Positions 1 to 64,000 of a stretch of DNA of 64,000 nucleotides are shown here, one piece after another; within the stretch, counting starts at the first letter, position 1, and each line of letters starts with the position of its first letter. Under the pieces are notes generated by a model, which was not told the origin of the DNA, made no database searches, and worked only from the letters and a program-made list of their open reading frames with translations. A program made the translations under genes and the position numbers. This DNA comes from Pseudomonas poae. GTDB lineage: Bacteria > Pseudomonadota > Gammaproteobacteria > Pseudomonadales > Pseudomonadaceae. The stretch is taken from contig CP110972.1 in the NCBI GenBank assembly GCA_028869255.1, positions 5,370,001 to 5,434,000 on the forward strand, given 5' to 3'.

Positions 1-44
1 CGGCATCCGCAAAAAAAGTGCGGGCATTTTCTCAGAGCCAGACG

Positions 45-74
45 CAAAAGGCACGGAATGCGCCGTGCCTTTTG
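45..74 (-). terminator. Hairpin downstream of gltD, probable terminator
   Basis: A perfect 12-bp inverted repeat (CAAAAGGCACGG with CCGTGCCTTTTG) closes a 6-nt loop. It lies about 165 bases past the gltD stop, beyond the REP element. A and T runs form part of the stem, so it could stop transcription from either side. The gene to its left is outside the window, so ownership is uncertain. Confidence 0.55.
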
Positions 75-120
75 TCTATCGGGTCAATTTGTCGCGGACA
101 TGAAAGTGCTGCAAAACAAA

Positions 121-210
121 TGTGGGAGCGGGCTTGCTCGCGAAAGCGGTGGGTCAGTCGATACATCTAGTGACTGATAAACCGTATTCGCGAGCAAGCC
201 CGCTCCCACA
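121..210. repeat. REP doublet (REPIN-like) downstream of gltD
   Basis: Two inverted copies of a 24-nt unit, TGTGGGAGCGGGCTTGCTCG followed by CGAA, flank a spacer of about 42 nt. Each unit can also fold on itself. The same core recurs many times in this window in intergenic positions, which fits a REPIN-type mobile palindromic repeat of Pseudomonas. Nothing else is seen between it and gltD. Confidence 0.85.
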
Positions 211-240
211 TTTTGATCCCATTTCAACTCGGGATCAGGA

Positions 241-1668
<1,428 letters not shown>

Positions 1669-1691
1669 TCATCAAACTCTTCAGGCGCATA

Positions 1692-4600
1692 TCACTGCGG
1701 GTTGGCACGGATGCTGGAAAGCAACGATTTCAGGTTGGCAGCCTTGGGCTTGACCAGCCAGAAACGACGCAGGTAATCATCGAGGTTTTCGGCGAGGTTA
1801 CGACCCCATTCGCTGCCGGTCTCCTCGACGTACTCGTCCAGCACGTGCTGCAAGTGGTTCCGGTAGGATTCCATGGCTTCGCCGCTGATCCGCTGGATCT
1901 CGACCAACTCGTGGTTGACCTTGTCGACGAAGGTGTTGTCCTGGTCGAGCACGTAGGCGAAACCGCCGGTCATGCCCGAACCGAAGTTGTAACCGGTCTT
2001 GCCCAGTACCGCGACAAAGCCCCCGGTCATGTACTCGCAGCAGTGATCGCCAGTGCCTTCCACCACGGTGTGGGCACCGGAGTTACGCACGGCAAAACGC
2101 TCACCGGCGGTACCGGCGGCGAACAGCTTGCCACCGGTGGCACCGTACAAGCAGGTGTTGCCGATGATGGCACTGTCCTGGGTCTTGTAGATGCTGCCTT
2201 TAGGCGGAACGATCACCAACTTGCCGCCGGTCATGCCCTTGCCCACGTAGTCGTTGGCGTCGCCTTCGAGGTACATGTGCAGGCCGCCAGCGTTCCACAC
2301 GCCGAAGCTCTGACCCGCAGTGCCCTTGAAGCGGAACGTGATCGGCGCCTTGGCCATGCCCTGGTTGCCGTGCTTGCGTGCGATTTCGCCGGAGATGCGT
2401 GCGCCGATGGAACGGTCGCAGTTGCAGATATCCAGAGCGAATTCGCCGCCGCTGGCGTCATTGATCGAGGAGCCGGCCATCTCGACCATCTTCTCGGCCA
2501 ACAGGCCTTTGTCGAACGGCGGGTTACGGTCCACCTGGCAGAATTGCGGCTTGTCTGCCGGGATGTGATCGCTGCCCAACAGCGGCGTCAGGTCCAGGTG
2601 GTTCTGCTTGGCGGTCTGGCCTTCGAGGATGTCGAGCAGGTCGGTACGCCCGATCAGTTCTTCGAGGGAACGCACACCCAGCTTGGCCAGCCACTCACGG
2701 GTCTCTTCGGCGACGTAGGTGAAGAAGTTCACCACCATGTCGACGGTGCCGATGTAGTGATCCTTGCGCAGCTTCTCATTCTGAGTGGCGACGCCGGTGG
2801 CGCAGTTGTTCAGGTGGCAGATGCGCAGGTATTTGCAGCCCAAAGCGATCATTGGCGCGGTGCCGAAGCCGAAGCTTTCGGCGCCGAGGATCGCGGCTTT
2901 GATCACGTCGAGGCCGGTTTTCAGGCCGCCGTCGGTCTGCACCCGGACTTTGCCGCGCAGGTCGTTGCCGCGCAGGGTCTGGTGGGTTTCGGCCAGGCCG
3001 AGTTCCCACGGTGCGCCGGCGTACTTGATCGAGGTCAGCGGCGAAGCGCCGGTACCGCCGTCGTAGCCGGAGATGGTGATCAAGTCGGCATAAGCCTTGG
3101 CGACACCGGCGGCGATGGTGCCCACGCCGGCTTCCGCCACCAGTTTCACCGAGACCAGGGCCTGCGGGTTGACTTGTTTCAAGTCAAAAATCAGCTGCGA
3201 CAAGTCTTCAATCGAGTAGATGTCGTGGTGCGGCGGCGGCGAAATCAGGGTCACACCCGGCACTGCGTAACGCAGCTTGGCGATCAGACCGTTGACCTTG
3301 CCACCTGGCAGTTGGCCGCCTTCACCGGGCTTGGCGCCCTGGGCGACTTTGATCTGCAGCACTTCGGCATTGACCAGGTATTCCGGGGTTACACCGAAAC
3401 GGCCAGTCGCCACCTGCTTGATTTTCGAGCTCTTGATGGTGCCGTAGCGCGCCGGGTCTTCACCGCCTTCGCCGGAGTTGGAACGCGCACCCAGGCGGTT
3501 CATGGCTTCGGCCAGGGCTTCGTGAGCCTCAGGCGACAGAGCACCGAGGGAAATACCGGCGGAGTCGAAGCGCTTGAGGATCGACTCCAACGGTTCGATT
3601 TCGCTGATGGCCAGCGGCGTGTCCAGGGTTTTCACCTTGAACAGGTCGCGGATCATCGACACCGGGCGGTTATCCACCAGCGCGGTGTATTCCTTGAACT
3701 TGGCGTAGTCGCCCTGCTGCACAGCGGCTTGCAGGGTGTTGACCACGTCCGGGTTGTACGCGTGGTATTCGCCACCGTGCACGAACTTGAGCAGGCCGCC
3801 TTGCTGGATCGGCTTGCGTGCGCTCCAGGCTTCGGCCGCCAGGGCTTTTTGCTCGGCTTCGATGTCGACGAAACGCGCGCCCTTGATACGGCTTGGCACG
3901 CCACGGAAGCTCAGCTCGCAAACTTCTTCGGACAGGCCGATGGCTTCGAACAGTTGTGCGCCACGGTACGAGGTGACAGTGGAGATGCCCATCTTCGACA
4001 GGATCTTCAACAGGCCCTTGGTGATGCCCTTACGGTAGTTCTTGAACACCTCATAGAGGTCGCCCAGCACCTCACCGGTACGGATCAGGTCACCCAGCAC
4101 TTCGTACGCAAGGAACGGGTACACCGCCGAGGCGCCGAAACCGATCAACACCGCAAAGTGGTGCGGGTCGCGGGCGGTAGCGGTTTCCACGAGGATGTTG
4201 GAGTCGCAACGCAGGCCCTTTTCGGTCAAGCGGTGGTGCACCGCGCCGGTGGCCAGGGAGGCGTGGATCGGCAGCTTGCCGGGAGCAATGTGACGGTCGG
4301 TCAGCACGATCTGGGTGCGACCGGCGCGCACAGCTTCTTCAGCCTGATCCGCGACGTTGCGTACAGCCGCTTCAAGGCCGAGGCTCTCGTCGTAGTTCAG
4401 GTCGATGATCTGGCGGTCAAAGCCCGGACGCTCCAGGGTCATCAACGAGCGCCACTTGGCCGGGGAAATGACCGGCGAGCTGAGGATCACACGCGAGGCG
4501 TGCTCAGGCGATTCCTGGAAGATGTTGCGCTCGGCGCCGAGGCACACTTCCAGCGACATCACGATCGCTTCGCGCAACGGGTCGATCGGTGGGTTGGTCA

Positions 4601-6137
4601 CCTGGGCGAACTGCTGGCGGAAATAATCGTACGGCGTGCGTACGCGCTGGGACAGCACGGCCATCGGCGTGTCGTCGCCCATCGAGCCGACGGCCTCGTA
4701 GCCTTGCTCGCCGAGCGGGCGCAGCACCTGGTCGCGCTCCTCGAACGTAACCTGGTACATCTTCATGTACTGCTTGAGCTGGTCGACGTCGTAGAACGCC
4801 GAACCATGGTCGTTGTCTTCCATGGTCGCCTGGATGCGCAGGGCGTTCTTGCGCAGCCATTGCTTGTACGGGTGACGCGACTTCAAGCGGTTGTCGATGG
4901 CGTCGGTGTCGAGGATCTGCCCGGTTTCGGTGTCCACGGCCAGGATCTGGCCAGGGCCTACGCGGCCTTTGGCGATCACGTCTTCGGGTTTGTAGTCCCA
5001 CACGCCGATTTCCGACGCCAGGGTGATGAAACCGTTGGTGGTGGTGACCCAACGCGCCGGGCGCAGACCGTTACGGTCGAGCAGGCACACCGCGTAGCGA
5101 CCGTCGGTCATGACCACGCCGGCCGGGCCGTCCCACGGCTCCATGTGCATCGAGTTGTACTCGTAGAATGCACGCAGGTCCGGATCCATGGTTTCGACGT
5201 TCTGCCACGCAGGCGGAATGATCATGCGCACGCCACGGAACAGGTCGATGCCACCGGTGACCATCAGCTCAAGCATGTTGTCCATGCTCGAGGAGTCGGA
5301 ACCCACGCGGTTGACCAGCGGGCCGAGCTCTTCCAAATCCATCAAGTCGTTGGCGAACTTGGTGCGACGGGCCACGGCCCAGTTGCGGTTGCCGGTGATG
5401 GTGTTGATCTCGCCGTTGTGGGCGAGGAAGCGGAATGGCTGAGCCAGCGGCCATTTCGGCAGGGTGTTGGTGGAGAAGCGCTGGTGGAACACGCAGATTG
5501 CGGTTTGCAGGCGCTCGTCGCTCAGGTCCGGATAGAAGGCGGTCAAATCCGCCGGCATCATCAGGCCTTTATAAATGATGGTCTTGTGCGAAAAGCTGCA
5601 GATGTAGTGGTCGGCATCGGCGGCGTTGGCCACGGACGAGCGACGACGCGATGTGAACAGTTTGATCGCCATGTCCTGGTCGCTCAGGCCGTCGCCCGCG
5701 ATGAACACTTGTTCGATCTGCGGCAGGCGCTCCAGGGCCAGGCGGCCGAGCACGCTGGTGTCGATCGGCACTTTGCGCCAGCCGACGAGTTGCAGGCCGG
5801 CAGCCAGGATCTCGCGGTTCATGTTCTCGCGAGCGGCTTCGGCTTTGACCGGGTCCTGGTTGAAAAACACCATGCCCACGGCGTACTGCTTGGGCAGCTC
5901 GACCGCGAAATGCTGTTTGGCGACAGCGCGCAGGAACTGGTCGGGCTTTTGAATCAGCAAGCCGCAACCGTCACCGGTCTTGCCGTCGGCGTTGATCCCA
6001 CCGCGGTGGGTCATGCAGGTCAGGGCCTCGATGGCCGTTTGCAAAAGGGTATGACTGGGCTCGCCCTGCATGTGGGCTATCAGGCCGAAACCGCAGTTAT
6101 CCTTGAATTCATCGGGTTGGTACAGACCTGCTTTCAT
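1692..6137 (-). CDS. gltB: Glutamate synthase [NADPH] large (alpha) subunit
   Basis: A protein of 1481 residues, normal for bacterial GltB. It hydrolyses glutamine in an N-terminal class II glutaminase domain and transfers the ammonia to 2-oxoglutarate in the FMN-dependent synthase domain. Cys15 (DNCGFG) should become the N-terminal nucleophile after removal of a 14-residue propeptide. The 3Fe-4S cysteines are C1101, C1107 and C1112 (CKYLRIC then HLNNC). The GXGXG beta-helix repeats occupy the C-terminal 250 residues. The frame is open further upstream, but ATG 6137 is chosen: it gives the conserved start [11 protein letters not shown] and has GAGAAA about 6-10 bases before it. gltD follows as partner in the same operon. 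Confidence 0.97.
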
Positions 6138-6339
6138 AGACACTTTCTCACCAGGCTGCCTCTTATATCGAGGCAAATTTCTTTTCAATTCAACCGGTTA
6201 CCTTCCACGCCGAACGTACGCCGGCTTAGCGGGGGCAAAAGGGAGGTCATTGTACACACCGACACGAACGCTCACAAATTTAGCGACGAAATGTCGCAAA
6301 TCTATGTCGCATTTATGAAAGGTTTAAAGCGATATGCTG

Positions 6340-6447
6340 TGCTAGTCAAAACTTTTTTAATTCTGACCGCTACGACTCAAAAGCTACCGTGACGCAGACA
6401 CCACAAAGCGCGCGGCCTTCAGGGCTGCACGCTTTGTTGTTTTTTTT
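6340..6447 (+). ncRNA. Candidate small RNA ending at an orphan terminator (intergenic gltB/damX)
   Basis: The 350-base gap between gltB and the damX-like gene holds no convincing protein gene. It does hold a textbook Rho-independent terminator on the plus strand (6403-6447), although both neighbours are on the minus strand. A TATGCT box at 6333-6338 could be a -10 element placing the 5' end near 6340-6345, but no good -35 is seen. The product would be about 100 nt with a U-rich 3' end, as in Hfq-binding sRNAs. The terminator is seen directly; the RNA and its 5' end are inferred. Confidence 0.4.
6403..6447 (+). terminator. Strong Rho-independent terminator, plus strand
   Basis: The outer stem ACAAAGCG (6403-6410) pairs with CGCTTTGT (6430-6437). 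A GC-rich inner stem continues it, and TTGTTTTTTTT follows. Read on the minus strand, the stem is followed by no T run, so it is directional. No plus-strand gene precedes it. Confidence 0.85.
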
Positions 6448-6487
6448 GAGGTGCTGAGAGAGCGGCCTGGGTAAGGCCGCCGGGTCT

Positions 6488-8047
6488 TCAGCGAGCTGTT
6501 GCGAGTTCTTGTTGAACGCTGGCGACAGTGCGAGGCCAAGGTTTACCAGCCTGAACCTTCGCTGGCAAGGTTTTGATCGCAGAATCAGCTGCAGCACGGC
6601 TTGCGAAGTTGCCGTAGGTGATCACGTAGAGAGGCTTGCCGTTGAGCACTTTCTTGAAATAACGGTACTCACCGCCCTGCTCTTTCACGAACGCCTGGGC
6701 GTTGGCTTCAGAGCTGGTGCCGAGGATCTGCACCACGAAGTTACCGGTAGGCTGGCTGGCGTACCAGCTGCTGCCGGCGGAACCGGCTTTGGCAACGGTG
6801 GCGGCGGGTTTTTCAGCAGGCTTGGCTGCCGGTGCAGGCGCTGGCTTGGCAGCTGGCGCAGGCGCGACCGGCTTGGTCACTGGCGCAGGCTTGGCGGTAG
6901 CGACCGTTGGCGCAGGTGTCGGCTTGGCTGCAGGCTGACCCGCTGGCACGCCCGCAGGTGGCGCGGTGGTGGTCACGGTTGGCGGCGTGGCGCTGGAGCC
7001 TTCCACCGGCACGCCGTCGTCGCCTTCGGAAATGCCACCGGCTTCTTCAGCGAGCGGGCCGCGCATTACAGGCTGACCGACCATTGGCAGGTTGGTCGGC
7101 TGGCCGGAGTTGGCGAATTCTACGTTTGGCGTGGGCTTGCCCAGTGGCAACTGCGCCTGTTCGGTTGGCGCGCCGGCAGTCGTCGGTGCCTTGCTGCGAC
7201 CTGGGATCAACCAGGCGGCGGCGACAGCGACCACGACAACGGCGGAAATAGCCAATACGTGTTTCTTAGGCATAGTGAACCCCATCTTTGGACGCTTGAC
7301 CGCAGAGCGGCTGGCAATCATGGCTTCGATCATGGCATCGCGGGCGACCTGGTTGATGGTGCCGGGCCAGCCGTCGGAGCTTTCGTGAATATCAGAGATC
7401 TGCGCAGCGGAGAAAAGTTCGATGCCGGCCCCTGCGCCTTCCAGGCGTTGAGCCAGGTATTCGCGGGTTTCTTCCTCTTCGTACGGCTGCAGCTCGATGA
7501 CGTGGAACAGCTCCTGATCGCCACTGATCTGCTCCAGATCGGCGATCAACGACGACTCACCGAACAGGAACACGTGCGGGCGACCTTCCGGCGTACCCGC
7601 CGCCAGTGCCAACAGCGCTTCAAGGGCGGACTCGTCGAGCTGCTCGGCGTCATCCACCAGCAAGTAGACTTCCTGGCCGGTCAGGCCCAGTTGCACAACT
7701 TGCTTGAGGATCGCGTTCGGCTCAGCAGTGGACACGTCCAGCGCCTGTGCAACCTGGCGCAACACGCCCGCCGCGTCACCCGCACCACGGGCCGACACCA
7801 CCACGCTCTGTACCGATTGCTTGTTGGTGCTAGCCACCAGCGCCTGACGCAGCAAGGTTTTGCCGCTGCCCAACGGCCCGGTCACAACCAGCAGCAACTG
7901 GCTGTAGCGCGCAAGGTGGTGCAACTGCCCGAGCACCGGCTTGCGCTGGGCCGGGAAAAATTTGAAACCAGGCACCCGTGGAGCAAAAGGGTCGTGGCTT
8001 AACTGGTAATGGCCGAGGAACGCCTCGTCGGCATGCAAACTAGTCAT
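6488..8047 (-). CDS. DamX-like AAA ATPase with C-terminal SPOR domain
   Basis: A 519-residue membrane protein. The N-terminal cytoplasmic ATPase region has a Walker A motif GPLGSGKT at 57-64 and a Walker B-like LLVDDAEQLD. A single membrane segment lies near 267-287 (VLAISAVVVVAVAAAWLIPG). A long Ala/Pro-rich periplasmic linker follows, then a SPOR domain over roughly the last 85 residues, a domain that binds denuded septal peptidoglycan. The architecture matches the DamX-type protein often found after aroB in gammaproteobacteria, where DamX acts in cell division. It starts 10 bases after aroB, so it is probably the last gene of the pil-aro run. The septal role is inferred from the family. 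Confidence 0.85.
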   Translation of the reverse strand: MTSLHADEAFLGHYQLSHDPFAPRVPGFKFFPAQRKPVLGQLHHLARYSQLLLVVTGPLGSGKTLLRQALVASTNKQSVQSVVVSARGAGDAAGVLRQVAQALDVSTAEPNAILKQVVQLGLTGQEVYLLVDDAEQLDESALEALLALAAGTPEGRPHVFLFGESSLIADLEQISGDQELFHVIELQPYEEEETREYLAQRLEGAGAGIELFSAAQISDIHESSDGWPGTINQVARDAMIEAMIASRSAVKRPKMGFTMPKKHVLAISAVVVVAVAAAWLIPGRSKAPTTAGAPTEQAQLPLGKPTPNVEFANSGQPTNLPMVGQPVMRGPLAEEAGGISEGDDGVPVEGSSATPPTVTTTAPPAGVPAGQPAAKPTPAPTVATAKPAPVTKPVAPAPAAKPAPAPAAKPAEKPAATVAKAGSAGSSWYASQPTGNFVVQILGTSSEANAQAFVKEQGGEYRYFKKVLNGKPLYVITYGNFASRAAADSAIKTLPAKVQAGKPWPRTVASVQQELATAR

Positions 8048-8057
8048 CGGGATCTTA

Positions 8058-9159
8058 TTAACCTTTAAGCTGGGCCAGGGCGCGGTAATCCGCTCCCAGC
8101 GTGGCCTGTAAAATCTCTTTCGGATAATCGTCGGTCACTACCGCTTCGCCCATGTGGCGCAGCAGCACCAGTCGCAGGCGACCGTCGATCACTTTCTTGT
8201 CTATCGCCATATGTTCGAGGAAGTCAGCCTCGGTCATCTCCTCAGGCGGAATGACCGGCAAACCGGCGCGCTGGAACAGGCGAATGCCGCGATCGCGCTC
8301 CTGGGCGCTGATCCAGCCCAGGCGTTGCGACATCTCCAATGCCATCACAGTGCCAGCCGCTACGGCCTCCCCATGCAACCACACACCATAGCCCATGTGG
8401 GTTTCGATCGCATGGCCGAAGGTGTGGCCCAGGTTCAGAGTGGCCCGTACACCGGACTCCCGTTCGTCGGCATTGACCACCAGCGCCTTCGCGGCGCAGG
8501 AGCGGGAAATCGCTTCGGTCAGCGCCACCTTGGTCGAGGGCGCGCAAGGCGTCCACGTGTTCTTCCAGCCAGGTCAGGAACGGCTCGTCACAGATCAGCC
8601 CGTACTTGATGACTTCCGCAAGGCCCGCCGACAGTTCACGCGGAGGCAAAGTGTTGAGGGTCGCGGTGTCGATCAGTACGGCTTGGGGCTGGTAGAACGC
8701 GCCGACCATGTTCTTGCCCAGCGGGTGGTTGATACCGGTCTTGCCGCCCACCGACGAATCGACCTGGGACAGCAACGTGGTCGGTACCTGGATAAAGTCC
8801 ACGCCACGCTGGTAGCAGGCCGCCGCAAAGCCGGCCATATCGCCGATCACCCCGCCGCCCAGGGCGACCACGGTGGTGCGCCGATCATGGCGTGCAGTCA
8901 GCAGGCCATCAAAAATCAGTTGCAGGGTTTCCCAGTTCTTGTGGGCTTCGCCGTCCGGCAACACCACGGAGATCACCGAGTACGCCGCCAGGCTGCGGCT
9001 CAGACGCTCAAGATACAGCGGCGCGACTGTTTCGTTGGAGATGATCGCCACCTGCCGCCCGGCAATATGCGGTGCAAGCAACTCGGGCTGGTCCAACAGG
9101 CCTTCGCCAATATGGATCGGGTAGCTGCGCTCGCCTAGATCGACCTTAAGTGTCTGCAT
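8058..9159 (-). pseudogene. aroB: 3-dehydroquinate synthase, interrupted by a +1 frameshift
   Basis: AroB converts DAHP to 3-dehydroquinate, the second shikimate-pathway step. The N-terminal two thirds, starting at ATG 9159 ([20 protein letters not shown]), read in one frame through the NAD-binding [13 protein letters not shown] region. They leave the conserved sequence after [12 protein letters not shown] near 8530. The rest ([20 protein letters not shown] onward, including the metal-binding GHTFGHAIE) continues in another frame from 8528 to 8058. Between the Asp codon 8535-8533 and the GTG at 8528 there are four bases (CAAG) where one codon is expected. The span is 1102 bases; 1101 would give 366 residues. 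Both halves are otherwise well conserved, so a sequencing error or a very recent mutation is more likely than old decay. Confidence 0.88.
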
Positions 9160-9284
9160 GTGTCCCCGCGTTGAAGATGTATTGACGACCGGCAATGTCG
9201 AAACCTGACGTTGCCTGATGGCTCTACGCCACACCCCAAAGGGTGATGGCGCGCCGCCGAGAATAGCGCATTTCGGGCCTGGCT

Positions 9285-9803
9285 TTAACGGGGTGGCAGC
9301 CGTTGCAGGCGCTCAAGAATGTCGAGCACCACCATCCGCGGTGGCCTCTCATCGGTTTCTACCACCAGATCGGCGATCTCCCGATACAGCGGATCGCGCA
9401 GCGCCAGCAGATCCCTCAGGGTCTTGGCCGGGTCGGCGGTGCGCAACAAAGGGCGATTGCGATCACGGGCGGTACGACCCACTTGCTGCTCCACCGACGC
9501 ATGCAGATAGACCACGCGACCACCGGCGTGCAGCGCCCGGCGGTTTTCATCGCGCATCACCGCGCCACCGCCGGTGGCCAATACCACGCCATCGCAGCCG
9601 CACAGCTCGGCAATCATCGCCTGCTCGCGGTCGCGAAAGCCCAGTTCGCCTTCCTTATCGAAGATCCATGGGATATTGGCACCCGTGCGCAATTCAATTT
9701 CCTTGTCGGAATCTTTGAAAGGCAGGCGCAGCTCTTTGGCCAGCAAACGGCCGATGGTGCTTTTTCCAGCCCCCATCGGTCCTACAAGAATCAAATTTCG
9801 CAC
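9285..9803 (-). CDS. aroK: Shikimate kinase I
   Basis: This 172-residue cytoplasmic enzyme phosphorylates shikimate with ATP. The P-loop GPMGAGKST occupies residues 8-16. Substrate-binding residues of the family are visible: D33 in KDSDKE, R57 in FRDRE, and the triple glycine at 78-80 (ATGGGAV). The length is normal. The start lies 4 bases after the pilQ stop and 125 bases before aroB, so it is probably co-transcribed with both, the arrangement common in gammaproteobacteria. Confidence 0.96.
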
Positions 9804-9807
9804 AGAA

Positions 9808-11193
9808 TCAACGACTCACAGCAATCGCCTGGTTATTCATAATACGCGGAGTCAGGAATACCAGCAGCTCGGATTTTTTCTCCGCCAGCACATCGCGCCG
9901 GAAAAGGCGGCCAAGATACGGCACATCGCCCAAAAATGGCACTTTATCTAGCACTTTGCTTTGGGTATTGGAGAAAACCCCGCCGATCACGATGGTCTCG
10001 CCATCCTTGACCAGCACTTTGGCGTTGACCTCGTTTTTCTTGATCGGCGGCACGTCGTTGAGTTTGTTCAGGTAGTCGGGCTCATCCTTGGTGACCTTGA
10101 CCACCATGATCACATAGTCGTCCGGGGTGATTTGCGGGGTCACCTCCAGCGACAGCGAGGCCTCCTTGAACGACACCGATGTTGCGCCCTGAGAGGTGGA
10201 TTCCTGGTAGGGAATCTCGGTGCCCTTGAGGATGCGCGCCGTCTCCTTGTCGGAGGTGACCACCTTGGGCTGCGAGACGATTTCACCGTTACCGCTTTTT
10301 TCCATGGCGGTCAGCTCCAGGTCCAGCAACAGGTTGTCGGTGATGTAGGCGATGCCCAGGCCTGAGGTGGCGGTCAGCGAACCCAGGTCGACAAAGGGTG
10401 AGCTGGGTGGGTTTGCCGGGGCTTCAGTGCCTTGCGCCAGGGGTTTGCGGATGCCGCCCGCCTCCCAGTCGCCTCGATTCAGGCGCCCGCCCCAGCGTAC
10501 GCCGAGGCTTTTGTCGTAATCGACGTTGGCCTCGACAATCCGCGCCTCGATCATTACCTGGCGTACCGGGATGTCCAGTTGCGCCACGATCCGTCGCAGC
10601 TCCTCCAGGCGTTCGCCGGTCTGGTAGGCGATGATGTTGTTGGTGCGGTCATCCACCGCCACCGAGCCACGTTCATCAGTGGCGCCCTCAAGGCCGCTCA
10701 CCGACTGGAACAGCTTGGCCAGGTCCGCCGCCTTGGCGTAGTTGACCTGCAACAGCTCCCGGCGTAACGGCGCCAATTCGGCCATTTGCTTGCTCGACTC
10801 CAACACCAACAGTTCACGCGCAGCCAGCTCCTCGGCAGGCGCCACCAGCAATACGCCGGCCTTCACCCGCTTATCCAGCCCCTTGACTTGCAGCACCAGG
10901 TCCAGCGCCTGGTCCCAGGGCACGTCCTTGAGGCGCAACGTGATCGAGCCTTGTACCTCGTCACTGGCCACAAGGTTAAGCCCGGCCACATCCGCAATCT
11001 GCTGCAGTACCGCACGCAAATCGATGTTCTGGAAGTTGAGGTTCAGCTTGTCGCCGGTATAGGTAATGCTCGCAACCGCATTGCCAGACGGTGGCAGATG
11101 GATCAAATCCACACGGTTGGGCACAGCAGCAGCCATCGGTGCCGTGAACGCTATCCATAGCGCCACACCGAAGGACGAAAAAGTCCTTTTCAT
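9808..11193 (-). CDS. pilQ: Type IV pilus secretin PilQ, short form
   Basis: PilQ forms the outer-membrane pore through which type IV pili pass. This 461-residue protein has a signal peptide (about 1-23), an N0-like domain (about 45-125), one N1-type module (about 140-205) and the secretin domain from about 215 to the end, including [14 protein letters not shown]. From memory, well-studied PilQ proteins such as that of P. aeruginosa exceed 700 residues and carry N-terminal AMIN peptidoglycan-binding domains. Those are absent: the N0-like region begins almost directly after the signal peptide. Located after pilO/P and 4 bases before aroK. The secretin core looks intact, so pore formation is possible, but wall anchoring would differ. 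Confidence 0.9.
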
Positions 11194-11205
11194 TTTTTGA
11201 TTCCG

Positions 11206-12177
11206 TTATGAGTTGACGTTTAACAACAGGGTTCGCGAACGCTCCAACCACCCGCCGCGTTCACCGGGGAACAGCTCCACCAGTTCGATATGGCCATCGT
11301 GAATGGCCGTCACCCGGCCGTGATCGGGCCCCAGGTAGTCGCCGACGGCCAGGCGGTGCACCGTGGACGCCGAACGCAACAGCGCAAAGGTATGCACCCC
11401 ACGCGACAGGGTTCCGACCATTTCGAACTGATCCACGGCGAGGCTTTCCAGCACACCACGCAACCGGGTGAGGTCCGGCGCACGTGCGGGCCGCCCAGGC
11501 AAGTGATCGACCTGAACCACCAGCGGCTGGAACGGATCGCGCAGGCCGAAGGCTTCGTAGACGAAAGACTGCCCGCGCACGCCAGGTTCGCCCGACCCGC
11601 CACCGGACTGACTATGCCAGTAGGTCTTGGCCAGCAGATCAAGGCGCAGCAGCTTGCCTTCACGGCGCATTGCAACCTCATGCACCGTAGCGATTCGCGA
11701 AAGGCCGCCCACGGCGCTTACGAACGTCGCCAGGTCGTGATAGACGCCGGTCACACCGATCTGCACGGGCTGCTCGCTATAGAACGCCCGAGGCTGCTCA
11801 TCCAGCGGGATGACGCTTTCGATCAGCAAACCATTGGCCTGCGCCAAACGAGCGATGTCTTCCAGCAAGCCAGGCATTTCCGATTTGCCCGGAAACGCCT
11901 GCAAGGACGCGTCGACCTTCGCCTGCAAACGCTGAAGCTGCTGCGTGCGCGCCTCAAGACTGGCGGATAACGCTGATTTTTGCGCAAGTTGCTTTCGCAA
12001 CAGCACTTCCTGCGCCTCGACCTGGTGCAACCGCTCCCGCGACGGGCTGAGGTACGCGAGTTCACCCGCCACCCACACCATGCCGGCCAGCGCACAGCCC
12101 AGCAGGGCCTTGCCGGGGAGGGGCCATTTCGAAGCGTTGTGAGTGAGTGCGAAAATATCGAGCCTGGGCAGGCTCAT
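11206..12177 (-). CDS. pilO: PilO-PilP fusion, type IV pilus inner-membrane alignment protein
   Basis: One 323-residue frame holds two normally separate proteins. Residues 1-188 are PilO-like: a short cytoplasmic tail, one membrane helix (about 24-43), a coiled coil (48-95) and a ferredoxin-like periplasmic domain (96-188). A Gly/Ser-rich linker (about 190-202) leads to a PilP-like part that begins with YEAFGLRDPFQP (207-218) and includes the beta domain with VHRLAVGDYLGPDHGR (273-288). PilP normally has its own lipoprotein signal; here PilO's membrane helix would anchor it. The start overlaps the pilN stop by 4 bases (ATGA) and pilQ follows 12 bases later. No stop or frame change separates the halves, so the fusion is real in this sequence. 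Confidence 0.88.
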   Translation of the reverse strand: MSLPRLDIFALTHNASKWPLPGKALLGCALAGMVWVAGELAYLSPSRERLHQVEAQEVLLRKQLAQKSALSASLEARTQQLQRLQAKVDASLQAFPGKSEMPGLLEDIARLAQANGLLIESVIPLDEQPRAFYSEQPVQIGVTGVYHDLATFVSAVGGLSRIATVHEVAMRREGKLLRLDLLAKTYWHSQSGGGSGEPGVRGQSFVYEAFGLRDPFQPLVVQVDHLPGRPARAPDLTRLRGVLESLAVDQFEMVGTLSRGVHTFALLRSASTVHRLAVGDYLGPDHGRVTAIHDGHIELVELFPGERGGWLERSRTLLLNVNS

Positions 12178-12725
12178 GGCTGAGCCTCGGTGGACTCTCC
12201 CTGGCGCACCATCAACTGGAATTCATTGTTGCCGCGAGCGCCTTCGGTGCGCACATGCTGCAAGCGGGCGGCGTTGCGCCCCTCGGAGACCTCCAGGCGG
12301 CGCATCAACTGGGCGATGTCCTGGCTGGATTCGGCACTGCCGCTGATGCTCAGCGTGTCGCCCTTGGCCACCACCTCATGCAGATGCACACCCTCAGGGA
12401 CTGCACGCGCCAACTGGTCCAGTAACTGGGCACCGGACGAACGGGAATCGTGCAGGTCTTGCACCACCTTCATGCGCTGCGCCAGTTGCTGGCTCTGCGC
12501 CTGCAGGTCGTCAATGGTTTTGATGCGCGCGTCGAGGATGCCGACGTCTTTGCCCAAATGGTCATTGCGCGTCACTTGACGGTCAATCGCCTGGTCGATC
12601 ACCTGGTCTGCCAGCCACACGGCCGCGAGCGCCACACAGGCGAACGCCAGCAAAAACGCCAGGAAGTATTTGCGCCGACGCTCTGCCAGCGCCTGGCGCC
12701 AAGGCAAAAGATTGATTCGTGTCAT
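12174..12725 (-). CDS. pilN: Type IV pilus alignment protein PilN
   Basis: This 183-residue bitopic inner-membrane protein begins MTRINLLPWRQ. The INLLPWR tail is the family signature that docks into PilM on the cytoplasmic side. A membrane helix lies at about 21-42, then a coiled coil and a ferredoxin-like periplasmic domain that pairs with PilO. ATG 12725 is chosen because the conserved motif starts there and it overlaps the pilM stop as TGATG; the frame is open further upstream but unsupported. It is slightly shorter than typical PilN. Confidence 0.92.
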   Translation of the reverse strand: MTRINLLPWRQALAERRRKYFLAFLLAFACVALAAVWLADQVIDQAIDRQVTRNDHLGKDVGILDARIKTIDDLQAQSQQLAQRMKVVQDLHDSRSSGAQLLDQLARAVPEGVHLHEVVAKGDTLSISGSAESSQDIAQLMRRLEVSEGRNAARLQHVRTEGARGNNEFQLMVRQGESTEAQP

Positions 12726-13378
12726 CAAGCGAAACTCCTCAGGGCCAGCCCGCAAGCAATTCCCATCCCTTGGGCATCCACGACCCATTGTGCACCATCG
12801 ACTTGATGGCCCGGCATGAAGCTGGCGAAATCCTGACCGCAAGCGCGCGCCAATGCAAACGCGTCGACATCCACCACCTTGGGCACCAGCCCGGCCAGGG
12901 TCAAAACCGCCTCGCGGGCTTCCACCTGCGCCTTCAGGCAAGCCGCCAGCAGCACCTGCACCCGCGCCGGGTCGGCAATCGACGGCCCCTGCACCTGAAA
13001 GTCGATGGCCACGTCATCCAGCGGGTAGGGAATGTATTGATCAGCCTCCATCTGGATCATCCAGCTCATTTCGTCGTCGCTGAGCCCGGCTTCCAGCTCT
13101 ACCAGCCGGGTAATCACCGAGGGCCCGGCCACCGCAACGGCGGCGCCACGGGCACGGGTGTGCAACCGAGACAGCGCCGTAAGCAAGGCGCGTCCGATCG
13201 CCTCGAGATCCAGCAAGGTACCATCGACCACCGCATGGGCGGGCAACCCTTGCGTGGAATAGCCCTGAATGGTGTAACCGGAGGTTGAACGGCCCAGCTC
13301 GACCAGCCGGATCGCCGTGTCATTGATGTCGACGCCCAGTAGGCCTTCGCCTTTTCGCCTGAAAAATCCCTTTCCCAT
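12725..13378 (-). CDS. pilM: PilM-like actin-fold protein with a large internal deletion
   Basis: PilM is a cytoplasmic actin-like ATPase that binds the PilN tail and links the pilus alignment complex to the motor. Residues 1-178 follow the family (LLGVDINDTAIRLVEL, VAVAGPSVITR, EADQYIPYPLDDVAIDFQVQ). The chain then jumps almost directly to the usual C-terminal end IACGLALRSF (207-216). The whole is 217 residues against about 354 normally, so some 135-140 residues carrying much of the second actin lobe are missing, in frame. ATG 13378 is preceded by GGGAG at 4 bases; an upstream in-frame ATG at 13405 is less likely. It may be a remnant, or a scaffold without ATPase activity. Divergent from ponA. 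Confidence 0.85.
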   Translation of the reverse strand: MGKGFFRRKGEGLLGVDINDTAIRLVELGRSTSGYTIQGYSTQGLPAHAVVDGTLLDLEAIGRALLTALSRLHTRARGAAVAVAGPSVITRLVELEAGLSDDEMSWMIQMEADQYIPYPLDDVAIDFQVQGPSIADPARVQVLLAACLKAQVEAREAVLTLAGLVPKVVDVDAFALARACGQDFASFMPGHQVDGAQWVVDAQGMGIACGLALRSFA

Positions 13379-13594
13379 AAAACTCCCTAAAACTTTGTCT
13401 GTCATACCGCCTGATTGGTACCGTGGGTGGTGCATTCGGTCGACTTGTTTGAGTGGTGCGAATGACGCCCCAGGCCGAAAATGCTTTAATGCCCAGCGTT
13501 TTTTCCCGCTTTTATCTGCAGCTCGGGTTGATCCATCGTTTGCCATGCATGCCCCGACGCCTAACTCATTCTTTTCTCTGGAAATCCAAAAGCC

Positions 13595-16057
13595 TTGATT
13601 CGTCTGCTGAAGTTTTTCGGGTACTCCATTGTCGCGATCGTCTGCGGGCTGATGCTCGTTCTCAGCGGGGCCTACCTCTACCTTAGTCCGGGTTTGCCCT
13701 CCGTAGAGGCCCTGAGAAGCATCCAGTTGCAGATTCCTTTGCGGGTCTACAGCAGCGATGAAAAGCTGATCGCGGAGTTCGGCGAAATGCGCCGCACACC
13801 GATCCGTTTTGCCGACATTCCGCCTAATTTCATCAGCGCCTTGCTGTCGGCCGAAGACGATAATTTTGCCAACCACTATGGCGTCGACCCCAGCAGCCTG
13901 GTGCGAGCAGCCACACAATTGGTAAAAAGCGGACACATTCAGTCCGGGGGCAGCACCATCACGATGCAGGTGGCGAAGAACTTCTTCCTCACCAGTGAGC
14001 GCAGTTTTTCGCGTAAGGCCACCGAGATCCTTCTGGCGCTGCAGATCGAACGCCAGTTGACCAAGGACGAGATCCTCGAGCTGTACGTCAACAAGATCTA
14101 CTTGGGCAACCGCGCCTACGGGATCGAGGCGGCCTCCCAGGTGTACTACGGCAAGTCGATCCGTGACGCCAGCCTGGCGCAGATGGCCATGATTGCCGGC
14201 CTGCCCAAGGCCCCGTCGCGCTTTAACCCCCTGGCCAACCCGGCGCGCAGCAAAGAACGCCGCGACTGGATCCTGGGGCGCATGTACAAGCTGGGCAAGA
14301 TCGACCAGGCCGCTTATGAAAGCGCCGTGGCCGAGCCGCTGAACGCCAGCTACCACGTGCCGACACCGGAGGTGAATGCGCCGTACATCGCTGAAATGGC
14401 GCGGGCCGAGATGGTCGGCCGTTATGGCAGCGAGGCTTACACCGAAGGCTTCCGTGTGACCACCACCGTTCCGAGCGACTTGCAAGACATCGCCAATAAC
14501 TCGGTGCATTCCGGCCTGATTACCTATGACCAGCGCCACGGCTACCGCGGCCCTGAATCGCGCCTGCCGGGCAAGACCCTTAGCGCGTGGTCCACCGAGC
14601 TGGGCAAACAGCGCCCGATCAGCGGCCTGGAGCCGGCCATCGTCACCCAGGTGAAGAAGGATGGCGTGCAGGTACTGACCCGCACCGGCGAAGCGCATGT
14701 GGCCTGGGACAGCATGAAGTGGGCGCGCCCGTTCCTGAACACCAACAGCATGGGCCCGATGCCCAAGCAGCCATCGGACGTTGCGCAGGTGGGTGACTTG
14801 ATCCGCGTGCAACGCCAGCCCGACGACAGCCTCAAATTCAGCCAGGTGCCGTTGGCCCAGGGCGCTCTGGTGTCGCTGGACCCACAGAACGGCGCAATCC
14901 GCGCCCTGGTAGGAGGCTTCGCCTTCGAGCAGAGCAACTACAACCGCGCCACCCAGGCCAAGCGTCAGCCGGGCTCGAGCTTCAAGCCGTTCATCTATAG
15001 CGCCGCCCTGGATAACGGCTACACCGCCGCTAGCCTGGTCAACGATGCACCGATCGTGTTTGTCGACGAGTACCTGGACAAGGTCTGGCGCCCGAAGAAC
15101 GACACCAATACCTTCCTCGGCCCGATCCGCATCCGCGAGGCGCTGTACAAGTCGCGCAACCTGGTGTCGATCCGCTTGCTGCAAGCGATGGGCGTGGGCA
15201 AGACCATCGACTACATCACCCGCTTTGGTTTCGCCAAGTCGGATCTGCCGCCGAACCTGTCGCTGGCCCTGGGTACCGCAACCCTTACACCGATGGAAAT
15301 CGCTACCGGCTGGAGCACGTTTGCCAACGGCGGCTACAAGATCGCGCCGTATCTGATCGACAAGATTGAAAGCCGCAATGGCGACACACTGTTCACCGCC
15401 AACCCGCCTCGAGTGCCGGGGGATGTGGTCAACGGTGTCGCAGCCACTGACGGACTGGCGGCGCCGAGCCACGGCGGTATCACCATCGAGCCGACTCCGG
15501 GCACAACGCCTGCGGCCAGCGGCACGCCGGCTGAGCCCCAGACGCCTGCAGTCGCCGAGCGCATCGTCGACGGCCGTACCACGTATATCCTCAACAGCAT
15601 CCTTGAGGACGTGATCAAGAAGGGTACCGGCCGCCGCGCCCTGGCCCTGGGCCGGGCGGATATCGCGGGCAAGACCGGTACCACCAACGAATCCAAGGAT
15701 GCCTGGTTCTCCGGCTATAACGCCGACTACGTGACCACCGTGTGGACCGGCTACGACCAGCCGGAAAGCCTCGGCCGCCGCGAGTTCGGCGGCACCGTGG
15801 CGCTGCCAATCTGGATGAGCTACATGGGCGCGGCCTTGAAGGACAAGCCGCTGCACACCCAGCCGGAACCGGAAGGCATCCTCAGCCTGCGGATCGACCC
15901 GGTCAGCGGCCGGGCGGCCTCGCCAAGCACGCCGAATGCGTACTTCGAACTGTTCAAGAGCGAAGACACGCCGCCGTCGGTCAACGAGCTGGGCAATGGC
16001 GTTGCACCGGGCAGCCCGCTGCCGGCGGATGAGGCGGCGCCAATCGATTTGTTCTGA
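13595..16057 (+). CDS. mrcA: Penicillin-binding protein 1A (bifunctional)
   Basis: This 820-residue inner-membrane enzyme polymerises and crosslinks peptidoglycan in the periplasm. A cytoplasmic N-tail and membrane helix occupy about residues 4-29. The glycosyltransferase domain follows, with catalytic E87 in AEDDNFANHYGVD and the GGSTITMQVAKN and RKATEILLALQIE motifs. The transpeptidase domain has S461-x-x-K464 (GSSFKP), SRN in KSRNLVS, and K693-T-G. The start is a TTG at 13595, giving the family start IRLLKFFGYSIVA. Transcribed away from pilM, with the shared promoters somewhere in 13379-13594. Also called ponA. Confidence 0.96.
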   Translation: MIRLLKFFGYSIVAIVCGLMLVLSGAYLYLSPGLPSVEALRSIQLQIPLRVYSSDEKLIAEFGEMRRTPIRFADIPPNFISALLSAEDDNFANHYGVDPSSLVRAATQLVKSGHIQSGGSTITMQVAKNFFLTSERSFSRKATEILLALQIERQLTKDEILELYVNKIYLGNRAYGIEAASQVYYGKSIRDASLAQMAMIAGLPKAPSRFNPLANPARSKERRDWILGRMYKLGKIDQAAYESAVAEPLNASYHVPTPEVNAPYIAEMARAEMVGRYGSEAYTEGFRVTTTVPSDLQDIANNSVHSGLITYDQRHGYRGPESRLPGKTLSAWSTELGKQRPISGLEPAIVTQVKKDGVQVLTRTGEAHVAWDSMKWARPFLNTNSMGPMPKQPSDVAQVGDLIRVQRQPDDSLKFSQVPLAQGALVSLDPQNGAIRALVGGFAFEQSNYNRATQAKRQPGSSFKPFIYSAALDNGYTAASLVNDAPIVFVDEYLDKVWRPKNDTNTFLGPIRIREALYKSRNLVSIRLLQAMGVGKTIDYITRFGFAKSDLPPNLSLALGTATLTPMEIATGWSTFANGGYKIAPYLIDKIESRNGDTLFTANPPRVPGDVVNGVAATDGLAAPSHGGITIEPTPGTTPAASGTPAEPQTPAVAERIVDGRTTYILNSILEDVIKKGTGRRALALGRADIAGKTGTTNESKDAWFSGYNADYVTTVWTGYDQPESLGRREFGGTVALPIWMSYMGAALKDKPLHTQPEPEGILSLRIDPVSGRAASPSTPNAYFELFKSEDTPPSVNELGNGVAPGSPLPADEAAPIDLF

Positions 16058-16068
16058 CACAGCTCCAC

Positions 16069-16152
16069 TGTAGGAGCTGGCTTGCCTGCGATACACCTCG
16101 GTGCAACTGAATAACCGAGGTGCCTGCATCGCGGGCAAGCCCGGCCCCCACA
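16069..16152. repeat. REP doublet downstream of mrcA
   Basis: A TGTAGGAGCTGGCTTGCCTG unit starting at 16069 is matched by an inverted, diverged partner (GCGGGCAAGCCCGGCCCCCACA) ending at 16152. It is the same family as the element at 121-210, with a looser core. Confidence 0.75.
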
Positions 16153-16179
16153 GGGCCCAGCTACATTCCGATTAGCCAC

Positions 16180-16216
16180 AAAAAAGCCCCGACTCGCGAG
16201 AGCCGGGGCTTTTTTT
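16180..16216. terminator. Bidirectional terminator between mrcA and maeB
   Basis: AAAAAAGCCCCG pairs with CGGGGCTTTTTTT (one mismatch deeper in the stem), so an A run and a T run flank a GC-rich hairpin. It sits between convergent mrcA and maeB, 20 bases from the maeB stop, and can serve both. Confidence 0.88.
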
Positions 16217-16235
16217 GTGGGTGCGCTACAACGGC

Positions 16236-17504
16236 TTAGCCGTTGAACACATCATCCACGCTTTGCAGCGGGTAGTGCTTCGGATACGGCAGGGTGGCCA
16301 CACCGGTCTCGATTGCGGCCTTGGCCACGGCGTCGGAGATCAGGGTGATCAGGCGCTTGTCCATTGGTTTCGGGATGATGTACTCACGACCGAATTCCAA
16401 CTTGATGCCACCGTAGGCGTCGCACACTTCCTGAGGCACCGGCAGCTTGGCCAGTTCGCGCAGGGCGTTGGCGGCAGCCACTTTCATCTCTTCGTTGATG
16501 CGCTTGGCGCGAACGTCCAGGGCACCACGGAAGATGAACGGGAAGCCCAGTACGTTGTTGACCTGGTTCGGGTAGTCCGAACGGCCGGTGGCCATGATCA
16601 CGTCGTTACGGGTGGCGTGCGCCAGTTCCGGGGAGATTTCCGGATCAGGGTTGGAGCACGCGAACACGATCGGGTTGGCCGCCATGGACTTGAGGCCTTC
16701 GGCGCTCAGCAGGTTCGGGCCGGACAGGCCAACGAACACGTCGGCACCGTCGAGGGCGTCAGCCAGGGTGCGCTTGTCGGTGGCGTGGGCAAACATCGCC
16801 TTGTACTGGTTCAGGTCGGTACGCTCGGACTGGACCACGCCCTTGCTGTCGACCATGAAGATGTTTTCCAGCTTGGCGCCCATGCTCACCAGCAACTTCA
16901 TGCAGGAGATGGCCGCAGCACCAGCGCCCAGGCAGACGATTTGCGCGTCAGCCAGGGTTTTACCGGCGATTTCCAGGGCGTTGATCATGCCGGCTGCGGT
17001 AACGATCGCGGTGCCGTGCTGGTCATCGTGGAATACCGGAATGTCGCACTGTTCGATCAGCGCCTTTTCGATCTCGAAGCACTCAGGTGCCTTGATGTCT
17101 TCCAGGTTGATGCCACCGAAGGTGATGGAAATGCGCTTTACGGTGTCGATGAAAGCCTGCGGGCTTTCGGAATCGACTTCGATGTCGAAAACGTCGATGC
17201 CGGCAAAGCGCTTGAACAGCACGCCCTTACCTTCCATGACTGGCTTGGAAGCCAATGGGCCGAGGTTACCCAAGCCCAGAATCGCGGTGCCATCGGAAAT
17301 CACTGCAACCAGGTTGCCTTTGCCGGTGTACTTGTACGCCAGTTCGGGGTCGCGGGCGATTTCACGTACGGGCTCGGCAACGCCAGGGCTGTAGGCCAGC
17401 GACAGATCGCGGGCGGTGGCAGTGGCTTTGGTGAGCTCTACACTCAGCTTTCCTGGACGAGGATGGGCATGATATTCGAGAGCGGCAGTTTTCAAATCAG
17501 ACAT
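16236..17504 (-). CDS. maeB: NAD(P)-dependent malic enzyme (short form)
   Basis: A 422-residue cytoplasmic enzyme that oxidatively decarboxylates malate to pyruvate. Seen motifs: YSPGVAEPVREIA (38-50) with the catalytic tyrosine, EGKGVLFKRFAG with the catalytic lysine (K93), a metal-binding FHDDQHGTA, and the nucleotide-binding VCLGAGAAAIS. It lacks the C-terminal phosphotransacetylase-like domain of the long MaeB proteins of about 750 residues. NADP versus NAD preference cannot be told from sequence. It stands alone, with its own terminator downstream and about 180 bases upstream for a promoter. Confidence 0.93.
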   Translation of the reverse strand: MSDLKTAALEYHAHPRPGKLSVELTKATATARDLSLAYSPGVAEPVREIARDPELAYKYTGKGNLVAVISDGTAILGLGNLGPLASKPVMEGKGVLFKRFAGIDVFDIEVDSESPQAFIDTVKRISITFGGINLEDIKAPECFEIEKALIEQCDIPVFHDDQHGTAIVTAAGMINALEIAGKTLADAQIVCLGAGAAAISCMKLLVSMGAKLENIFMVDSKGVVQSERTDLNQYKAMFAHATDKRTLADALDGADVFVGLSGPNLLSAEGLKSMAANPIVFACSNPDPEISPELAHATRNDVIMATGRSDYPNQVNNVLGFPFIFRGALDVRAKRINEEMKVAAANALRELAKLPVPQEVCDAYGGIKLEFGREYIIPKPMDKRLITLISDAVAKAAIETGVATLPYPKHYPLQSVDDVFNG

Positions 17505-17686
17505 ATCGGCATTCCGCTTTTACTGTTGGTCGACGGACCGCCGAGGATACGCGTGTCGTAAAGTCCCCACAAGACTGGGCAGTCACAGGTGTCAAGGGCC
17601 CTGCACTAAGACTTTCGGCCAAGAGCCACGGGATACAAGGGCTCAACTGTTCACAATCGACTATAAAAATGTCTACAATTTTTTTC

Positions 17687-18493
17687 TTAAGGCATCGGTT
17701 TGAGCATGCCGGGATCGGTCAGTGGCAGCAGCCAACGCGCCTGGCCGTTTTTCAGGCCGCCGCGCCGCGAACGATCCTGCACCCAGCCACGCGCCTCGAC
17801 CGTACGGCCTTGCAGACCATTGAGCATGCCCACGTCGAACTCGCGGACCTGATCGGGTGCAATGCGTAATACCAGTGAACCCTGCAATTCGATCCAGATA
17901 CCACCACGATTGCGCTCGATCTTGCTCACCTGCCCACTGATCAGCGCAAAGCCTGATTGCCGAAGTTGTGCCACGGCCTGCACCGGCGACTGCCGCCATA
18001 GCCCCAGACGGGACTGGCGAGCGCTGTTTTCAGCGGCCTGCTGGCAAGCGACGAGGTCGACATTCGGCGCAACCCCTACCTGGAACCCCAGGCCCTCGGC
18101 CAGCAGCTGTGCTTCCAGGTTCTCGCCATTGGCACCATAGAGGTGGGCCAGGGCACGACCGTAGCGATCCTGGCTTTCACGCCCAGGCACCAGGCCGACG
18201 CGCCCGCCGCCGGCATCCAGCAATGCCTGCAAACGCTGGCGAGCGGCGACGGCGAAAGGCTCGTCTGCACGGCCCTTCTTGCCGGTCTCCGGGGCATTGA
18301 TACCGATCATGCGCACGCTGCGGCCATCCTTGAGGCGTACCGTGTCGCCGTCCACCACGCGCTGCACTTCGACGCGGGCCATAGACGCCGGCGCCGGGCA
18401 GAACACCTCGGCCTGGGCAGCCGACAGCCAAATCGCAGGCACAAAAAAGGCGCCCGCAAGGGACGCCTTTTTCAACAGCTGGCAAAAGCCCAT
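17687..18493 (-). CDS. Secreted thermonuclease-family (SNase-like) protein
   Basis: A 268-residue protein with a signal peptide (about 1-29, ending AAQA). The staphylococcal-nuclease-like domain shows VVDGDTVRL, MIGINAPETG and RESQDRYGRALAHLY, which carry the calcium-binding aspartates and catalytic arginines of the family. A C-terminal extension of about 100 residues (SGQVSKIERNRGGIWIELQG) resembles an OB-type fold; its role is unknown. It starts 14 bases after rpmE, but the rpmE terminator hairpin lies in codons 8-17. No good ribosome-binding site precedes ATG 18493; the TTG at codon 7 would also give a reasonable signal peptide. It probably degrades nucleic acid in the periplasm or outside the cell. 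Confidence 0.85.
   Translation of the reverse strand: MGFCQLLKKASLAGAFFVPAIWLSAAQAEVFCPAPASMARVEVQRVVDGDTVRLKDGRSVRMIGINAPETGKKGRADEPFAVAARQRLQALLDAGGGRVGLVPGRESQDRYGRALAHLYGANGENLEAQLLAEGLGFQVGVAPNVDLVACQQAAENSARQSRLGLWRQSPVQAVAQLRQSGFALISGQVSKIERNRGGIWIELQGSLVLRIAPDQVREFDVGMLNGLQGRTVEARGWVQDRSRRGGLKNGQARWLLPLTDPGMLKPMP
18443..18472 (-). terminator. rpmE terminator inside the 5' end of the nuclease gene
   Basis: On the minus strand AAAAAGGCG and CCC pair with GGG and CGCCTTTTT around a TTGC loop, with one bulged T, and a six-base T run ends the structure. It lies 36 bases past the rpmE stop and within codons 8-17 of the downstream nuclease. It should stop most rpmE transcripts there. Confidence 0.8.
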
Positions 18494-18507
18494 AAGGCTT
18501 TTGAGCC

Positions 18508-18741
18508 TTACTCTGCTGGAGTAGCAGCAGGCTTCTTGCCGAAAGCACCAAAGCGATCTGCGAAGCGCTGTACACGGCCGCCGGTGTCCAGAGTTTTCTG
18601 CTTACCGGTGTAGAACGGGTGGCACTCGTTGCATACGTCAGTACCCAGTGGCTTGCACAGGTTCGAACGAGTTTCGAACTTGTTGCCGCAGCTGCAGGTT
18701 ACTTCGATGGTTTCGTACGCTGGATGGATATCGGCTTTCAT
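18508..18741 (-). CDS. rpmE: 50S ribosomal protein L31, zinc-binding type
   Basis: A 77-residue ribosomal protein. The four zinc-ligand cysteines of the C+ form are present (C16, C18, C37, C40), so this is the zinc-containing version. The conserved core includes HPFYTGKQK. An Ala/Pro-rich tail (KKPAATPAE) ends the protein. Followed at once by a terminator, so mostly monocistronic. Confidence 0.97.
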
Positions 18742-18922
18742 GGTGACTTCCTCGGGCTAGCGTGCCGCCACTCGACACTATTGTCGAATACCGCACGTAA
18801 TTAGGCCGCGGATTCTACCAGACCTTTTTAATCGCGCAAGCGGCGGACCCTATGGTTTGCGCCTATAAAAGGCCCTTTCATCAGAAAATATCCGCGACCG
18901 CTATACCGTTTTATCGACCTAC

Positions 18923-19068
18923 GTGGCGAGCGGGCTTGCCCGCGTTGGGTTGCGAGGCAGCCCCAAAACTGGCCACCCGGCTTGTTCGAAAAAAACCGGT
19001 GCTTTTACTGGGGCCGCTTCGCGGCCCAACGCGGGCAAGCCCGCTCGCCACATAAGCCCGCTCGCCAC
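18923..19068. repeat. Second REP family (GTGGCGAGC type) plus solo half, rpmE-priA gap
   Basis: The 442-base gap between rpmE and priA holds this element and otherwise nothing recognisable. GTGGCGAGCGGGCTTGCCCG (18923) and its inverse ending at 19051 flank two further small hairpins, including GGCCGCTTCGCGGCC. A third partial copy, AAGCCCGCTCGCCAC, follows at 19054-19068. Related elements occur at 39993 and 45945. Confidence 0.82.
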
Positions 19069-19183
19069 CGCGGCGCGTCGCCTGCGAATCCAGAGCTAGA
19101 GGCAGTTGTGTAGATACCGATGCCGCCGGTCTGCTAGGCTCCCGCCCCTGCGCCACCGCCTGCCTTTATATGAGACCCCTCGC

Positions 19184-21403
19184 GTGCCCGACGCCATCTT
19201 GCGCCTAGCCCTGCCCTCGCCCCTGCGCCGCCTGTTCGATTACCGAGCCCCGGCCGGCGTGCTGCGGGCGCAGTTGCAGCCGGGCATGCGGGTGCGCGTG
19301 CCATTCGGGCGACGGGAAATGATCGGCATCCTCATAGAAGTCGCCGACCACAGCGAAGTCCCGGCCGAGAAGCTCAAGCCGGCCCTGGCGATCCTCGATG
19401 CCACACCGCCGCTGCCGCCCGCGCTGTTCAAGCTGTGCCTGTGGACCGCCCAGTATTACCAACACAGCCTGGGCGACACCCTGAGCTGGGCCCTGCCGGT
19501 GTTGCTGCGCCAGGGCGAACTGGCCGAAGCACGCCAGGAGCGCTTCTGGTCGATGGTGCCCGGTGCGCGTTTCGACGACCCGCGTATCGCCCGTGCCCCG
19601 CGCCAGCGTGAGGCCCTGGCGACCCTGGCCCAGCACCCTCACGGCGTGGCCCATCAGCTATTAAGCAAGCTGATGCTGAGCAAAGACAGCCTCGACCTGC
19701 TGCTGGCCAAGGGCTTGGTGCAGGTGGAAATCCGCAAGCACGCCCCCGACCCACGCCACGAACACTGGCTGGCGCAGCCCGAACTGCCGCTGAACCCCGA
19801 GCAGCGGGCGGCGTATGAGGCCATTCGCGCAGGTTTCGACAGTTTCCACGCGTTCCTGCTGGCCGGCGTCACCGGCAGCGGCAAAACCGAAGTGTATTTG
19901 CAGCTGATCCGCGAAACCCTGCAGGCCGGCAAACAGGCGCTGGTGCTGATCCCGGAGATCAACCTGGGCCCGCAGACCCTGGCGCGCTTCGAACAGCGCT
20001 TTAATGCACGCATTGCCCTGGTGCACTCGGCGGTCAACGACCGCGAGCGGCTGGAGTCGTGGCTGGCGGCGCGCGATGGCGAGGCCGACATTATTATCGG
20101 CACCCGTTCGGCGCTGTTCACGCCGATGAAAAACCCCGGGCTGATCATCATCGACGAGGAGCACGACGGCTCCTATAAACAGCAGGAAGGTTTGCGCTAC
20201 CACGCCCGCGACCTGGCGCTGGTGCGGGCGCGCCAGGAAGACATCCCGATTGTGCTGGGCTCGGCCACGCCGTCCCTGGAAAGCCTGCACAACGCCTACA
20301 CCGGCCGTTATGGGCTCCTACGCTTGAATGAGCGGGCGGGCGGCGCCAAGCAGCCACGCTTCCTGCGCCTGGATGTAAAAAGCCGCCCGCTGGACAGCGG
20401 CATTTCCGGGCCGATGCAACAAGCCATCGGCCAGACCCTCGCCGCTGGCCAGCAGGTATTGGTGTTTCTCAATCGCCGGGGCTTTGCGCCGACACTGTTA
20501 TGCCATGACTGCGGCTGGATGTCCGAGTGCGAGCGCTGCGATGCGCGCATGACCGTGCACCAGCGCTACGGCGAGTTGCGGTGCCACCATTGCGGCCATG
20601 TGGAGCGCGTACCGCGCCATTGCCCGCAATGCGGCAAGGTCGACCTGCGCCCGGTGGGCGCGGGCACCGAGCGCGCCGAAGAACGCCTGGGCATTCTGTT
20701 TCCGGATTACCCGGTGCTGCGGGTCGACCGCGACAGCACTTCGCGCAAAGACGCAATGAACCAGTTATTCGCCACCATCCAGAAGGGCCAACCGTGCATT
20801 CTGGTGGGCACGCAGATGCTAGCCAAAGGACATCACTTTCCACGGGTGACGCTGGTGTCGATCCTCGATGCCGACGGCGGCCTGTTTTCCGGGGATTTCC
20901 GCGCCAGCGAGCGCATGGCGCAGTTGATCGTGCAGGTCGCAGGCCGCGCCGGGCGTGCCGAGGAGCCAGGCAAGGTGATTATCCAGACGCACCTGGCCGA
21001 CCACCCGCTGCTGATTCAGCTGACAGAACAAGGCTACTTTGCTTTCGCCGAACAGGCGCTGAGCGAACGCCGGGCCGCCGGGCTGCCGCCGTTCGCGCAC
21101 CTGGCGCTGCTGCGTGCCGAAGCCCACAAACCGGGACAGGCCGAAGGTTTTCTGGATGAAGCCTGCAGCATCGCCGAACGATTGCTCGGCGAACTGGGTC
21201 TGACCGGCATCGAGCTGCTTGGCCCGGTGCCCGCCCCCATGGAGCGCCGCGCCGGGCGTTATCGCGCTCAGCTACTCTTGCAAGCAACGTCCCGCGCACC
21301 GCTGCACCGGCTATTAAGTAGCTGGTTGCTTGCTCTGGAGCAAATGCCCAGCGGCCGCCAGGTGCGATGGTCGCTGGATGTGGACCCGGTAGATCTGTAT
21401 TGA
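19184..21403 (+). CDS. priA: Primosomal protein N' (replication restart helicase PriA)
   Basis: A 739-residue DNA helicase that recognises stalled forks and reloads the replisome. An N-terminal 3'-DNA-binding domain is followed by Walker A GVTGSGKT (228-235), the DEEH box (324-327), and a zinc-binding insert with eight cysteines in CxxC pairs (CHDCGWMSECERC, CHHCG, CPQCG). The C-terminal helicase half includes GTQMLAKGHHFP and the arginine finger region QVAGRAGR. GTG 19184 is chosen because the family N-terminus (PDAILRLALPSPLRRLFDY) begins there; the frame is open upstream from 19106. Confidence 0.96.
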   Translation: MPDAILRLALPSPLRRLFDYRAPAGVLRAQLQPGMRVRVPFGRREMIGILIEVADHSEVPAEKLKPALAILDATPPLPPALFKLCLWTAQYYQHSLGDTLSWALPVLLRQGELAEARQERFWSMVPGARFDDPRIARAPRQREALATLAQHPHGVAHQLLSKLMLSKDSLDLLLAKGLVQVEIRKHAPDPRHEHWLAQPELPLNPEQRAAYEAIRAGFDSFHAFLLAGVTGSGKTEVYLQLIRETLQAGKQALVLIPEINLGPQTLARFEQRFNARIALVHSAVNDRERLESWLAARDGEADIIIGTRSALFTPMKNPGLIIIDEEHDGSYKQQEGLRYHARDLALVRARQEDIPIVLGSATPSLESLHNAYTGRYGLLRLNERAGGAKQPRFLRLDVKSRPLDSGISGPMQQAIGQTLAAGQQVLVFLNRRGFAPTLLCHDCGWMSECERCDARMTVHQRYGELRCHHCGHVERVPRHCPQCGKVDLRPVGAGTERAEERLGILFPDYPVLRVDRDSTSRKDAMNQLFATIQKGQPCILVGTQMLAKGHHFPRVTLVSILDADGGLFSGDFRASERMAQLIVQVAGRAGRAEEPGKVIIQTHLADHPLLIQLTEQGYFAFAEQALSERRAAGLPPFAHLALLRAEAHKPGQAEGFLDEACSIAERLLGELGLTGIELLGPVPAPMERRAGRYRAQLLLQATSRAPLHRLLSSWLLALEQMPSGRQVRWSLDVDPVDLY

Positions 21404-21416
21404 TAGCAATTGCGCC

Positions 21417-21488
21417 ATCGCAGGCCAGCCAGCTCCCACGTTTTGAAATGTGAACACCCTTAAATGTGGGAGCGGGCTTGCCCGCGAT
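21417..21488. repeat. REP pair, tail-to-tail, between priA and argS
   Basis: A reversed unit ending AGCCAGCTCCCAC (21417-21440) is followed by a forward TGTGGGAGCGGGCTTGCCCG unit (21465-21488). The outer halves differ in core (CTGG versus GCGGG type), so the pair is mixed. Confidence 0.75.
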
Positions 21489-21607
21489 GAGGCCCGCAGG
21501 TCCGCCATCTGGTCTGAACGGTTGGCAAGCCCGCCCTCGCCACGGATAATGCCCAGTTTTTCCACCTGCGCATCGCGCGCCGCCGCTTGCGGTCGAAAGA
21601 GAACACC

Positions 21608-23344
21608 ATGAAAGACACCATTCGCCAGCTGATCCAACAAGCCCTCACCCAACTCGTCAACGAAGGTGTGTTGCCTGAAGGCCTGACGCCGGCGATCCAG
21701 GTGGAAAACACCCGCGACAAGACCCACGGCGACTTCGCCAGCAACATCGCGATGATGCTGTCCAAGCCTGCGGGCATGAAACCGCGTGACCTGGCGGAAA
21801 AAATCATCGCCGCGCTGCCGGCCGACGAAAGTGTGACCAAGGCCGAAATCGCCGGCCCGGGCTTTATCAATTTCTTCCAGAACACCCAGGCCCTGGCTTC
21901 GCGCCTGGACGCGGCCCTCGCCGACAGCAAAATCGGCGTGCGCAAGGCTGGCCCGCAGCAACGCGTGGCCGTTGACCTGTCCGCGCCGAACCTGGCCAAA
22001 GAGATGCACGTCGGCCACCTGCGTTCGACCATCATTGGCGACGGCGTGGCGCGGGTGCTGGAGTTCCTGGGCGATACCGTGATCCGCCAGAACCACGTGG
22101 GCGATTGGGGCACCCAGTTCGGCATGCTGATGGCCTATCTGCAGGAAAACCCGATCACCAGCAACGAGCTGGCGGACCTGGAAAACTTCTACCGCGCCGC
22201 CAAAAAGCGTTTCGACGAATCCGAAGAATTCGCCGACCGCGCCCGTGGGCTGGTGGTCAAGCTGCAAGCCGGTGACCAGGAGTGCCTGGAGCTGTGGACG
22301 CGCTTTCGGGATATCTCGCTGTCGCACTGCCAGGAAATCTACGAACTGCTCAACGTCAAATTGACCATGGCCGACGTGATGGGCGAAAGCGCCTACAACG
22401 ACGACCTGATCAACGTGGTCAACGACCTCAAGGCCAAGGGCCTGCTGGTGGAGAGCAACGGCGCGCAGTGCGTGTTCCTCGAAGAATTCAAGACCGCCGA
22501 CGGCGAGCCGCTGCCGGTGATCATCGTCAAGGCCGACGGCGGCTATCTGTACGCCACCACTGACCTGGCGGCCGTGCGCTACCGCAGCGGCGTGCTGAAA
22601 GCCGACCGTGCACTGTATTTCGTTGACCAGCGCCAGGCCCTGCACTTCCAGCAAGTGTTCGAAGTGGCACGCCGCGCCGGTTTCGTCACGCACCCGATGC
22701 ACATGGAACACATGGGTTTCGGCACCATGAACGGCGCCGATGGCCGCCCGTTCAAGACCCGCGACGGCGGCACCGTGAAGCTGATCGACCTGCTGAACGA
22801 AGCCCAGGAACGCGCCTACCTGCTGGTAAAGGAAAAGAACCCGGAGCTGGCCGAAGCCGATTTGCGCAATATTGCCCGCGTAGTCGGGATCGGCGCGGTG
22901 AAATACGCCGACCTGTCCAAGCACCGTACCAGCGACTACAGCTTCAACTTCGAGCTGATGCTCAATTTTGAAGGCAACACCGCGCCCTACCTGCTGTACG
23001 CCTACACCCGTGTGGCGGGCGTTTTCCGCAAGTTGGGCAAGGACTTCAGCGAAGTTGAAGGCCAGATCGTGCTCGATGCCCCGCATGAACAGGAACTGGC
23101 AGCCAAACTCGCGCAATTCGGCGAAGTGCTGAACAGCGTCGGCGAGAAAGGCACGCCGCATATCCTGTGCACCTACCTGTACGAAGTCGCGGGTCTGTTC
23201 TCCAGCTTCTACGAGAATTGCCCGATCCTCACCGCCGACGACGAAGCCCAGAAGCAGAGTCGCCTGCGCCTCGCCGCACTGGCCGGACGGACCCTCAAGC
23301 AAGGCCTGGAGCTGTTGGGCCTGGAAACTCTGGAGCGTATGTAA
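21608..23344 (+). CDS. argS: Arginyl-tRNA synthetase
   Basis: A 578-residue class I aminoacyl-tRNA synthetase. The HIGH-type signature appears as HVGHLRS after SAPNLAKEM. The N-terminal Add1 domain precedes it, and a C-terminal anticodon-binding helical domain (DALRM type) ends in [11 protein letters not shown] canonical KMSKS is not seen, as in many ArgRS. ATG 21608 is chosen over the upstream in-frame ATG at 21587 because [13 protein letters not shown] is the usual start. The next gene begins one base after the stop. Confidence 0.97.
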
Positions 23345-23345
23345 G

Positions 23346-24047
23346 TTGGCTGCCAAGAAAAAACCTGCACCCAAGCGCGGCGCCAGCCGCTATCAGGCAC
23401 CGGCAAAGAAGCCTATTCCGGGCTGGCTGTGGATGGCCATCGGCCTCACGGTCGGCGCGTTTATCGTGTTTCTGATGAAGCTGGACCCGGGCAAGGGTGA
23501 TGACGTAAAGCGCGTCAAACAAGAGCAGCAGAAGGCCACCAAAATGGCCGAAGCCAACAAGACCGCGCCTAGCCCGACTGCACCGGTGAAGCCGAAGTAC
23601 GATTTCTACACGCTGCTGCCGGAATCGGAAGTAATCGTACCGCCGGACGCCGTGCCGGAAAAAACCCTGCCGACCCCGCAAGTGCCGACAACGCCGGTGA
23701 CCCCGGCAGAAGCCGCGAAAATCGACACCGCGCGCGCCCAGGCCGCGCTGGCCGGGATCACCCCGCCGCCACCGCCACCGGTTGCAGAAACCAAAGCCGC
23801 GCCGGTGACCAAGTTCTTCCTGCAAGCGGGCTCGTTCCCGAAACAGGCGGATGCGGATCGTGTACGGGCGCAGATCATTTTGCTGGGACAGACGGTGACT
23901 GTGGAGTCCGGCACGGTGAAGGATGCGACCTGGTACCGCGTGCTCGTGGGGCCGTTCAGCAACCGTGAACAGCTGACCGTGGCGCAGAAGCAACTGGCGG
24001 GCGCAGGCTTTAGCAACCTGTTGTTACAACAGCGCCAGAGCCGCTGA
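23346..24047 (+). CDS. FtsN-like SPOR-domain membrane protein
   Basis: A 233-residue protein: a basic cytoplasmic tail (AAKKKPAPKRG), one membrane helix (about 27-45), a Pro/Ala-rich periplasmic linker, and a SPOR domain (about 155-233, starting KFFLQAGSFPKQADADR). This is the layout of FtsN, which activates septal peptidoglycan synthesis; the gene after argS in many gammaproteobacteria has this form. The start is TTG at 23346, one base after argS, implying translational coupling. The septal role is inferred from domain layout. Confidence 0.85.
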   Translation: MAAKKKPAPKRGASRYQAPAKKPIPGWLWMAIGLTVGAFIVFLMKLDPGKGDDVKRVKQEQQKATKMAEANKTAPSPTAPVKPKYDFYTLLPESEVIVPPDAVPEKTLPTPQVPTTPVTPAEAAKIDTARAQAALAGITPPPPPPVAETKAAPVTKFFLQAGSFPKQADADRVRAQIILLGQTVTVESGTVKDATWYRVLVGPFSNREQLTVAQKQLAGAGFSNLLLQQRQSR

Positions 24048-24070
24048 TTCAGGCTCAACACCGATAAAAA

Positions 24071-24160
24071 TGTGGGAGCTGGCTTGCGTGCGATAGCGAT
24101 GTAACAGTCAATATTTTCAGTGACTGACACACCGCTATCGCAGGCAAGCCAGCTCCCACA
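24071..24160. repeat. REP doublet upstream of hslV
   Basis: TGTGGGAGCTGGCTTGCGTG and its near-perfect inverse (CAGGCAAGCCAGCTCCCACA) flank a spacer of about 40 nt containing TTTTCAGTGACTGACACACCG. The same spacer text occurs in the element at 28619, so whole doublets move as units. Confidence 0.85.
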
Positions 24161-24230
24161 TTTGGTTTTGTGGTGTGCTTGAGAACGTGTAAGACCAATA
24201 AACACCGCTCGTCCGCACTCACGTCCTACG

Positions 24231-24258
24231 GTTGAAATCATCCCCACCACCCCCATAT
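24231..24258 (+). promoter_or_regulatory. Sigma-32 (heat-shock) promoter of hslVU
   Basis: GTTGAAA at 24231-24237 and CCCCATAT at 24251-24258 are separated by 13 bases. This fits the RpoH consensus CTTGAAA-N13-CCCCATNT at all but the first position. It lies 47 bases before the hslV start. Confidence 0.85.
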
Positions 24259-24305
24259 CAGTTTCCATCAGGGCATTTTCGCCCCGCTGCGTGGAGACTC
24301 TCCCC

Positions 24306-24836
24306 TTGACCACCATCGTTTCAGTACGTCGCCACGGCAAAGTCGTCATGGGCGGCGACGGCCAGGTTTCCCTTGGCAACACCGTGATGAAAGGCAACGC
24401 CAAGAAAGTCCGTCGCCTGTACCACGGCCAGGTTCTCGCAGGCTTTGCCGGCGCTACCGCCGACGCCTTCACCCTCTTCGAGCGTTTTGAAGGCCAACTG
24501 GAAAAACACCAGGGCCACCTCGTGCGCGCCGCTGTCGAGCTTGCCAAAGAATGGCGCACCGACCGCTCCCTCAGCCGCCTGGAAGCCATGCTGGCCGTCG
24601 CCAACAAAGACGCTTCCCTGATCATCACCGGTAACGGCGATGTGGTTGAGCCTGAACATGGCCTGATCGCCATGGGGTCCGGTGGCGGCTACGCCCAAGC
24701 GGCCGCCAGCGCACTGATGAAGAAAACCGACCTGTCGGCCCGCGAAATCGTCGAGACTGCCTTGGGCATCGCGGGCGATATCTGCGTGTTCACCAACCAC
24801 AACTTCACCATTGAGGAGCAGGACCTCGCCGAATAA
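24306..24836 (+). CDS. hslV: ATP-dependent protease HslVU, peptidase subunit HslV (ClpQ)
   Basis: A 176-residue peptidase, exactly the E. coli length. It forms a double hexamer whose active nucleophile is the N-terminal threonine of [19 protein letters not shown], exposed once the initiator Met is removed. The TTG at 24306 is chosen because it places that threonine at position 2; an in-frame ATG at 24291 would bury it. Behind a sigma-32 promoter and 37 bases ahead of hslU, so one heat-shock operon. Confidence 0.96.
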
Positions 24837-24873
24837 GCCGTAGGCTTATTCCCGCTTGAGGCCGCCAAACACT

Positions 24874-26211
24874 ATGTCCATGACTCCCCGCGAAATCGTC
24901 CATGAACTTAATCGCCATATCATCGGCCAGGACGATGCCAAGCGCGCCGTTGCCATTGCGCTGCGTAACCGCTGGCGCCGCATGCAACTGCCCGAAGAAC
25001 TGCGCGTTGAAGTAACGCCGAAGAACATCCTGATGATCGGGCCGACCGGCGTCGGTAAAACCGAAATCGCCCGGCGCCTGGCCAAACTGGCCAACGCCCC
25101 GTTTATCAAGGTCGAAGCCACCAAGTTCACCGAAGTCGGCTATGTGGGCCGTGACGTCGAGTCGATCATCCGTGACCTGGCCGACGCCGCCCTGAAGCTG
25201 TTGCGCGAACAGGAAATGACCAAGGTCAGCCACCGCGCCGAAGACGCCGCCGAAGAGCGCATCCTCGATGCCCTGCTGCCACCGGCGCGCATGGGCTTCA
25301 ACGAAGACGCGGCACCGGCCTCGGATTCCAACACCCGCCAGCTGTTCCGCAAGCGCCTGCGTGAAGGCCAGTTGGACGACAAGGAAATCGAGATCGAAGT
25401 GGCCGAAGTGTCCGGCGTCGACATCTCCGCACCGCCTGGCATGGAGGAAATGACCAGCCAGTTGCAGAACCTGTTTGCCAATATGGGCAAGGGCAAGAAG
25501 AAAAGCCGCAAGCTCAAGGTGAAGGAAGCGCTGAAACTGGTGCGCGACGAAGAAGCCGGGCGCCTGGTAAATGAGGAAGAACTCAAGGCCAAGGCCCTGG
25601 AAGCGGTCGAGCAGCATGGCATCGTGTTTATCGACGAGATCGACAAGGTGGCCAAGCGCGGCAACTCCGGCGGCGTCGATGTGTCCCGCGAAGGCGTACA
25701 GCGCGACCTGCTGCCGCTGATCGAGGGCTGCACCGTGAACACCAAGCTGGGCATGGTCAAGACCGACCACATCCTGTTTATCGCCTCCGGTGCGTTCCAC
25801 CTGAGCAAGCCAAGCGACCTGGTGCCCGAGCTGCAAGGCCGTCTGCCGATTCGTGTGGAGCTCAAGGCGCTGACCCCGGGCGACTTCGAGCGCATCCTCA
25901 GCGAGCCGCATGCTTCGCTGACAGAGCAGTACCGCGAGCTGCTGAAAACCGAAGGCTTAGGGATCGAGTTCCAACCCGATGGCATCAAGCGCCTGGCGGA
26001 GATCGCCTGGCAGGTCAACGAGAAGACCGAGAACATCGGTGCGCGTCGCCTGCATACCCTGCTCGAGCGTTTGCTGGAGGAAGTGTCCTTCAGTGCTGGT
26101 GACCTGGCTGGTGCGCAGAACGGCGAAGTGATCAAGATCGACGCTGATTACGTCAACAGCCATTTGGGCGAATTGGCGCAGAACGAAGATCTGTCGCGGT
26201 ACATTCTGTAA
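24874..26211 (+). CDS. hslU: HslU (ClpY), AAA+ unfoldase of the HslVU protease
   Basis: A 445-residue AAA+ ATPase that unfolds substrates and feeds them to HslV. Walker A GPTGVGKT is at 56-63 and Walker B is IVFIDEID. An intermediate domain separates them. The C-terminal end LSRYIL is the tail that inserts into HslV to switch it on. The start [13 protein letters not shown] at 24874 is the family start; the frame is open slightly upstream. Co-transcribed with hslV. Confidence 0.97.
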
Positions 26212-26225
26212 GCCGCAAGCTGTAA

Positions 26226-26269
26226 GCTACAAGCCGCAAGTTGAGCACATTCAACTTGTAGCTTGTAGC
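26226..26269. repeat. Inverted repeat (GCTACAAG type) after hslU
   Basis: GCTACAAG (26226-26233) pairs with CTTGTAGC (26262-26269), and CAAGTTGA with TCAACTTG inside. Further AAGC-rich direct copies precede it from about 26213. It differs in sequence from the two REP families elsewhere in the window. There is no T run, so it is not a classic terminator. Confidence 0.6.
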
Positions 26270-26283
26270 CCAAGGTGTCCCCA

Positions 26284-26661
26284 ATGCCGAAATTCCCCAC
26301 CGCTGTTAATTTGCACAAAACCTCCAACACCCTCGGCCTCACCTACGGGCCCGATGAGGTGTACCAGCTTCCCGCCGAACTGCTGCGCACCCACTCGCCG
26401 TCCGCCGAAGTCCAGGGCCACGGCAAACCCATCCTGCAATTCGGCAAGCTCAATGTCCGGTTGATCAAGATTGAACCGGCCGGTCAGTACGCACTGAAAT
26501 TGACCTTCGACGACGGGCATGACAGCGGTTTGTTCACGTGGGACTACCTCTACCAGTTGGCCGTGCGCCAAGAGGCGTTGTGGGCCGATTATCTTGCCGA
26601 GCTCAAAGCGGCCGGTAAAACCCGCGACCCGAGCCAGTCGGTCGTGCGGCTGATGCTCTAG
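26284..26661 (+). CDS. DUF971-domain protein (gamma-butyrobetaine hydroxylase-like N-terminal)
   Basis: A 125-residue protein consisting of a single DUF971-type domain, the one found N-terminal to gamma-butyrobetaine hydroxylases. It is seen in LTYGPDEVYQLPAELLRTHSPSAEVQGHG, though written here only in part, and in TFDDGHDSGLFTWDYLYQL. As a stand-alone protein its function is not known to me. ATG 26284 is preferred to GTG 26275. It follows hslU by 72 bases and may be read from the same promoter. Confidence 0.82.
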   Translation: MPKFPTAVNLHKTSNTLGLTYGPDEVYQLPAELLRTHSPSAEVQGHGKPILQFGKLNVRLIKIEPAGQYALKLTFDDGHDSGLFTWDYLYQLAVRQEALWADYLAELKAAGKTRDPSQSVVRLML

Positions 26662-26759
26662 CCCAGGCTTCTCGCTCTTTAGAGGGCATTTTCTAATTTC
26701 ATCTGCTTGAATGCCCTGTCTCGTGGCCAACGATTGGCCCGCTTGCGAAAAAAATTAAA

Positions 26760-26825
26760 CTCGGGTAACCAATGGAACTGGCAAGTTCCCTGCATTTGAC
26801 GATGCGGTATCAACGGTCACCCGAG
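26760..26825. promoter_or_regulatory. Inverted repeat bracketing the phaC1 sigma-54 site, candidate operator
   Basis: CTCGGGTAACC (26760-26770) and GGTCACCCGAG (26815-26825) match in 10 of 11 positions as an inverted repeat around 44 bases that contain the -24/-12 element. A GGGTGA half-site is shared with an inverted repeat upstream of phaI. A regulator such as PhaD binding here is a guess. Confidence 0.4.
26779..26794 (+). promoter_or_regulatory. Sigma-54 (-24/-12) promoter candidate for phaC1
   Basis: TGGCAAGTTCCCTGCA has GG and GC separated by exactly 10 bases and matches most of the TGGCAC-N5-TTGC consensus. It lies about 117 bases before the phaC1 start. From memory, a sigma-54 site has been proposed upstream of phaC1 in P. 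aeruginosa. Confidence 0.55.
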
Positions 26826-26910
26826 TCGCAGTACCAGGCTTGTGTTGTGTATCGAAACCTCGTGCGCAGCGGTACCCGGTACTCGTCTTTCGGACAATGG
26901 AGCGTCGTAG

Positions 26911-28590
26911 ATGAGTAACAAGAACAACGATGACTTGAAACGCCAGGCCTCGGAAAACACCTTGGGGCTCAACCCGATCATCGCGTTACGTAAAAAGGAT
27001 TTACTGGCCTCGGCGAAGATGGTGCTGACCCAAGCCATCAAACAGCCATTGCACAGCGTCAAGCACGTCGCCCATTTTGGCGTCGAATTGAAGAACGTGA
27101 TGTTCGGCAAATCGCAGCTGCAACCCGAAAGCGACGACCGCCGCTTCCACGACCCGGCCTGGAGCCAGAACCCGCTCTATAAGCGCTACCTGCAAACCTA
27201 CCTGGCGTGGCGCAAGGAACTGCACGACTGGATCGGCGACAGCAACCTGTCGGAACAAGACATCAGCCGTGGCCACTTCGTGATCAACCTGATGACCGAA
27301 GCCATGGCCCCCACCAACAGCGCGGCCAACCCGGCGGCGGTCAAACGCTTCTTTGAAACCGGCGGCAAAAGCCTGCTCGATGGCCTGTCCCACCTGGCCA
27401 AGGACATGGTGCACAACGGCGGCATGCCGAGCCAGGTCAACATGGGCGCGTTTGAAGTGGGCAAGACCCTGGGTACCACCGAAGGCGCCGTGGTGTTTCG
27501 CAACGACGTGCTGGAGCTGATCCAGTACAAACCGATCACCGAACAGGTGCACGAACGCCCGCTGCTGGTGGTGCCGCCGCAGATCAACAAATTCTATGTA
27601 TTCGACCTGAGCCAGGATAAGAGCCTGGCGCGCTTCTGCCTGCGCAATGGCCAGCAGACGTTTATCGTGAGCTGGCGCAACCCGACCAAGGCCCAGCGCG
27701 AATGGGGCCTGTCGACCTATATCGAGGCGCTCAAGGAAGCCGTCGATGTAGTCACGGCGATTACCGCCAGCAAAGATATCAATATGCTCGGCGCCTGCTC
27801 CGGCGGCATCACCTGCACCGCGCTGCTGGGCCACTACGCGGCGCTGGGGGAGAAGAAGGTCAACGCCCTGACGCTGTTGGTGAGCGTGCTGGATACCACC
27901 CTGGACACCCAGGTGGCGCTGTTCGTCGACGAGCAAACCCTGGAGGCGGCCAAGCGCCATTCCTACCAGGCCGGCGTGCTGGAAGGCCGCGACATGGCCA
28001 AGGTGTTCGCCTGGATGCGCCCCAACGACCTGATCTGGAATTACTGGGTCAACAACTACCTGCTGGGCAATGAGCCGCCGGTGTTCGACATCCTGTTCTG
28101 GAACAACGACACCACGCGCTTGCCGGCGGCATTCCACGGCGACCTGATCGAGTTGTTCAAAAACAACCCGCTGGTGCGCGCCAATGCCCTCGAAGTGTGC
28201 GGCACGCCGATCGACCTCAAACAGGTTACCGCTGATATCTACTCACTGGCCGGCACCAACGACCACATCACGCCCTGGCAGTCCTGCTATAAGTCAGCGC
28301 AGCTGTTTGGCGGCAAGGTGGAGTTTGTATTGTCCAGCAGCGGGCATATCCAGAGCATCCTCAACCCGCCGGGCAACCCCAAGGCGCGCTACCAGACCAG
28401 CGACAGCCTTACGGCGAAGCCCTTGGACTGGCAGGAGAACGCCACCAAGCACACCGACTCCTGGTGGTTGCACTGGCAAGCCTGGCAGGCGGAGCGGGCG
28501 GGTAAATTGAAGAAGGCGCCTACAAGCTTGGGTAATAAAACCTATGCCGCGGCTGAGGCGGCGCCGGGTACATATGTTCACGAACGGTAA
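26911..28590 (+). CDS. phaC1: Class II poly(3-hydroxyalkanoate) synthase 1
   Basis: A 559-residue enzyme that polymerises medium-chain 3-hydroxyacyl-CoA on the surface of PHA granules. The lipase-like box GACSGG carries the nucleophile Cys296. The other triad members are Asp451 (GTNDHITPW) and His479 (SSGHIQSI), at the positions expected for class II synthases. An alpha/beta hydrolase fold follows a variable N-terminal region. First gene of phaC1-Z-C2-D. A REP doublet lies between it and phaZ. Paralogue of phaC2 in this cluster. Confidence 0.97.
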   Translation: MSNKNNDDLKRQASENTLGLNPIIALRKKDLLASAKMVLTQAIKQPLHSVKHVAHFGVELKNVMFGKSQLQPESDDRRFHDPAWSQNPLYKRYLQTYLAWRKELHDWIGDSNLSEQDISRGHFVINLMTEAMAPTNSAANPAAVKRFFETGGKSLLDGLSHLAKDMVHNGGMPSQVNMGAFEVGKTLGTTEGAVVFRNDVLELIQYKPITEQVHERPLLVVPPQINKFYVFDLSQDKSLARFCLRNGQQTFIVSWRNPTKAQREWGLSTYIEALKEAVDVVTAITASKDINMLGACSGGITCTALLGHYAALGEKKVNALTLLVSVLDTTLDTQVALFVDEQTLEAAKRHSYQAGVLEGRDMAKVFAWMRPNDLIWNYWVNNYLLGNEPPVFDILFWNNDTTRLPAAFHGDLIELFKNNPLVRANALEVCGTPIDLKQVTADIYSLAGTNDHITPWQSCYKSAQLFGGKVEFVLSSSGHIQSILNPPGNPKARYQTSDSLTAKPLDWQENATKHTDSWWLHWQAWQAERAGKLKKAPTSLGNKTYAAAEAAPGTYVHER

Positions 28591-28618
28591 CCAGAATGCG
28601 TGGCTGAAACGAGATCAA

Positions 28619-28708
28619 TGTAGGAGCTGGCTTGCCAGCGATGGCGATACAACAGTCAACATTTTCAGTGACTGACACACCGCCTTCGCAGGCAAGCCAG
28701 CTCCCACA
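28619..28708. repeat. REP doublet inside the pha operon (phaC1-phaZ gap)
   Basis: TGTAGGAGCTGGCTTGCCAG and the inverse GCAGGCAAGCCAGCTCCCACA flank a spacer with TTTTCAGTGACTGACACACCG, the same as at 24071-24160. It fills most of the 167-base gap and could act on mRNA stability between phaC1 and phaZ. Confidence 0.85.
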
Positions 28709-28757
28709 GGGACCGCATCGCCCATTAGACCTATGCACCACCTGACAGGGCTTGAGC

Positions 28758-29603
28758 ATGCCGCAACCGTTCATCTTCCGTACCATCGACCTGGATGGCC
28801 AGACCATCCGCACGGCGGTACGCCCGGGCAAGCCTCACTTGACGCCGCTGCTGATCTTCAACGGCATCGGCGCCAACCTTGAGTTGGTGTTTCCGTTCGT
28901 CCAGGCGCTGGACCCGGACCTGGAAGTGATCGCCTTCGACGTGCCGGGCGTGGGTGGCTCTTCCACGCCCAACCGACCATACCGTTTTCCCGGCCTGGCC
29001 AAGCTCACGGCGCGCATGCTCGATTACCTGGACTACGGCCAGGTGAATGCGGTGGGGGTGTCCTGGGGCGGCGCGCTGGCGCAACAGTTCGCCTATGACT
29101 ACCCGGAACGCTGCAAGAAGCTGATTCTTGCCGCCACCGCCGCCGGGGCCGTTATGGTGCCGGGCAAGCCCAAGGTGTTGTGGCTGATGGCCAGCCCACG
29201 GCGCTATATCCAGCCGTCCCACGTGGTGCGCATTGCACCGATGATTTACGGCGGCTCGTTCCGCCGTGACTCAAAACTGGCGGCCGAACACGCCAGCAAA
29301 GTGCGCTCGGCCGGCAAGCTGGGTTACTACTGGCAGCTGTTCGCGGGGCTGGGCTGGACCAGCATTCACTGGCTGCACAAGATCCGCCAGCCGACCTTGG
29401 TACTGGCCGGCGACGACGACCCGCTGATCCCCCTGATCAATATGCGCATGCTGGCCTGGCGCATTCCTAACGCGCAGTTGCACATCATCGATGATGGTCA
29501 CCTGTTTCTGATCACCCGGGCTGAAGCCGTGGCGCCGATCATCATGAAGTTTCTTCAGGAGGAGCGCCTGCGCGCAGTGATTCACCCGCGACCGGCCGTG
29601 TAA
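28758..29603 (+). CDS. phaZ: Intracellular PHA depolymerase
   Basis: A 281-residue alpha/beta hydrolase that releases 3-hydroxyalkanoate monomers from the granule. The catalytic triad is visible: Ser102 in GVSWGG, Asp221 in GDDDPLIPL, His248 in DDGHLFLI. These positions equal those known for the P. putida enzyme. ATG 28758 (MPQPFIFRTIDLDG) is chosen; an upstream TTG at 28752 is in frame. Lies between the two synthase genes, so synthesis and breakdown are co-expressed. Confidence 0.96.
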   Translation: MPQPFIFRTIDLDGQTIRTAVRPGKPHLTPLLIFNGIGANLELVFPFVQALDPDLEVIAFDVPGVGGSSTPNRPYRFPGLAKLTARMLDYLDYGQVNAVGVSWGGALAQQFAYDYPERCKKLILAATAAGAVMVPGKPKVLWLMASPRRYIQPSHVVRIAPMIYGGSFRRDSKLAAEHASKVRSAGKLGYYWQLFAGLGWTSIHWLHKIRQPTLVLAGDDDPLIPLINMRMLAWRIPNAQLHIIDDGHLFLITRAEAVAPIIMKFLQEERLRAVIHPRPAV

Positions 29604-29691
29604 GGACTACACCGCCGGGCAACTTGTCGAGAACCGGCTATGGTTCTGAATTGGTGTGCCTGTTGTTGCCTTGACGAAGGAGTGTTGGCTC

Positions 29692-31374
29692 ATGCGAGAA
29701 AGACCCGTGACGAACCCGGCGCCCACCCCCGCTGCGTTCATCAATGCGCAAAATGCTATTACCGGCCTGCGTGGTCGGGACTTGCTGTCGACCTTGCGCA
29801 GTGTGGCGGCCCACGGCCTGCGCAACCCGGTGCATACCGCCCGCCACGCCCTGGCCCTCGGCGGGCAACTGGGCCGCGTGTTGCTGGGTGAAACGGTGCA
29901 TGAACCCAACCCTCACGACGGCCGCTTTGCCGACCCGACCTGGAAGCTGAACCCGCTCTACCGACGCAGCCTGCAAGCCTATCTGAGCTGGCAGAAGCAG
30001 ACCCGACACTGGATCGATGACAGCGCACTGAGCGCCGATGACCGCGCCCGCGCGCACTTTGCCTTCGCCCTGATCAACGACGCCGTCTCACCCTCCAACA
30101 CCCTGCTCAACCCGCTGGCCATCAAGGAGCTGCTCAACTCCGGCGGTAACAGCGTGGTACGCGGGGTGAGCAACCTGTTTGACGACCTGCTGCACAACCA
30201 CGGCCTGCCGCGTCAGGTCAGCAAGCAGGCGTTCGAGGTCGGCAAAACCGTGGCCACCACCCCGGGCTCGGTGGTGTTTCGCAATGAGCTGCTGGAGTTG
30301 ATCCAGTACAAGCCCATGAGCGAAAAACAGTACGCCAAGCCGCTGCTGATCGTGCCGCCGCAAATCAACAAGTACTACATTTTCGACCTCAGCCCCACCA
30401 ACAGCTTTGTGCAGTACGCGCTGAAGCACGGCCTGCAGACCTTTATCGTCAGCTGGCGCAACCCGGATGTGCGGCACCGCGAGTGGGGCTTGTCCACCTA
30501 CGTGGCGGCCCTGGAAGAGGCGCTCAACGTGTGCCGGGCGATCACCGGCGCCCGCGAGGTCAACCTGATGGGCGCCTGCGCCGGTGGCCTGACCATCGCC
30601 GCGCTGCAAGGCCATTTGCAGGCCAAGCGCCAGCTGCGGCGTATCTCCAGCGCCAGTTACCTGGTAAGCCTGTTGGACAGCCAGATCGACAGCCCCGCCA
30701 CCCTGTTCGTCGACGAGCAAACCCTCGAAGCGGCCAAACGCCGCTCCTACCAGCAAGGCGTGCTGGACGGGCGCGACATGGCCCGGGTGTTTGCCTGGAT
30801 GCGCCCCAACGACCTGATCTGGAATTACTGGATCAACAATTACCTGCTGGGCAAGGAGCCGCCGGCCTTCGACATCCTGTACTGGAACAACGACAACACG
30901 CGCCTGCCCGCCGCGCTGCATGGTGATTTGCTGGACTTCTTCAAGCACAACCCGCTGAGCCATCCCGGCGGCCTGGAGGTGTGCGGCACGCCCATCGATC
31001 TGCAGAAGGTCACGGTGGACAGCTTCAGCGTGGCCGGGATCAACGACCACATCACGCCGTGGGACGCGGTGTACCGCTCCACGCAATTGCTGGGCGGTGA
31101 GCGGCGCTTCGTGCTGTCCAACAGCGGGCACATCCAAAGCATCCTCAACCCGCCGGGCAACCCCAAGGCCAATTACGTCGAAAACCCCAAGCTGAGCAGC
31201 GACCCCCGCGCCTGGTACTACGACGCCAGTCACGTCGAAGGCAGCTGGTGGCCGCAGTGGCTGGAGTGGATCCAGCAGCGCTCGGGCGTGCAGCGCGAAA
31301 CCCTGACCGCCCTGGGCAACCAGAATTACCCACCAATGGAAGCGGCGCCCGGCACTTACGTGCGAGTGCGCTGA
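29692..31374 (+). CDS. phaC2: Class II poly(3-hydroxyalkanoate) synthase 2
   Basis: A 560-residue paralogue of PhaC1. Cys296 sits in a GACAGG box (the Ser after Cys is replaced by Ala), with Asp452 (GINDHITPW) and His480 (NSGHIQSI). ATG 29692 has AAGGAG about 10 bases upstream; an upstream in-frame ATG at 29656 adds an unconserved leader and is rejected. The N-terminus MRERPVTNPAPTPAAF is typical of PhaC2. Followed by phaD 27 bases later. Confidence 0.96.
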   Translation: MRERPVTNPAPTPAAFINAQNAITGLRGRDLLSTLRSVAAHGLRNPVHTARHALALGGQLGRVLLGETVHEPNPHDGRFADPTWKLNPLYRRSLQAYLSWQKQTRHWIDDSALSADDRARAHFAFALINDAVSPSNTLLNPLAIKELLNSGGNSVVRGVSNLFDDLLHNHGLPRQVSKQAFEVGKTVATTPGSVVFRNELLELIQYKPMSEKQYAKPLLIVPPQINKYYIFDLSPTNSFVQYALKHGLQTFIVSWRNPDVRHREWGLSTYVAALEEALNVCRAITGAREVNLMGACAGGLTIAALQGHLQAKRQLRRISSASYLVSLLDSQIDSPATLFVDEQTLEAAKRRSYQQGVLDGRDMARVFAWMRPNDLIWNYWINNYLLGKEPPAFDILYWNNDNTRLPAALHGDLLDFFKHNPLSHPGGLEVCGTPIDLQKVTVDSFSVAGINDHITPWDAVYRSTQLLGGERRFVLSNSGHIQSILNPPGNPKANYVENPKLSSDPRAWYYDASHVEGSWWPQWLEWIQQRSGVQRETLTALGNQNYPPMEAAPGTYVRVR

Positions 31375-31401
31375 GCTCAACGATCACATTAAGAAGACTG
31401 G

Positions 31402-32022
31402 ATGAAGACCCGCGACCGTATCCTTGAATGTGCCCTGCAGTTGTTCAACCAGAAGGGCGAACCGAACGTGTCGACCATGGAGGTGGCCAATGAGATGGGG
31501 ATCAGCCCCGGCAACCTCTACTACCACTTCCATGGCAAGGAGCCGCTGGTGCTCGGGCTGTTCGAGCGCTTTCAAAATGAACTGGCGCCATTGCTCGACC
31601 CGCCGGCGGATGCGCAGCTGGAAGCCGAGGATTACTGGCTGTTCCTGCACCTGATCGTGGAGCGCATGGCCCATTACCGGTTTTTGTTTCAGGACCTGTC
31701 CAACCTGGCCGGGCGCCTGCCGAAGTTGGCGAAGGGCGTTCGCAACCTGTTGACGGCCCTCAAGCGCACCCTCGCTTCATTGCTCGCACGATTGAAGGCG
31801 GCGGGGCAACTGGTCAGCGACACCCAGGCGCTGGGGCAACTGGTGGAACAGATCACCCTGACCCTGCTGTTTTCCCTGGACTACCAGCGGATTCTCGATC
31901 GGGAAGGTGAGGTGCAGGTGGTTGTGTACCAGGTGATGATGCTGGTGGCGCCACATCTGTTACCGCCGGCACGCCAAGCGACGGAGCGGTTCGCACTCAA
32001 ATATGTGGATCACGCGCCATAA
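31402..32022 (+). CDS. phaD: TetR-family regulator PhaD
   Basis: A 206-residue regulator. The N-terminal TetR helix-turn-helix is seen at about 1-47 (MEVANEMGISPGNLYYHF). The C-terminal ligand-binding part is all helical. In P. putida, PhaD activates the phaI and phaC1 promoters and is thought to respond to a fatty-acid catabolite; the same role is inferred here from synteny. It is the last gene of the operon and converges on phaF across a shared terminator. Confidence 0.93.
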   Translation: MKTRDRILECALQLFNQKGEPNVSTMEVANEMGISPGNLYYHFHGKEPLVLGLFERFQNELAPLLDPPADAQLEAEDYWLFLHLIVERMAHYRFLFQDLSNLAGRLPKLAKGVRNLLTALKRTLASLLARLKAAGQLVSDTQALGQLVEQITLTLLFSLDYQRILDREGEVQVVVYQVMMLVAPHLLPPARQATERFALKYVDHAP

Positions 32023-32055
32023 AAAATGCCCGACCTTCGCAGACCGGGCATTTTT
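32021..32055. terminator. Bidirectional terminator between phaD and phaF
   Basis: AAAAATGCCCG pairs with CGGGCATTTTT, perfectly over 11 bp, with A and T runs on either side. It overlaps the phaD stop codon and lies 17 bases from the phaF stop, so it serves both convergent transcripts. Confidence 0.9.
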
Positions 32056-32071
32056 GTGCATCCCGAAAAAA

Positions 32072-33025
32072 TCAGGACTGACTGGATGGCGTCGGGGTTG
32101 CCGGCGTTGCAGTCGGGGTTACGGCAGCGGGCGTCGGCGCGGAGACCGAGTTGGCTGAGGAAGCGGTTGAGGTTGGCGCAGTCGCAGGCTTGGCTGCCAC
32201 AGCGGGCTTGGCCGCTGCTGGCTTTTTCGCTACGGCCGGTTTCTTCGCAGCTGCGGGTTTTGCAGCTGGCTTGGCTGCAGCCGGTTTGGCGGCAGGTTTT
32301 GCTGCGACTGGCTTGGCTGCAGGCTTGGCTGCGGCCGGTTTGGCGGCTGGCTTGGCGGCTGCAGTTTTAGCCGCTGGCTTGGCGGCCGTTTTTGCTGGCG
32401 CCTTGGCTGCAGGTTTTGCAGCGGGCTTGGCAGCTGCTTTAGCGGCCACTGGTTTAGCGGCAGGCTTGGCAGCCGGTTTGGCAGCGGCGGTTTTGGCAGC
32501 TGGCTTGGCAGCCGGTTTCGCTGCTGCTTTGGCAGGTGCCTTGGCGGCAGGTTTGGCAGCCGGCTTGGCCGCCGCGGTTTTGGCCACAGGTTTAGCGGCT
32601 GCGGTTTTCACCGGAGTCACTTTAGCGCCGGTCAGTTTTTCGATCTGCTTGGTCAGCGTATCGACCTTGGTGTGCAGCGCTTTCACTTCTGTACGGCTAG
32701 GGACACCGAGTCGCGAAATAGCCTTGTTGAGGCGGGTGTCCAATGCCCCTTCAAGCTCGCTCCAAGTACCCAATACCTGTTTCTTCGCATCACTGATGCG
32801 CGAACCGGCAGTAGCCTTGGCGGCATTCACTTGTTTACCCACTGTGCTCTTGGTCAACTTCTCGGCCTTCTCGCCGTCTTTAACCAACGTCTCGAAGAGT
32901 TTGCTGCCGTCACTGTCGATCTTCGAGTAAACGCCTAAACCAGCCAGCCAGATCTTGCGGGAATATTCTTCAACTTTCCCGACCCACGAGCTGCCTTCTT
33001 TCTGAGTAGTCTTTTTAACAGCCAT
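32072..33025 (-). CDS. phaF: PHA granule-associated phasin with histone-like tail
   Basis: A 317-residue phasin. The N-terminal part (about 1-140) is the granule-binding phasin domain with a heptad-type coiled coil (VDTLTKQIEKLTG). The rest is a long Lys/Ala/Pro tail built from AAKPAAKP-type repeats, which in P. putida PhaF binds DNA and helps partition granules at division. A non-basic Ala/Thr/Pro/Ser end follows (about the last 35 residues). AAGGAG precedes ATG 33025. Starts 12 bases after phaI, same operon. The repeat number is likely to vary among strains. Confidence 0.95.
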   Translation of the reverse strand: MAVKKTTQKEGSSWVGKVEEYSRKIWLAGLGVYSKIDSDGSKLFETLVKDGEKAEKLTKSTVGKQVNAAKATAGSRISDAKKQVLGTWSELEGALDTRLNKAISRLGVPSRTEVKALHTKVDTLTKQIEKLTGAKVTPVKTAAAKPVAKTAAAKPAAKPAAKAPAKAAAKPAAKPAAKTAAAKPAAKPAAKPVAAKAAAKPAAKPAAKAPAKTAAKPAAKTAAAKPAAKPAAAKPAAKPVAAKPAAKPAAAKPAAKPAAAKKPAVAKKPAAAKPAVAAKPATAPTSTASSANSVSAPTPAAVTPTATPATPTPSSQS

Positions 33026-33037
33026 CCCGATGTCTCC

Positions 33038-33460
33038 TTAGTGTTTACGCGCGACACGTTCGAGCAATGCCGTCAGCTCTTCGAGCTTAGCAGAGAGTGT
33101 CTCCACGTCATGTTTAGACGCAATGCCGATTCGATTCAAGGCACTGGCCACACGAGTATCAAAAGCTTTTTCAACTTTATCCAGCTGAACTTCTACCAGA
33201 CCTTTGACGGAGGAGACATTACTCTTTACTTGATCAATCTGACTGTTGGCGGCCTCAAGTTGTTCAATTGCAACTTTTTTACCTTTACTTTCAACATGTT
33301 GACCGGTCTTAACCAGCTCTTTGAAGTACTCGCCGCCCTCGCTTCCGACCTTGGCGTAGGCCCCAAGACCCGCCAGCCAGATCTTGCGGGCATAGGTTTT
33401 AACGTCGCTCAGGGCAGTAGTCTGGGCGTCGATTTTTTTCTTCAGGATAACTTTGGCCAT
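33038..33460 (-). CDS. phaI: Phasin PhaI
   Basis: A 140-residue phasin of the PhaF N-terminal type without the basic tail. It coats PHA granules. It shares with PhaF the segment YARKIWLAGLGAYAKVGSEG and a C-terminal coiled coil. ATG 33460 has GAGGTG just upstream and gives MAKVILKKK; longer in-frame starts up to 33520 are unsupported. First gene of the phaI-phaF operon. Confidence 0.94.
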   Translation of the reverse strand: MAKVILKKKIDAQTTALSDVKTYARKIWLAGLGAYAKVGSEGGEYFKELVKTGQHVESKGKKVAIEQLEAANSQIDQVKSNVSSVKGLVEVQLDKVEKAFDTRVASALNRIGIASKHDVETLSAKLEELTALLERVARKH

Positions 33461-33524
33461 GGTGCACCTCACGCAAGATAGGGGGGAGGAACGGCCCACA
33501 GGAGTTGAGGGCGTGGGCACAAAG

Positions 33525-33553
33525 TAGGGTGAAAAATTAGAATCGGCACCCTA
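33525..33553. promoter_or_regulatory. Inverted repeat between the PHA-system gene and phaI, candidate operator
   Basis: TAGGGTG (33525-33531) and CACCCTA (33547-33553) form a perfect 7-bp inverted repeat around 15 bases. It lies 64 bases upstream of the phaI start. A/T-rich text in the centre makes a terminator unlikely. The GGGTGA half-site also occurs upstream of phaC1, so a common regulator is possible. Confidence 0.4.
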
Positions 33554-33564
33554 AGTACATGGGA

Positions 33565-33840
33565 TCAGGCCAGCGCTTTATCCAGGGCCTTTTCGATTTC
33601 CGACTTGATGGTGCCACTCATGGCCGACATCAACAGGCCCAACTCAACATCGATGCGCAGTGCATCATCAGTGACTAATACCGTGCCTTTAACCCCCGAA
33701 CGCTTGAGGTTCAAGGTATCGCCGGACCACGACGGTTCCAGACCATATTGCTCCTGGAGTTTGTTCGCCAACTTGTCGGCCTTGGCGCGTGCCCCTTCTT
33801 TACCCAGGGAATGTGCACGCTCAACGGTAATACGGGCCAT
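33565..33840 (-). CDS. Polyhydroxyalkanoic acid system family protein
   Basis: A 91-residue protein of the small family found next to pha genes (SLGKEGARAKADKLANKLQ at the start, then a beta-rich centre and a helical end). Its biochemical role is not known to me; granule association or PHA regulation is proposed only from its neighbours. GAGGAG lies 8 bases before ATG 33840. Upstream of phaI on the same strand, with an inverted repeat between them, so it is probably a separate transcript start for phaI. Confidence 0.82.
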   Translation of the reverse strand: MARITVERAHSLGKEGARAKADKLANKLQEQYGLEPSWSGDTLNLKRSGVKGTVLVTDDALRIDVELGLLMSAMSGTIKSEIEKALDKALA

Positions 33841-33985
33841 TGCAATGACTCCTCTTTATAACGACTCAGAACACCTGCCATGCGGCAAAAGGTCTCGGTG
33901 ACCGCCTATCTTACCTGCAGCCTTGCCAAGACAAAGCAGGCCTTGGGGATTATCATGTCCCGCATTCTCTTTTGGTGACAGCGAT

Positions 33986-34756
33986 ATGACTGATCAGCGC
34001 AAAGGCAGCGATGCCGAACCCACCACTCACTTCGGCTTCAAGAACGTCCCGGAAAGCCAGAAAGCGGAAAAAGTCGCTGAGGTGTTTCACTCCGTAGCGG
34101 CCAAGTACGACCTGATGAACGACGTGCTATCGGGCGGTATGCACCGCCTCTGGAAGCGTTTCACCATCGAGTTGTCGGGCGTACGCACCGGCAACCGCGT
34201 GCTCGATATCGCCGGCGGCACCGGTGACCTGGCGGCCAAGTTCTCCAAGCTGGTCGGCCCGACCGGCCAGGTTGTGCTGGCAGACATCAATGGCTCGATG
34301 CTCAAGGTCGGCCGCGACCGTCTGCTGGATAAAGGCGTGGCCGGCAATATCGAATTCGTCCAGGCCGACGCCGAAAAGCTGCCGTTCCCGGACAACCATT
34401 TCGACTGCGTGACCATCGCCTTCGGCCTGCGCAACGTCACCCACAAAGAAGACGCGATCCGCTCGATGCTGCGCGTGCTCAAGCCGGGTGGCCGCCTGTT
34501 GGTGCTGGAGTTCTCCAAGCCGACCAACGCGCTGATGTCCAAGGTCTACGACACCTACTCGTTCGCCTTCATGCCGCTGATGGGCAAGCTGATCACCAAC
34601 GACGCCGAGAGCTACCGCTACCTGGCCGAATCGATCCGCATGCACCCCGACCAGGAAACCCTGAAGTCGATGATGGTGGAAGCCGGTTTCGACCGCGTGA
34701 CCTACCACAACATGACCTCTGGCATTGTCGCCCTGCACCGCGGCATCAAGCCCTGA
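33986..34756 (+). CDS. ubiE: Ubiquinone/menaquinone C-methyltransferase UbiE
   Basis: A 256-residue SAM-dependent methyltransferase acting on the benzoquinol ring of ubiquinone precursors. Motif I is [15 protein letters not shown]; the UbiE signature [17 protein letters not shown] precedes it. ATG 33986 gives the family start; the frame is open upstream from 33923 without support. The stop overlaps the next start as TGATG, so ubiE, ubiJ and ubiB are translationally coupled. Confidence 0.96.
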
Positions 34757-35379
34757 TGCTGTTCGCAGGCCTTCTCGCCAGCGTCGAACACGGCCTCAAT
34801 CGTGTATTGCGCCTGGACAGCACCGCCCTGGCGCGGCTCGCGCACTTGAACGGCAAGGTGATTGCCGTCGATTGCCGCAGCCCTGCCTTGCAGCTGTTTA
34901 TCCTGCCCAGCGATGAAGGCCTGCTGCTGGCCACCCAATGGGCGGCCGAGGCCGACTGCACCTTGCGTGCGCCGGCATCCAGCCTGTTGCACCTGGCGCT
35001 GAGCCGCAACAAAACCGCGATCCTGCACAGCCCTGAATTGGAGCTGGAAGGCGACAGCGCAGTGCTGATGGATCTGGCCGCCGTGCTGCAAGACCTGGAG
35101 CTGGACTGGGAATACGAGCTGTCACGCTGGATCGGCCCCGTGGCCACCCAGTTGATCAGCGGGCACCTGCGCAGCCGCTCGCGCTGGTACCAGCAGGGGT
35201 TCGCCAGCCTTAACCAGAACCTCGCCGAATACCTGAGCGAAGAATCGCGCACCCTGGTCGGAGAACGTGAAGCGCAAGCGCGCTTTCGCGAACTCGACAA
35301 GGCCAAAATCGACCTGGAACGCCTTGAGGCGCGCTTCGAGCGCTTGAGCCGTTCCCTTGATCCAAGCGATAACGCATGA
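34756..35379 (+). CDS. ubiJ: Ubiquinone biosynthesis accessory factor UbiJ (SCP2-like)
   Basis: A 207-residue protein with an N-terminal SCP2-like lipid-binding domain (about 15-115) and a C-terminal coiled coil ([20 protein letters not shown]). UbiJ helps hold ubiquinone intermediates for the soluble Ubi complex. Identity rests on its place between ubiE and ubiB, with overlaps on both sides, and on domain layout; sequence conservation in this family is low. Confidence 0.88.
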
Positions 35380-36980
35380 AGCTGCTCGCCGTCCGCCGTT
35401 TGTTTCGTATCCAGCGCGTCGTAATCCGCTACCGCCTCGATGACCTGCTGTTCGCCCTGCCCTTGCCGTGGTTCCTGCTGGCGGTGCGCTACGTGCTGCC
35501 GTGGCGCTGGTTCCCGCGCAAACCGCTGGAGCTGAGCCGTGGCGCACGCCTGCGCCTGGCGTTGCAGGACCTGGGGCCGATCTTTATCAAGTTCGGGCAG
35601 ATCCTCTCGACCCGCCGCGACTTGTTGCCCGAAGACATCGCCGACGAGCTGATGCTGTTGCAGGACCGCGTGCCGCCGTTCGACTCCCAGCAGTCGATGA
35701 AGCTGATCGAAGAACAGTTGGGCAAAAAAATCAGCGAGGTATTCAGCCGCTTCGACGTCGAGCCCCTGGCGTCGGCCTCGGTGGCGCAAGTGCACGCCGC
35801 GCAGCTCAAGACCGGCGAAGAAGTGGTGGTGAAGGTGATCCGCCCAGGCCTCAAGCCGATCATCGGCCAGGACCTGGCGTGGCTGTTTATCCTCGCCCGC
35901 GCCGCCGAGCGTTTCTCTGCCGATGCACGCCTGCTGCACCCGGTGGACGTGGTCGCCGACTACGAAAAAACCATCTACGACGAACTCGACCTGCTGCGCG
36001 AGGCGGCCAACGCCAGCCAGCTGAAGCGTAACTTCGAAGGCTCGCAGCTGCTGTACGTGCCACAAGTGTATTGGGACTGGTGCCGCCCTAAAGTGCTGGT
36101 GATGGAGCGCATCTACGGGGTGCAGGTCACCGACCTCGCGACCCTGGCCGACCAGCGCACCGACATGAAGATGCTCGCCGAGCGCGGCGTGGAAATCTTC
36201 TTCACCCAGGTGTTCCGCGACAGTTTCTTCCACGCCGACATGCACCCGGGCAATATCTTCGTCAGCACCGTCAACCCGTGGAGCCCGCAGTACATCGCGA
36301 TCGACTGCGGCATCGTCGGCAGCCTGACCCCGGAAGACCAGGACTACCTGGCGCGCAACCTGTTCGCCTTCTTCAAGCGTGACTACCGCCGCGTGGCGCA
36401 GTTGCACATCGATTCGGGCTGGGTGCCGGCGGAAACCAAACTCAACGAATTCGAAGCGGCGATCCGGACCGTGTGCGAGCCGATCTTTGAAAAACCGTTA
36501 AAAGATATTTCCTTCGGTCAGGTGCTGATGCGCCTGTTCCAGACGGCGCGCCGCTTCAATATGGAGGTGCAGCCGCAGCTTGTTCTCTTGCAGAAAACCC
36601 TGCTGAACATCGAGGGCCTGGGCCGTCAGTTGTACCCGGACCTCGACCTGTGGAACACCGCGCAGCCGTTCCTGGAACGCTGGATGCGCGAGCGCGTCAG
36701 CCCGAAAACCCTGCTGGGCAACCTTCACAGCCAGATGGAACAGCTGCCGCACCTGGCCAACATGACCCGCGACCTGCTGGAGCGCATGTCCCAGCCCCAT
36801 GCCAAAGATCCTGCGCCGCCGTGGCAGAAGCGCAAGGACGATTGGTTCCTGCGCCTGCTGGGCGCCGCGCACCTGGTGGGCGGCGTGATGCTGGCCATCG
36901 GCGGGCCGCTGAACCAGCTGGGCCACTGGCCGGCCGGGATCATGGTCGCCGTGGGTGTGTATCTGATCGTGCGTCGATAG
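35376..36980 (+). CDS. ubiB: Ubiquinone biosynthesis atypical kinase/ATPase UbiB
   Basis: A 534-residue ADCK/ABC1-family protein. Seen are [20 protein letters not shown] with the KxGQ motif, the Ala-rich loop [10 protein letters not shown], and [11 protein letters not shown] with the metal-binding Asn. Two C-terminal membrane helices follow ([15 protein letters not shown] and ...[11 protein letters not shown]). It supports ubiquinone synthesis at the membrane, probably by extracting intermediates. The start overlaps the ubiJ stop by 4 bases (ATGA). Confidence 0.96.
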
Positions 36981-37021
36981 CCGATCCGGTTATACACTGT
37001 CGCAAATTGCCGGAGCCGAAC

Positions 37022-37414
37022 ATGAAAGACTGGCTGGACGAGATCAAGTGGGACAGTGACGGCCTGGTGCCGGCCATTGCCCAGGACTACAAAACCGGGC
37101 GCGTGCTGATGATGGCCTGGATGAACCGCGAGGCCCTGAGCCTCACCGCCGCTGAGCAGCGCGCCATTTACTGGTCACGTTCACGTGGCAAACTGTGGCG
37201 CAAGGGCGAAGAGTCCGGGCACGTGCAGACCCTGCACGAGATGCGCATCGACTGCGACGCCGACGTGGTGATCCTGATGGTTGAGCAGATCGGCGACATC
37301 GCCTGCCACACCGGTCGTCACAGCTGCTTCTATCGCGTGTTCGAGAACGGCGAATGGAAGGTTGTGGAGCCGGTGCTCAAAGACCCGCACGCCATTTACT
37401 CGGCAGGACACTGA
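37022..37414 (+). CDS. hisI: Phosphoribosyl-AMP cyclohydrolase
   Basis: A 130-residue enzyme for the third step of histidine synthesis. The metal-binding signature [14 protein letters not shown] and the C-terminal [11 protein letters not shown] are present. It is separate from HisE, unlike the fused enterobacterial HisIE. ATG 37022 has GGAG 6 bases upstream. Two bases separate its stop from hisE. Confidence 0.97.
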
Positions 37415-37416
37415 AC

Positions 37417-37749
37417 ATGAGCGATACCCTGAACCGTGTGGCCCAGGTGCTGGAAGACCGTAAAGGCGCGGACGCCGACAGCTCCTATGTCGCCAGCCTG
37501 TACCACAAGGGCCTGAACAAGATTCTGGAAAAACTCGGCGAAGAGTCCATCGAGACCATCATCGCCGCCAAGGACGCGCAAATCAGCGGCGATTGCAGCG
37601 ATGTGATCTACGAAACCGCCGACTTGTGGTTTCACAGTCTGGTCATGCTCGCCCAACTGGGGCAGCATCCGCAGGCGGTGCTGGATGAACTGGACCGTCG
37701 CTTCGGCTTGTCCGGGCACGCCGAAAAGGCCTCGCGCCCGTCCGCCTGA
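37417..37749 (+). CDS. hisE: Phosphoribosyl-ATP pyrophosphatase
   Basis: A 110-residue MazG-like all-alpha pyrophosphatase for the second step of histidine synthesis. The metal-binding [13 protein letters not shown] and [17 protein letters not shown] motifs are clear. ATG 37417 is supported by its position two bases after hisI. tatA follows 25 bases later, an order common in Pseudomonas. Confidence 0.96.
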
Positions 37750-37774
37750 ATAACTTTTACAGAGGAATTGCAGC

Positions 37775-38053
37775 ATGGGCATTTTTGACTGGAAACACTG
37801 GATCGTCATTCTGGTAGTGGTGGTACTGGTGTTCGGCACCAAGAAACTCAAGAACCTGGGCACCGACGTGGGCGAGTCGATCAAGGGCTTTCGTAAAGCC
37901 ATGAACGATGACGAAAAACCAGCTGACCCTGCCGTCAATCCGGTACCGCCGGCGCAACCCGTACACCCGCAGGCCACCCAGCCGATCACCGAGCGTCGTA
38001 CCTTCGACGTGCAGGCTGAGAAAGTCGAAGAGCCGACCCGCAAAGACTCGTGA
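37775..38053 (+). CDS. tatA: Sec-independent translocase protein TatA
   Basis: A 92-residue protein with a short N-terminal membrane helix ([17 protein letters not shown]), the [20 protein letters not shown] amphipathic segment, and a soluble Pro-rich tail. TatA multimers form the pore for folded proteins. RBS AGAGG lies upstream. First of tatABC. Confidence 0.95.
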
Positions 38054-38063
38054 GCACTGACTA

Positions 38064-38471
38064 ATGTTTGGTATCAGCTTCTCTGAACTGCTGCTCGTCG
38101 GCCTGGTTGCCCTGCTGGTGCTGGGGCCGGAACGCCTGCCCGGTGCGGCGCGCACGGCCGGCCTGTGGATCGGGCGCCTGAAACGCAGTTTCAATGCGAT
38201 CAAACAGGAAGTTGAACGGGAAATCGGCGCCGACGAAATCCGCCGGCAACTGCACAACGAGCACATCCTCTCGTTGGAGCAGGAAGCACGCAAGATCCTG
38301 TCGCCCGTGCAGGAGCCCGCCAAGCCGGTAGAGCCTGTGGCCGAGCACAGCATCGCGCCGGCCCCTGCAGCCGAAACGCCGCCCGCCGTTGCCACTCCGA
38401 CCGAGCCCGCGCCGACGCCCGTTGCGTCGCCCGCGCCCCATGACCCTACATTGCCGCCGCGAGCCCCATGA
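38064..38471 (+). CDS. tatB: Sec-independent translocase protein TatB
   Basis: A 135-residue protein beginning [19 protein letters not shown] with the conserved LVLGPERLP hinge, a helical region, and a long Pro/Ala-rich tail. It works with TatC to receive twin-arginine signal peptides. It overlaps tatC by 4 bases (ATGA). Confidence 0.95.
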
Positions 38472-39259
38472 GCGCTGATAAACCGGAAAACGACCAGCAC
38501 ATGCCGCTGGTCTCGCACCTCACCGAGTTGCGGACCCGCCTGCTGCGTTGCGTAGCGGCGATCTTCATCATCTTTGCCGGGCTGTTCGCCTTCACCCAGC
38601 AGATCTATACCTTCGTCTCCACGCCCTTGCGCCAGTACCTGCCGGCGGGCGCGACGATGATCGCCACCGATGTGTCGTCGCCGTTCCTGACACCGTTGAA
38701 GCTGACCATGATGGTCTCGCTGTTCCTGGCGATCCCGGTGATCCTGCACCAGATCTGGGGCTTTATCGCACCGGGCCTGTACAAGCATGAAAAGCGCATC
38801 GCGGTGCCGTTGCTGGTGTCGAGCATCCTGCTGTTCTACACCGGCATGGCGTTCGCCTATTTCCTGGTGTTCCCGCTGATCTTCAAGTTCTTCGCCGCCG
38901 CCACCCCGGCCGGTGTGGAGATGATGACCGACATCACCAGCTACCTCGACTTCGTGATGACGCTGTTCTTCGCCTTCGGCGTGGCCTTCGAAATCCCGGT
39001 GGCCGTGGTGCTGCTGGTATGGATCGGCGTGGTCAACGTGGCGTACCTGAAGAAAATCCGCCCGTACGTGATCATCGGCTGCTTTGTGGTCGGCATGATC
39101 CTCACGCCGCCGGACATCTTCTCCCAGACCCTGCTGGCCGTGCCGATGTGGATGCTGTTCGAAATCGGCATTCTGTTCAGCGGCTTGATCAGCAAGCGTG
39201 GCGAGCACCCGGATGACCAAACCGCCGACGACGACCAGCCGCCAGCGACCCAGCCGTGA
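38468..39259 (+). CDS. tatC: Sec-independent translocase protein TatC
   Basis: A 263-residue polytopic inner-membrane protein with six predicted helices and the conserved start [16 protein letters not shown]. It is the main receptor for twin-arginine signal peptides. The C-terminal tail is Asp-rich ([11 protein letters not shown]). It overlaps rsmE by 4 bases. Confidence 0.97.
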
Positions 39260-39963
39260 ACCTGCTGCTGCTTGAAGAGGCCGACTTTATCGCGGCCGAC
39301 CGGGTGGTGCTGCGTGATCGGCGCCTGGTGCATATGCAGGAGGTCCACCGTGCGGCGGTAGGCGACAACCTGCGCGTGGGCCGTCTCGGCGGGCTGATGG
39401 GCAATGCGCAGCTGGTGCGCCTGGAAGCCGGTGAAGCCGAGCTGCAAGTCAGCTTCGACCTGCCGCCCCCGACCAAACTGCCCCTGACCCTGCTGCTGGC
39501 CCTGCCGCGCCCGAAGATGCTGCGCCGGGTGCTGCAAACCGTGGCGGCGATGGGCGTGCCCAAGGTGGTGCTGGTCAACAGCTACCGGGTGGAAAAAAGC
39601 TTCTGGCAAACCCCCTTTCTGGAGCCCGCGGCGATTCGCGAGCAACTGATCCTCGGGCTAGAGCAAGCGCGGGACACCGTGCTGCCCGAGATCATCATCG
39701 AAAAGCGCTTCAAGCCGTTTGTCGAAGACCGCCTGCCGGCCATGACCGACGGCACCCTGGGCCTGATCGGCCATCCCGGCGACTACCCCGCCTGCCCGCG
39801 TGGCCTGGATGAGCCGGTGACCCTGGCGATTGGCCCGGAAGGCGGCTGGATCCCCTATGAAGTGGACCTGCTGACCAAGGCCGGGTTACAGCCGGTACAG
39901 CTTGGCGCTCGCATCCTGCGGGTCGAAACCGCCGTGACCGCCCTGCTCGCCCGCCTGTTCTAA
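39256..39963 (+). CDS. rsmE: 16S rRNA (uracil(1498)-N(3))-methyltransferase
   Basis: A 235-residue SPOUT methyltransferase. The C-terminal knot carries LAIGPEGGW and [20 protein letters not shown], which bind SAM; an N-terminal PUA-like domain precedes it. Coupled to tatC by an ATGA overlap, so tatABC-rsmE reads as one unit. Confidence 0.95.
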
Positions 39964-39992
39964 CCCTGCCCCCTATGGCAAGCACTCTTGTT

Positions 39993-40139
39993 GTGGCGAG
40001 CGGGCTTGCCCGCGTTGGGCTGCGTAGCAGCCCCAAAACCTGCAACGCCTTACGCCTGACACACCGCGCAAGCCTAAATGGGACCGCTTCGCGGTCCAAC
40101 GCGGGCAAGCCCGCTCGCCACAAACAGCCCACTCGCCAC
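39993..40139. repeat. Second REP family (GTGGCGAGC type) plus degenerate half, rsmE-chemoreceptor gap
   Basis: GTGGCGAGCGGGCTTGCCCG (39993) and its inverse ending at 40121 enclose GGGCTGCGTAGCAGCCC and GGGACCGCTTCGCGGTCC hairpins. A degenerate third half, AGCCCACTCGCCAC, follows to 40139. It fills most of the 278-base gap; the remainder holds the promoter region of the receptor gene, with nothing else seen. Confidence 0.82.
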
Positions 40140-40241
40140 AACCAGCGCTCTGGCCATAAAGGCTGTATTTCCTACAGATTCTTCTCTGACAGCCGATAGC
40201 TCCTGAATAAGTTCAAGCCTTGTTCCAGGGGAGTTCGCAGC

Positions 40242-42158
40242 ATGTATCGTTGGTTAGCCGAAAAGCTGGGGAATGTCAGCGTCAAAACCAAACTGGCCGT
40301 CGGTTTTGGTCTGGTATTGATCCTGACATTGTTGATCACGTTTACCGGCTGGAGCGGCCTGAGCGGGGTGATCAGCCGCGGTGACAAATTGGGCTATATC
40401 TCCAGCGTCAATGAGCTGACCAAGGACCTGCGCCTCGCTCGCCTGGACTATGAAATGCGCCGTGGCGAACAAGGCCCAACGGCGGTCAATGACCTGATCG
40501 GCAAACTGGAAGGCGCCCTGAAAACCGCGGACACCCTGATTGATCAGCCTGCCGACAATGTGCTGGTAGATGAGCAACTGGCCGCCCTCGATCAATACAA
40601 GCGTGCCTTTGACGCAATGGTCCAGGCTGGCGCCAACCGTGAAAACGCCCGCAGCAAGCTGGGCGATACCGCCGACAACGCGGTGCTCAAAATCGGTCAG
40701 ATCGAAAAAGCCCTGCTGCAAGGCGACAGCGTGACCCAATTCAACAGCGTGGTCGACTTGAGCAAGCTGATCCAGCAAGCGCGCTTCCAAGTGCGCGGCT
40801 ACACCTACAGCGGCAAGGTTGAAGCAGAACAACCCGCCCTGGACGCCATCGATAACGCACTGAAGAAAATCACCGCCCTCAATGGCGAACTGCCGGAGCA
40901 ATACGCGGCCAACCTGCAACAGGCCAGCGTCTCGCTGCAAGCCTACCGTGCAGCCGTCAGCCAATACCGCGACTCTCAGGTGGCGAGTGTCGTCGCCATG
41001 AAAACCATGGCCGAGCAAGGCGACATCATGCTCGACCGCAGTAAAAAACTGACCCTGTCCCAAACCGTCGTGCGCGATACCGACGCCGCACAGGCCAAGA
41101 ACCTGTTGCTGCTGGCAACCGTGCTCGCCTTGATCTTCGGGCTGGTAGCGGCGTGGGCCATTACACGCCAGATCATCATCCCGCTGGAGCAGACGCTCAA
41201 AGTGGCCGAGCGCGTAGCCTCGGGCGACCTGAGCCATAACCTGACCTCCACGCGCCAGGACGAACTGGGCCAGTTGCAACGCGCCATGCAAAGCATGAGC
41301 GTCGGCCTGCGCGAACTCATCGGCGGGATCAGCGACGGCGTCACCCAGATCGCCAGCGCCGCCGAGCAACTGTCGGCCGTGACCGAGCAAACCAGCGCCG
41401 GGGTCAACAGCCAGAAGGTCGAGACCGACCAGGTGGCCACCGCCATGAATGAAATGGCCGCCACCGTGCAGGAAGTGGCACGCAACGCCGAAGAAGCCTC
41501 CGAAGCTGCCGTGGCCGCCGACCAGCAGGCCCGTGAAGGCGACAAAGTGGTGGGTGAAGCCATCGCCCAGATCGAGCGCCTGGCGACCGAGGTGGGTAAC
41601 TCCACGGCGGCGATGGGCGACCTGAAGCGCGAAAGCGACAAAATCGGCAGCGTGCTCGACGTGATCAAGTCCGTGGCCCAGCAAACCAACCTGCTGGCGC
41701 TCAACGCCGCCATCGAAGCGGCGCGTGCCGGTGAAGCCGGGCGCGGTTTCGCGGTAGTGGCCGATGAAGTGCGCAGCCTGGCCCAGCGCACCCAGAAGTC
41801 CACCGAAGAGATTGAAGAGCTGATTGTCGGCCTGCAAAACGGCACCCAGCAGGTGGCCAGCATCATGGACAACAGCCGTAGCCTCACCGACAGCAGCGTC
41901 GAACTGACCCGCCGCGCCGGCAGCGCCCTGGGCAGCATCACCCGCACGGTCTCGACCATCCAGGCGATGAACTCGCAGATCGCCACCGCCGCCGAGCAGC
42001 AAAGCGCCGTGGCCGAAGAGATCAACCGCAGCGTGCTGAACGTGCGCGATATCTCGGAACAGACGGCTGCGGCCAGTGAAGAGACTGCGGCGTCGAGCAC
42101 CGAACTGGCGCGCCTGGGCACCCATCTGCAATCACTGGTCGGCCGCTTCCGGGTCTGA
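40242..42158 (+). CDS. Methyl-accepting chemotaxis protein with helical-bimodular (HBM) sensor
   Basis: A 638-residue chemoreceptor. TM1 is about 19-39, then a roughly 245-residue all-helical periplasmic domain, TM2 about 286-306, a HAMP domain, and a cytoplasmic signalling hairpin with the tip [20 protein letters not shown]. The size and helical pattern of the sensor fit the HBM type of P. putida McpS and P. aeruginosa McpK, which sense TCA-cycle acids; McpK also follows tat-rsmE in PAO1 (recalled synteny). The ligand is not provable here. A close paralogue follows in tandem. Confidence 0.92.
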
Positions 42159-42293
42159 CGCCTCCCCTGCGCGGCGGCCTGCCCTGGGTCGCCGCCTGCA
42201 ACCTCTGAAATTTCCTACGCGTTTTTCAGGCCCGACCCACCGTCAAGAGCACTAGCTTTCAAGCCAGCGCTATTCACTTGCCGGAGGTTAACC

Positions 42294-44201
42294 ATGCTTC
42301 GCCGAATCACTGATCTGCTGGGCGACACCAGTGTCACCCTCAAACTGGCCCTGGGATTTTCCGTGGTACTGGCCCTGAGCCTTGTGATTGCCGTAACCGG
42401 TTGGCAGGCCCTGGCCGCGTCCCTTTACCGCTCGCAAACGCTGACGCTGCTCGCACAACTGGCGGTGGCCGGTGAAGAAATGCGCGCCGACCGCATCGTC
42501 TACCGCACCCTGGATGACGCAAACAGCCTGAATAAATTGAGCGTGAGCATGGGCAAAATCGACGGCGCCCTCACGGAGCTGTCCGACCGCCTGAAAGCGT
42601 CGCAAGCCATCGCATTCCTGCAGGAAATGACCCGTCTTAGCGCGACGTTCAAAACCACGCTCAAGGACGTGCCCACGCAGGTTGAAAAACGCGAGAGTGC
42701 CCGCGAGCAATTGAAACAGAGCTCCACGCGAACCGGAGATGTGCTGGCCCAGTTGGCCAGTGACCTGCCCAATCAAGAGGATGAAAAAGCCCTGGATGCC
42801 ATCGAAAACCTGCGCCAGGCCATCGAACAGGCCGAGGACCGCGCCCAGAGCCCCGCCTGGGCCGCCAGCTCGCTGGAGGCCTATGCCCAGGCCGTCAGCG
42901 ACGCCGAGCGCAACCTCGAACTCACCGAGGCCGCCGTGGCGAAGCTGCCGGTCGACAGCGCCGCGCTGAAAAACACCCTGCTCGGCATCCGCACCCAACT
43001 GACACGCCTCAAGGAAACCCAGCTCAGCACCGAAAACACTCAGAACCAGTTGGAACAGCAGCTCGATCAGTTGCTCGGCCAGAGTGACCTGTTGAGCCAG
43101 GACCAGACCCAGCGCCGCGACCTTGAAGCCGAACAAGCCCGCACCCAAACCCTGGGCATCACGGGCGCCGCCTTGCTCTTCGGCGCGCTGGCGGCCTGGG
43201 TGATTGCCGGACAAATCGTAAAACCATTGCGCAAGGCGTTATCAGCCGCCAACCGCATTGCCGAAGGCGACCTCAGCCACGACGCACAGACCCGGCGCAA
43301 GGACGAACTGGGCCAGTTGCAAAGCAGCATGACCCGGATGACGCAGAACCTGCGGGAACTGATCGGCAATATCAGCAACAACGCCCGGCAGATCGCCAGC
43401 GCTGCCGAGGAGCTTTCCACGGTTACCCAGCAAACTCGCAGCGGGGTGAATAACCAGCGTGAGGAGACCGAGCAGGTGGCAACGGCCATGAACCAGATGC
43501 TGGCCACCGCCCAGGAGGTGGCGCGTCACGCCGAACAGGCCTCGGTTGCAGCGGGCGAGGCCAATCAACAGACTGAACGGGGCGATCAAGTGGTGACGGA
43601 TGCCGTGGCGCAAATCGAGCACCTGGCCCATGAAATGGCGCGCTCAAGCCAAGCCATGCTGGGGCTGCAACGCGAAAGCCAGAAGATCGGCAGCGTGCTG
43701 GATGTGATCAAGTCGGTGTCGCAGCAGACCAACCTGCTGGCGCTCAACGCCGCGATCGAAGCCGCCCGCGCCGGAGAGGCCGGCCGTGGGTTTGCGGTGG
43801 TCGCCGACGAGGTTCGCAGCCTGGCCCAACGGACCCAGCAGTCCGCCGAGGAAATCGAAGAGCTCATTGGCGGCCTGCACAGCGGCACGCAACAGGTGGC
43901 GGACATCATGGACCACAGCCGCACCCTGACCGACAACAGCGTCAACCTGGCGCGCAATGCCGGGGACGCCCTGACGGAGATCGCCCGCACCGTGGCCGTG
44001 ATCCAGGAAATGAACCCGCAGATTGCCGCAGCGGCCGAAGAGCAAAGCGCGGTTGCCGAAGAGATCAATCGCAGCGTCTTGAAAGTCCGCGATGTTTCGG
44101 AGCAAACCGCCGCCGCCAGTGAACAGACGGCGACGGCGAGCCTCGAATTGGCGCGCCTCGGCATGGAATTGCAGGCGTGCGTGGGGAGGTTCAAGGTATG
44201 A
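42294..44201 (+). CDS. Methyl-accepting chemotaxis protein, tandem HBM-type paralogue
   Basis: A 635-residue chemoreceptor of the same plan as the preceding gene: TM1 about 17-40, helical periplasmic sensor, TM2 about 284-305, HAMP and signalling domain with the same hairpin tip. The cytoplasmic halves are nearly identical while the sensors (about 42-283) differ strongly, as expected after duplication and change of ligand. GGAGG lies 7 bases before ATG 42294. It converges on the ABC transporter ATPase gene, 18 bases away. Confidence 0.92.
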   Translation: MLRRITDLLGDTSVTLKLALGFSVVLALSLVIAVTGWQALAASLYRSQTLTLLAQLAVAGEEMRADRIVYRTLDDANSLNKLSVSMGKIDGALTELSDRLKASQAIAFLQEMTRLSATFKTTLKDVPTQVEKRESAREQLKQSSTRTGDVLAQLASDLPNQEDEKALDAIENLRQAIEQAEDRAQSPAWAASSLEAYAQAVSDAERNLELTEAAVAKLPVDSAALKNTLLGIRTQLTRLKETQLSTENTQNQLEQQLDQLLGQSDLLSQDQTQRRDLEAEQARTQTLGITGAALLFGALAAWVIAGQIVKPLRKALSAANRIAEGDLSHDAQTRRKDELGQLQSSMTRMTQNLRELIGNISNNARQIASAAEELSTVTQQTRSGVNNQREETEQVATAMNQMLATAQEVARHAEQASVAAGEANQQTERGDQVVTDAVAQIEHLAHEMARSSQAMLGLQRESQKIGSVLDVIKSVSQQTNLLALNAAIEAARAGEAGRGFAVVADEVRSLAQRTQQSAEEIEELIGGLHSGTQQVADIMDHSRTLTDNSVNLARNAGDALTEIARTVAVIQEMNPQIAAAAEEQSAVAEEINRSVLKVRDVSEQTAAASEQTATASLELARLGMELQACVGRFKV

Positions 44202-44219
44202 CCTCCCGCTGTTGCGGGG

Positions 44220-44954
44220 CTACAGCACTTGGCGCAGGAACGCCTGGGCCCGTGGGTCTTTCGGCGCATCGAAGAACTCGGCCGGGGCCGCGTCTTCCAG
44301 CAACTTGCCGTGATCGAAGAACAGCACGCGATCCGCCACTTCACGGGCAAAGCCCATTTCGTGGGTCACGCAGACCATGGTCATGCCTTCCAGGGCCAGG
44401 GTCTTCATCACGTCCAGCACTTCGCCGACCATTTCCGGGTCGAGGGCCGAGGTGGGCTCGTCGAACAGCATCACCTTGGGCTCCATCGCCAGCGCTCGGG
44501 CAATTGCCACGCGCTGTTGCTGGCCGCCGGAGAGCCGCGACGGGAACTCATTGGCTTTCTGCGCGATGCCGACTTTTTCCAGCAGCGCCATGGCCTTGGC
44601 CTCGCGCTCTGGTTTGCTGCGCTTGCGCACGACTTTTTGCGCCAGGCACAGGTTTTCCAGCACGGTCATGTGCGGGAACAGGTTGAAGTGCTGGAACACC
44701 ATGCCGACTTCGCGACGATAGGCGTTCACGTCGGTTTTCGGGTCGGCCAGTTGCAGGCCATCGATGCTCACCGAGCCCGAATCGAACGCTTCCAGGCCAT
44801 TGAGGCAGCGCAGGAAGGTCGACTTGCCCGAGCCGGACGGCCCGATCACCACCAGCACTTCACCCTTGGCCACCTGGGTGGTGACGTTATCCACCGCCCG
44901 CACCACATGGCCACGGGTGTCGAAGACTTTTACCAGATCGCGGACTTCAATCAC
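44220..44954 (-). CDS. Polar amino-acid ABC transporter, ATP-binding protein
   Basis: A 244-residue GlnQ/HisP-type ATPase. Walker [10 protein letters not shown], signature [15 protein letters not shown], Walker [16 protein letters not shown] and the switch histidine in [10 protein letters not shown] are all present. GTG 44954 is preferred: GGAGG lies 10 bases upstream and it overlaps the permease stop by 8 bases, whereas the longer TTG start (44975) has no ribosome site. It energises uptake with the permease and the two binding proteins upstream. Confidence 0.92.
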
Positions 44955-45906
44955 TTTGCGCGAGCCTCCGCTCAAGCCGGCTGGCCATTTTCGACAGCGG
45001 CAGGTTGATCAGCAGGTACAGGCCTGCCACGCAGAACAGAATTTCAAACGGCGAAAACGAGGTGGTGATCACTTCGCGGCCGCTTTTGAGCAGTTCGGTA
45101 ATCGCAATCACCGAGACCAGGGATGTGTCCTTAACCAAGCTGATAAATTGCCCCGCCAACGGCGGCAGCACGCGCTTGAACGCCTGCGGCAGCACCACAT
45201 GGCGCATCGACTGGCCGGCACTCAGGCCCAGGGAGCGCGCAGCTTCGTTCTGGCCACGGGTGATCGACTGCACGCCGGCGCGCACGATTTCCGCCACATA
45301 AGCACCGGTGAACAGCGACAGCGCGGCGATCCCGGCAAACTCCCGGGACAGGTTGAGTACCGTGCCGATAAAGAAATAGAAAATGAAGATTTGCACCAAT
45401 AGCGGCGTACCGCGCACCAGTTCGACGTAGATCGTCGACAGATCGCGCAAGGTCGGGTTAGTCGACAGCCGACACAGGCCGGTCGCCAAACCAATCGCCA
45501 AGCCCAGGATGCCGGACACCACCGACAGCCACAACGTGGTCCACAAGCCCCACATCAACGGCCCCAACGCCCATTGCCGGGTCACGCCCACCACGTCGCC
45601 TTCGGCCACGTCGTCGCCGCGTGCCACTTGCAGGCTGTTGTCGGCCACCGTGAGCGTTTGCAGGGTGCCGGCGTCATTGCGCAGGGTGACTTCAGCCACA
45701 TCGCCGTTGCGCACCAGCTCGACGACGGTGGAGATGTCGGCGGCACGCTGGGACGTCTCGGCCTGATAGGCGAAGTACTGCGGCACACGGTTCCAGCGCC
45801 ACTCGTAGGACATCAGCGAGGTGGCGTAGTACAAGGCGCCGGCCAGGCCGACCAGCACGACCACGGTCAGCAGGTGCCAGGGCCATTGGGCTTTTTTCTG
45901 TTTCAT
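44947..45906 (-). CDS. Polar amino-acid ABC transporter, permease
   Basis: A 319-residue inner-membrane permease of the HisM/GlnP type. The EAA loop [21 protein letters not shown] contacts the ATPase and is seen in the second half. Between TM1 (about 11-30) and TM2 (about 115-135) lies an extra periplasmic stretch of about 80 residues with a beta-rich look ([20 protein letters not shown]). Only one permease is present, so it probably works as a homodimer. A REP element separates it from its binding protein. Confidence 0.9.
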
Positions 45907-45944
45907 TACTCAACATCCAAAAGGTCGGGAGCGCACTCGCTGTT

Positions 45945-46034
45945 GTGGCGAGCGGGCTTGCCCGCGTTGGACTGCGTAGCAGTCCCATTTTTGGGGTCGC
46001 TTCGCGACCCAACGCGGGCAAGCCCGCTCGCCAC
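45945..46034. repeat. Second REP family (GTGGCGAGC type) inside the ABC transporter operon
   Basis: GTGGCGAGCGGGCTTGCCCG and its perfect inverse enclose GGACTGCGTAGCAGTCC and GGGTCGCTTCGCGACCC. It lies between the binding-protein and permease genes, where it can dampen readthrough or stabilise the upstream mRNA. Confidence 0.85.
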
Positions 46035-46057
46035 AAAAAGCGCCTACCAATACGGCC

Positions 46058-46858
46058 TTATTCCATGTCCTTGAGCCACTCGGAGCTCTTGAACCACTTG
46101 TCATGGATGCGATCGTAGGTGCCGTCGTTGCGGATCTGGTGCAGGAAGTTATTGATGAAGTTGATGCTGTCGTAGTCACCCTTTTTCAGGCCGAATGCCA
46201 GAGGCTCGAAGGTGAAGGGTTCTTCCAGGAACACCAGCTTGCCGTTGCCGACTTTCTTCTCGGCCACCACGTTGTACGGCGCGTCATACACAAAGGCATC
46301 GGCCTTGCCGTTGACTACGTCCAGCACACCTTCCTGCTCGTTGTCGTAGCCGTGGTATTTGGCCTTGGAGATCAGCTTCTTGGCGACCATCTCACCGGTG
46401 GTGCCGAGCTTGGAGGTCAGGCGGTATTTCTCGTCGTTCAGGTCTTTATAGGACTTGATGGTGCCTTCCAGGTCCTTGCGAATCAGCAGGGTCTGACCGA
46501 CCACGATGAAGGGTTCGCTGAAGTTCAGGCGCAGGTTGCGCTCCTGGGTCAGGGTCATGCCGCTGCCGATCATGTCGAACTTGCCGGTCAGGAACGCCGG
46601 GATAATCCCGTCATAGCCGGTGGACACCAGCTCCAGCTTGACGCCCATGGACTTGGCCATCGCCTTGAGGATGTCGACTTCGAAGCCGATGATTTCACCG
46701 CGCTTGTCGGTCATTTCGAACGGCATGTAGGTCGGGTCCATGCCCACTTTCAGCGTGCCGCGCTTGACCGCATCATCGATGGCACCGGCCTGCGCCGCAT
46801 TCGCGGCAACCAGTGCGGTGACGCCTAGCAGCAGCATCGAAAGATACTTTTTCATCAT
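46058..46858 (-). CDS. Amino-acid ABC transporter, periplasmic binding protein
   Basis: A 266-residue class II-type binding protein with a signal peptide ending at about AANAAQA. The ligand-binding pattern MTLTQERNLR (Arg for the alpha-carboxylate) and FVYDAPYN (Asp for the amino group) mark it as an amino-acid binder. ATG 46858 is chosen over TTG 46861; AGGGG lies about 6 bases before it. Same strand and direction as permease and ATPase, so it is probably the first cistron. The specific ligand is unknown. Confidence 0.92.
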   Translation of the reverse strand: MMKKYLSMLLLGVTALVAANAAQAGAIDDAVKRGTLKVGMDPTYMPFEMTDKRGEIIGFEVDILKAMAKSMGVKLELVSTGYDGIIPAFLTGKFDMIGSGMTLTQERNLRLNFSEPFIVVGQTLLIRKDLEGTIKSYKDLNDEKYRLTSKLGTTGEMVAKKLISKAKYHGYDNEQEGVLDVVNGKADAFVYDAPYNVVAEKKVGNGKLVFLEEPFTFEPLAFGLKKGDYDSINFINNFLHQIRNDGTYDRIHDKWFKSSEWLKDME

Positions 46859-47064
46859 CAAGTCCCCTGAACGATTCTTGTGAGGTGGGCGCGCAAAAGG
46901 GCTGCACCATTTCGGGGTGCGATCCTACCCCACTCGTTGCCCGTCACAAAGGTTTCACGGGTAATTGTTATCGCGTATATCGCAAAGGCCCCACAACGGT
47001 GCAGCCGAGCGCATGGGATAGACCTATCGTCGGCAATTGCTTGATGTGTAAGAAGTTATGACGG

Positions 47065-47865
47065 TCAGTCGATCTCTGCGGTCCACGCGGTGTCCTTGAA
47101 CCACTTGTCGTGCAGGCGATCGTAGGTCCCGTCCTGCGCCACTTGATTGAGGAAATGGTTGATCCAGTTGAGGCTGTCGTAGTCGCCTTTCTTCAGGCCA
47201 AACGCCAGCGGCTCAAAGGTGAAGGGCTGTTCCAGTGCCAGCAAGCTGCTGTTCTCTGGCCGGGTCATCGCGATCAGGTTGTAGGGCGCGTCATGGATAA
47301 ACGCATCGGCCTTGCCCTCTACCACCCGGCGTATGCCTTCTTCCGAGGTGGCAAAACTGTAGAGCTGGGCCGCCGTCAGGAAGCGTTGTGCTGCGGTCTC
47401 GCCGGTCGTGCCCTCGGTAGCCGCGATGCGGTAGCCGGCCTCGTCGAGGTCTTCGATACTGGACACCTTGCCGGCCAGGCTCGGATGCAGCAGCACGGTC
47501 TGGCCCACGACGATAAAGGAGTCGCTGAAATTCAGCTTGAGGTTGCGCTCCTGGGTCACCGTCATGCCGCTGCCGATCAGATCGAATTTCTTTGCCATCA
47601 ACCCCGGCAGCAGCTCGGTATAGGGCACCGCCACCAGTTCAAGCTCGACGCCCAGGGCGCGGCTCATGGCCTGCAGCAAATCGATCTCGAAGCCGACGAT
47701 GCGCCCCTGCTTGTCTTTCATTTCGAAGGGGACATAGGTCGGTGTGGTGCCGACCTTCAGCACGCCGCGCCGCACGGCGTCGTCAATGGCCCCGGCCTGC
47801 ACCAGGCCGAGTTGAATGAATGCCAGGGCGCCGGTCAGCAGCGCCAAACAATACCGTTTGTTCAT
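47065..47865 (-). CDS. Second amino-acid periplasmic binding protein, paralogue of the preceding one
   Basis: A 266-residue binding protein, equal in length to its neighbour and alike along the whole chain (GAIDDAVRRGVLKVG, TQERNLKLNFSDSFIVVGQT, FIHDAPYN). It keeps the Arg and Asp of the ligand site. The signal peptide ends around LVQA. AGGGG precedes ATG 47865. 206 bases separate it from the first binding-protein gene. It may feed the same transporter with a different ligand. Confidence 0.9.
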   Translation of the reverse strand: MNKRYCLALLTGALAFIQLGLVQAGAIDDAVRRGVLKVGTTPTYVPFEMKDKQGRIVGFEIDLLQAMSRALGVELELVAVPYTELLPGLMAKKFDLIGSGMTVTQERNLKLNFSDSFIVVGQTVLLHPSLAGKVSSIEDLDEAGYRIAATEGTTGETAAQRFLTAAQLYSFATSEEGIRRVVEGKADAFIHDAPYNLIAMTRPENSSLLALEQPFTFEPLAFGLKKGDYDSLNWINHFLNQVAQDGTYDRLHDKWFKDTAWTAEID

Positions 47866-48016
47866 AAATACCCCTGTGGCCACGTCAAATTCGGGGCGAT
47901 GCTAACTCAGCCACGGGCACGGCAATACGCCTTGAACCAGGGTCTTTTGTTTCGAAATAACAAGGGGTTAGCGCGATAAAGAAGAGGCAGGAAACGCTGT
48001 AGGACCAGCGCTTCGA

Positions 48017-48045
48017 ACGCCCCCGAAGTGAACCTTCGGGGGCGT
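48017..48045 (-). terminator. Hairpin after opgH, probable terminator
   Basis: ACGCCCCCGAAG pairs perfectly (12 bp) with CTTCGGGGGCGT around TGAAC. It lies 6 bases past the opgH stop. No T run follows on the minus strand, so it may act in mRNA 3'-end protection rather than classic termination. Confidence 0.55.
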
Positions 48046-48050
48046 CTGAA

Positions 48051-50621
48051 TCAGGCCGGTTGGGCCTGGGACGACAGCGGTTGCAGCGGCAGCAACGGCG
48101 CGTGTGGGTCGGACTTGATCGAATCCCGCCACGCCGCCAGCCACTCAGGATGCCCTTCGCTCCAGACCTGTTCGTGCAGACGGGCCAGGGCTACTGGATC
48201 ACTGAGCAACGCCAGGCGATCGGCGTTGTTGAGGCCGGCAGGGCCGACTTTCAACGCATGGCGCACACGTTCGATACGCAGCCATTCAATCGGCTCTGCC
48301 TCACGGTGCCGCGAGGTCGCCAGGGCGCAGGCCAGGGCGTTCTGCTGCGGGTCGACCACCGAACGCACAAACCCGTCGTTGAGCGCGTGCCAACGGTTTT
48401 CGTGAGTGTACTTCTCGGTCGACAGCAACGCCTGCGGCGGGTTGTATTCCTCAGGTATCAGGAACAGGCTCTCGTCGCGGGATTTGAGGCCCAGGTTCAC
48501 GCGACTGGAAATCACCGACACCGGAATCGACAACATCAGCGAACCGACGATCGGCACCAGCCACCACAGGAAGCTTGGGTTCAACCACACCACCAACGCC
48601 GCCCAGAAGAAGCCCAGCAGGGTTTGCGTGCCGTGGCGCTTGATCGCCTCGCTCCATGGCGTGGAGTCGTCGTCACGCTGCGGCGAGTTCCAGGTCGCGG
48701 CCCAGCCGAGGAATGCGGCGAGCACGAAGCGGGTGTGGAAAATCATCCGCACCGGCGCCAGCAGCATGGAGAACAGCATCTCCAGCAGCATCGACAAGGT
48801 CACTTTGAACTTGCCGCCGAACTCTTTCGCGCCCTTGGCCCAGATCAGGATGATGCTCAGCAACTTGGGCAGGAACAGCAGCACGATGGTGGTGGAGAAC
48901 AGCGCCACCGCCTTGTCCGGATGCCATTGCGGCCACAGCGGGTACAGCTGGCGTGGCGCCATGAAGTACTGCGGCTCCATCAAGGTGTTCACCGCCAGCA
49001 GGGCCGTCGACAACACCAGGAAGAAGAACCACAACGGCGCCGACAGGTAGGACATCACGCCGGTCAGGAACACCGCACGGTGCACCGGGTGCATGCCTTT
49101 GACCAGGAACAGGCGGAAGTTCATCAGGTTACCGTGGCACCAGCGACGGTCACGCTTGAGTTCATCCAGCAGGTTCGGCGGCAGTTCTTCGTAACTGCCC
49201 GGCAGGTCGTAGGCAATCCACACGCCCCAGCCGGCACGGCGCATCAGCGCGGCTTCAACGAAGTCGTGGGAGAGGATCGCACCGGCAAATGCACCTTTAC
49301 CCGGCAACGGCGCCAGGGCGCAGTGCTCGATAAATGGCTTCATGCGGATAATCGCGTTGTGACCCCAATAGTGGGATTCACCCAACTGCCAGAAGTGCAG
49401 GCCGGCCGTAAACAGCGGGCCATACACACGGGTAGCGAACTGCTGCATGCGCGCATACAGGGTGTCCATGCCCGACGCACGCGGCGCGGTCTGGATAATC
49501 CCGGCATCCGGCGTGGCTTCCATCAGGCGTACCAGGCTGGTCAGGCATTCGCCGCTCATCACGCTGTCGGCGTCGAGCACCACCATGTACTTGTATTCAC
49601 CGCCCCAACGACGGCAGAAGTCGTCGAGGTTGCCGCTTTTACGCTTAACGCGACGACGGCGGCGGCGATAGAAGATCTTGCCGAAACCACCGGCTTCGCG
49701 GCACACATCCAGCCAGGCTTGCTGCTCGGCGATGCAGATGTCGGCATCGTTACTGTCGCTGAGGACGAAGAAATCGAAGCGGTCCAGGTCGCCCGTGGCG
49801 GCCACCGACTCGAACGTCGCACGCAAGCCGGCGAATACGCGCGGTACGTCTTCGTTGCAGATCGGCATTACCAGCGCGGTGCGGGCATCCTTTGGGATCG
49901 GCTCGTCACCGGCACTTTTACCGGAGATCCGGTATTTATCGTGGCCGGTGAGCAGCTCGAGGAAGCCCATCAACGCGGTCCAGAAACCGGCCGAAACCCA
50001 GCAGAACAAGATCCCGAACATGATCAGGATGCTGGTTTGCAGGGCGTAAGGCAGTACCTGGGTAGCGGTTTGCAGCAGGGTCTGGTTGCGGATTTCGTCG
50101 AAGTCGACCAGCGACCAGCCCTGGTACGGCATGATGCCTTTCATGTACCAGCCGGCGACGATGGTCTGGCCGAGCATCAGCACCAGCAGGATATAACGGC
50201 GGATCGAACCGACGGTGCGCCAGCGCGCAGCCGGCAACACACGCTCGTCTTTCGGCGGCTTCGGCGGGTTGGTGCGACCGGTCAACCGGCGCCAGCCGCG
50301 CACCAGGATATTGGTGCGCCATGGCTCCGGCACAACCTTGGTGCGACGAATCGGCGGCGTGGCCTTCAGGCACACGCGACCGCTGGCGTCGAGCCCCAGC
50401 ATTTCGGCGTCCTGCAGTTCTTCAGCCGTGTTGAGGGTCAACCGGCGGCCAACCGACGCTTGTGCGGCGTCAACCGGCGCGTCGAACGTGGAGGACGACA
50501 GGCGTTGGTGCAGCTCGCTGAAGGACGAGCAGCCCGCCAGTTCGGCGCGCTGCTCAGCGGTCATCGGGAGGTGCGCCAGATACTCGGACAGAGTCTCGGG
50601 CGTGGCTTGAGAATTACTCAT
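48051..50621 (-). CDS. opgH: Glucans biosynthesis glucosyltransferase H
   Basis: An 856-residue inner-membrane glycosyltransferase (GT2) that makes the beta-1,2-glucose backbone of osmoregulated periplasmic glucans. Several membrane helices flank the catalytic domain, which shows VLDADSVM and the [12 protein letters not shown] (QxxRW-like) motif. The start overlaps the opgG stop by 8 bases, so translation is coupled. The length is normal. Also called mdoH. Confidence 0.95.
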
Positions 50622-52350
50622 CGGCAGGCAACTGATAGCTCCAGGTTTCGGTCAGGACTTGCTCGGTCTTGATCGGCTCCGGTGTGGCTGGGGCAGCTTC
50701 TGGCTGCTTGGCTTCCTTGTCTTTGGCGTCTTTCTTGGCCTGTTTCTCGTGCTGTTTGGCCAGGACCTTGTCGGCCTTGAGCACCTGGGTCGACACTTTC
50801 TCCGGCTCAGGCTGCACGATGTCTTGCACCAGCGCTGCACGCATTTCGGTCGGCTTGCCAGCGTCCTTGATCTTCAAGCGCAGGGTCAGGCGCCAGCCTT
50901 TGGTGTGCTCGTTGTAACGCACGCTGTTTTCAACCACTTCAGCGTTGTCACCGACGCTCACCTGGCTGCGCACCGGCGCGTCCGGCAGCAGTTTTTTCAG
51001 CGACGGGCCTTCGAAGTCCACCAGGTAGGCCACGCTGCCATCCGGCTGACGGATCAGGTTGGATTGCTTCACATCCCCCGTGGAACGCAGGGTCTGCTTG
51101 ACCCAGGCGCTTTCCGGCGAATGGAACGCAGCGTCGTCCAGGGTCCAGTGCAGGCGGTAGGAAACATCCAGCGGTTTGCCGACTTCCGGCAGTTCGGCCG
51201 GGCTCCAGAAAGCCACGATGTTGTCGTTGGTTTCATCGGCGGTCGGGATCTCTACCAGGTCGACGGAACCCTTGCCCCAGTCGCCTTCAGGCTCGATCCA
51301 GGCGCTTGGGCGCTTGTCGTAGTTGTCGTCCAGGTCTTCGTAGTGGCTGAAGTTGCGACCCCGTTGCAGCAGACCGAAACCACGCGGGTTTTCTACGGTG
51401 AAGTTGCTGACCGACAGGTGTTTAGGGTTGTTCAGCGGGCGCCAGATCCACTCGCCATTGCCGGCATGGATCGACAGGCCGCTGGAATCGTGCAGCTCAC
51501 GACGGTAGTTGAGCACCTTGGACGGCTGGTTCGCGCCGAACAGGAACATCGAAGTCAACGGGGCAACCCCCAGTTTGCTGACCTTGTCGCGCAGGAACAT
51601 CTGCGATTTCACATCGACCACGGTGTCGGTGCCCGGACGCAGGATCAGGCGATAGGCGCCGGTGGCACGTGGCGAATCCAGCAGAGCGAAGATCACCAGG
51701 TGCTTGTCACCCGGCTTCGGACGCTCGATCCAGAACTCGGTGAAACGCGGGAATTCTTCACCGGACGGCAGCGCGGTATCGATCGCCATGCCACGGGCGG
51801 ACAGGCCATACACCTGATCCTTGCCCACGACGCGGAAATAGCTGGCGCCGAGCATGGTCATGATTTCGTCTTGCTTGTCGCCCTTGTTGATCGGGTAAAG
51901 CACACGGAAGCCGGCATAACCCAGCTGTTCAGTAGCCTTGGGATCAACCTTGACGTCGCCGAAATCGAAACGCGCCGCGTCGTATTTGATTTCCTGGACG
52001 CTGTCGGCAGTGACTTCGTTGATTTTCACCGGTGTATCGAAGTGCATACCCTGGTGATAGAAGGACAGCTTGAACGGGGTGTTCTGATCAGCCCACTCGG
52101 CTTTGTCGCTGCGGAAACGAATCTTTTGGTAATCAGCGAATTTCATTTCGCGAAATTCGTTCGGCAGATTGCTGCGCGGAGCTTCGTATTTCTGCCCGGC
52201 CAGCTCTTTTGCCTTGGCCGACACATCATCCAGACTGAATGCCCACAGTTGACCCGCGCCGAACAGGCAAAACAGGGCAGAGCCCGTCACCAGTGCGTTT
52301 CGTAACCGTTTGGCAGACAATTTTGGTGCATTACAGGGACTAACAATCAC
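50614..52350 (-). CDS. opgG: Glucans biosynthesis protein G
   Basis: A 578-residue periplasmic protein needed for branching or release of osmoregulated glucans. The signal peptide ends at GQLWA; the mature protein starts [18 protein letters not shown] 52350 is chosen ([15 protein letters not shown] in translation) because GAGGG lies 8 bases upstream; the ATG at 52377 adds nine unsupported residues. The last 80 residues include an acidic/basic mixed stretch ([20 protein letters not shown]). The 266-base region upstream (52351-52616) holds the promoter region; I see no confident -10/-35 or repeat in it. Confidence 0.94.
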
Positions 52351-52616
52351 GAGCAACCCTCGCCGAAAACAGATCAAAAAACCAACGGCCAGCTATCTAT
52401 ATGCCAGGTTGGCGAGCATTGTTCCGACTGCATTGGATCAGAATGATTCCCCAATCGCCGTCGGACAAGTCTCTACCTAAGTCAAAAATGGACCAATCAA
52501 CGCTGATCCCCGTAGCGCGCGATTATCTAGTAGCCCGCGATACAACGCATCAGGGACAACGAAGTATTTGTAGCGAAACCCTGCGTTTTTAGGCATTAAA
52601 GTCGTTTTTAATACAT

Positions 52617-53054
52617 TCATGTCTGTAAGAGGAAGGTCACAGGGCCATCATTGACCAGATGCACCTGCATATCGGCGCCAAAACGCCCCGACGCCACCTT
52701 GCCATGCAATTGTTGCGCTTGTAACAGCAAGTGATCAAATAGCGCCGCTCCCAGCGCCGGAGGGGCCGCCGAGGTGAAGCTTGGCCGCAACCCGCTTTTG
52801 GTGTCCGCCGCCAGAGTGAATTGCGACACCAGCAGCAAACCACCGCCGACATCCTTCAACGACAGGTTCATCTTGCCCTCGTCGTCACTGAACACCCGGT
52901 AGTTAAGCAGTTTGTGCAGAAGTTTGTCGGCACTCTGGGGCGTATCCGACGGTTCGACGGCCACCAGCACCAGCAAACCCTGGTCGATGGCCCCCACGAT
53001 TTCGCCCGCGACCTCGACCCGGGCGCCACGCACCCGTTGCAACAGACCCTTCAT
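52617..53054 (-). CDS. dtd: D-aminoacyl-tRNA deacylase
   Basis: A 145-residue enzyme that hydrolyses D-aminoacyl-tRNAs. The two active-site motifs are present as [11 protein letters not shown] and [11 protein letters not shown]. Its start overlaps the stop of pip by 4 bases (ATGA), so the two are coupled. Confidence 0.95.
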
Positions 53055-54022
53055 GCTTCTTCTGGCGGCAGGTCAAGCAGGCGCCGTGCCATCTCACCGG
53101 TGGCGCGCACCAGCGCGTCGGTAATCCCGGGCTCGGACGCCGCATGGCCCGCCTCGCGAATCACCTGCAACTCACTGTTGGGCCATGCCTGATGCAGCTC
53201 CCAGGCGTTGTCCAGCGGGCAGATCATATCGTAGCGGCCATGGATGATGACGCCAGGCAGATGGGCGATCTTGTGCATGTCGCGGATCAGCTGGTTAGGC
53301 TCCAGGAAGGAGTTGTTGGTGAAGTAGTGGCATTCGATACGCGCAATCGACAGTGCCCGTTGCGGCTCGGAAAACCGCTCCACATGCTGCGGGCTCGGGC
53401 ACAGGCCCAGCATGCGGCCTTCCCAGCCGGACCAGGCTTTGGCCGCGTGCATCTGGGCGATCTGGTCGTTGCCGGTGAGGCGCTTGTGGTAGGCGGCGAC
53501 CAGGTCGTGGCGCTCATCCGCCGGGATCGGGGCCAGGTAGTCCTGCCAGTAATCCGGGAACATGCGGCTCGCACCTTCCTGGTAGAACCAGTGAATATCC
53601 TGCGAACGGGCGAGGAAAATGCCGCGCAGGATCAGCCCATGCACGCGCTCGGGGTGGCTTTGCGCGTAGGCCAGGGACAGGGTGGAGCCCCAGGAGCCGC
53701 CGAACAACACCCATTTTTCAATGCCCAGGTGTTCGCGGATGCGCTCAAGGTCGGCGACCAGGTCCCAGGTGGTGTTGTTTTCAAGGCTGGCACGCGGGGT
53801 GGAACGGCCGCAACCACGCTGGTCGAAGGTGACGATGCGGTACAGGTTCGGATCAAAGTAGCAGCGGCTCTGGGCATCGCAACCGGAGCCGGGGCCACCA
53901 TGGATGAATACGACAGGCAAGCCTTCGGGGGAGCCGCTTTCATCGACGTACAGGGTGTGGGTGTCATCGACGGCCAGATCGTGCCGGGCGTAGGGTTTGA
54001 TCTGCGGGTACCAAGTCTGCAT
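53051..54022 (-). CDS. pip: Proline iminopeptidase
   Basis: A 323-residue cytoplasmic alpha/beta hydrolase (S33) that removes N-terminal proline. The oxyanion motif HGGPGSG is at 41-47 and the nucleophile Ser110 lies in GGSWGS. The C-terminal [10 protein letters not shown] and EAGHAASEP carry the Asp and His of the triad. Length and N-terminus ([20 protein letters not shown]) are typical. Confidence 0.95.
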
Positions 54023-54125
54023 TGCGCGCTCCGTAGGGGGTCGGGTTCATCCCTGGGGGGACGTCTTTTATTTTGCCGTCTGGCACTATAAACCCGAATT
54101 GTGCAATGAGCATGTCCTTGAGCAC

Positions 54126-55055
54126 TTAGACCTGTGTCAGCCGTTCGCTCCTTAGGTAGCCCAGCAGATAGCTGTACAGCTGATCCACCTCCGGCGCCTG
54201 GCCGCGCGCGCGTAAACAGCCGTGGACCAGGCCTTTGCCGGGATACAGCACGGTCGGCACCCCGGCCGCTTGCAGGCGTTCGGCGTAGAGCATGCCGTCA
54301 TCGCGCAGCGGGTCGAACTGGGCCACGGCAATCAGGGCCTTGGGCAAACCGCTGAAATCCTCGGCCAGCAGCGGCAGGGCGTAGGCTGATGGCTCGCGTG
54401 TGCCACGCAGGTACAGCGCCAGGTAGCAGTCGGTGTCGGCCGTGCTGAGCAGGGGCGCATCCCTGCAATCGCGGCGCGACGGTAAGTCGGCCGGGCCGCC
54501 CAGGCCGGGGTAGATCAACACTTGGGCCTGGGGCAGCGGTTGCCCCTCATCGCGCAGCCCCAGGCACAAAGCCGCCGCGAGATTGCCGCCCGCACTGTCG
54601 CCGATCACCACCCGGCGTTGCAGGTTGATGGGGTGCGGCCCCTTCCCCGCCTGGATCGCCTGCCACACGGCGCGGCAATCCTGGTATGCCGCCGGGAACG
54701 GGTGTTCCGGTGCCAGGCGGTAGTCAATGGCGATCACCAGCAGTTGCAGCGCGCTTGCCAGTTCGAAGCAGATGAAGTCGTGGGAGTCCAGCCCACCGAC
54801 CACCCAGCCGCCGCCGTGCATATAAAGGAGGCAGGGCCAGCCGTCGGGTGGAGTGGGCCAGGTCGGCAGATAACTGCGCACGCGAACGCCGCCCAGGATG
54901 AGGTCCTCGACCAGCAAGTCCTCTGGTGGCGGTGGGGTGAATGCCTGGCACATTCGGTCGTAGTTCTGGCGTAGCCCCGCCAGCGACGAATCATCGCTGG
55001 TGAAGGATTCGGTCTTGGCGACAAAGGCTGCGAGCTGCAAAGAGAGCGGATACAT
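54126..55055 (-). CDS. Alpha/beta hydrolase, hormone-sensitive-lipase-like esterase
   Basis: A 309-residue carboxylesterase-type enzyme. The HSL-family oxyanion motif HGGGW (about 80-84) and the nucleophile elbow GDSAGGN (Ser154) are clear. AQFDPLRDDG gives the triad Asp and GLVHGCL the His; family members usually have Phe after HG, here Cys. No signal peptide. ATG 55055 is chosen because AGGGA is better spaced for it than for the TTG at 55061. The substrate is unknown; probably short-chain esters. Confidence 0.88.
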   Translation of the reverse strand: MYPLSLQLAAFVAKTESFTSDDSSLAGLRQNYDRMCQAFTPPPPEDLLVEDLILGGVRVRSYLPTWPTPPDGWPCLLYMHGGGWVVGGLDSHDFICFELASALQLLVIAIDYRLAPEHPFPAAYQDCRAVWQAIQAGKGPHPINLQRRVVIGDSAGGNLAAALCLGLRDEGQPLPQAQVLIYPGLGGPADLPSRRDCRDAPLLSTADTDCYLALYLRGTREPSAYALPLLAEDFSGLPKALIAVAQFDPLRDDGMLYAERLQAAGVPTVLYPGKGLVHGCLRARGQAPEVDQLYSYLLGYLRSERLTQV

Positions 55056-55086
55056 GTGCAAATATCCCTGACAATGAAGATCCCAA

Positions 55087-55176
55087 TGTGGGAGCTGGCT
55101 TGCCTGCGATAGCGGTCAGTCAGACAACTTATCTGGCGACTGACACACCGTATTCGCGGGCAAGCCCGCTCCCACA
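55087..55176. repeat. REP doublet between esterase and the quaternary-amine binding protein
   Basis: TGTGGGAGCTGGCTTGCCTG at 55087 pairs with a GCGGG-type inverse ending at 55176. The two arms thus have different core variants. The CTGACACACCG spacer text again matches other doublets. Confidence 0.82.
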
Positions 55177-55194
55177 TTTGGTCGGTGTAAGTGC

Positions 55195-56142
55195 TCAGGG
55201 TTTCAGGCTTGCCTGTACCGCCGCCAAGCCATCACCCCCCTCAAACGCCTTCACCCCGGCCAGCCAGCGCTGCAAGTCCTCGGGATGATCACGCAGCCAC
55301 TGCCTGGCCACGTCCTGGGGCGACTGGCGCTCCATGATCGGCACCATCAACTGGCTTTCCTGGGCGGCGGTAAACGTCAGGTTGGCAAGCAGGCGATTGG
55401 CGTTGGGGCAGCGCTCGGCAAAATCCGGCGCGGTGACGGTGGAAACAGTCGCCCGGCCTTCATCGGGGCCGAATACGTCTTCGCTGCCGGTGAGGTAGGC
55501 CATTTTCATATTGATATTCATCGGGTGCGGGGTCCAACCCACGAACACCACGAACTCCTTGCGGTTCACGGCACGCTGCACCGCCGCCAGCATGCCCGCC
55601 TCACCGGAGGCCACCAGCTTGAAGCCGCCCAGGCCGAAATGGTGGGTGTCGATCATTTTCTGGATATCGGTATTCGCGCCGCTGCCGGGCTCGATGCCAT
55701 AGATCTTGCCGCCGAGCTTGTCCTTGAAACGGGCGATGTCGGCAAAGGTTTTCAACCCGGCATCGGCCACGTACTGCGGCACGGCCAGGGTGGCCTGGGC
55801 GTCGGCGAGGCTGGGGGTGTCGAAGACTTTGACCTGCTTGGCGGCCAGGAACGGCGCGATGTTGTTGTCCATCGCCGGTTTCCAGTAGCCGAGGAAGATA
55901 TCCAGGCGCTTGTCGCGGATGCCGGCAAAGATGATCTGTTGCACCGCGCTGGTCTGTTTGCTGTCGTAGCCCAGGCCGTTGAGCAGCACATCGGCCATGC
56001 CGGACGTGGCGATCACATCGGTCCAGCTGACCACGCCCATGCGCACGGTTTTGCAGGAGGCCGGCTCGGCGGCCATGGCGTGCGCACTGAGCAGTGCAGC
56101 GCCGGTGAGGGTCAACAGGTAACGGTTGAACAGTCTTTTCAT
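55195..56142 (-). CDS. Quaternary-amine (choline/betaine-type) periplasmic binding protein, orphan
   Basis: A 315-residue OpuAC/ChoX-family protein with a signal peptide (ends AHAMA). The aromatic box for a trimethylammonium head is visible: W40 (VVSWTD), W87 (GYWKPAMD), Y124 and W203 (VGWTPHPMN), positions close to those of rhizobial ChoX. It has no permease or ATPase beside it, like the orphan CaiX/BetX binding proteins that share the Cbc transporter in other pseudomonads. ATG 56142 is chosen; the upstream frame runs through a REP element. Ligand could be choline, betaine, carnitine or, given the hut genes nearby, a histidine-derived betaine. Confidence 0.88.
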   Translation of the reverse strand: MKRLFNRYLLTLTGAALLSAHAMAAEPASCKTVRMGVVSWTDVIATSGMADVLLNGLGYDSKQTSAVQQIIFAGIRDKRLDIFLGYWKPAMDNNIAPFLAAKQVKVFDTPSLADAQATLAVPQYVADAGLKTFADIARFKDKLGGKIYGIEPGSGANTDIQKMIDTHHFGLGGFKLVASGEAGMLAAVQRAVNRKEFVVFVGWTPHPMNINMKMAYLTGSEDVFGPDEGRATVSTVTAPDFAERCPNANRLLANLTFTAAQESQLMVPIMERQSPQDVARQWLRDHPEDLQRWLAGVKAFEGGDGLAAVQASLKP

Positions 56143-56278
56143 GAAAGAGGTCTCACTCGGCAGCTTTATTGTGGGGAGTGGCGTCTGACGCGCCGTACCC
56201 ACAACCTTACCCAGCGGGATCTCGGTTAACACGAACTGTGGCGACCGGCAGTTGCACTGGGGCGACCGAGAGGCCGCC

Positions 56279-56361
56279 TTCGCGAGCAAGCCCGCTCCCA
56301 CACTTGACCGAGTTCAATCATGAGAATGCGGTCAAAATGTGGGAGCGGGCTTGCTCGCGAA
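56279..56361. repeat. REP pair, tail-to-tail, downstream of hutG
   Basis: A reversed unit ending GCAAGCCCGCTCCCACA (56279-56302) and a forward TGTGGGAGCGGGCTTGCTCG unit (56338-56361) are perfect inverses around 35 bases. It sits between hutG and the orphan binding-protein gene and probably separates their transcripts. Confidence 0.85.
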
Positions 56362-56384
56362 AGCTATTGCAGCAACACCGAAAA

Positions 56385-57185
56385 TTACCGGTAGCGCTGC
56401 TGCCCCCAGGCCAGCAACCCTTCCAGCAATTGCTTTAATACCACCCGCGTCGGTTCAGCCAGGTCCGGCCGATAACGAAACGGCTCAAACTCTTCCATAT
56501 ACGCGCTCTGGCACAACTCCAGCTGCACCGCGTGAATATCCTGCCCCGGGTCGCCATAGTGCCGGGTGATATGCCCGCCCTTGAAGCGCCCGTTCAGCAC
56601 GTGGGTGTACTGCGGATGGGCGGCGCAGATCGCTTCAAGCTGGCCGGCCAGCTCAGGATCACAGGACGCGCCATTGAAGGTGCCGAGGTTGAAGTCCGGC
56701 AGCTTGCCGTCGAACAGGTGCGGGATCACCGAGCGAATCGAGTGCGCATCGAACAGCAGCGCATAGCCGAACTCGGCCTTGAGCCGCGCCAGCTCTTCTT
56801 GCAGGGTGCGGTGATACGGGCCCCAGACCTTTTGCAGGTAGCTGGCACGTTCCGTCTCGCTCGGCTCCAGCCCCTCGCGGAACAACGGCACGCCGTCAAA
56901 CAGCGTGGCCGGGTACAGCCCGGTGGTCGCGCCGGCGTACAGCGGCTTGTCGTCGGACGGCCGGTTGAGGTCGATGACAAACCGCGAATACTCGGCCGCC
57001 AGGGTGCTGGCGCCCAGCGCTTCGGCAAAGTCATACAGCGCAGGTATGTGCCAGTCGGTGTCCGGCAGGCTTTGCGCCTCGGGGATCAACCCGGCTTCGA
57101 CCGCAGGCGTGAGGCGCAGGCCGGCATGAGGCATGCTGATCAGCAGCGGCACGCGACCTTGTTTGAAGTTCAGAACCTTATCCAC
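56385..57185 (-). CDS. hutG: N-formylglutamate deformylase
   Basis: A 266-residue enzyme that ends the five-step histidine pathway by releasing formate from N-formylglutamate. SMPHAG, FVIDLNRPSD, LLFDAHSIRS and KGGHITRHYGDPG are the family's metal/substrate motifs. The start is GTG 57185 with GAGGAG 7 bases upstream. Twelve bases separate it from hutI. Confidence 0.95.
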   Translation of the reverse strand: MDKVLNFKQGRVPLLISMPHAGLRLTPAVEAGLIPEAQSLPDTDWHIPALYDFAEALGASTLAAEYSRFVIDLNRPSDDKPLYAGATTGLYPATLFDGVPLFREGLEPSETERASYLQKVWGPYHRTLQEELARLKAEFGYALLFDAHSIRSVIPHLFDGKLPDFNLGTFNGASCDPELAGQLEAICAAHPQYTHVLNGRFKGGHITRHYGDPGQDIHAVQLELCQSAYMEEFEPFRYRPDLAEPTRVVLKQLLEGLLAWGQQRYR

Positions 57186-57197
57186 AAAAAATGCTCC

Positions 57198-58403
57198 TCA
57201 AACAGTGACGTCGACGCCATGGCGCACGACGCGTTTATCCAGCTCGCCGCCCAGCCAATAAGCCAGGTCAGCGGGGCGATCAATCTGCCAGGCGACAAAA
57301 TCCGCAACCTTGCCGACTTCCAGCGAACCATGGGTGTTGCCCATGCCCAGCGCGGTGGCCGCATGTTGCGTGGCGCCGGCCAGGGCTTCTTCCGGGGTCA
57401 TGCGGAACAGGGTGCAGGCCATGTTCAGCATCAGGCGCACCGACAACGCCGGCGAGGTGCCTGGGTTGAGGTCGCTGGCGATGGCGATCTTCACACCGTG
57501 CTTGCGCAGGGCGTCCATCGGCGGCAACTGGGTCTCACGCAGGAAGTAGAACGCGCCCGGCAACAGTACGGCGACAGTGCCCGAGGCGGCCATGGCGATG
57601 GCGTCTGCTTCGGTCATGAATTCCAGATGGTCCGCCGAGAGTGCGTGATAGCGTGCCGCCAGGCTGGAGCCATGCAAGGAGGAAAGCTGCTCGGCGTGCA
57701 GCTTCACCGGCAGGCCCAGTTGCTGGGCGACCTTGAACACGCGCTCCACCTGTTCCGGGGAAAACGCCAGGTATTCGCAGAAGGCGTCCACCGCATCCAC
57801 CAGCCCTTCCGCCGCCAGGGCCGGGAGCATCTCGTTGCAGATGTGATCGATATAGTCGTCGGCGCGGTCCTTGTACTCCGGCGGCAACGCGTGGGCCGCC
57901 AGGCACGTGGCGCGCACGCTGACCGGCAGCGCGTCGCCGAGGCGACGAATCACCCGCAGCAATTTGCGCTCGCTGGCCAGGTCCAGGCCGTAGCCGGACT
58001 TGATCTCTACCGTGGTCACACCGTCACGCAGCAAACTGCGCAGGCGCTTGTGAGCGCTGGCGAACAATTCATCCTCAGTGGCGGCGCGGGTGGCGCGCAC
58101 GGTGCTGGCAATACCGCCGCCCTTGGCCGCGATTTCGGCGTAGCTAACGCCCTCAAGGCGCTGCTCGAACTCGCCGCTGCGATTGCCGCCGAACACCGTG
58201 TGGGTATGGCAGTCGATCAGCCCGGGGGTCACCCACGCGCCTTGCAGGTCATGCACCTGGGCGTAATCCGCCGGCGGCACTTGGCTGCGCGGGCCGACCC
58301 ACTCAATGAGCGAGCCTGCAGTGACCAGGGCGGCATCCTCGATGATCGAGTATTTGCCCTGGGCCATGGTTGCGACGTGGCAGTGTTGCCAAAGCGTTTT
58401 CAT
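57198..58403 (-). CDS. hutI: Imidazolonepropionase
   Basis: A 401-residue amidohydrolase-family enzyme that opens the ring of imidazolone propionate. Metal-binding [12 protein letters not shown], substrate and metal residues in KLHAEQLSS, and ALSADHLEF are visible, as is the Asp of [12 protein letters not shown] 58403 has GGGAGG 5 bases upstream; TTG 58406 would be too close. Between hutT and hutG in one run. Confidence 0.96.
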
Positions 58404-58418
58404 CAACGCCTCCCTAAA

Positions 58419-59828
58419 TTAACGATGAGACAAAGCCGGGTCGTAGTCGACCTTGGCCGCTTGCCCCGCTGCGGGCTTGACCCACAGCAGGTAAGCCACC
58501 ACCAGCAACACGATCCACACGGCGCCGACCAGCAAGGCCGCCTGGGTGTCCGGGAAGTAACCCAGCACGCCAAATACAAACAGCATGAACGCAATGGCCG
58601 CCGCTGGCGCATAGGGCCAGAACGGCACCGGGAATTTCAGTTCGGCCACCTGTGCCTTGCTCATCGAGCGGCGCATGGCGACCTGGGTAAACAGGATCAT
58701 CAGCCACACCCACACGGTGGCGAAGGTGGCAATCGAGGCGATCAGCAGGAACACGTTTTCCGGGATCAGGTAGTTGAGCACCACGCCGCCCAACAGCGCT
58801 GCGCCCATCACCACCACAGTCATCCACGGCACGCCGTGCCTGGACAACTGCGCAAAGCCCTTGGGCGCCTGCCCTTGCTGAGCTAGGCCGTACATCATGC
58901 GGCCGGCGCCGAAGATGTCGCTGTTGATCGCCGAGACGGCTGCCGAGATCACCACGATGTTGAGGATGGTCGCTGCCGAGTCAATGCCCAGGTTGCTGAA
59001 GATCTGCACGAACGGGCTGCCCTGGCTGCCGATCTGCGGCCACGGGTAAATGGCCATCAAGACAAACAGGGTCAGCACGTAGAACAACAGGATGCGCAGC
59101 GGCACCGCATTGATCGCTTTGGGAATCACGCGCTGCGGGTCTTTGGCTTCACCGGCGGTGATGCCGATGATTTCGATGCCGCCGAAGGCGAACATCACCA
59201 CTGCAAACGAGGCGATCAGGCCGCCGATGCCATTGGGCATGAAGCCGCCGTGGGCCCACAGGTTGCTCAGGCCGCTGGCTTGAGTGTCGCCGGCCGAATG
59301 AATGCCGAACAGCATGATGCCGAAGCCGCCGAGGATCATCGCCACGATGGCGCCGACCTTGAGCAGCGACAGCCAGAATTCCATCTCGCCAAACACTTTG
59401 ACGTTGCACAGGTTCAGGCCGCCGATCAAAAACACGATACCGAGCACCCACACCCACCGCGCCACGTCGGGAAACCAGAAACCCATGTAGATGCCGAAGG
59501 CGGTGACGTCGGCGAGGCAGACGATGATCATTTCAAAGGCGTAGGTCCAGCCGAGGATAAACCCGGCCATGGGGCCCAGGTAGGTGCTGGCGTATTGGCC
59601 GAAGGAGCCGGCCACAGGGTTGTGCACGGCCATTTCGCCGAGGGCGCGCATCACCATGAATACGGCGGCGCCGCCGATCAGGTAAGCCAGCAGCACGGCA
59701 GGCCCGGCCATCTGGATAGCCGAGGCGGAGCCATAGAACAGCCCGGTGCCGATCGCGGAACCGAGTGCCATGAAGCGAATATGTCGGGCGCTGAGCCCGC
59801 GTTTCAAACCTTTTTCTTGCTGGTGCAT
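58419..59828 (-). CDS. hutT: Amino-acid permease, probable histidine transporter HutT
   Basis: A 469-residue APC-superfamily permease with 12 predicted helices and the amino-acid permease start [19 protein letters not shown]. Its place between hutH and hutI identifies it as the histidine transporter of the hut operon; specificity is inferred, because ProY and similar permeases look alike. AGGACGAG precedes ATG 59828. Confidence 0.9.
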
Positions 59829-59882
59829 TTCTCGTCCTTAATTATTTTTATCCTGAGAAAATCCAAATCTGGCGAAAATCAA

Positions 59883-59971
59883 TGTGGGAGCTGGCTTGCC
59901 TGCGATGACGGACGTCCAGACAGCTCATCTGGAGCTGACACACCGCTATCGCAGGCAAGCCAGCTCCCACA
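59883..59971. repeat. REP doublet between hutH and hutT
   Basis: TGTGGGAGCTGGCTTGCCTG and its perfect inverse GCAGGCAAGCCAGCTCCCACA flank about 40 bases. It lies within the hut operon, in the 160-base hutH-hutT gap. Confidence 0.85.
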
Positions 59972-59988
59972 ATGGTTCGGAGTCGCTC

Positions 59989-61521
59989 TTACAGGCTCGG
60001 CAGCAACTTGGCCGGCACCAGCTCGTTCAGGCAGCGGCTGGCGAGCAGCTCTGTGGCGGCGATGATGTCCGGGGCGAAGAAGCGGTCCTTGTCATAGAAG
60101 CCCACTTTGGCGCGCAGGATGCCACGGGCGGTTTCCAGCTTTGGCGAGGTTTTCAAACCTTCGCGCAGGTCCAGGCCCTGGCACGCTGCCAGCCATTCCA
60201 CGGCGAGGATGCCACGGGTGTTCTCAGCCATTTCCCACAGGCGCTTGCCGGCAGCCGGGGCCATGGACACGTGGTCTTCCTGGTTGGCCGAGGTCGGCAA
60301 ACTGTCGACGCTGTGCGGATGAGCCAGCGCCTTGTTCTCGCTGGCGAGTGCCGCAGCCGTCACCTGGGCGATCATGAAGCCGGAGTTGACCCCACTATTG
60401 CCCACCAGGAACGGCGGCAGTTGCGACATGTGCTTGTCCATCATCAGCGAGATACGACGCTCGCTCAGAGAGCCGATCTCAGCGATGGCCAACGCCATGT
60501 TGTCGGCGGCCATGGCCACTGGTTCGGCGTGGAAGTTACCGCCGGAAATCACATCACCCTCAGCGGCAAACACCAGCGGGTTATCCGACACGGCGTTGGC
60601 TTCCACCACCAGCACTTCGGCGGCCTGGCGGAACTGGGTCAGGCAGGCGCCCATGACTTGCGGCTGGCAACGCAGGGAGTACGGGTCTTGCACCTTGTCG
60701 CAGTTCTGGTGCGACTGCGAGACCTGGCTGCTGTCGCCCAGCAGGTCGCGATAAGCTGCAGCCGAATCGATCTGCCCACGTTGGCCACGAGCGGCGTGAA
60801 TCCGCGCATCGAACGGCGAGCGCGAGCCCAGCACGGCTTCTACAGTGAGGCCGCCACAGGCCAGGGCGCCGGCGAACAGGTCTTCGCCTTCGAACAAGCC
60901 ACGCAGCGCATAGGCGGTGGACACCTGAGTACCGTTGAGCAGCGCCAGGCCTTCTTTGGCGGCGAGGGTCAGCGGCGTCAGGCCGGCGACTTTCAGCGCT
61001 TCAGTCGCTTCCAGCCATTCACCTTTGTAGCGCGCCTTGCCTTCGCCCAGCAGCACCAGGGACATGTGCGCCAATGGCGCCAAGTCGCCGGAGGCACCGA
61101 CCGAACCTTTGAGCGGAATGTGCGGGTACACCTCGGCGTTGATCAGCGCGATCAGCGCGTCGATCACCTGGCGACGGATCCCGGAGAACCCACGGCTCAG
61201 GCTGTTGACCTTGAGCACCATGACCAGCCGCACCAGCGCGTCGCTGATCGGCTCACCGACGCCGGCGGCGTGGGACAGCACCAGGGAACGCTGGAGGTTT
61301 TCCAGGTCTTCGCTGGCGATGCGGGTCGAGGCCAGCAGGCCGAAACCGGTGTTGATGCCATAGGCGGTGCGATTCTCGGCGAGAATCTGCTCCACGCAGG
61401 CCACACTGGCTTCGATCTGGGCCGAGGCGCTTTCATCCAGACTGAGGGTTACCGGCTGCTGGTAGATGGCCCGCAGTTGGGCAAGGCTCAGTTGGCCTGG
61501 AATCAGATTTAGCGCAGTCAC
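59989..61521 (-). CDS. hutH: Histidine ammonia-lyase
   Basis: A 510-residue enzyme that removes ammonia from histidine to give urocanate. [14 protein letters not shown] holds the Ala143-Ser144-Gly145 triplet that cyclises to the MIO electrophile. Other active-site residues are Tyr54 (YGINTGFG), Asn196 (LLNGTQ), Tyr281 and the Arg in [10 protein letters not shown], and the Glu of [11 protein letters not shown] 61521 is preferred over ATG 61527: AAGGAG is then 7 bases away and the length equals that of P. putida HutH. A paralogue lacking MIO lies just upstream. Confidence 0.97.
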
Positions 61522-61560
61522 ATTCATGCTCCTTTGAATTATTCTTTTGAATATAAGTGG

Positions 61561-63084
61561 TCAGTGCAAATGGGGTAATACGCGGTGCAGCAAAGTCGTA
61601 TCTTTGAGCAGCGCGGCGGTCGTTGCGATATCCGGCGCCAGCCAGCGGTCCTGCTCGTACGGGGAGATCTGTTCACGCAACAGCCGCCAGGCGCTGCCGG
61701 TGCCCGCGCCGAAACGCTGGTCCTTGAGAAACTCGAACGCCTGGGCCGCCAGCAGGTACTCGATGGCGAGAATCTGCGTGACGTTGGCCAACAGCTGATG
61801 CAGCTTGAGCGCGGCATTGGTGCCCATGCTCAAGTGGTCTTCCTGCAGGCCCGAGGTGACGAAATTGTCGAGCACCGCCGGTTGCGCCAACTGGCGGTTT
61901 TGCCCGCACAGCGAGGCGGCGACGTACTGCACGATCATCATCCCGGAGTTGACCCCGGGGTTGCTCACCAAAAATGCCGGCAAGCCGCTGACATGCGGGT
62001 TGATCAGGCGGTCCAGGCGGCGTTCGGCCACCGAGCCGATTTCGGCCATGGCGATGGCCAGCATGTCGGCGGCCAGGGCCACAGACTGCCCATGCGGGTT
62101 GGCCTGGGACACCACGCGGTAGTTGTCCGGGGTGCCGAGGACCAGCGGGTTGTCGGTGGCGCTGTTGAGTTCGGTCTCGACCTGGAGAGTGGCGTGTTCC
62201 ACCTGGTCACGCGCCGCACCATGGATCTGCGGGATCGAACGGATGCTCAAGGCGTCCTGGGTGCGAATGCCTTTGCTGCTGGCGATCACCTCACTGCCAT
62301 CGAGCAGCGCACGCAGGTTGATGCCGACGTGCTGCATGCCCGGGTGGCGCTTGAGGGCGATGATTTCTTCATCGAAGGCGTCGATCTGCCCACGCTGGGC
62401 CTCAAAACTCATGGCGCCGATCACGTCGGCCCATTGCAGCAGGTGGTGAGCATCGGCCAGGGCCAGGCAGCTCAGGCCGGTCATGCACGGCGTGCCATTG
62501 ACCAGGCACAGGCCGTCCTTGGCGCCGAGCACCACCGGCTGCAAACCTTCGGCAGCCAAGGCCTGCTGCGCCGAAACGATCTGGCCGCGATAGCTCACAT
62601 TGCCAACACCCAACAACGCAACGCCGACATGCGCCATATGGGTCAAATAGCCCACCGAGCCCTGGGACGGCACTTGCGGCGTGATGCCGTGGTTGAGCAG
62701 CGCCAGCAGCGAGTGCACCACCTGCGGATGCAGGCCGGACTTGCCGTGGCTGTAATTGATGACCGCCGCGCAGATGATCGCGCGGGTCTGTTCGTCGCTC
62801 AGCACCGGGCCGACGCCGCACGCGTGGCTCAGCAGGGTGTTGCGCGACAGTTGGCTGAGTTGCTCACCCGCCAGCGACACATTGCACAGCGCGCCCAGGC
62901 CGGTATTCACGCCATAAGCGCGTTCACCGCTGGTGACAATGCGCTGCACGATGGCCTGGGCATTGTCGATGCGCGCCCAGGCCTGGCCCGAGAGTTCGAG
63001 TAGCGCACCATGGCGGGCGACGGCGACTACGTCCTGCCAGCGCGATGGCGTATCGGCGATGGTGATTTTTGTTGCCTGGGACAT
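61561..63084 (-). CDS. HAL/PAL/TAL-family lyase without the MIO motif
   Basis: A 507-residue full-length homologue of HutH. Where HutH has [14 protein letters not shown] this protein has GSVG-YLTHMAH (from residue 142): the Ala-Ser-Gly triplet that forms MIO is gone through a three-residue gap. The essential tyrosine of HAL is also replaced, DPYSLR becoming DALSIR (Leu279). Other pocket residues stay: Tyr57 (YGVNTGLG), Asn196, Gln276, Arg282, Glu415 (LQEDHLSM). Ordinary histidine deamination is therefore unlikely. From memory, ergothionase of Treponema is a MIO-less member of this family acting on a histidine betaine, so a betaine lyase role is possible. ATG 63084 has GAAGG at 7 bases. Confidence 0.9.
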   Translation of the reverse strand: MSQATKITIADTPSRWQDVVAVARHGALLELSGQAWARIDNAQAIVQRIVTSGERAYGVNTGLGALCNVSLAGEQLSQLSRNTLLSHACGVGPVLSDEQTRAIICAAVINYSHGKSGLHPQVVHSLLALLNHGITPQVPSQGSVGYLTHMAHVGVALLGVGNVSYRGQIVSAQQALAAEGLQPVVLGAKDGLCLVNGTPCMTGLSCLALADAHHLLQWADVIGAMSFEAQRGQIDAFDEEIIALKRHPGMQHVGINLRALLDGSEVIASSKGIRTQDALSIRSIPQIHGAARDQVEHATLQVETELNSATDNPLVLGTPDNYRVVSQANPHGQSVALAADMLAIAMAEIGSVAERRLDRLINPHVSGLPAFLVSNPGVNSGMMIVQYVAASLCGQNRQLAQPAVLDNFVTSGLQEDHLSMGTNAALKLHQLLANVTQILAIEYLLAAQAFEFLKDQRFGAGTGSAWRLLREQISPYEQDRWLAPDIATTAALLKDTTLLHRVLPHLH

Positions 63085-63119
63085 CTTCATACCTTCTTTA
63101 ATTCTTGTGCAGCTTTGCC

Positions 63120-63197
63120 GGCCTCTTCGCGAGCAAGCCCGCTCCCACAGGGGGAATGCGTTCCAAATGTGGGAGCGGGCTTGCTCGCGAAGAGGCC
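63120..63197. repeat. REP pair, perfect 30-bp tail-to-tail inverted repeat, downstream of hutV
   Basis: A 30-base arm (63120-63149) beginning GGCCTCTTCGCGAGCAAGCC is exactly inverted at 63168-63197 around an 18-base spacer. It sits between the ATPase gene and the MIO-less lyase gene on the same strand. The identity extends past the usual 24-nt unit into the GGCCTC flank. Confidence 0.88.
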
Positions 63198-63221
63198 AGA
63201 CGGCTCACCACACAACCCGGC

Positions 63222-64000
<779 letters not shown>

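Follow-up and report, generated by a model that had tools for sequence, protein, structure and literature searches.

HutH1 of the Pseudomonas hut cluster, a MIO-less relative of histidine ammonia-lyase and a candidate trimethylamine-lyase for hercynine

Hercynine (N-alpha,N-alpha,N-alpha-trimethylhistidine, or histidine betaine) is made by EgtD and is the ergothioneine precursor of fungi and actinobacteria. For Pseudomonas fluorescens SBW25, the statement on its hutH1 gene reportedly goes back to Zhang and Rainey (2007). In the excerpts of PMC8871633, hutH1 is described as a histidase gene dispensable for growth of SBW25 on histidine and HutXWV as taking part in histidine uptake, and those excerpts do not mention the loss of MIO; the hutH1-hutXWV-hutTu arrangement of SBW25 is by gene order the same gene and module as the one analyzed here. 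The known ergothionases lack MIO (excerpt of PMC13405746), and ergothioneine binding via cation-pi contacts has been shown for a binding domain of a quaternary-amine importer (excerpt of PMC9732360). Excerpts of PMC11432326 and PMC9002059 support the residue roles in HAL of Glu414, the loop Tyr, Asn, Gln and Arg, and the conservation of a Met in bacterial HALs. The dispensability of hutH1 on histidine and the MIO-less nature of ergothionase are thus already known. A hercynine assignment or hercynine breakdown by hutH1 and its link with transporters were not found described in the literature searched, with subscription journals mostly outside its scope, and no paper in it combined hercynine, urocanate, trimethylamine and lyase.

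The window analyzed here is a stretch of 64,000 nucleotides from Pseudomonas poae. Its hut genes are located on the minus strand in the order hutV, hutH1, hutH2, hutT, hutI, hutG and a gene encoding a choline-type binding protein. Upstream, beyond the window, are hutW, hutX, an NCS1 permease gene (hutTu), hutU, hutC and hutF. The features are as follows.

61561..63090 (alternative start 63084), minus strand: hutH1, encoding a MIO-less HAL-fold lyase; open reading frame of 509 residues, assigned by profile and tree
62629..62661, minus strand: loop GSVGYLTHMAH, HutH1 residues 144-154, in place of the MIO loop; MIO serine absent
62239..62259, minus strand: QDALSIR, HutH1 residues 278-284; Leu281 corresponds to HAL Tyr280, Gln and Arg kept
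59989..61527, minus strand: hutH2, encoding an ordinary MIO histidase with QDPYSLR, 33 bp downstream of hutH1
63222..64000 (running to 64046), minus strand: hutV, encoding the ATPase of the quaternary-amine-type importer HutXWV; hutW and hutX lie outside the window
58419..59828, minus strand: hutT, encoding an APC-family permease (profile matches)
57198..58406, minus strand: hutI (position and similarity to annotated hutI genes)
56385..57185, minus strand: hutG (position and similarity in related clusters)
55195..56301, minus strand: choline-type ABC substrate-binding protein gene, directly after hutG (TIGR03414, 433 bits against a cut-off of 379)
63120..63197, no strand: long imperfect palindrome, REP-like, between hutV and hutH1, read by eye

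The start at 63084 used in the preliminary description of this DNA is plausible, since this second in-frame ATG has, judged by eye, a better Shine-Dalgarno spacing than the ATG at 63090. The palindrome at 63120-63197 is presumably of the type named REP. The promoter scan gave one promoter-like site (0.8 in shuffles) and the terminator scan found no terminator. In this strain hutX (G000:C1:5434969-5435931; L086:6969-7931, just past the window) contains one in-frame stop, while relatives of the strain carry intact copies, so uptake may be impaired here. EgtD was not found in this genome and hercynine as a substrate would therefore come from outside; in the control set of 14 genomes a single match was obtained, and it scored below the cut-off.

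HutH1 is currently annotated as a second histidine-degrading enzyme (histidine ammonia-lyase). It matched Lyase_aromatic (PF00221) over its full length (residues 18-473, 545 bits) and reached the cut-off of PRK09367, the broader histidine ammonia-lyase subfamily (544.4 against 524). With the NCBI hutH equivalog TIGR01225, HutH1 scored 527.7 bits, under the cut-off of 539.15, whereas HutH2 passed with 726.8. The two proteins share 38% identity. Compared with HutH2, the HutH1 loop is shorter by a net three residues and the MIO serine is gone, in agreement with the Ala-Ser-Gly loss noted in the preliminary description; the change from DPYSLR to DALSIR was confirmed as well, QDALSIR of HutH1 aligning with QDPYSLR of HutH2 and Leu281 with HAL Tyr280. 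Four residues that had been described as retained, Tyr57, Asn196, Arg282 and Glu415, are Y59, N198, R284 and E417 in the numbering of the 509-residue protein and are indeed kept.

These features were counted in 21 HutH1-type, 17 HutH and six ergothionase-like rows, the deltaproteobacterial Smac51 lyase (L162) being excluded and the Haloarcula lyase left out of the 21. Residue numbers in these counts are those of HAL. The Ala-Ser-Gly triplet that forms MIO in the MIO-dependent HALs is lacking in HutH1, and the Ser was absent from all 21 HutH1-type rows. The catalytic Tyr280 of the same enzymes is likewise replaced: position 280 was Leu in HutH1 and in the other HutH1-type rows (21/21) and in the ergothionase-like rows (6/6), and Tyr in HutH (17/17). 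Tyr53, His83, Gln277, Arg283, Met382, Gln413 and Glu414 were kept in 21 of 21 HutH1-type rows. Three of the ring-pocket positions differed in the ergothionase-like rows: Asn195 (N20 G1 in HutH1-type, N17 in HutH, S3 V1 A1 N1 in ergothionase-like), Met382 (M21, M17, and A4 G1 L1) and Gln413 (Q21, Q17, and V5 I1). His83 was altered in four of the six ergothionase-like rows, but not in 6s7j. Phe329 was the reverse case, being replaced in HutH1-type rows (P11 A8 C1 G1) and retained in HutH (F17) and ergothionase-like rows (F6). By the counts at 280, 382, 195, 413 and 329, HutH1 resembles a histidase pocket that has lost its amine-activating part, whereas ergothionases have a remodeled ring pocket as well.

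HutH1 thus shares with HutH (TIGR01225; P. putida HAL 1b8f/1gkm) the fold family, the length, the residues for imidazole and carboxylate, the loop Tyr, Gln277 and Glu414, but it differs in lacking the MIO triplet, in the changes of Tyr280 to Leu and Phe329 to Pro, in its score under the equivalog cut-off and in forming a clade of its own. Among MIO-less proteins with a solved structure, the Treponema denticola ergothionase 6s7j/6s7q comes closest (224 bits to HutH1); its sequence in 6s7j, aligned via a profile of related lyases, has SSIGEGDITTLSH and LQDPLSFR, with a loop one residue shorter than that of HAL. Both are MIO-less HAL relatives with Leu for Tyr280, and elimination of trimethylamine, the ergothionase reaction, is proposed for HutH1 too. 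However, the loop loss is three residues in HutH1 and one in ergothionase, the residues at Met382, Asn195 and Gln413 differ, HutH1 belongs to a separate starred clade of the best tree, and the ergothionase substrate carries a thione. The precedent of ergothionase invoked in the preliminary description therefore holds, and is strengthened by the Leu at 280 of 6s7j, while HutH1 itself is unlike ergothionase in clade, loop and imidazole pocket. Membership of HutH1 among the ergothionases was unsupported, as both the ergothionase-like pocket and the loop shorter by one residue are lacking.

The alignment with ergothionases and the family tree suggested at that stage placed HutH1 outside ordinary HutH. 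The tree contained 49 rows, after 22 of the 71 collected lyases had been thinned out and the loop and QDALSIR columns removed. Nineteen proteobacterial HutH1-type rows formed a starred clade (100/99), to which a Priestia row attached (86/92); this clade was separated from 15 proteobacterial HutH (100/100) and from six ergothionase-like rows including 6s7j (100/99). In the best tree the Klebsiella and Smac51 rows fell outside the HutH1 clade, and Haloarcula branched beside a Haloferax HutH; the placements of Klebsiella, Smac51, Haloarcula and 6s7j are unsure because of their long branches. AU tests of four groupings rejected none (p 0.114, 0.356, 0.213 and 0.262), including that of all 22 HutH1-type rows in a single clade (p 0.356), so MIO may have been lost once or more than once. 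The lyase on a plasmid of Deltaproteobacteria bacterium Smac51 (L162) has a short GSVGY loop without ASG, keeps HAL Tyr280 (QDPYVLR) and adjoins a sodium:solute symporter; it may be an in-between state or catalyze another reaction. In the archaeal MIO-less lyase from a plasmid of Haloarcula sp. GH36 (L165), GSADN replaces the MIO loop and the second motif is QDPLSIR. Ala at 382 and Ser at 195 are ergothionase-like in this protein, although it adjoins hutU.

A whole-protein HutH1 search of 398 Pseudomonadota genomes gave matches at E <=1e-20 in 168 genomes. The scores displayed a sharp gap, with 23 matches, each in a different genome, at or above 437 bits and the next at 361 bits or less. All 23 top matches had the short MIO-less loop GS[VA]GY, with Leu in place of HAL Tyr280, and the seven matches next below the gap (L124-L130) were ordinary HutH, all with ASG; ergothionase-like lyases, for example in L135, were among the matches further below. 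The exact DNA pattern for the HutH1 loop was found in 13 of the 398 genomes. Within Pseudomonas, HutH1 was present in 84 of 119 genomes, and GSVGYLTHM[AS]H and QDALS[IL]R were kept in 80 of 80 loci, a set biased towards the loop by its use as one of six search peptides. Since both motifs are kept across relatives, the changes in HutH1 are not due to chance or sequencing error; these and decay are ruled out by the loop conservation in the 80 Pseudomonas loci and all 23 top matches. The median dN/dS was 0.106 for HutH1 and 0.065 for HutH2 (81 loci, the 80 plus the window, with some species repeated); hutH1 is intact and under purifying selection.

On plasmids, tblastn recovered 896 records carrying some relative of HutH1, whatever its type, and 17 of these records were inspected. 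Seven of these carried MIO-less lyases with a short loop (Erwinia, Rhizobium, Aminobacter, Priestia, Klebsiella, Deltaproteobacterium Smac51 and Haloarcula); three of the others were ergothionase-like, five ordinary HutH and two aminomutases. The suggestion that HutH1 catalyzes a different reaction and is not decaying is therefore well supported by the conserved clade across Pseudomonadota, the relatives in Bacillota and in an archaeon, and the purifying selection. Scattered loss-of-function changes, named beforehand as the sign of the opposite, were not found in the HutH1 clade.

Ordinary HutH usually accompanied HutH1. Among the 23 HutH1 genomes of the 398-genome search, 22 also carried it (at least 489 bits to HutH2), and a match in the HutH2 range was present in all 28 HutH1-bearing Pseudomonas genomes tested (of 84), sometimes on another contig; in G476 it was in two pieces with an internal stop. 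The exception was G308 (rated 100% complete, 30 contigs), where ordinary HutH was not found despite hutC, hutF, hutU, hutI, hutG, a BCCT and HutH1. Besides HutH1, the search of this genome found an ergothionase-like lyase and a paralogue of ASG type, the latter 74% identical to L087 rather than a histidase. One cluster of G308 (L135, in G308:C26) holds the HutH1-type lyase with a BCCT and the ergothionase-like lyase with an OpuAC-type ABC system.

Neighboring genes within 6 kb were compared by similarity between 33 HutH1-type loci (L131-L154, L165, L168-L174, picked for missing HutX, and L176) and 25 loci chosen as having ordinary HutH only; L156, L162 and the ergothionase-like row of L135 were excluded. 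An OpuAC/HutW-type or BCCT importer was found at 19 of the 33 HutH1-type loci and at two of the 25 histidase-only loci, both with an OpuAC-type protein nearby. The corresponding p of 9e-5 assumes independent loci and overstates the case, because the 33 include many related Pseudomonas. The other 14 loci had a polar-amino-acid (SBP_bac_3) importer only (11), MFS transporters only (one) or no known transporter (two). At 30 of the 33, similarity identified hutU, hutI, hutG, hutF or hutC within 6 kb, the three lacking any of them being L133, L143 and L151. Of the 80 Pseudomonas loci, 79 had an OpuAC-type protein and all 80 an ordinary HutH in the same 6-kb range.

Pairing with unrelated importers recurred in Pseudomonas, in the family of L134 and L135, in two further families of the phylum (L140, L142), and in Klebsiella and Haloarcula. 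L134 and L135, from the same order as the host, have hutU, BCCT, hutH1, hutI and hutG on one strand (BCCT by Pfam, 391 and 400 bits), and in two Pseudomonas loci without close HutX (L169, L171) a BCCT 74-75% identical to these lies beside HutH1. Plasmid pKP12 of Klebsiella pneumoniae (L154) encodes hutI, hutU, an OpuAC-type ABC system, the MIO-less lyase, hutD, hutC and hutF; a MIO histidase was found neither in this 17-kb stretch nor in the Priestia plasmid stretch. On the Haloarcula plasmid, hutU and the MIO-less lyase are accompanied by an ABC system whose binding protein is annotated for glycine betaine. The 17-kb stretch of Aminobacter (L156), which encodes a MIO-less lyase, contained neither hut genes nor a quaternary-amine-type importer; the 17-kb hut stretch of Sinorhizobium meliloti (L155) contained ordinary HutH only and no quaternary-amine importer.

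With a threshold of at least 570 bits for HutX, HutX and HutH1 occurred together in 77 of 119 Pseudomonas genomes, HutH1 alone in seven, HutX alone in one and neither in 34. Their starts were 2.7-3.5 kb apart in all 77 genomes carrying both. G439 has HutXWV and hutC without HutH1 and HutH2; this genome and the seven HutH1 genomes without close HutX make a strict link between HutXWV and HutH1 less likely. The three E. coli ProX Trp that we take to form its betaine box, at chain positions 65, 140 and 188, each align with a Trp of HutX. HutX, like EgtU and other quaternary-amine importers, belongs to the OpuAC family (PF04069); EgtU binds ergothioneine, while the ligand of HutX is putative (EgtU from the excerpt of PMC9732360).

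From the residue changes, their conservation, the clade and the gene neighborhood, we infer that HutH1 is probably a cofactor-free trimethylamine-lyase acting on hercynine and yielding urocanate for HutU. Hercynine would be imported in Pseudomonas by HutXWV and held by HutH1 through imidazole and carboxylate as in HAL, with His89, Asn198, Met385, Gln416 and Glu417 kept for the imidazole, Arg284 for the carboxylate and Tyr59 in the catalytic loop. A base, by analogy the loop Tyr59, would remove the beta proton, and trimethylamine would depart without MIO in a 1,2-elimination within the HAL fold. The urocanate formed would be converted to glutamate via HutU, HutI, HutF and HutG. MIO would be unneeded because a quaternary trimethylammonium group leaves readily as it is and has no proton to give up, and it is the parts presumed to activate a free amine, MIO and Tyr280 (now Leu), that HutH1 has lost. 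The small residue in place of Phe329 could make room for the methyl groups, and the importers repeatedly paired with HutH1, BCCT and OpuAC-type, suggest a quaternary amine as substrate. Several observations count against the hercynine reading: the 11 of 33 loci with polar-amino-acid importers only, L156, the loci L133, L143 and L151 without hut genes, the OpuAC-type protein at two histidase-only loci, the ergothionase-like residues of Haloarcula, Klebsiella outside the clade, the stop in the strain's own hutX, and G439. The reported histidine uptake by HutXWV does so too, and argues against an exclusive hercynine role of the importer.

Quaternary-amine importers would equally fit an ergothioneine trimethylamine-lyase, an ergothionase forming thiourocanate, and the fold, the MIO loss and the change of Tyr280 to Leu are common to HutH1 and 6s7j; one clade of core HutH1 with ergothionases was also not rejected (p-AU 0.114). 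We consider this unlikely in view of the separate starred clade, the loop loss of three residues against one, the unchanged Met382, Asn195 and Gln413, and the separate ergothionase-like gene in the same genome. HutH1 lies in a hut cluster with HutU, and such neighbors appear to favor hercynine over ergothioneine. It is rather unlikely, but somewhat less so, that HutH1 expels another good leaving group from a histidine-like substrate and still gives urocanate. Partly N-methylated histidine or another alpha-substituted imidazole propionate are candidates for such a substrate, and the loci with polar-amino-acid importers alone, the retained imidazole and carboxylate pocket and the nearby hut genes would all be in accordance with them; the recurrent pairing with BCCT and OpuAC-type importers speaks for a quaternary amine instead.

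HutH1 could also lack activity of its own and serve HutH2 as a partner, for example in mixed tetramers, or as a regulator, which would agree with the constant presence of ordinary HutH near the Pseudomonas loci and with the dispensability of hutH1 on histidine. This is very unlikely, since HutH2 is located elsewhere in G405, G420 and G441 and none was found in G308, the Klebsiella and Priestia plasmid stretches hold a MIO-less lyase without MIO HutH, and the equivalents of Tyr53, Arg283 and Glu414 are invariant. Least credible, and highly improbable, is a weak or conditional histidase or an enzyme acting on urocanate, such as an isomerase, for which the urocanate permease HutTu in the module and the HAL-like ring pocket could be cited. 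MIO and Tyr280 are both absent, and the excerpts of PMC8871633 state that hutH1 was not required on histidine in SBW25. Furthermore, a P. aeruginosa hutH (PA5098) mutant was impaired on histidine (excerpt of PMC12772324), although P. aeruginosa is said to carry the hutH1 module (excerpt of PMC8871633).

Beyond the single enzyme, we lean slightly towards a widespread unrecognized module for hercynine utilization, in which a MIO-less trimethylamine-lyase and interchangeable importers (HutXWV, OpuAC-type ABC, BCCT) would feed the hut pathway in Pseudomonadota, with relatives on Bacillota, Klebsiella and haloarchaeal plasmids, hidden under the name histidine ammonia-lyase. If so, the module would add a new source to the biology of trimethylamine and would, in some genomes, be the sole entry into the hut pathway, and bacteria of soil and plants could reuse hercynine while releasing trimethylamine. 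The dispensable second histidase gene of pseudomonads, hutH1, would thereby have a function, the betaine/choline class of the hutH1-linked importer would be explained, and a systematic misannotation would be corrected. For the HAL mechanism HutH1 would provide a test case, a catalyst class without the protein-derived cofactor where the leaving group needs none.

The genome of this strain encodes a second MIO-less lyase, which is ergothionase-like (L088:9348-10739, plus strand, at about 421348-422739 of G000:C1; GSLGEADLAPLAH and LQDPLSFR) and adjoins an open reading frame resembling, by eye, ornithine cyclodeaminase. An annotated pair of an ergothionase-like lyase and ornithine cyclodeaminase is also present on an Alisedimentitalea plasmid (L161). 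The ergothionase-like lyase on pSymA of Sinorhizobium meliloti (L160) has an N-terminus that looks, by eye, like a signal peptide and is perhaps periplasmic.
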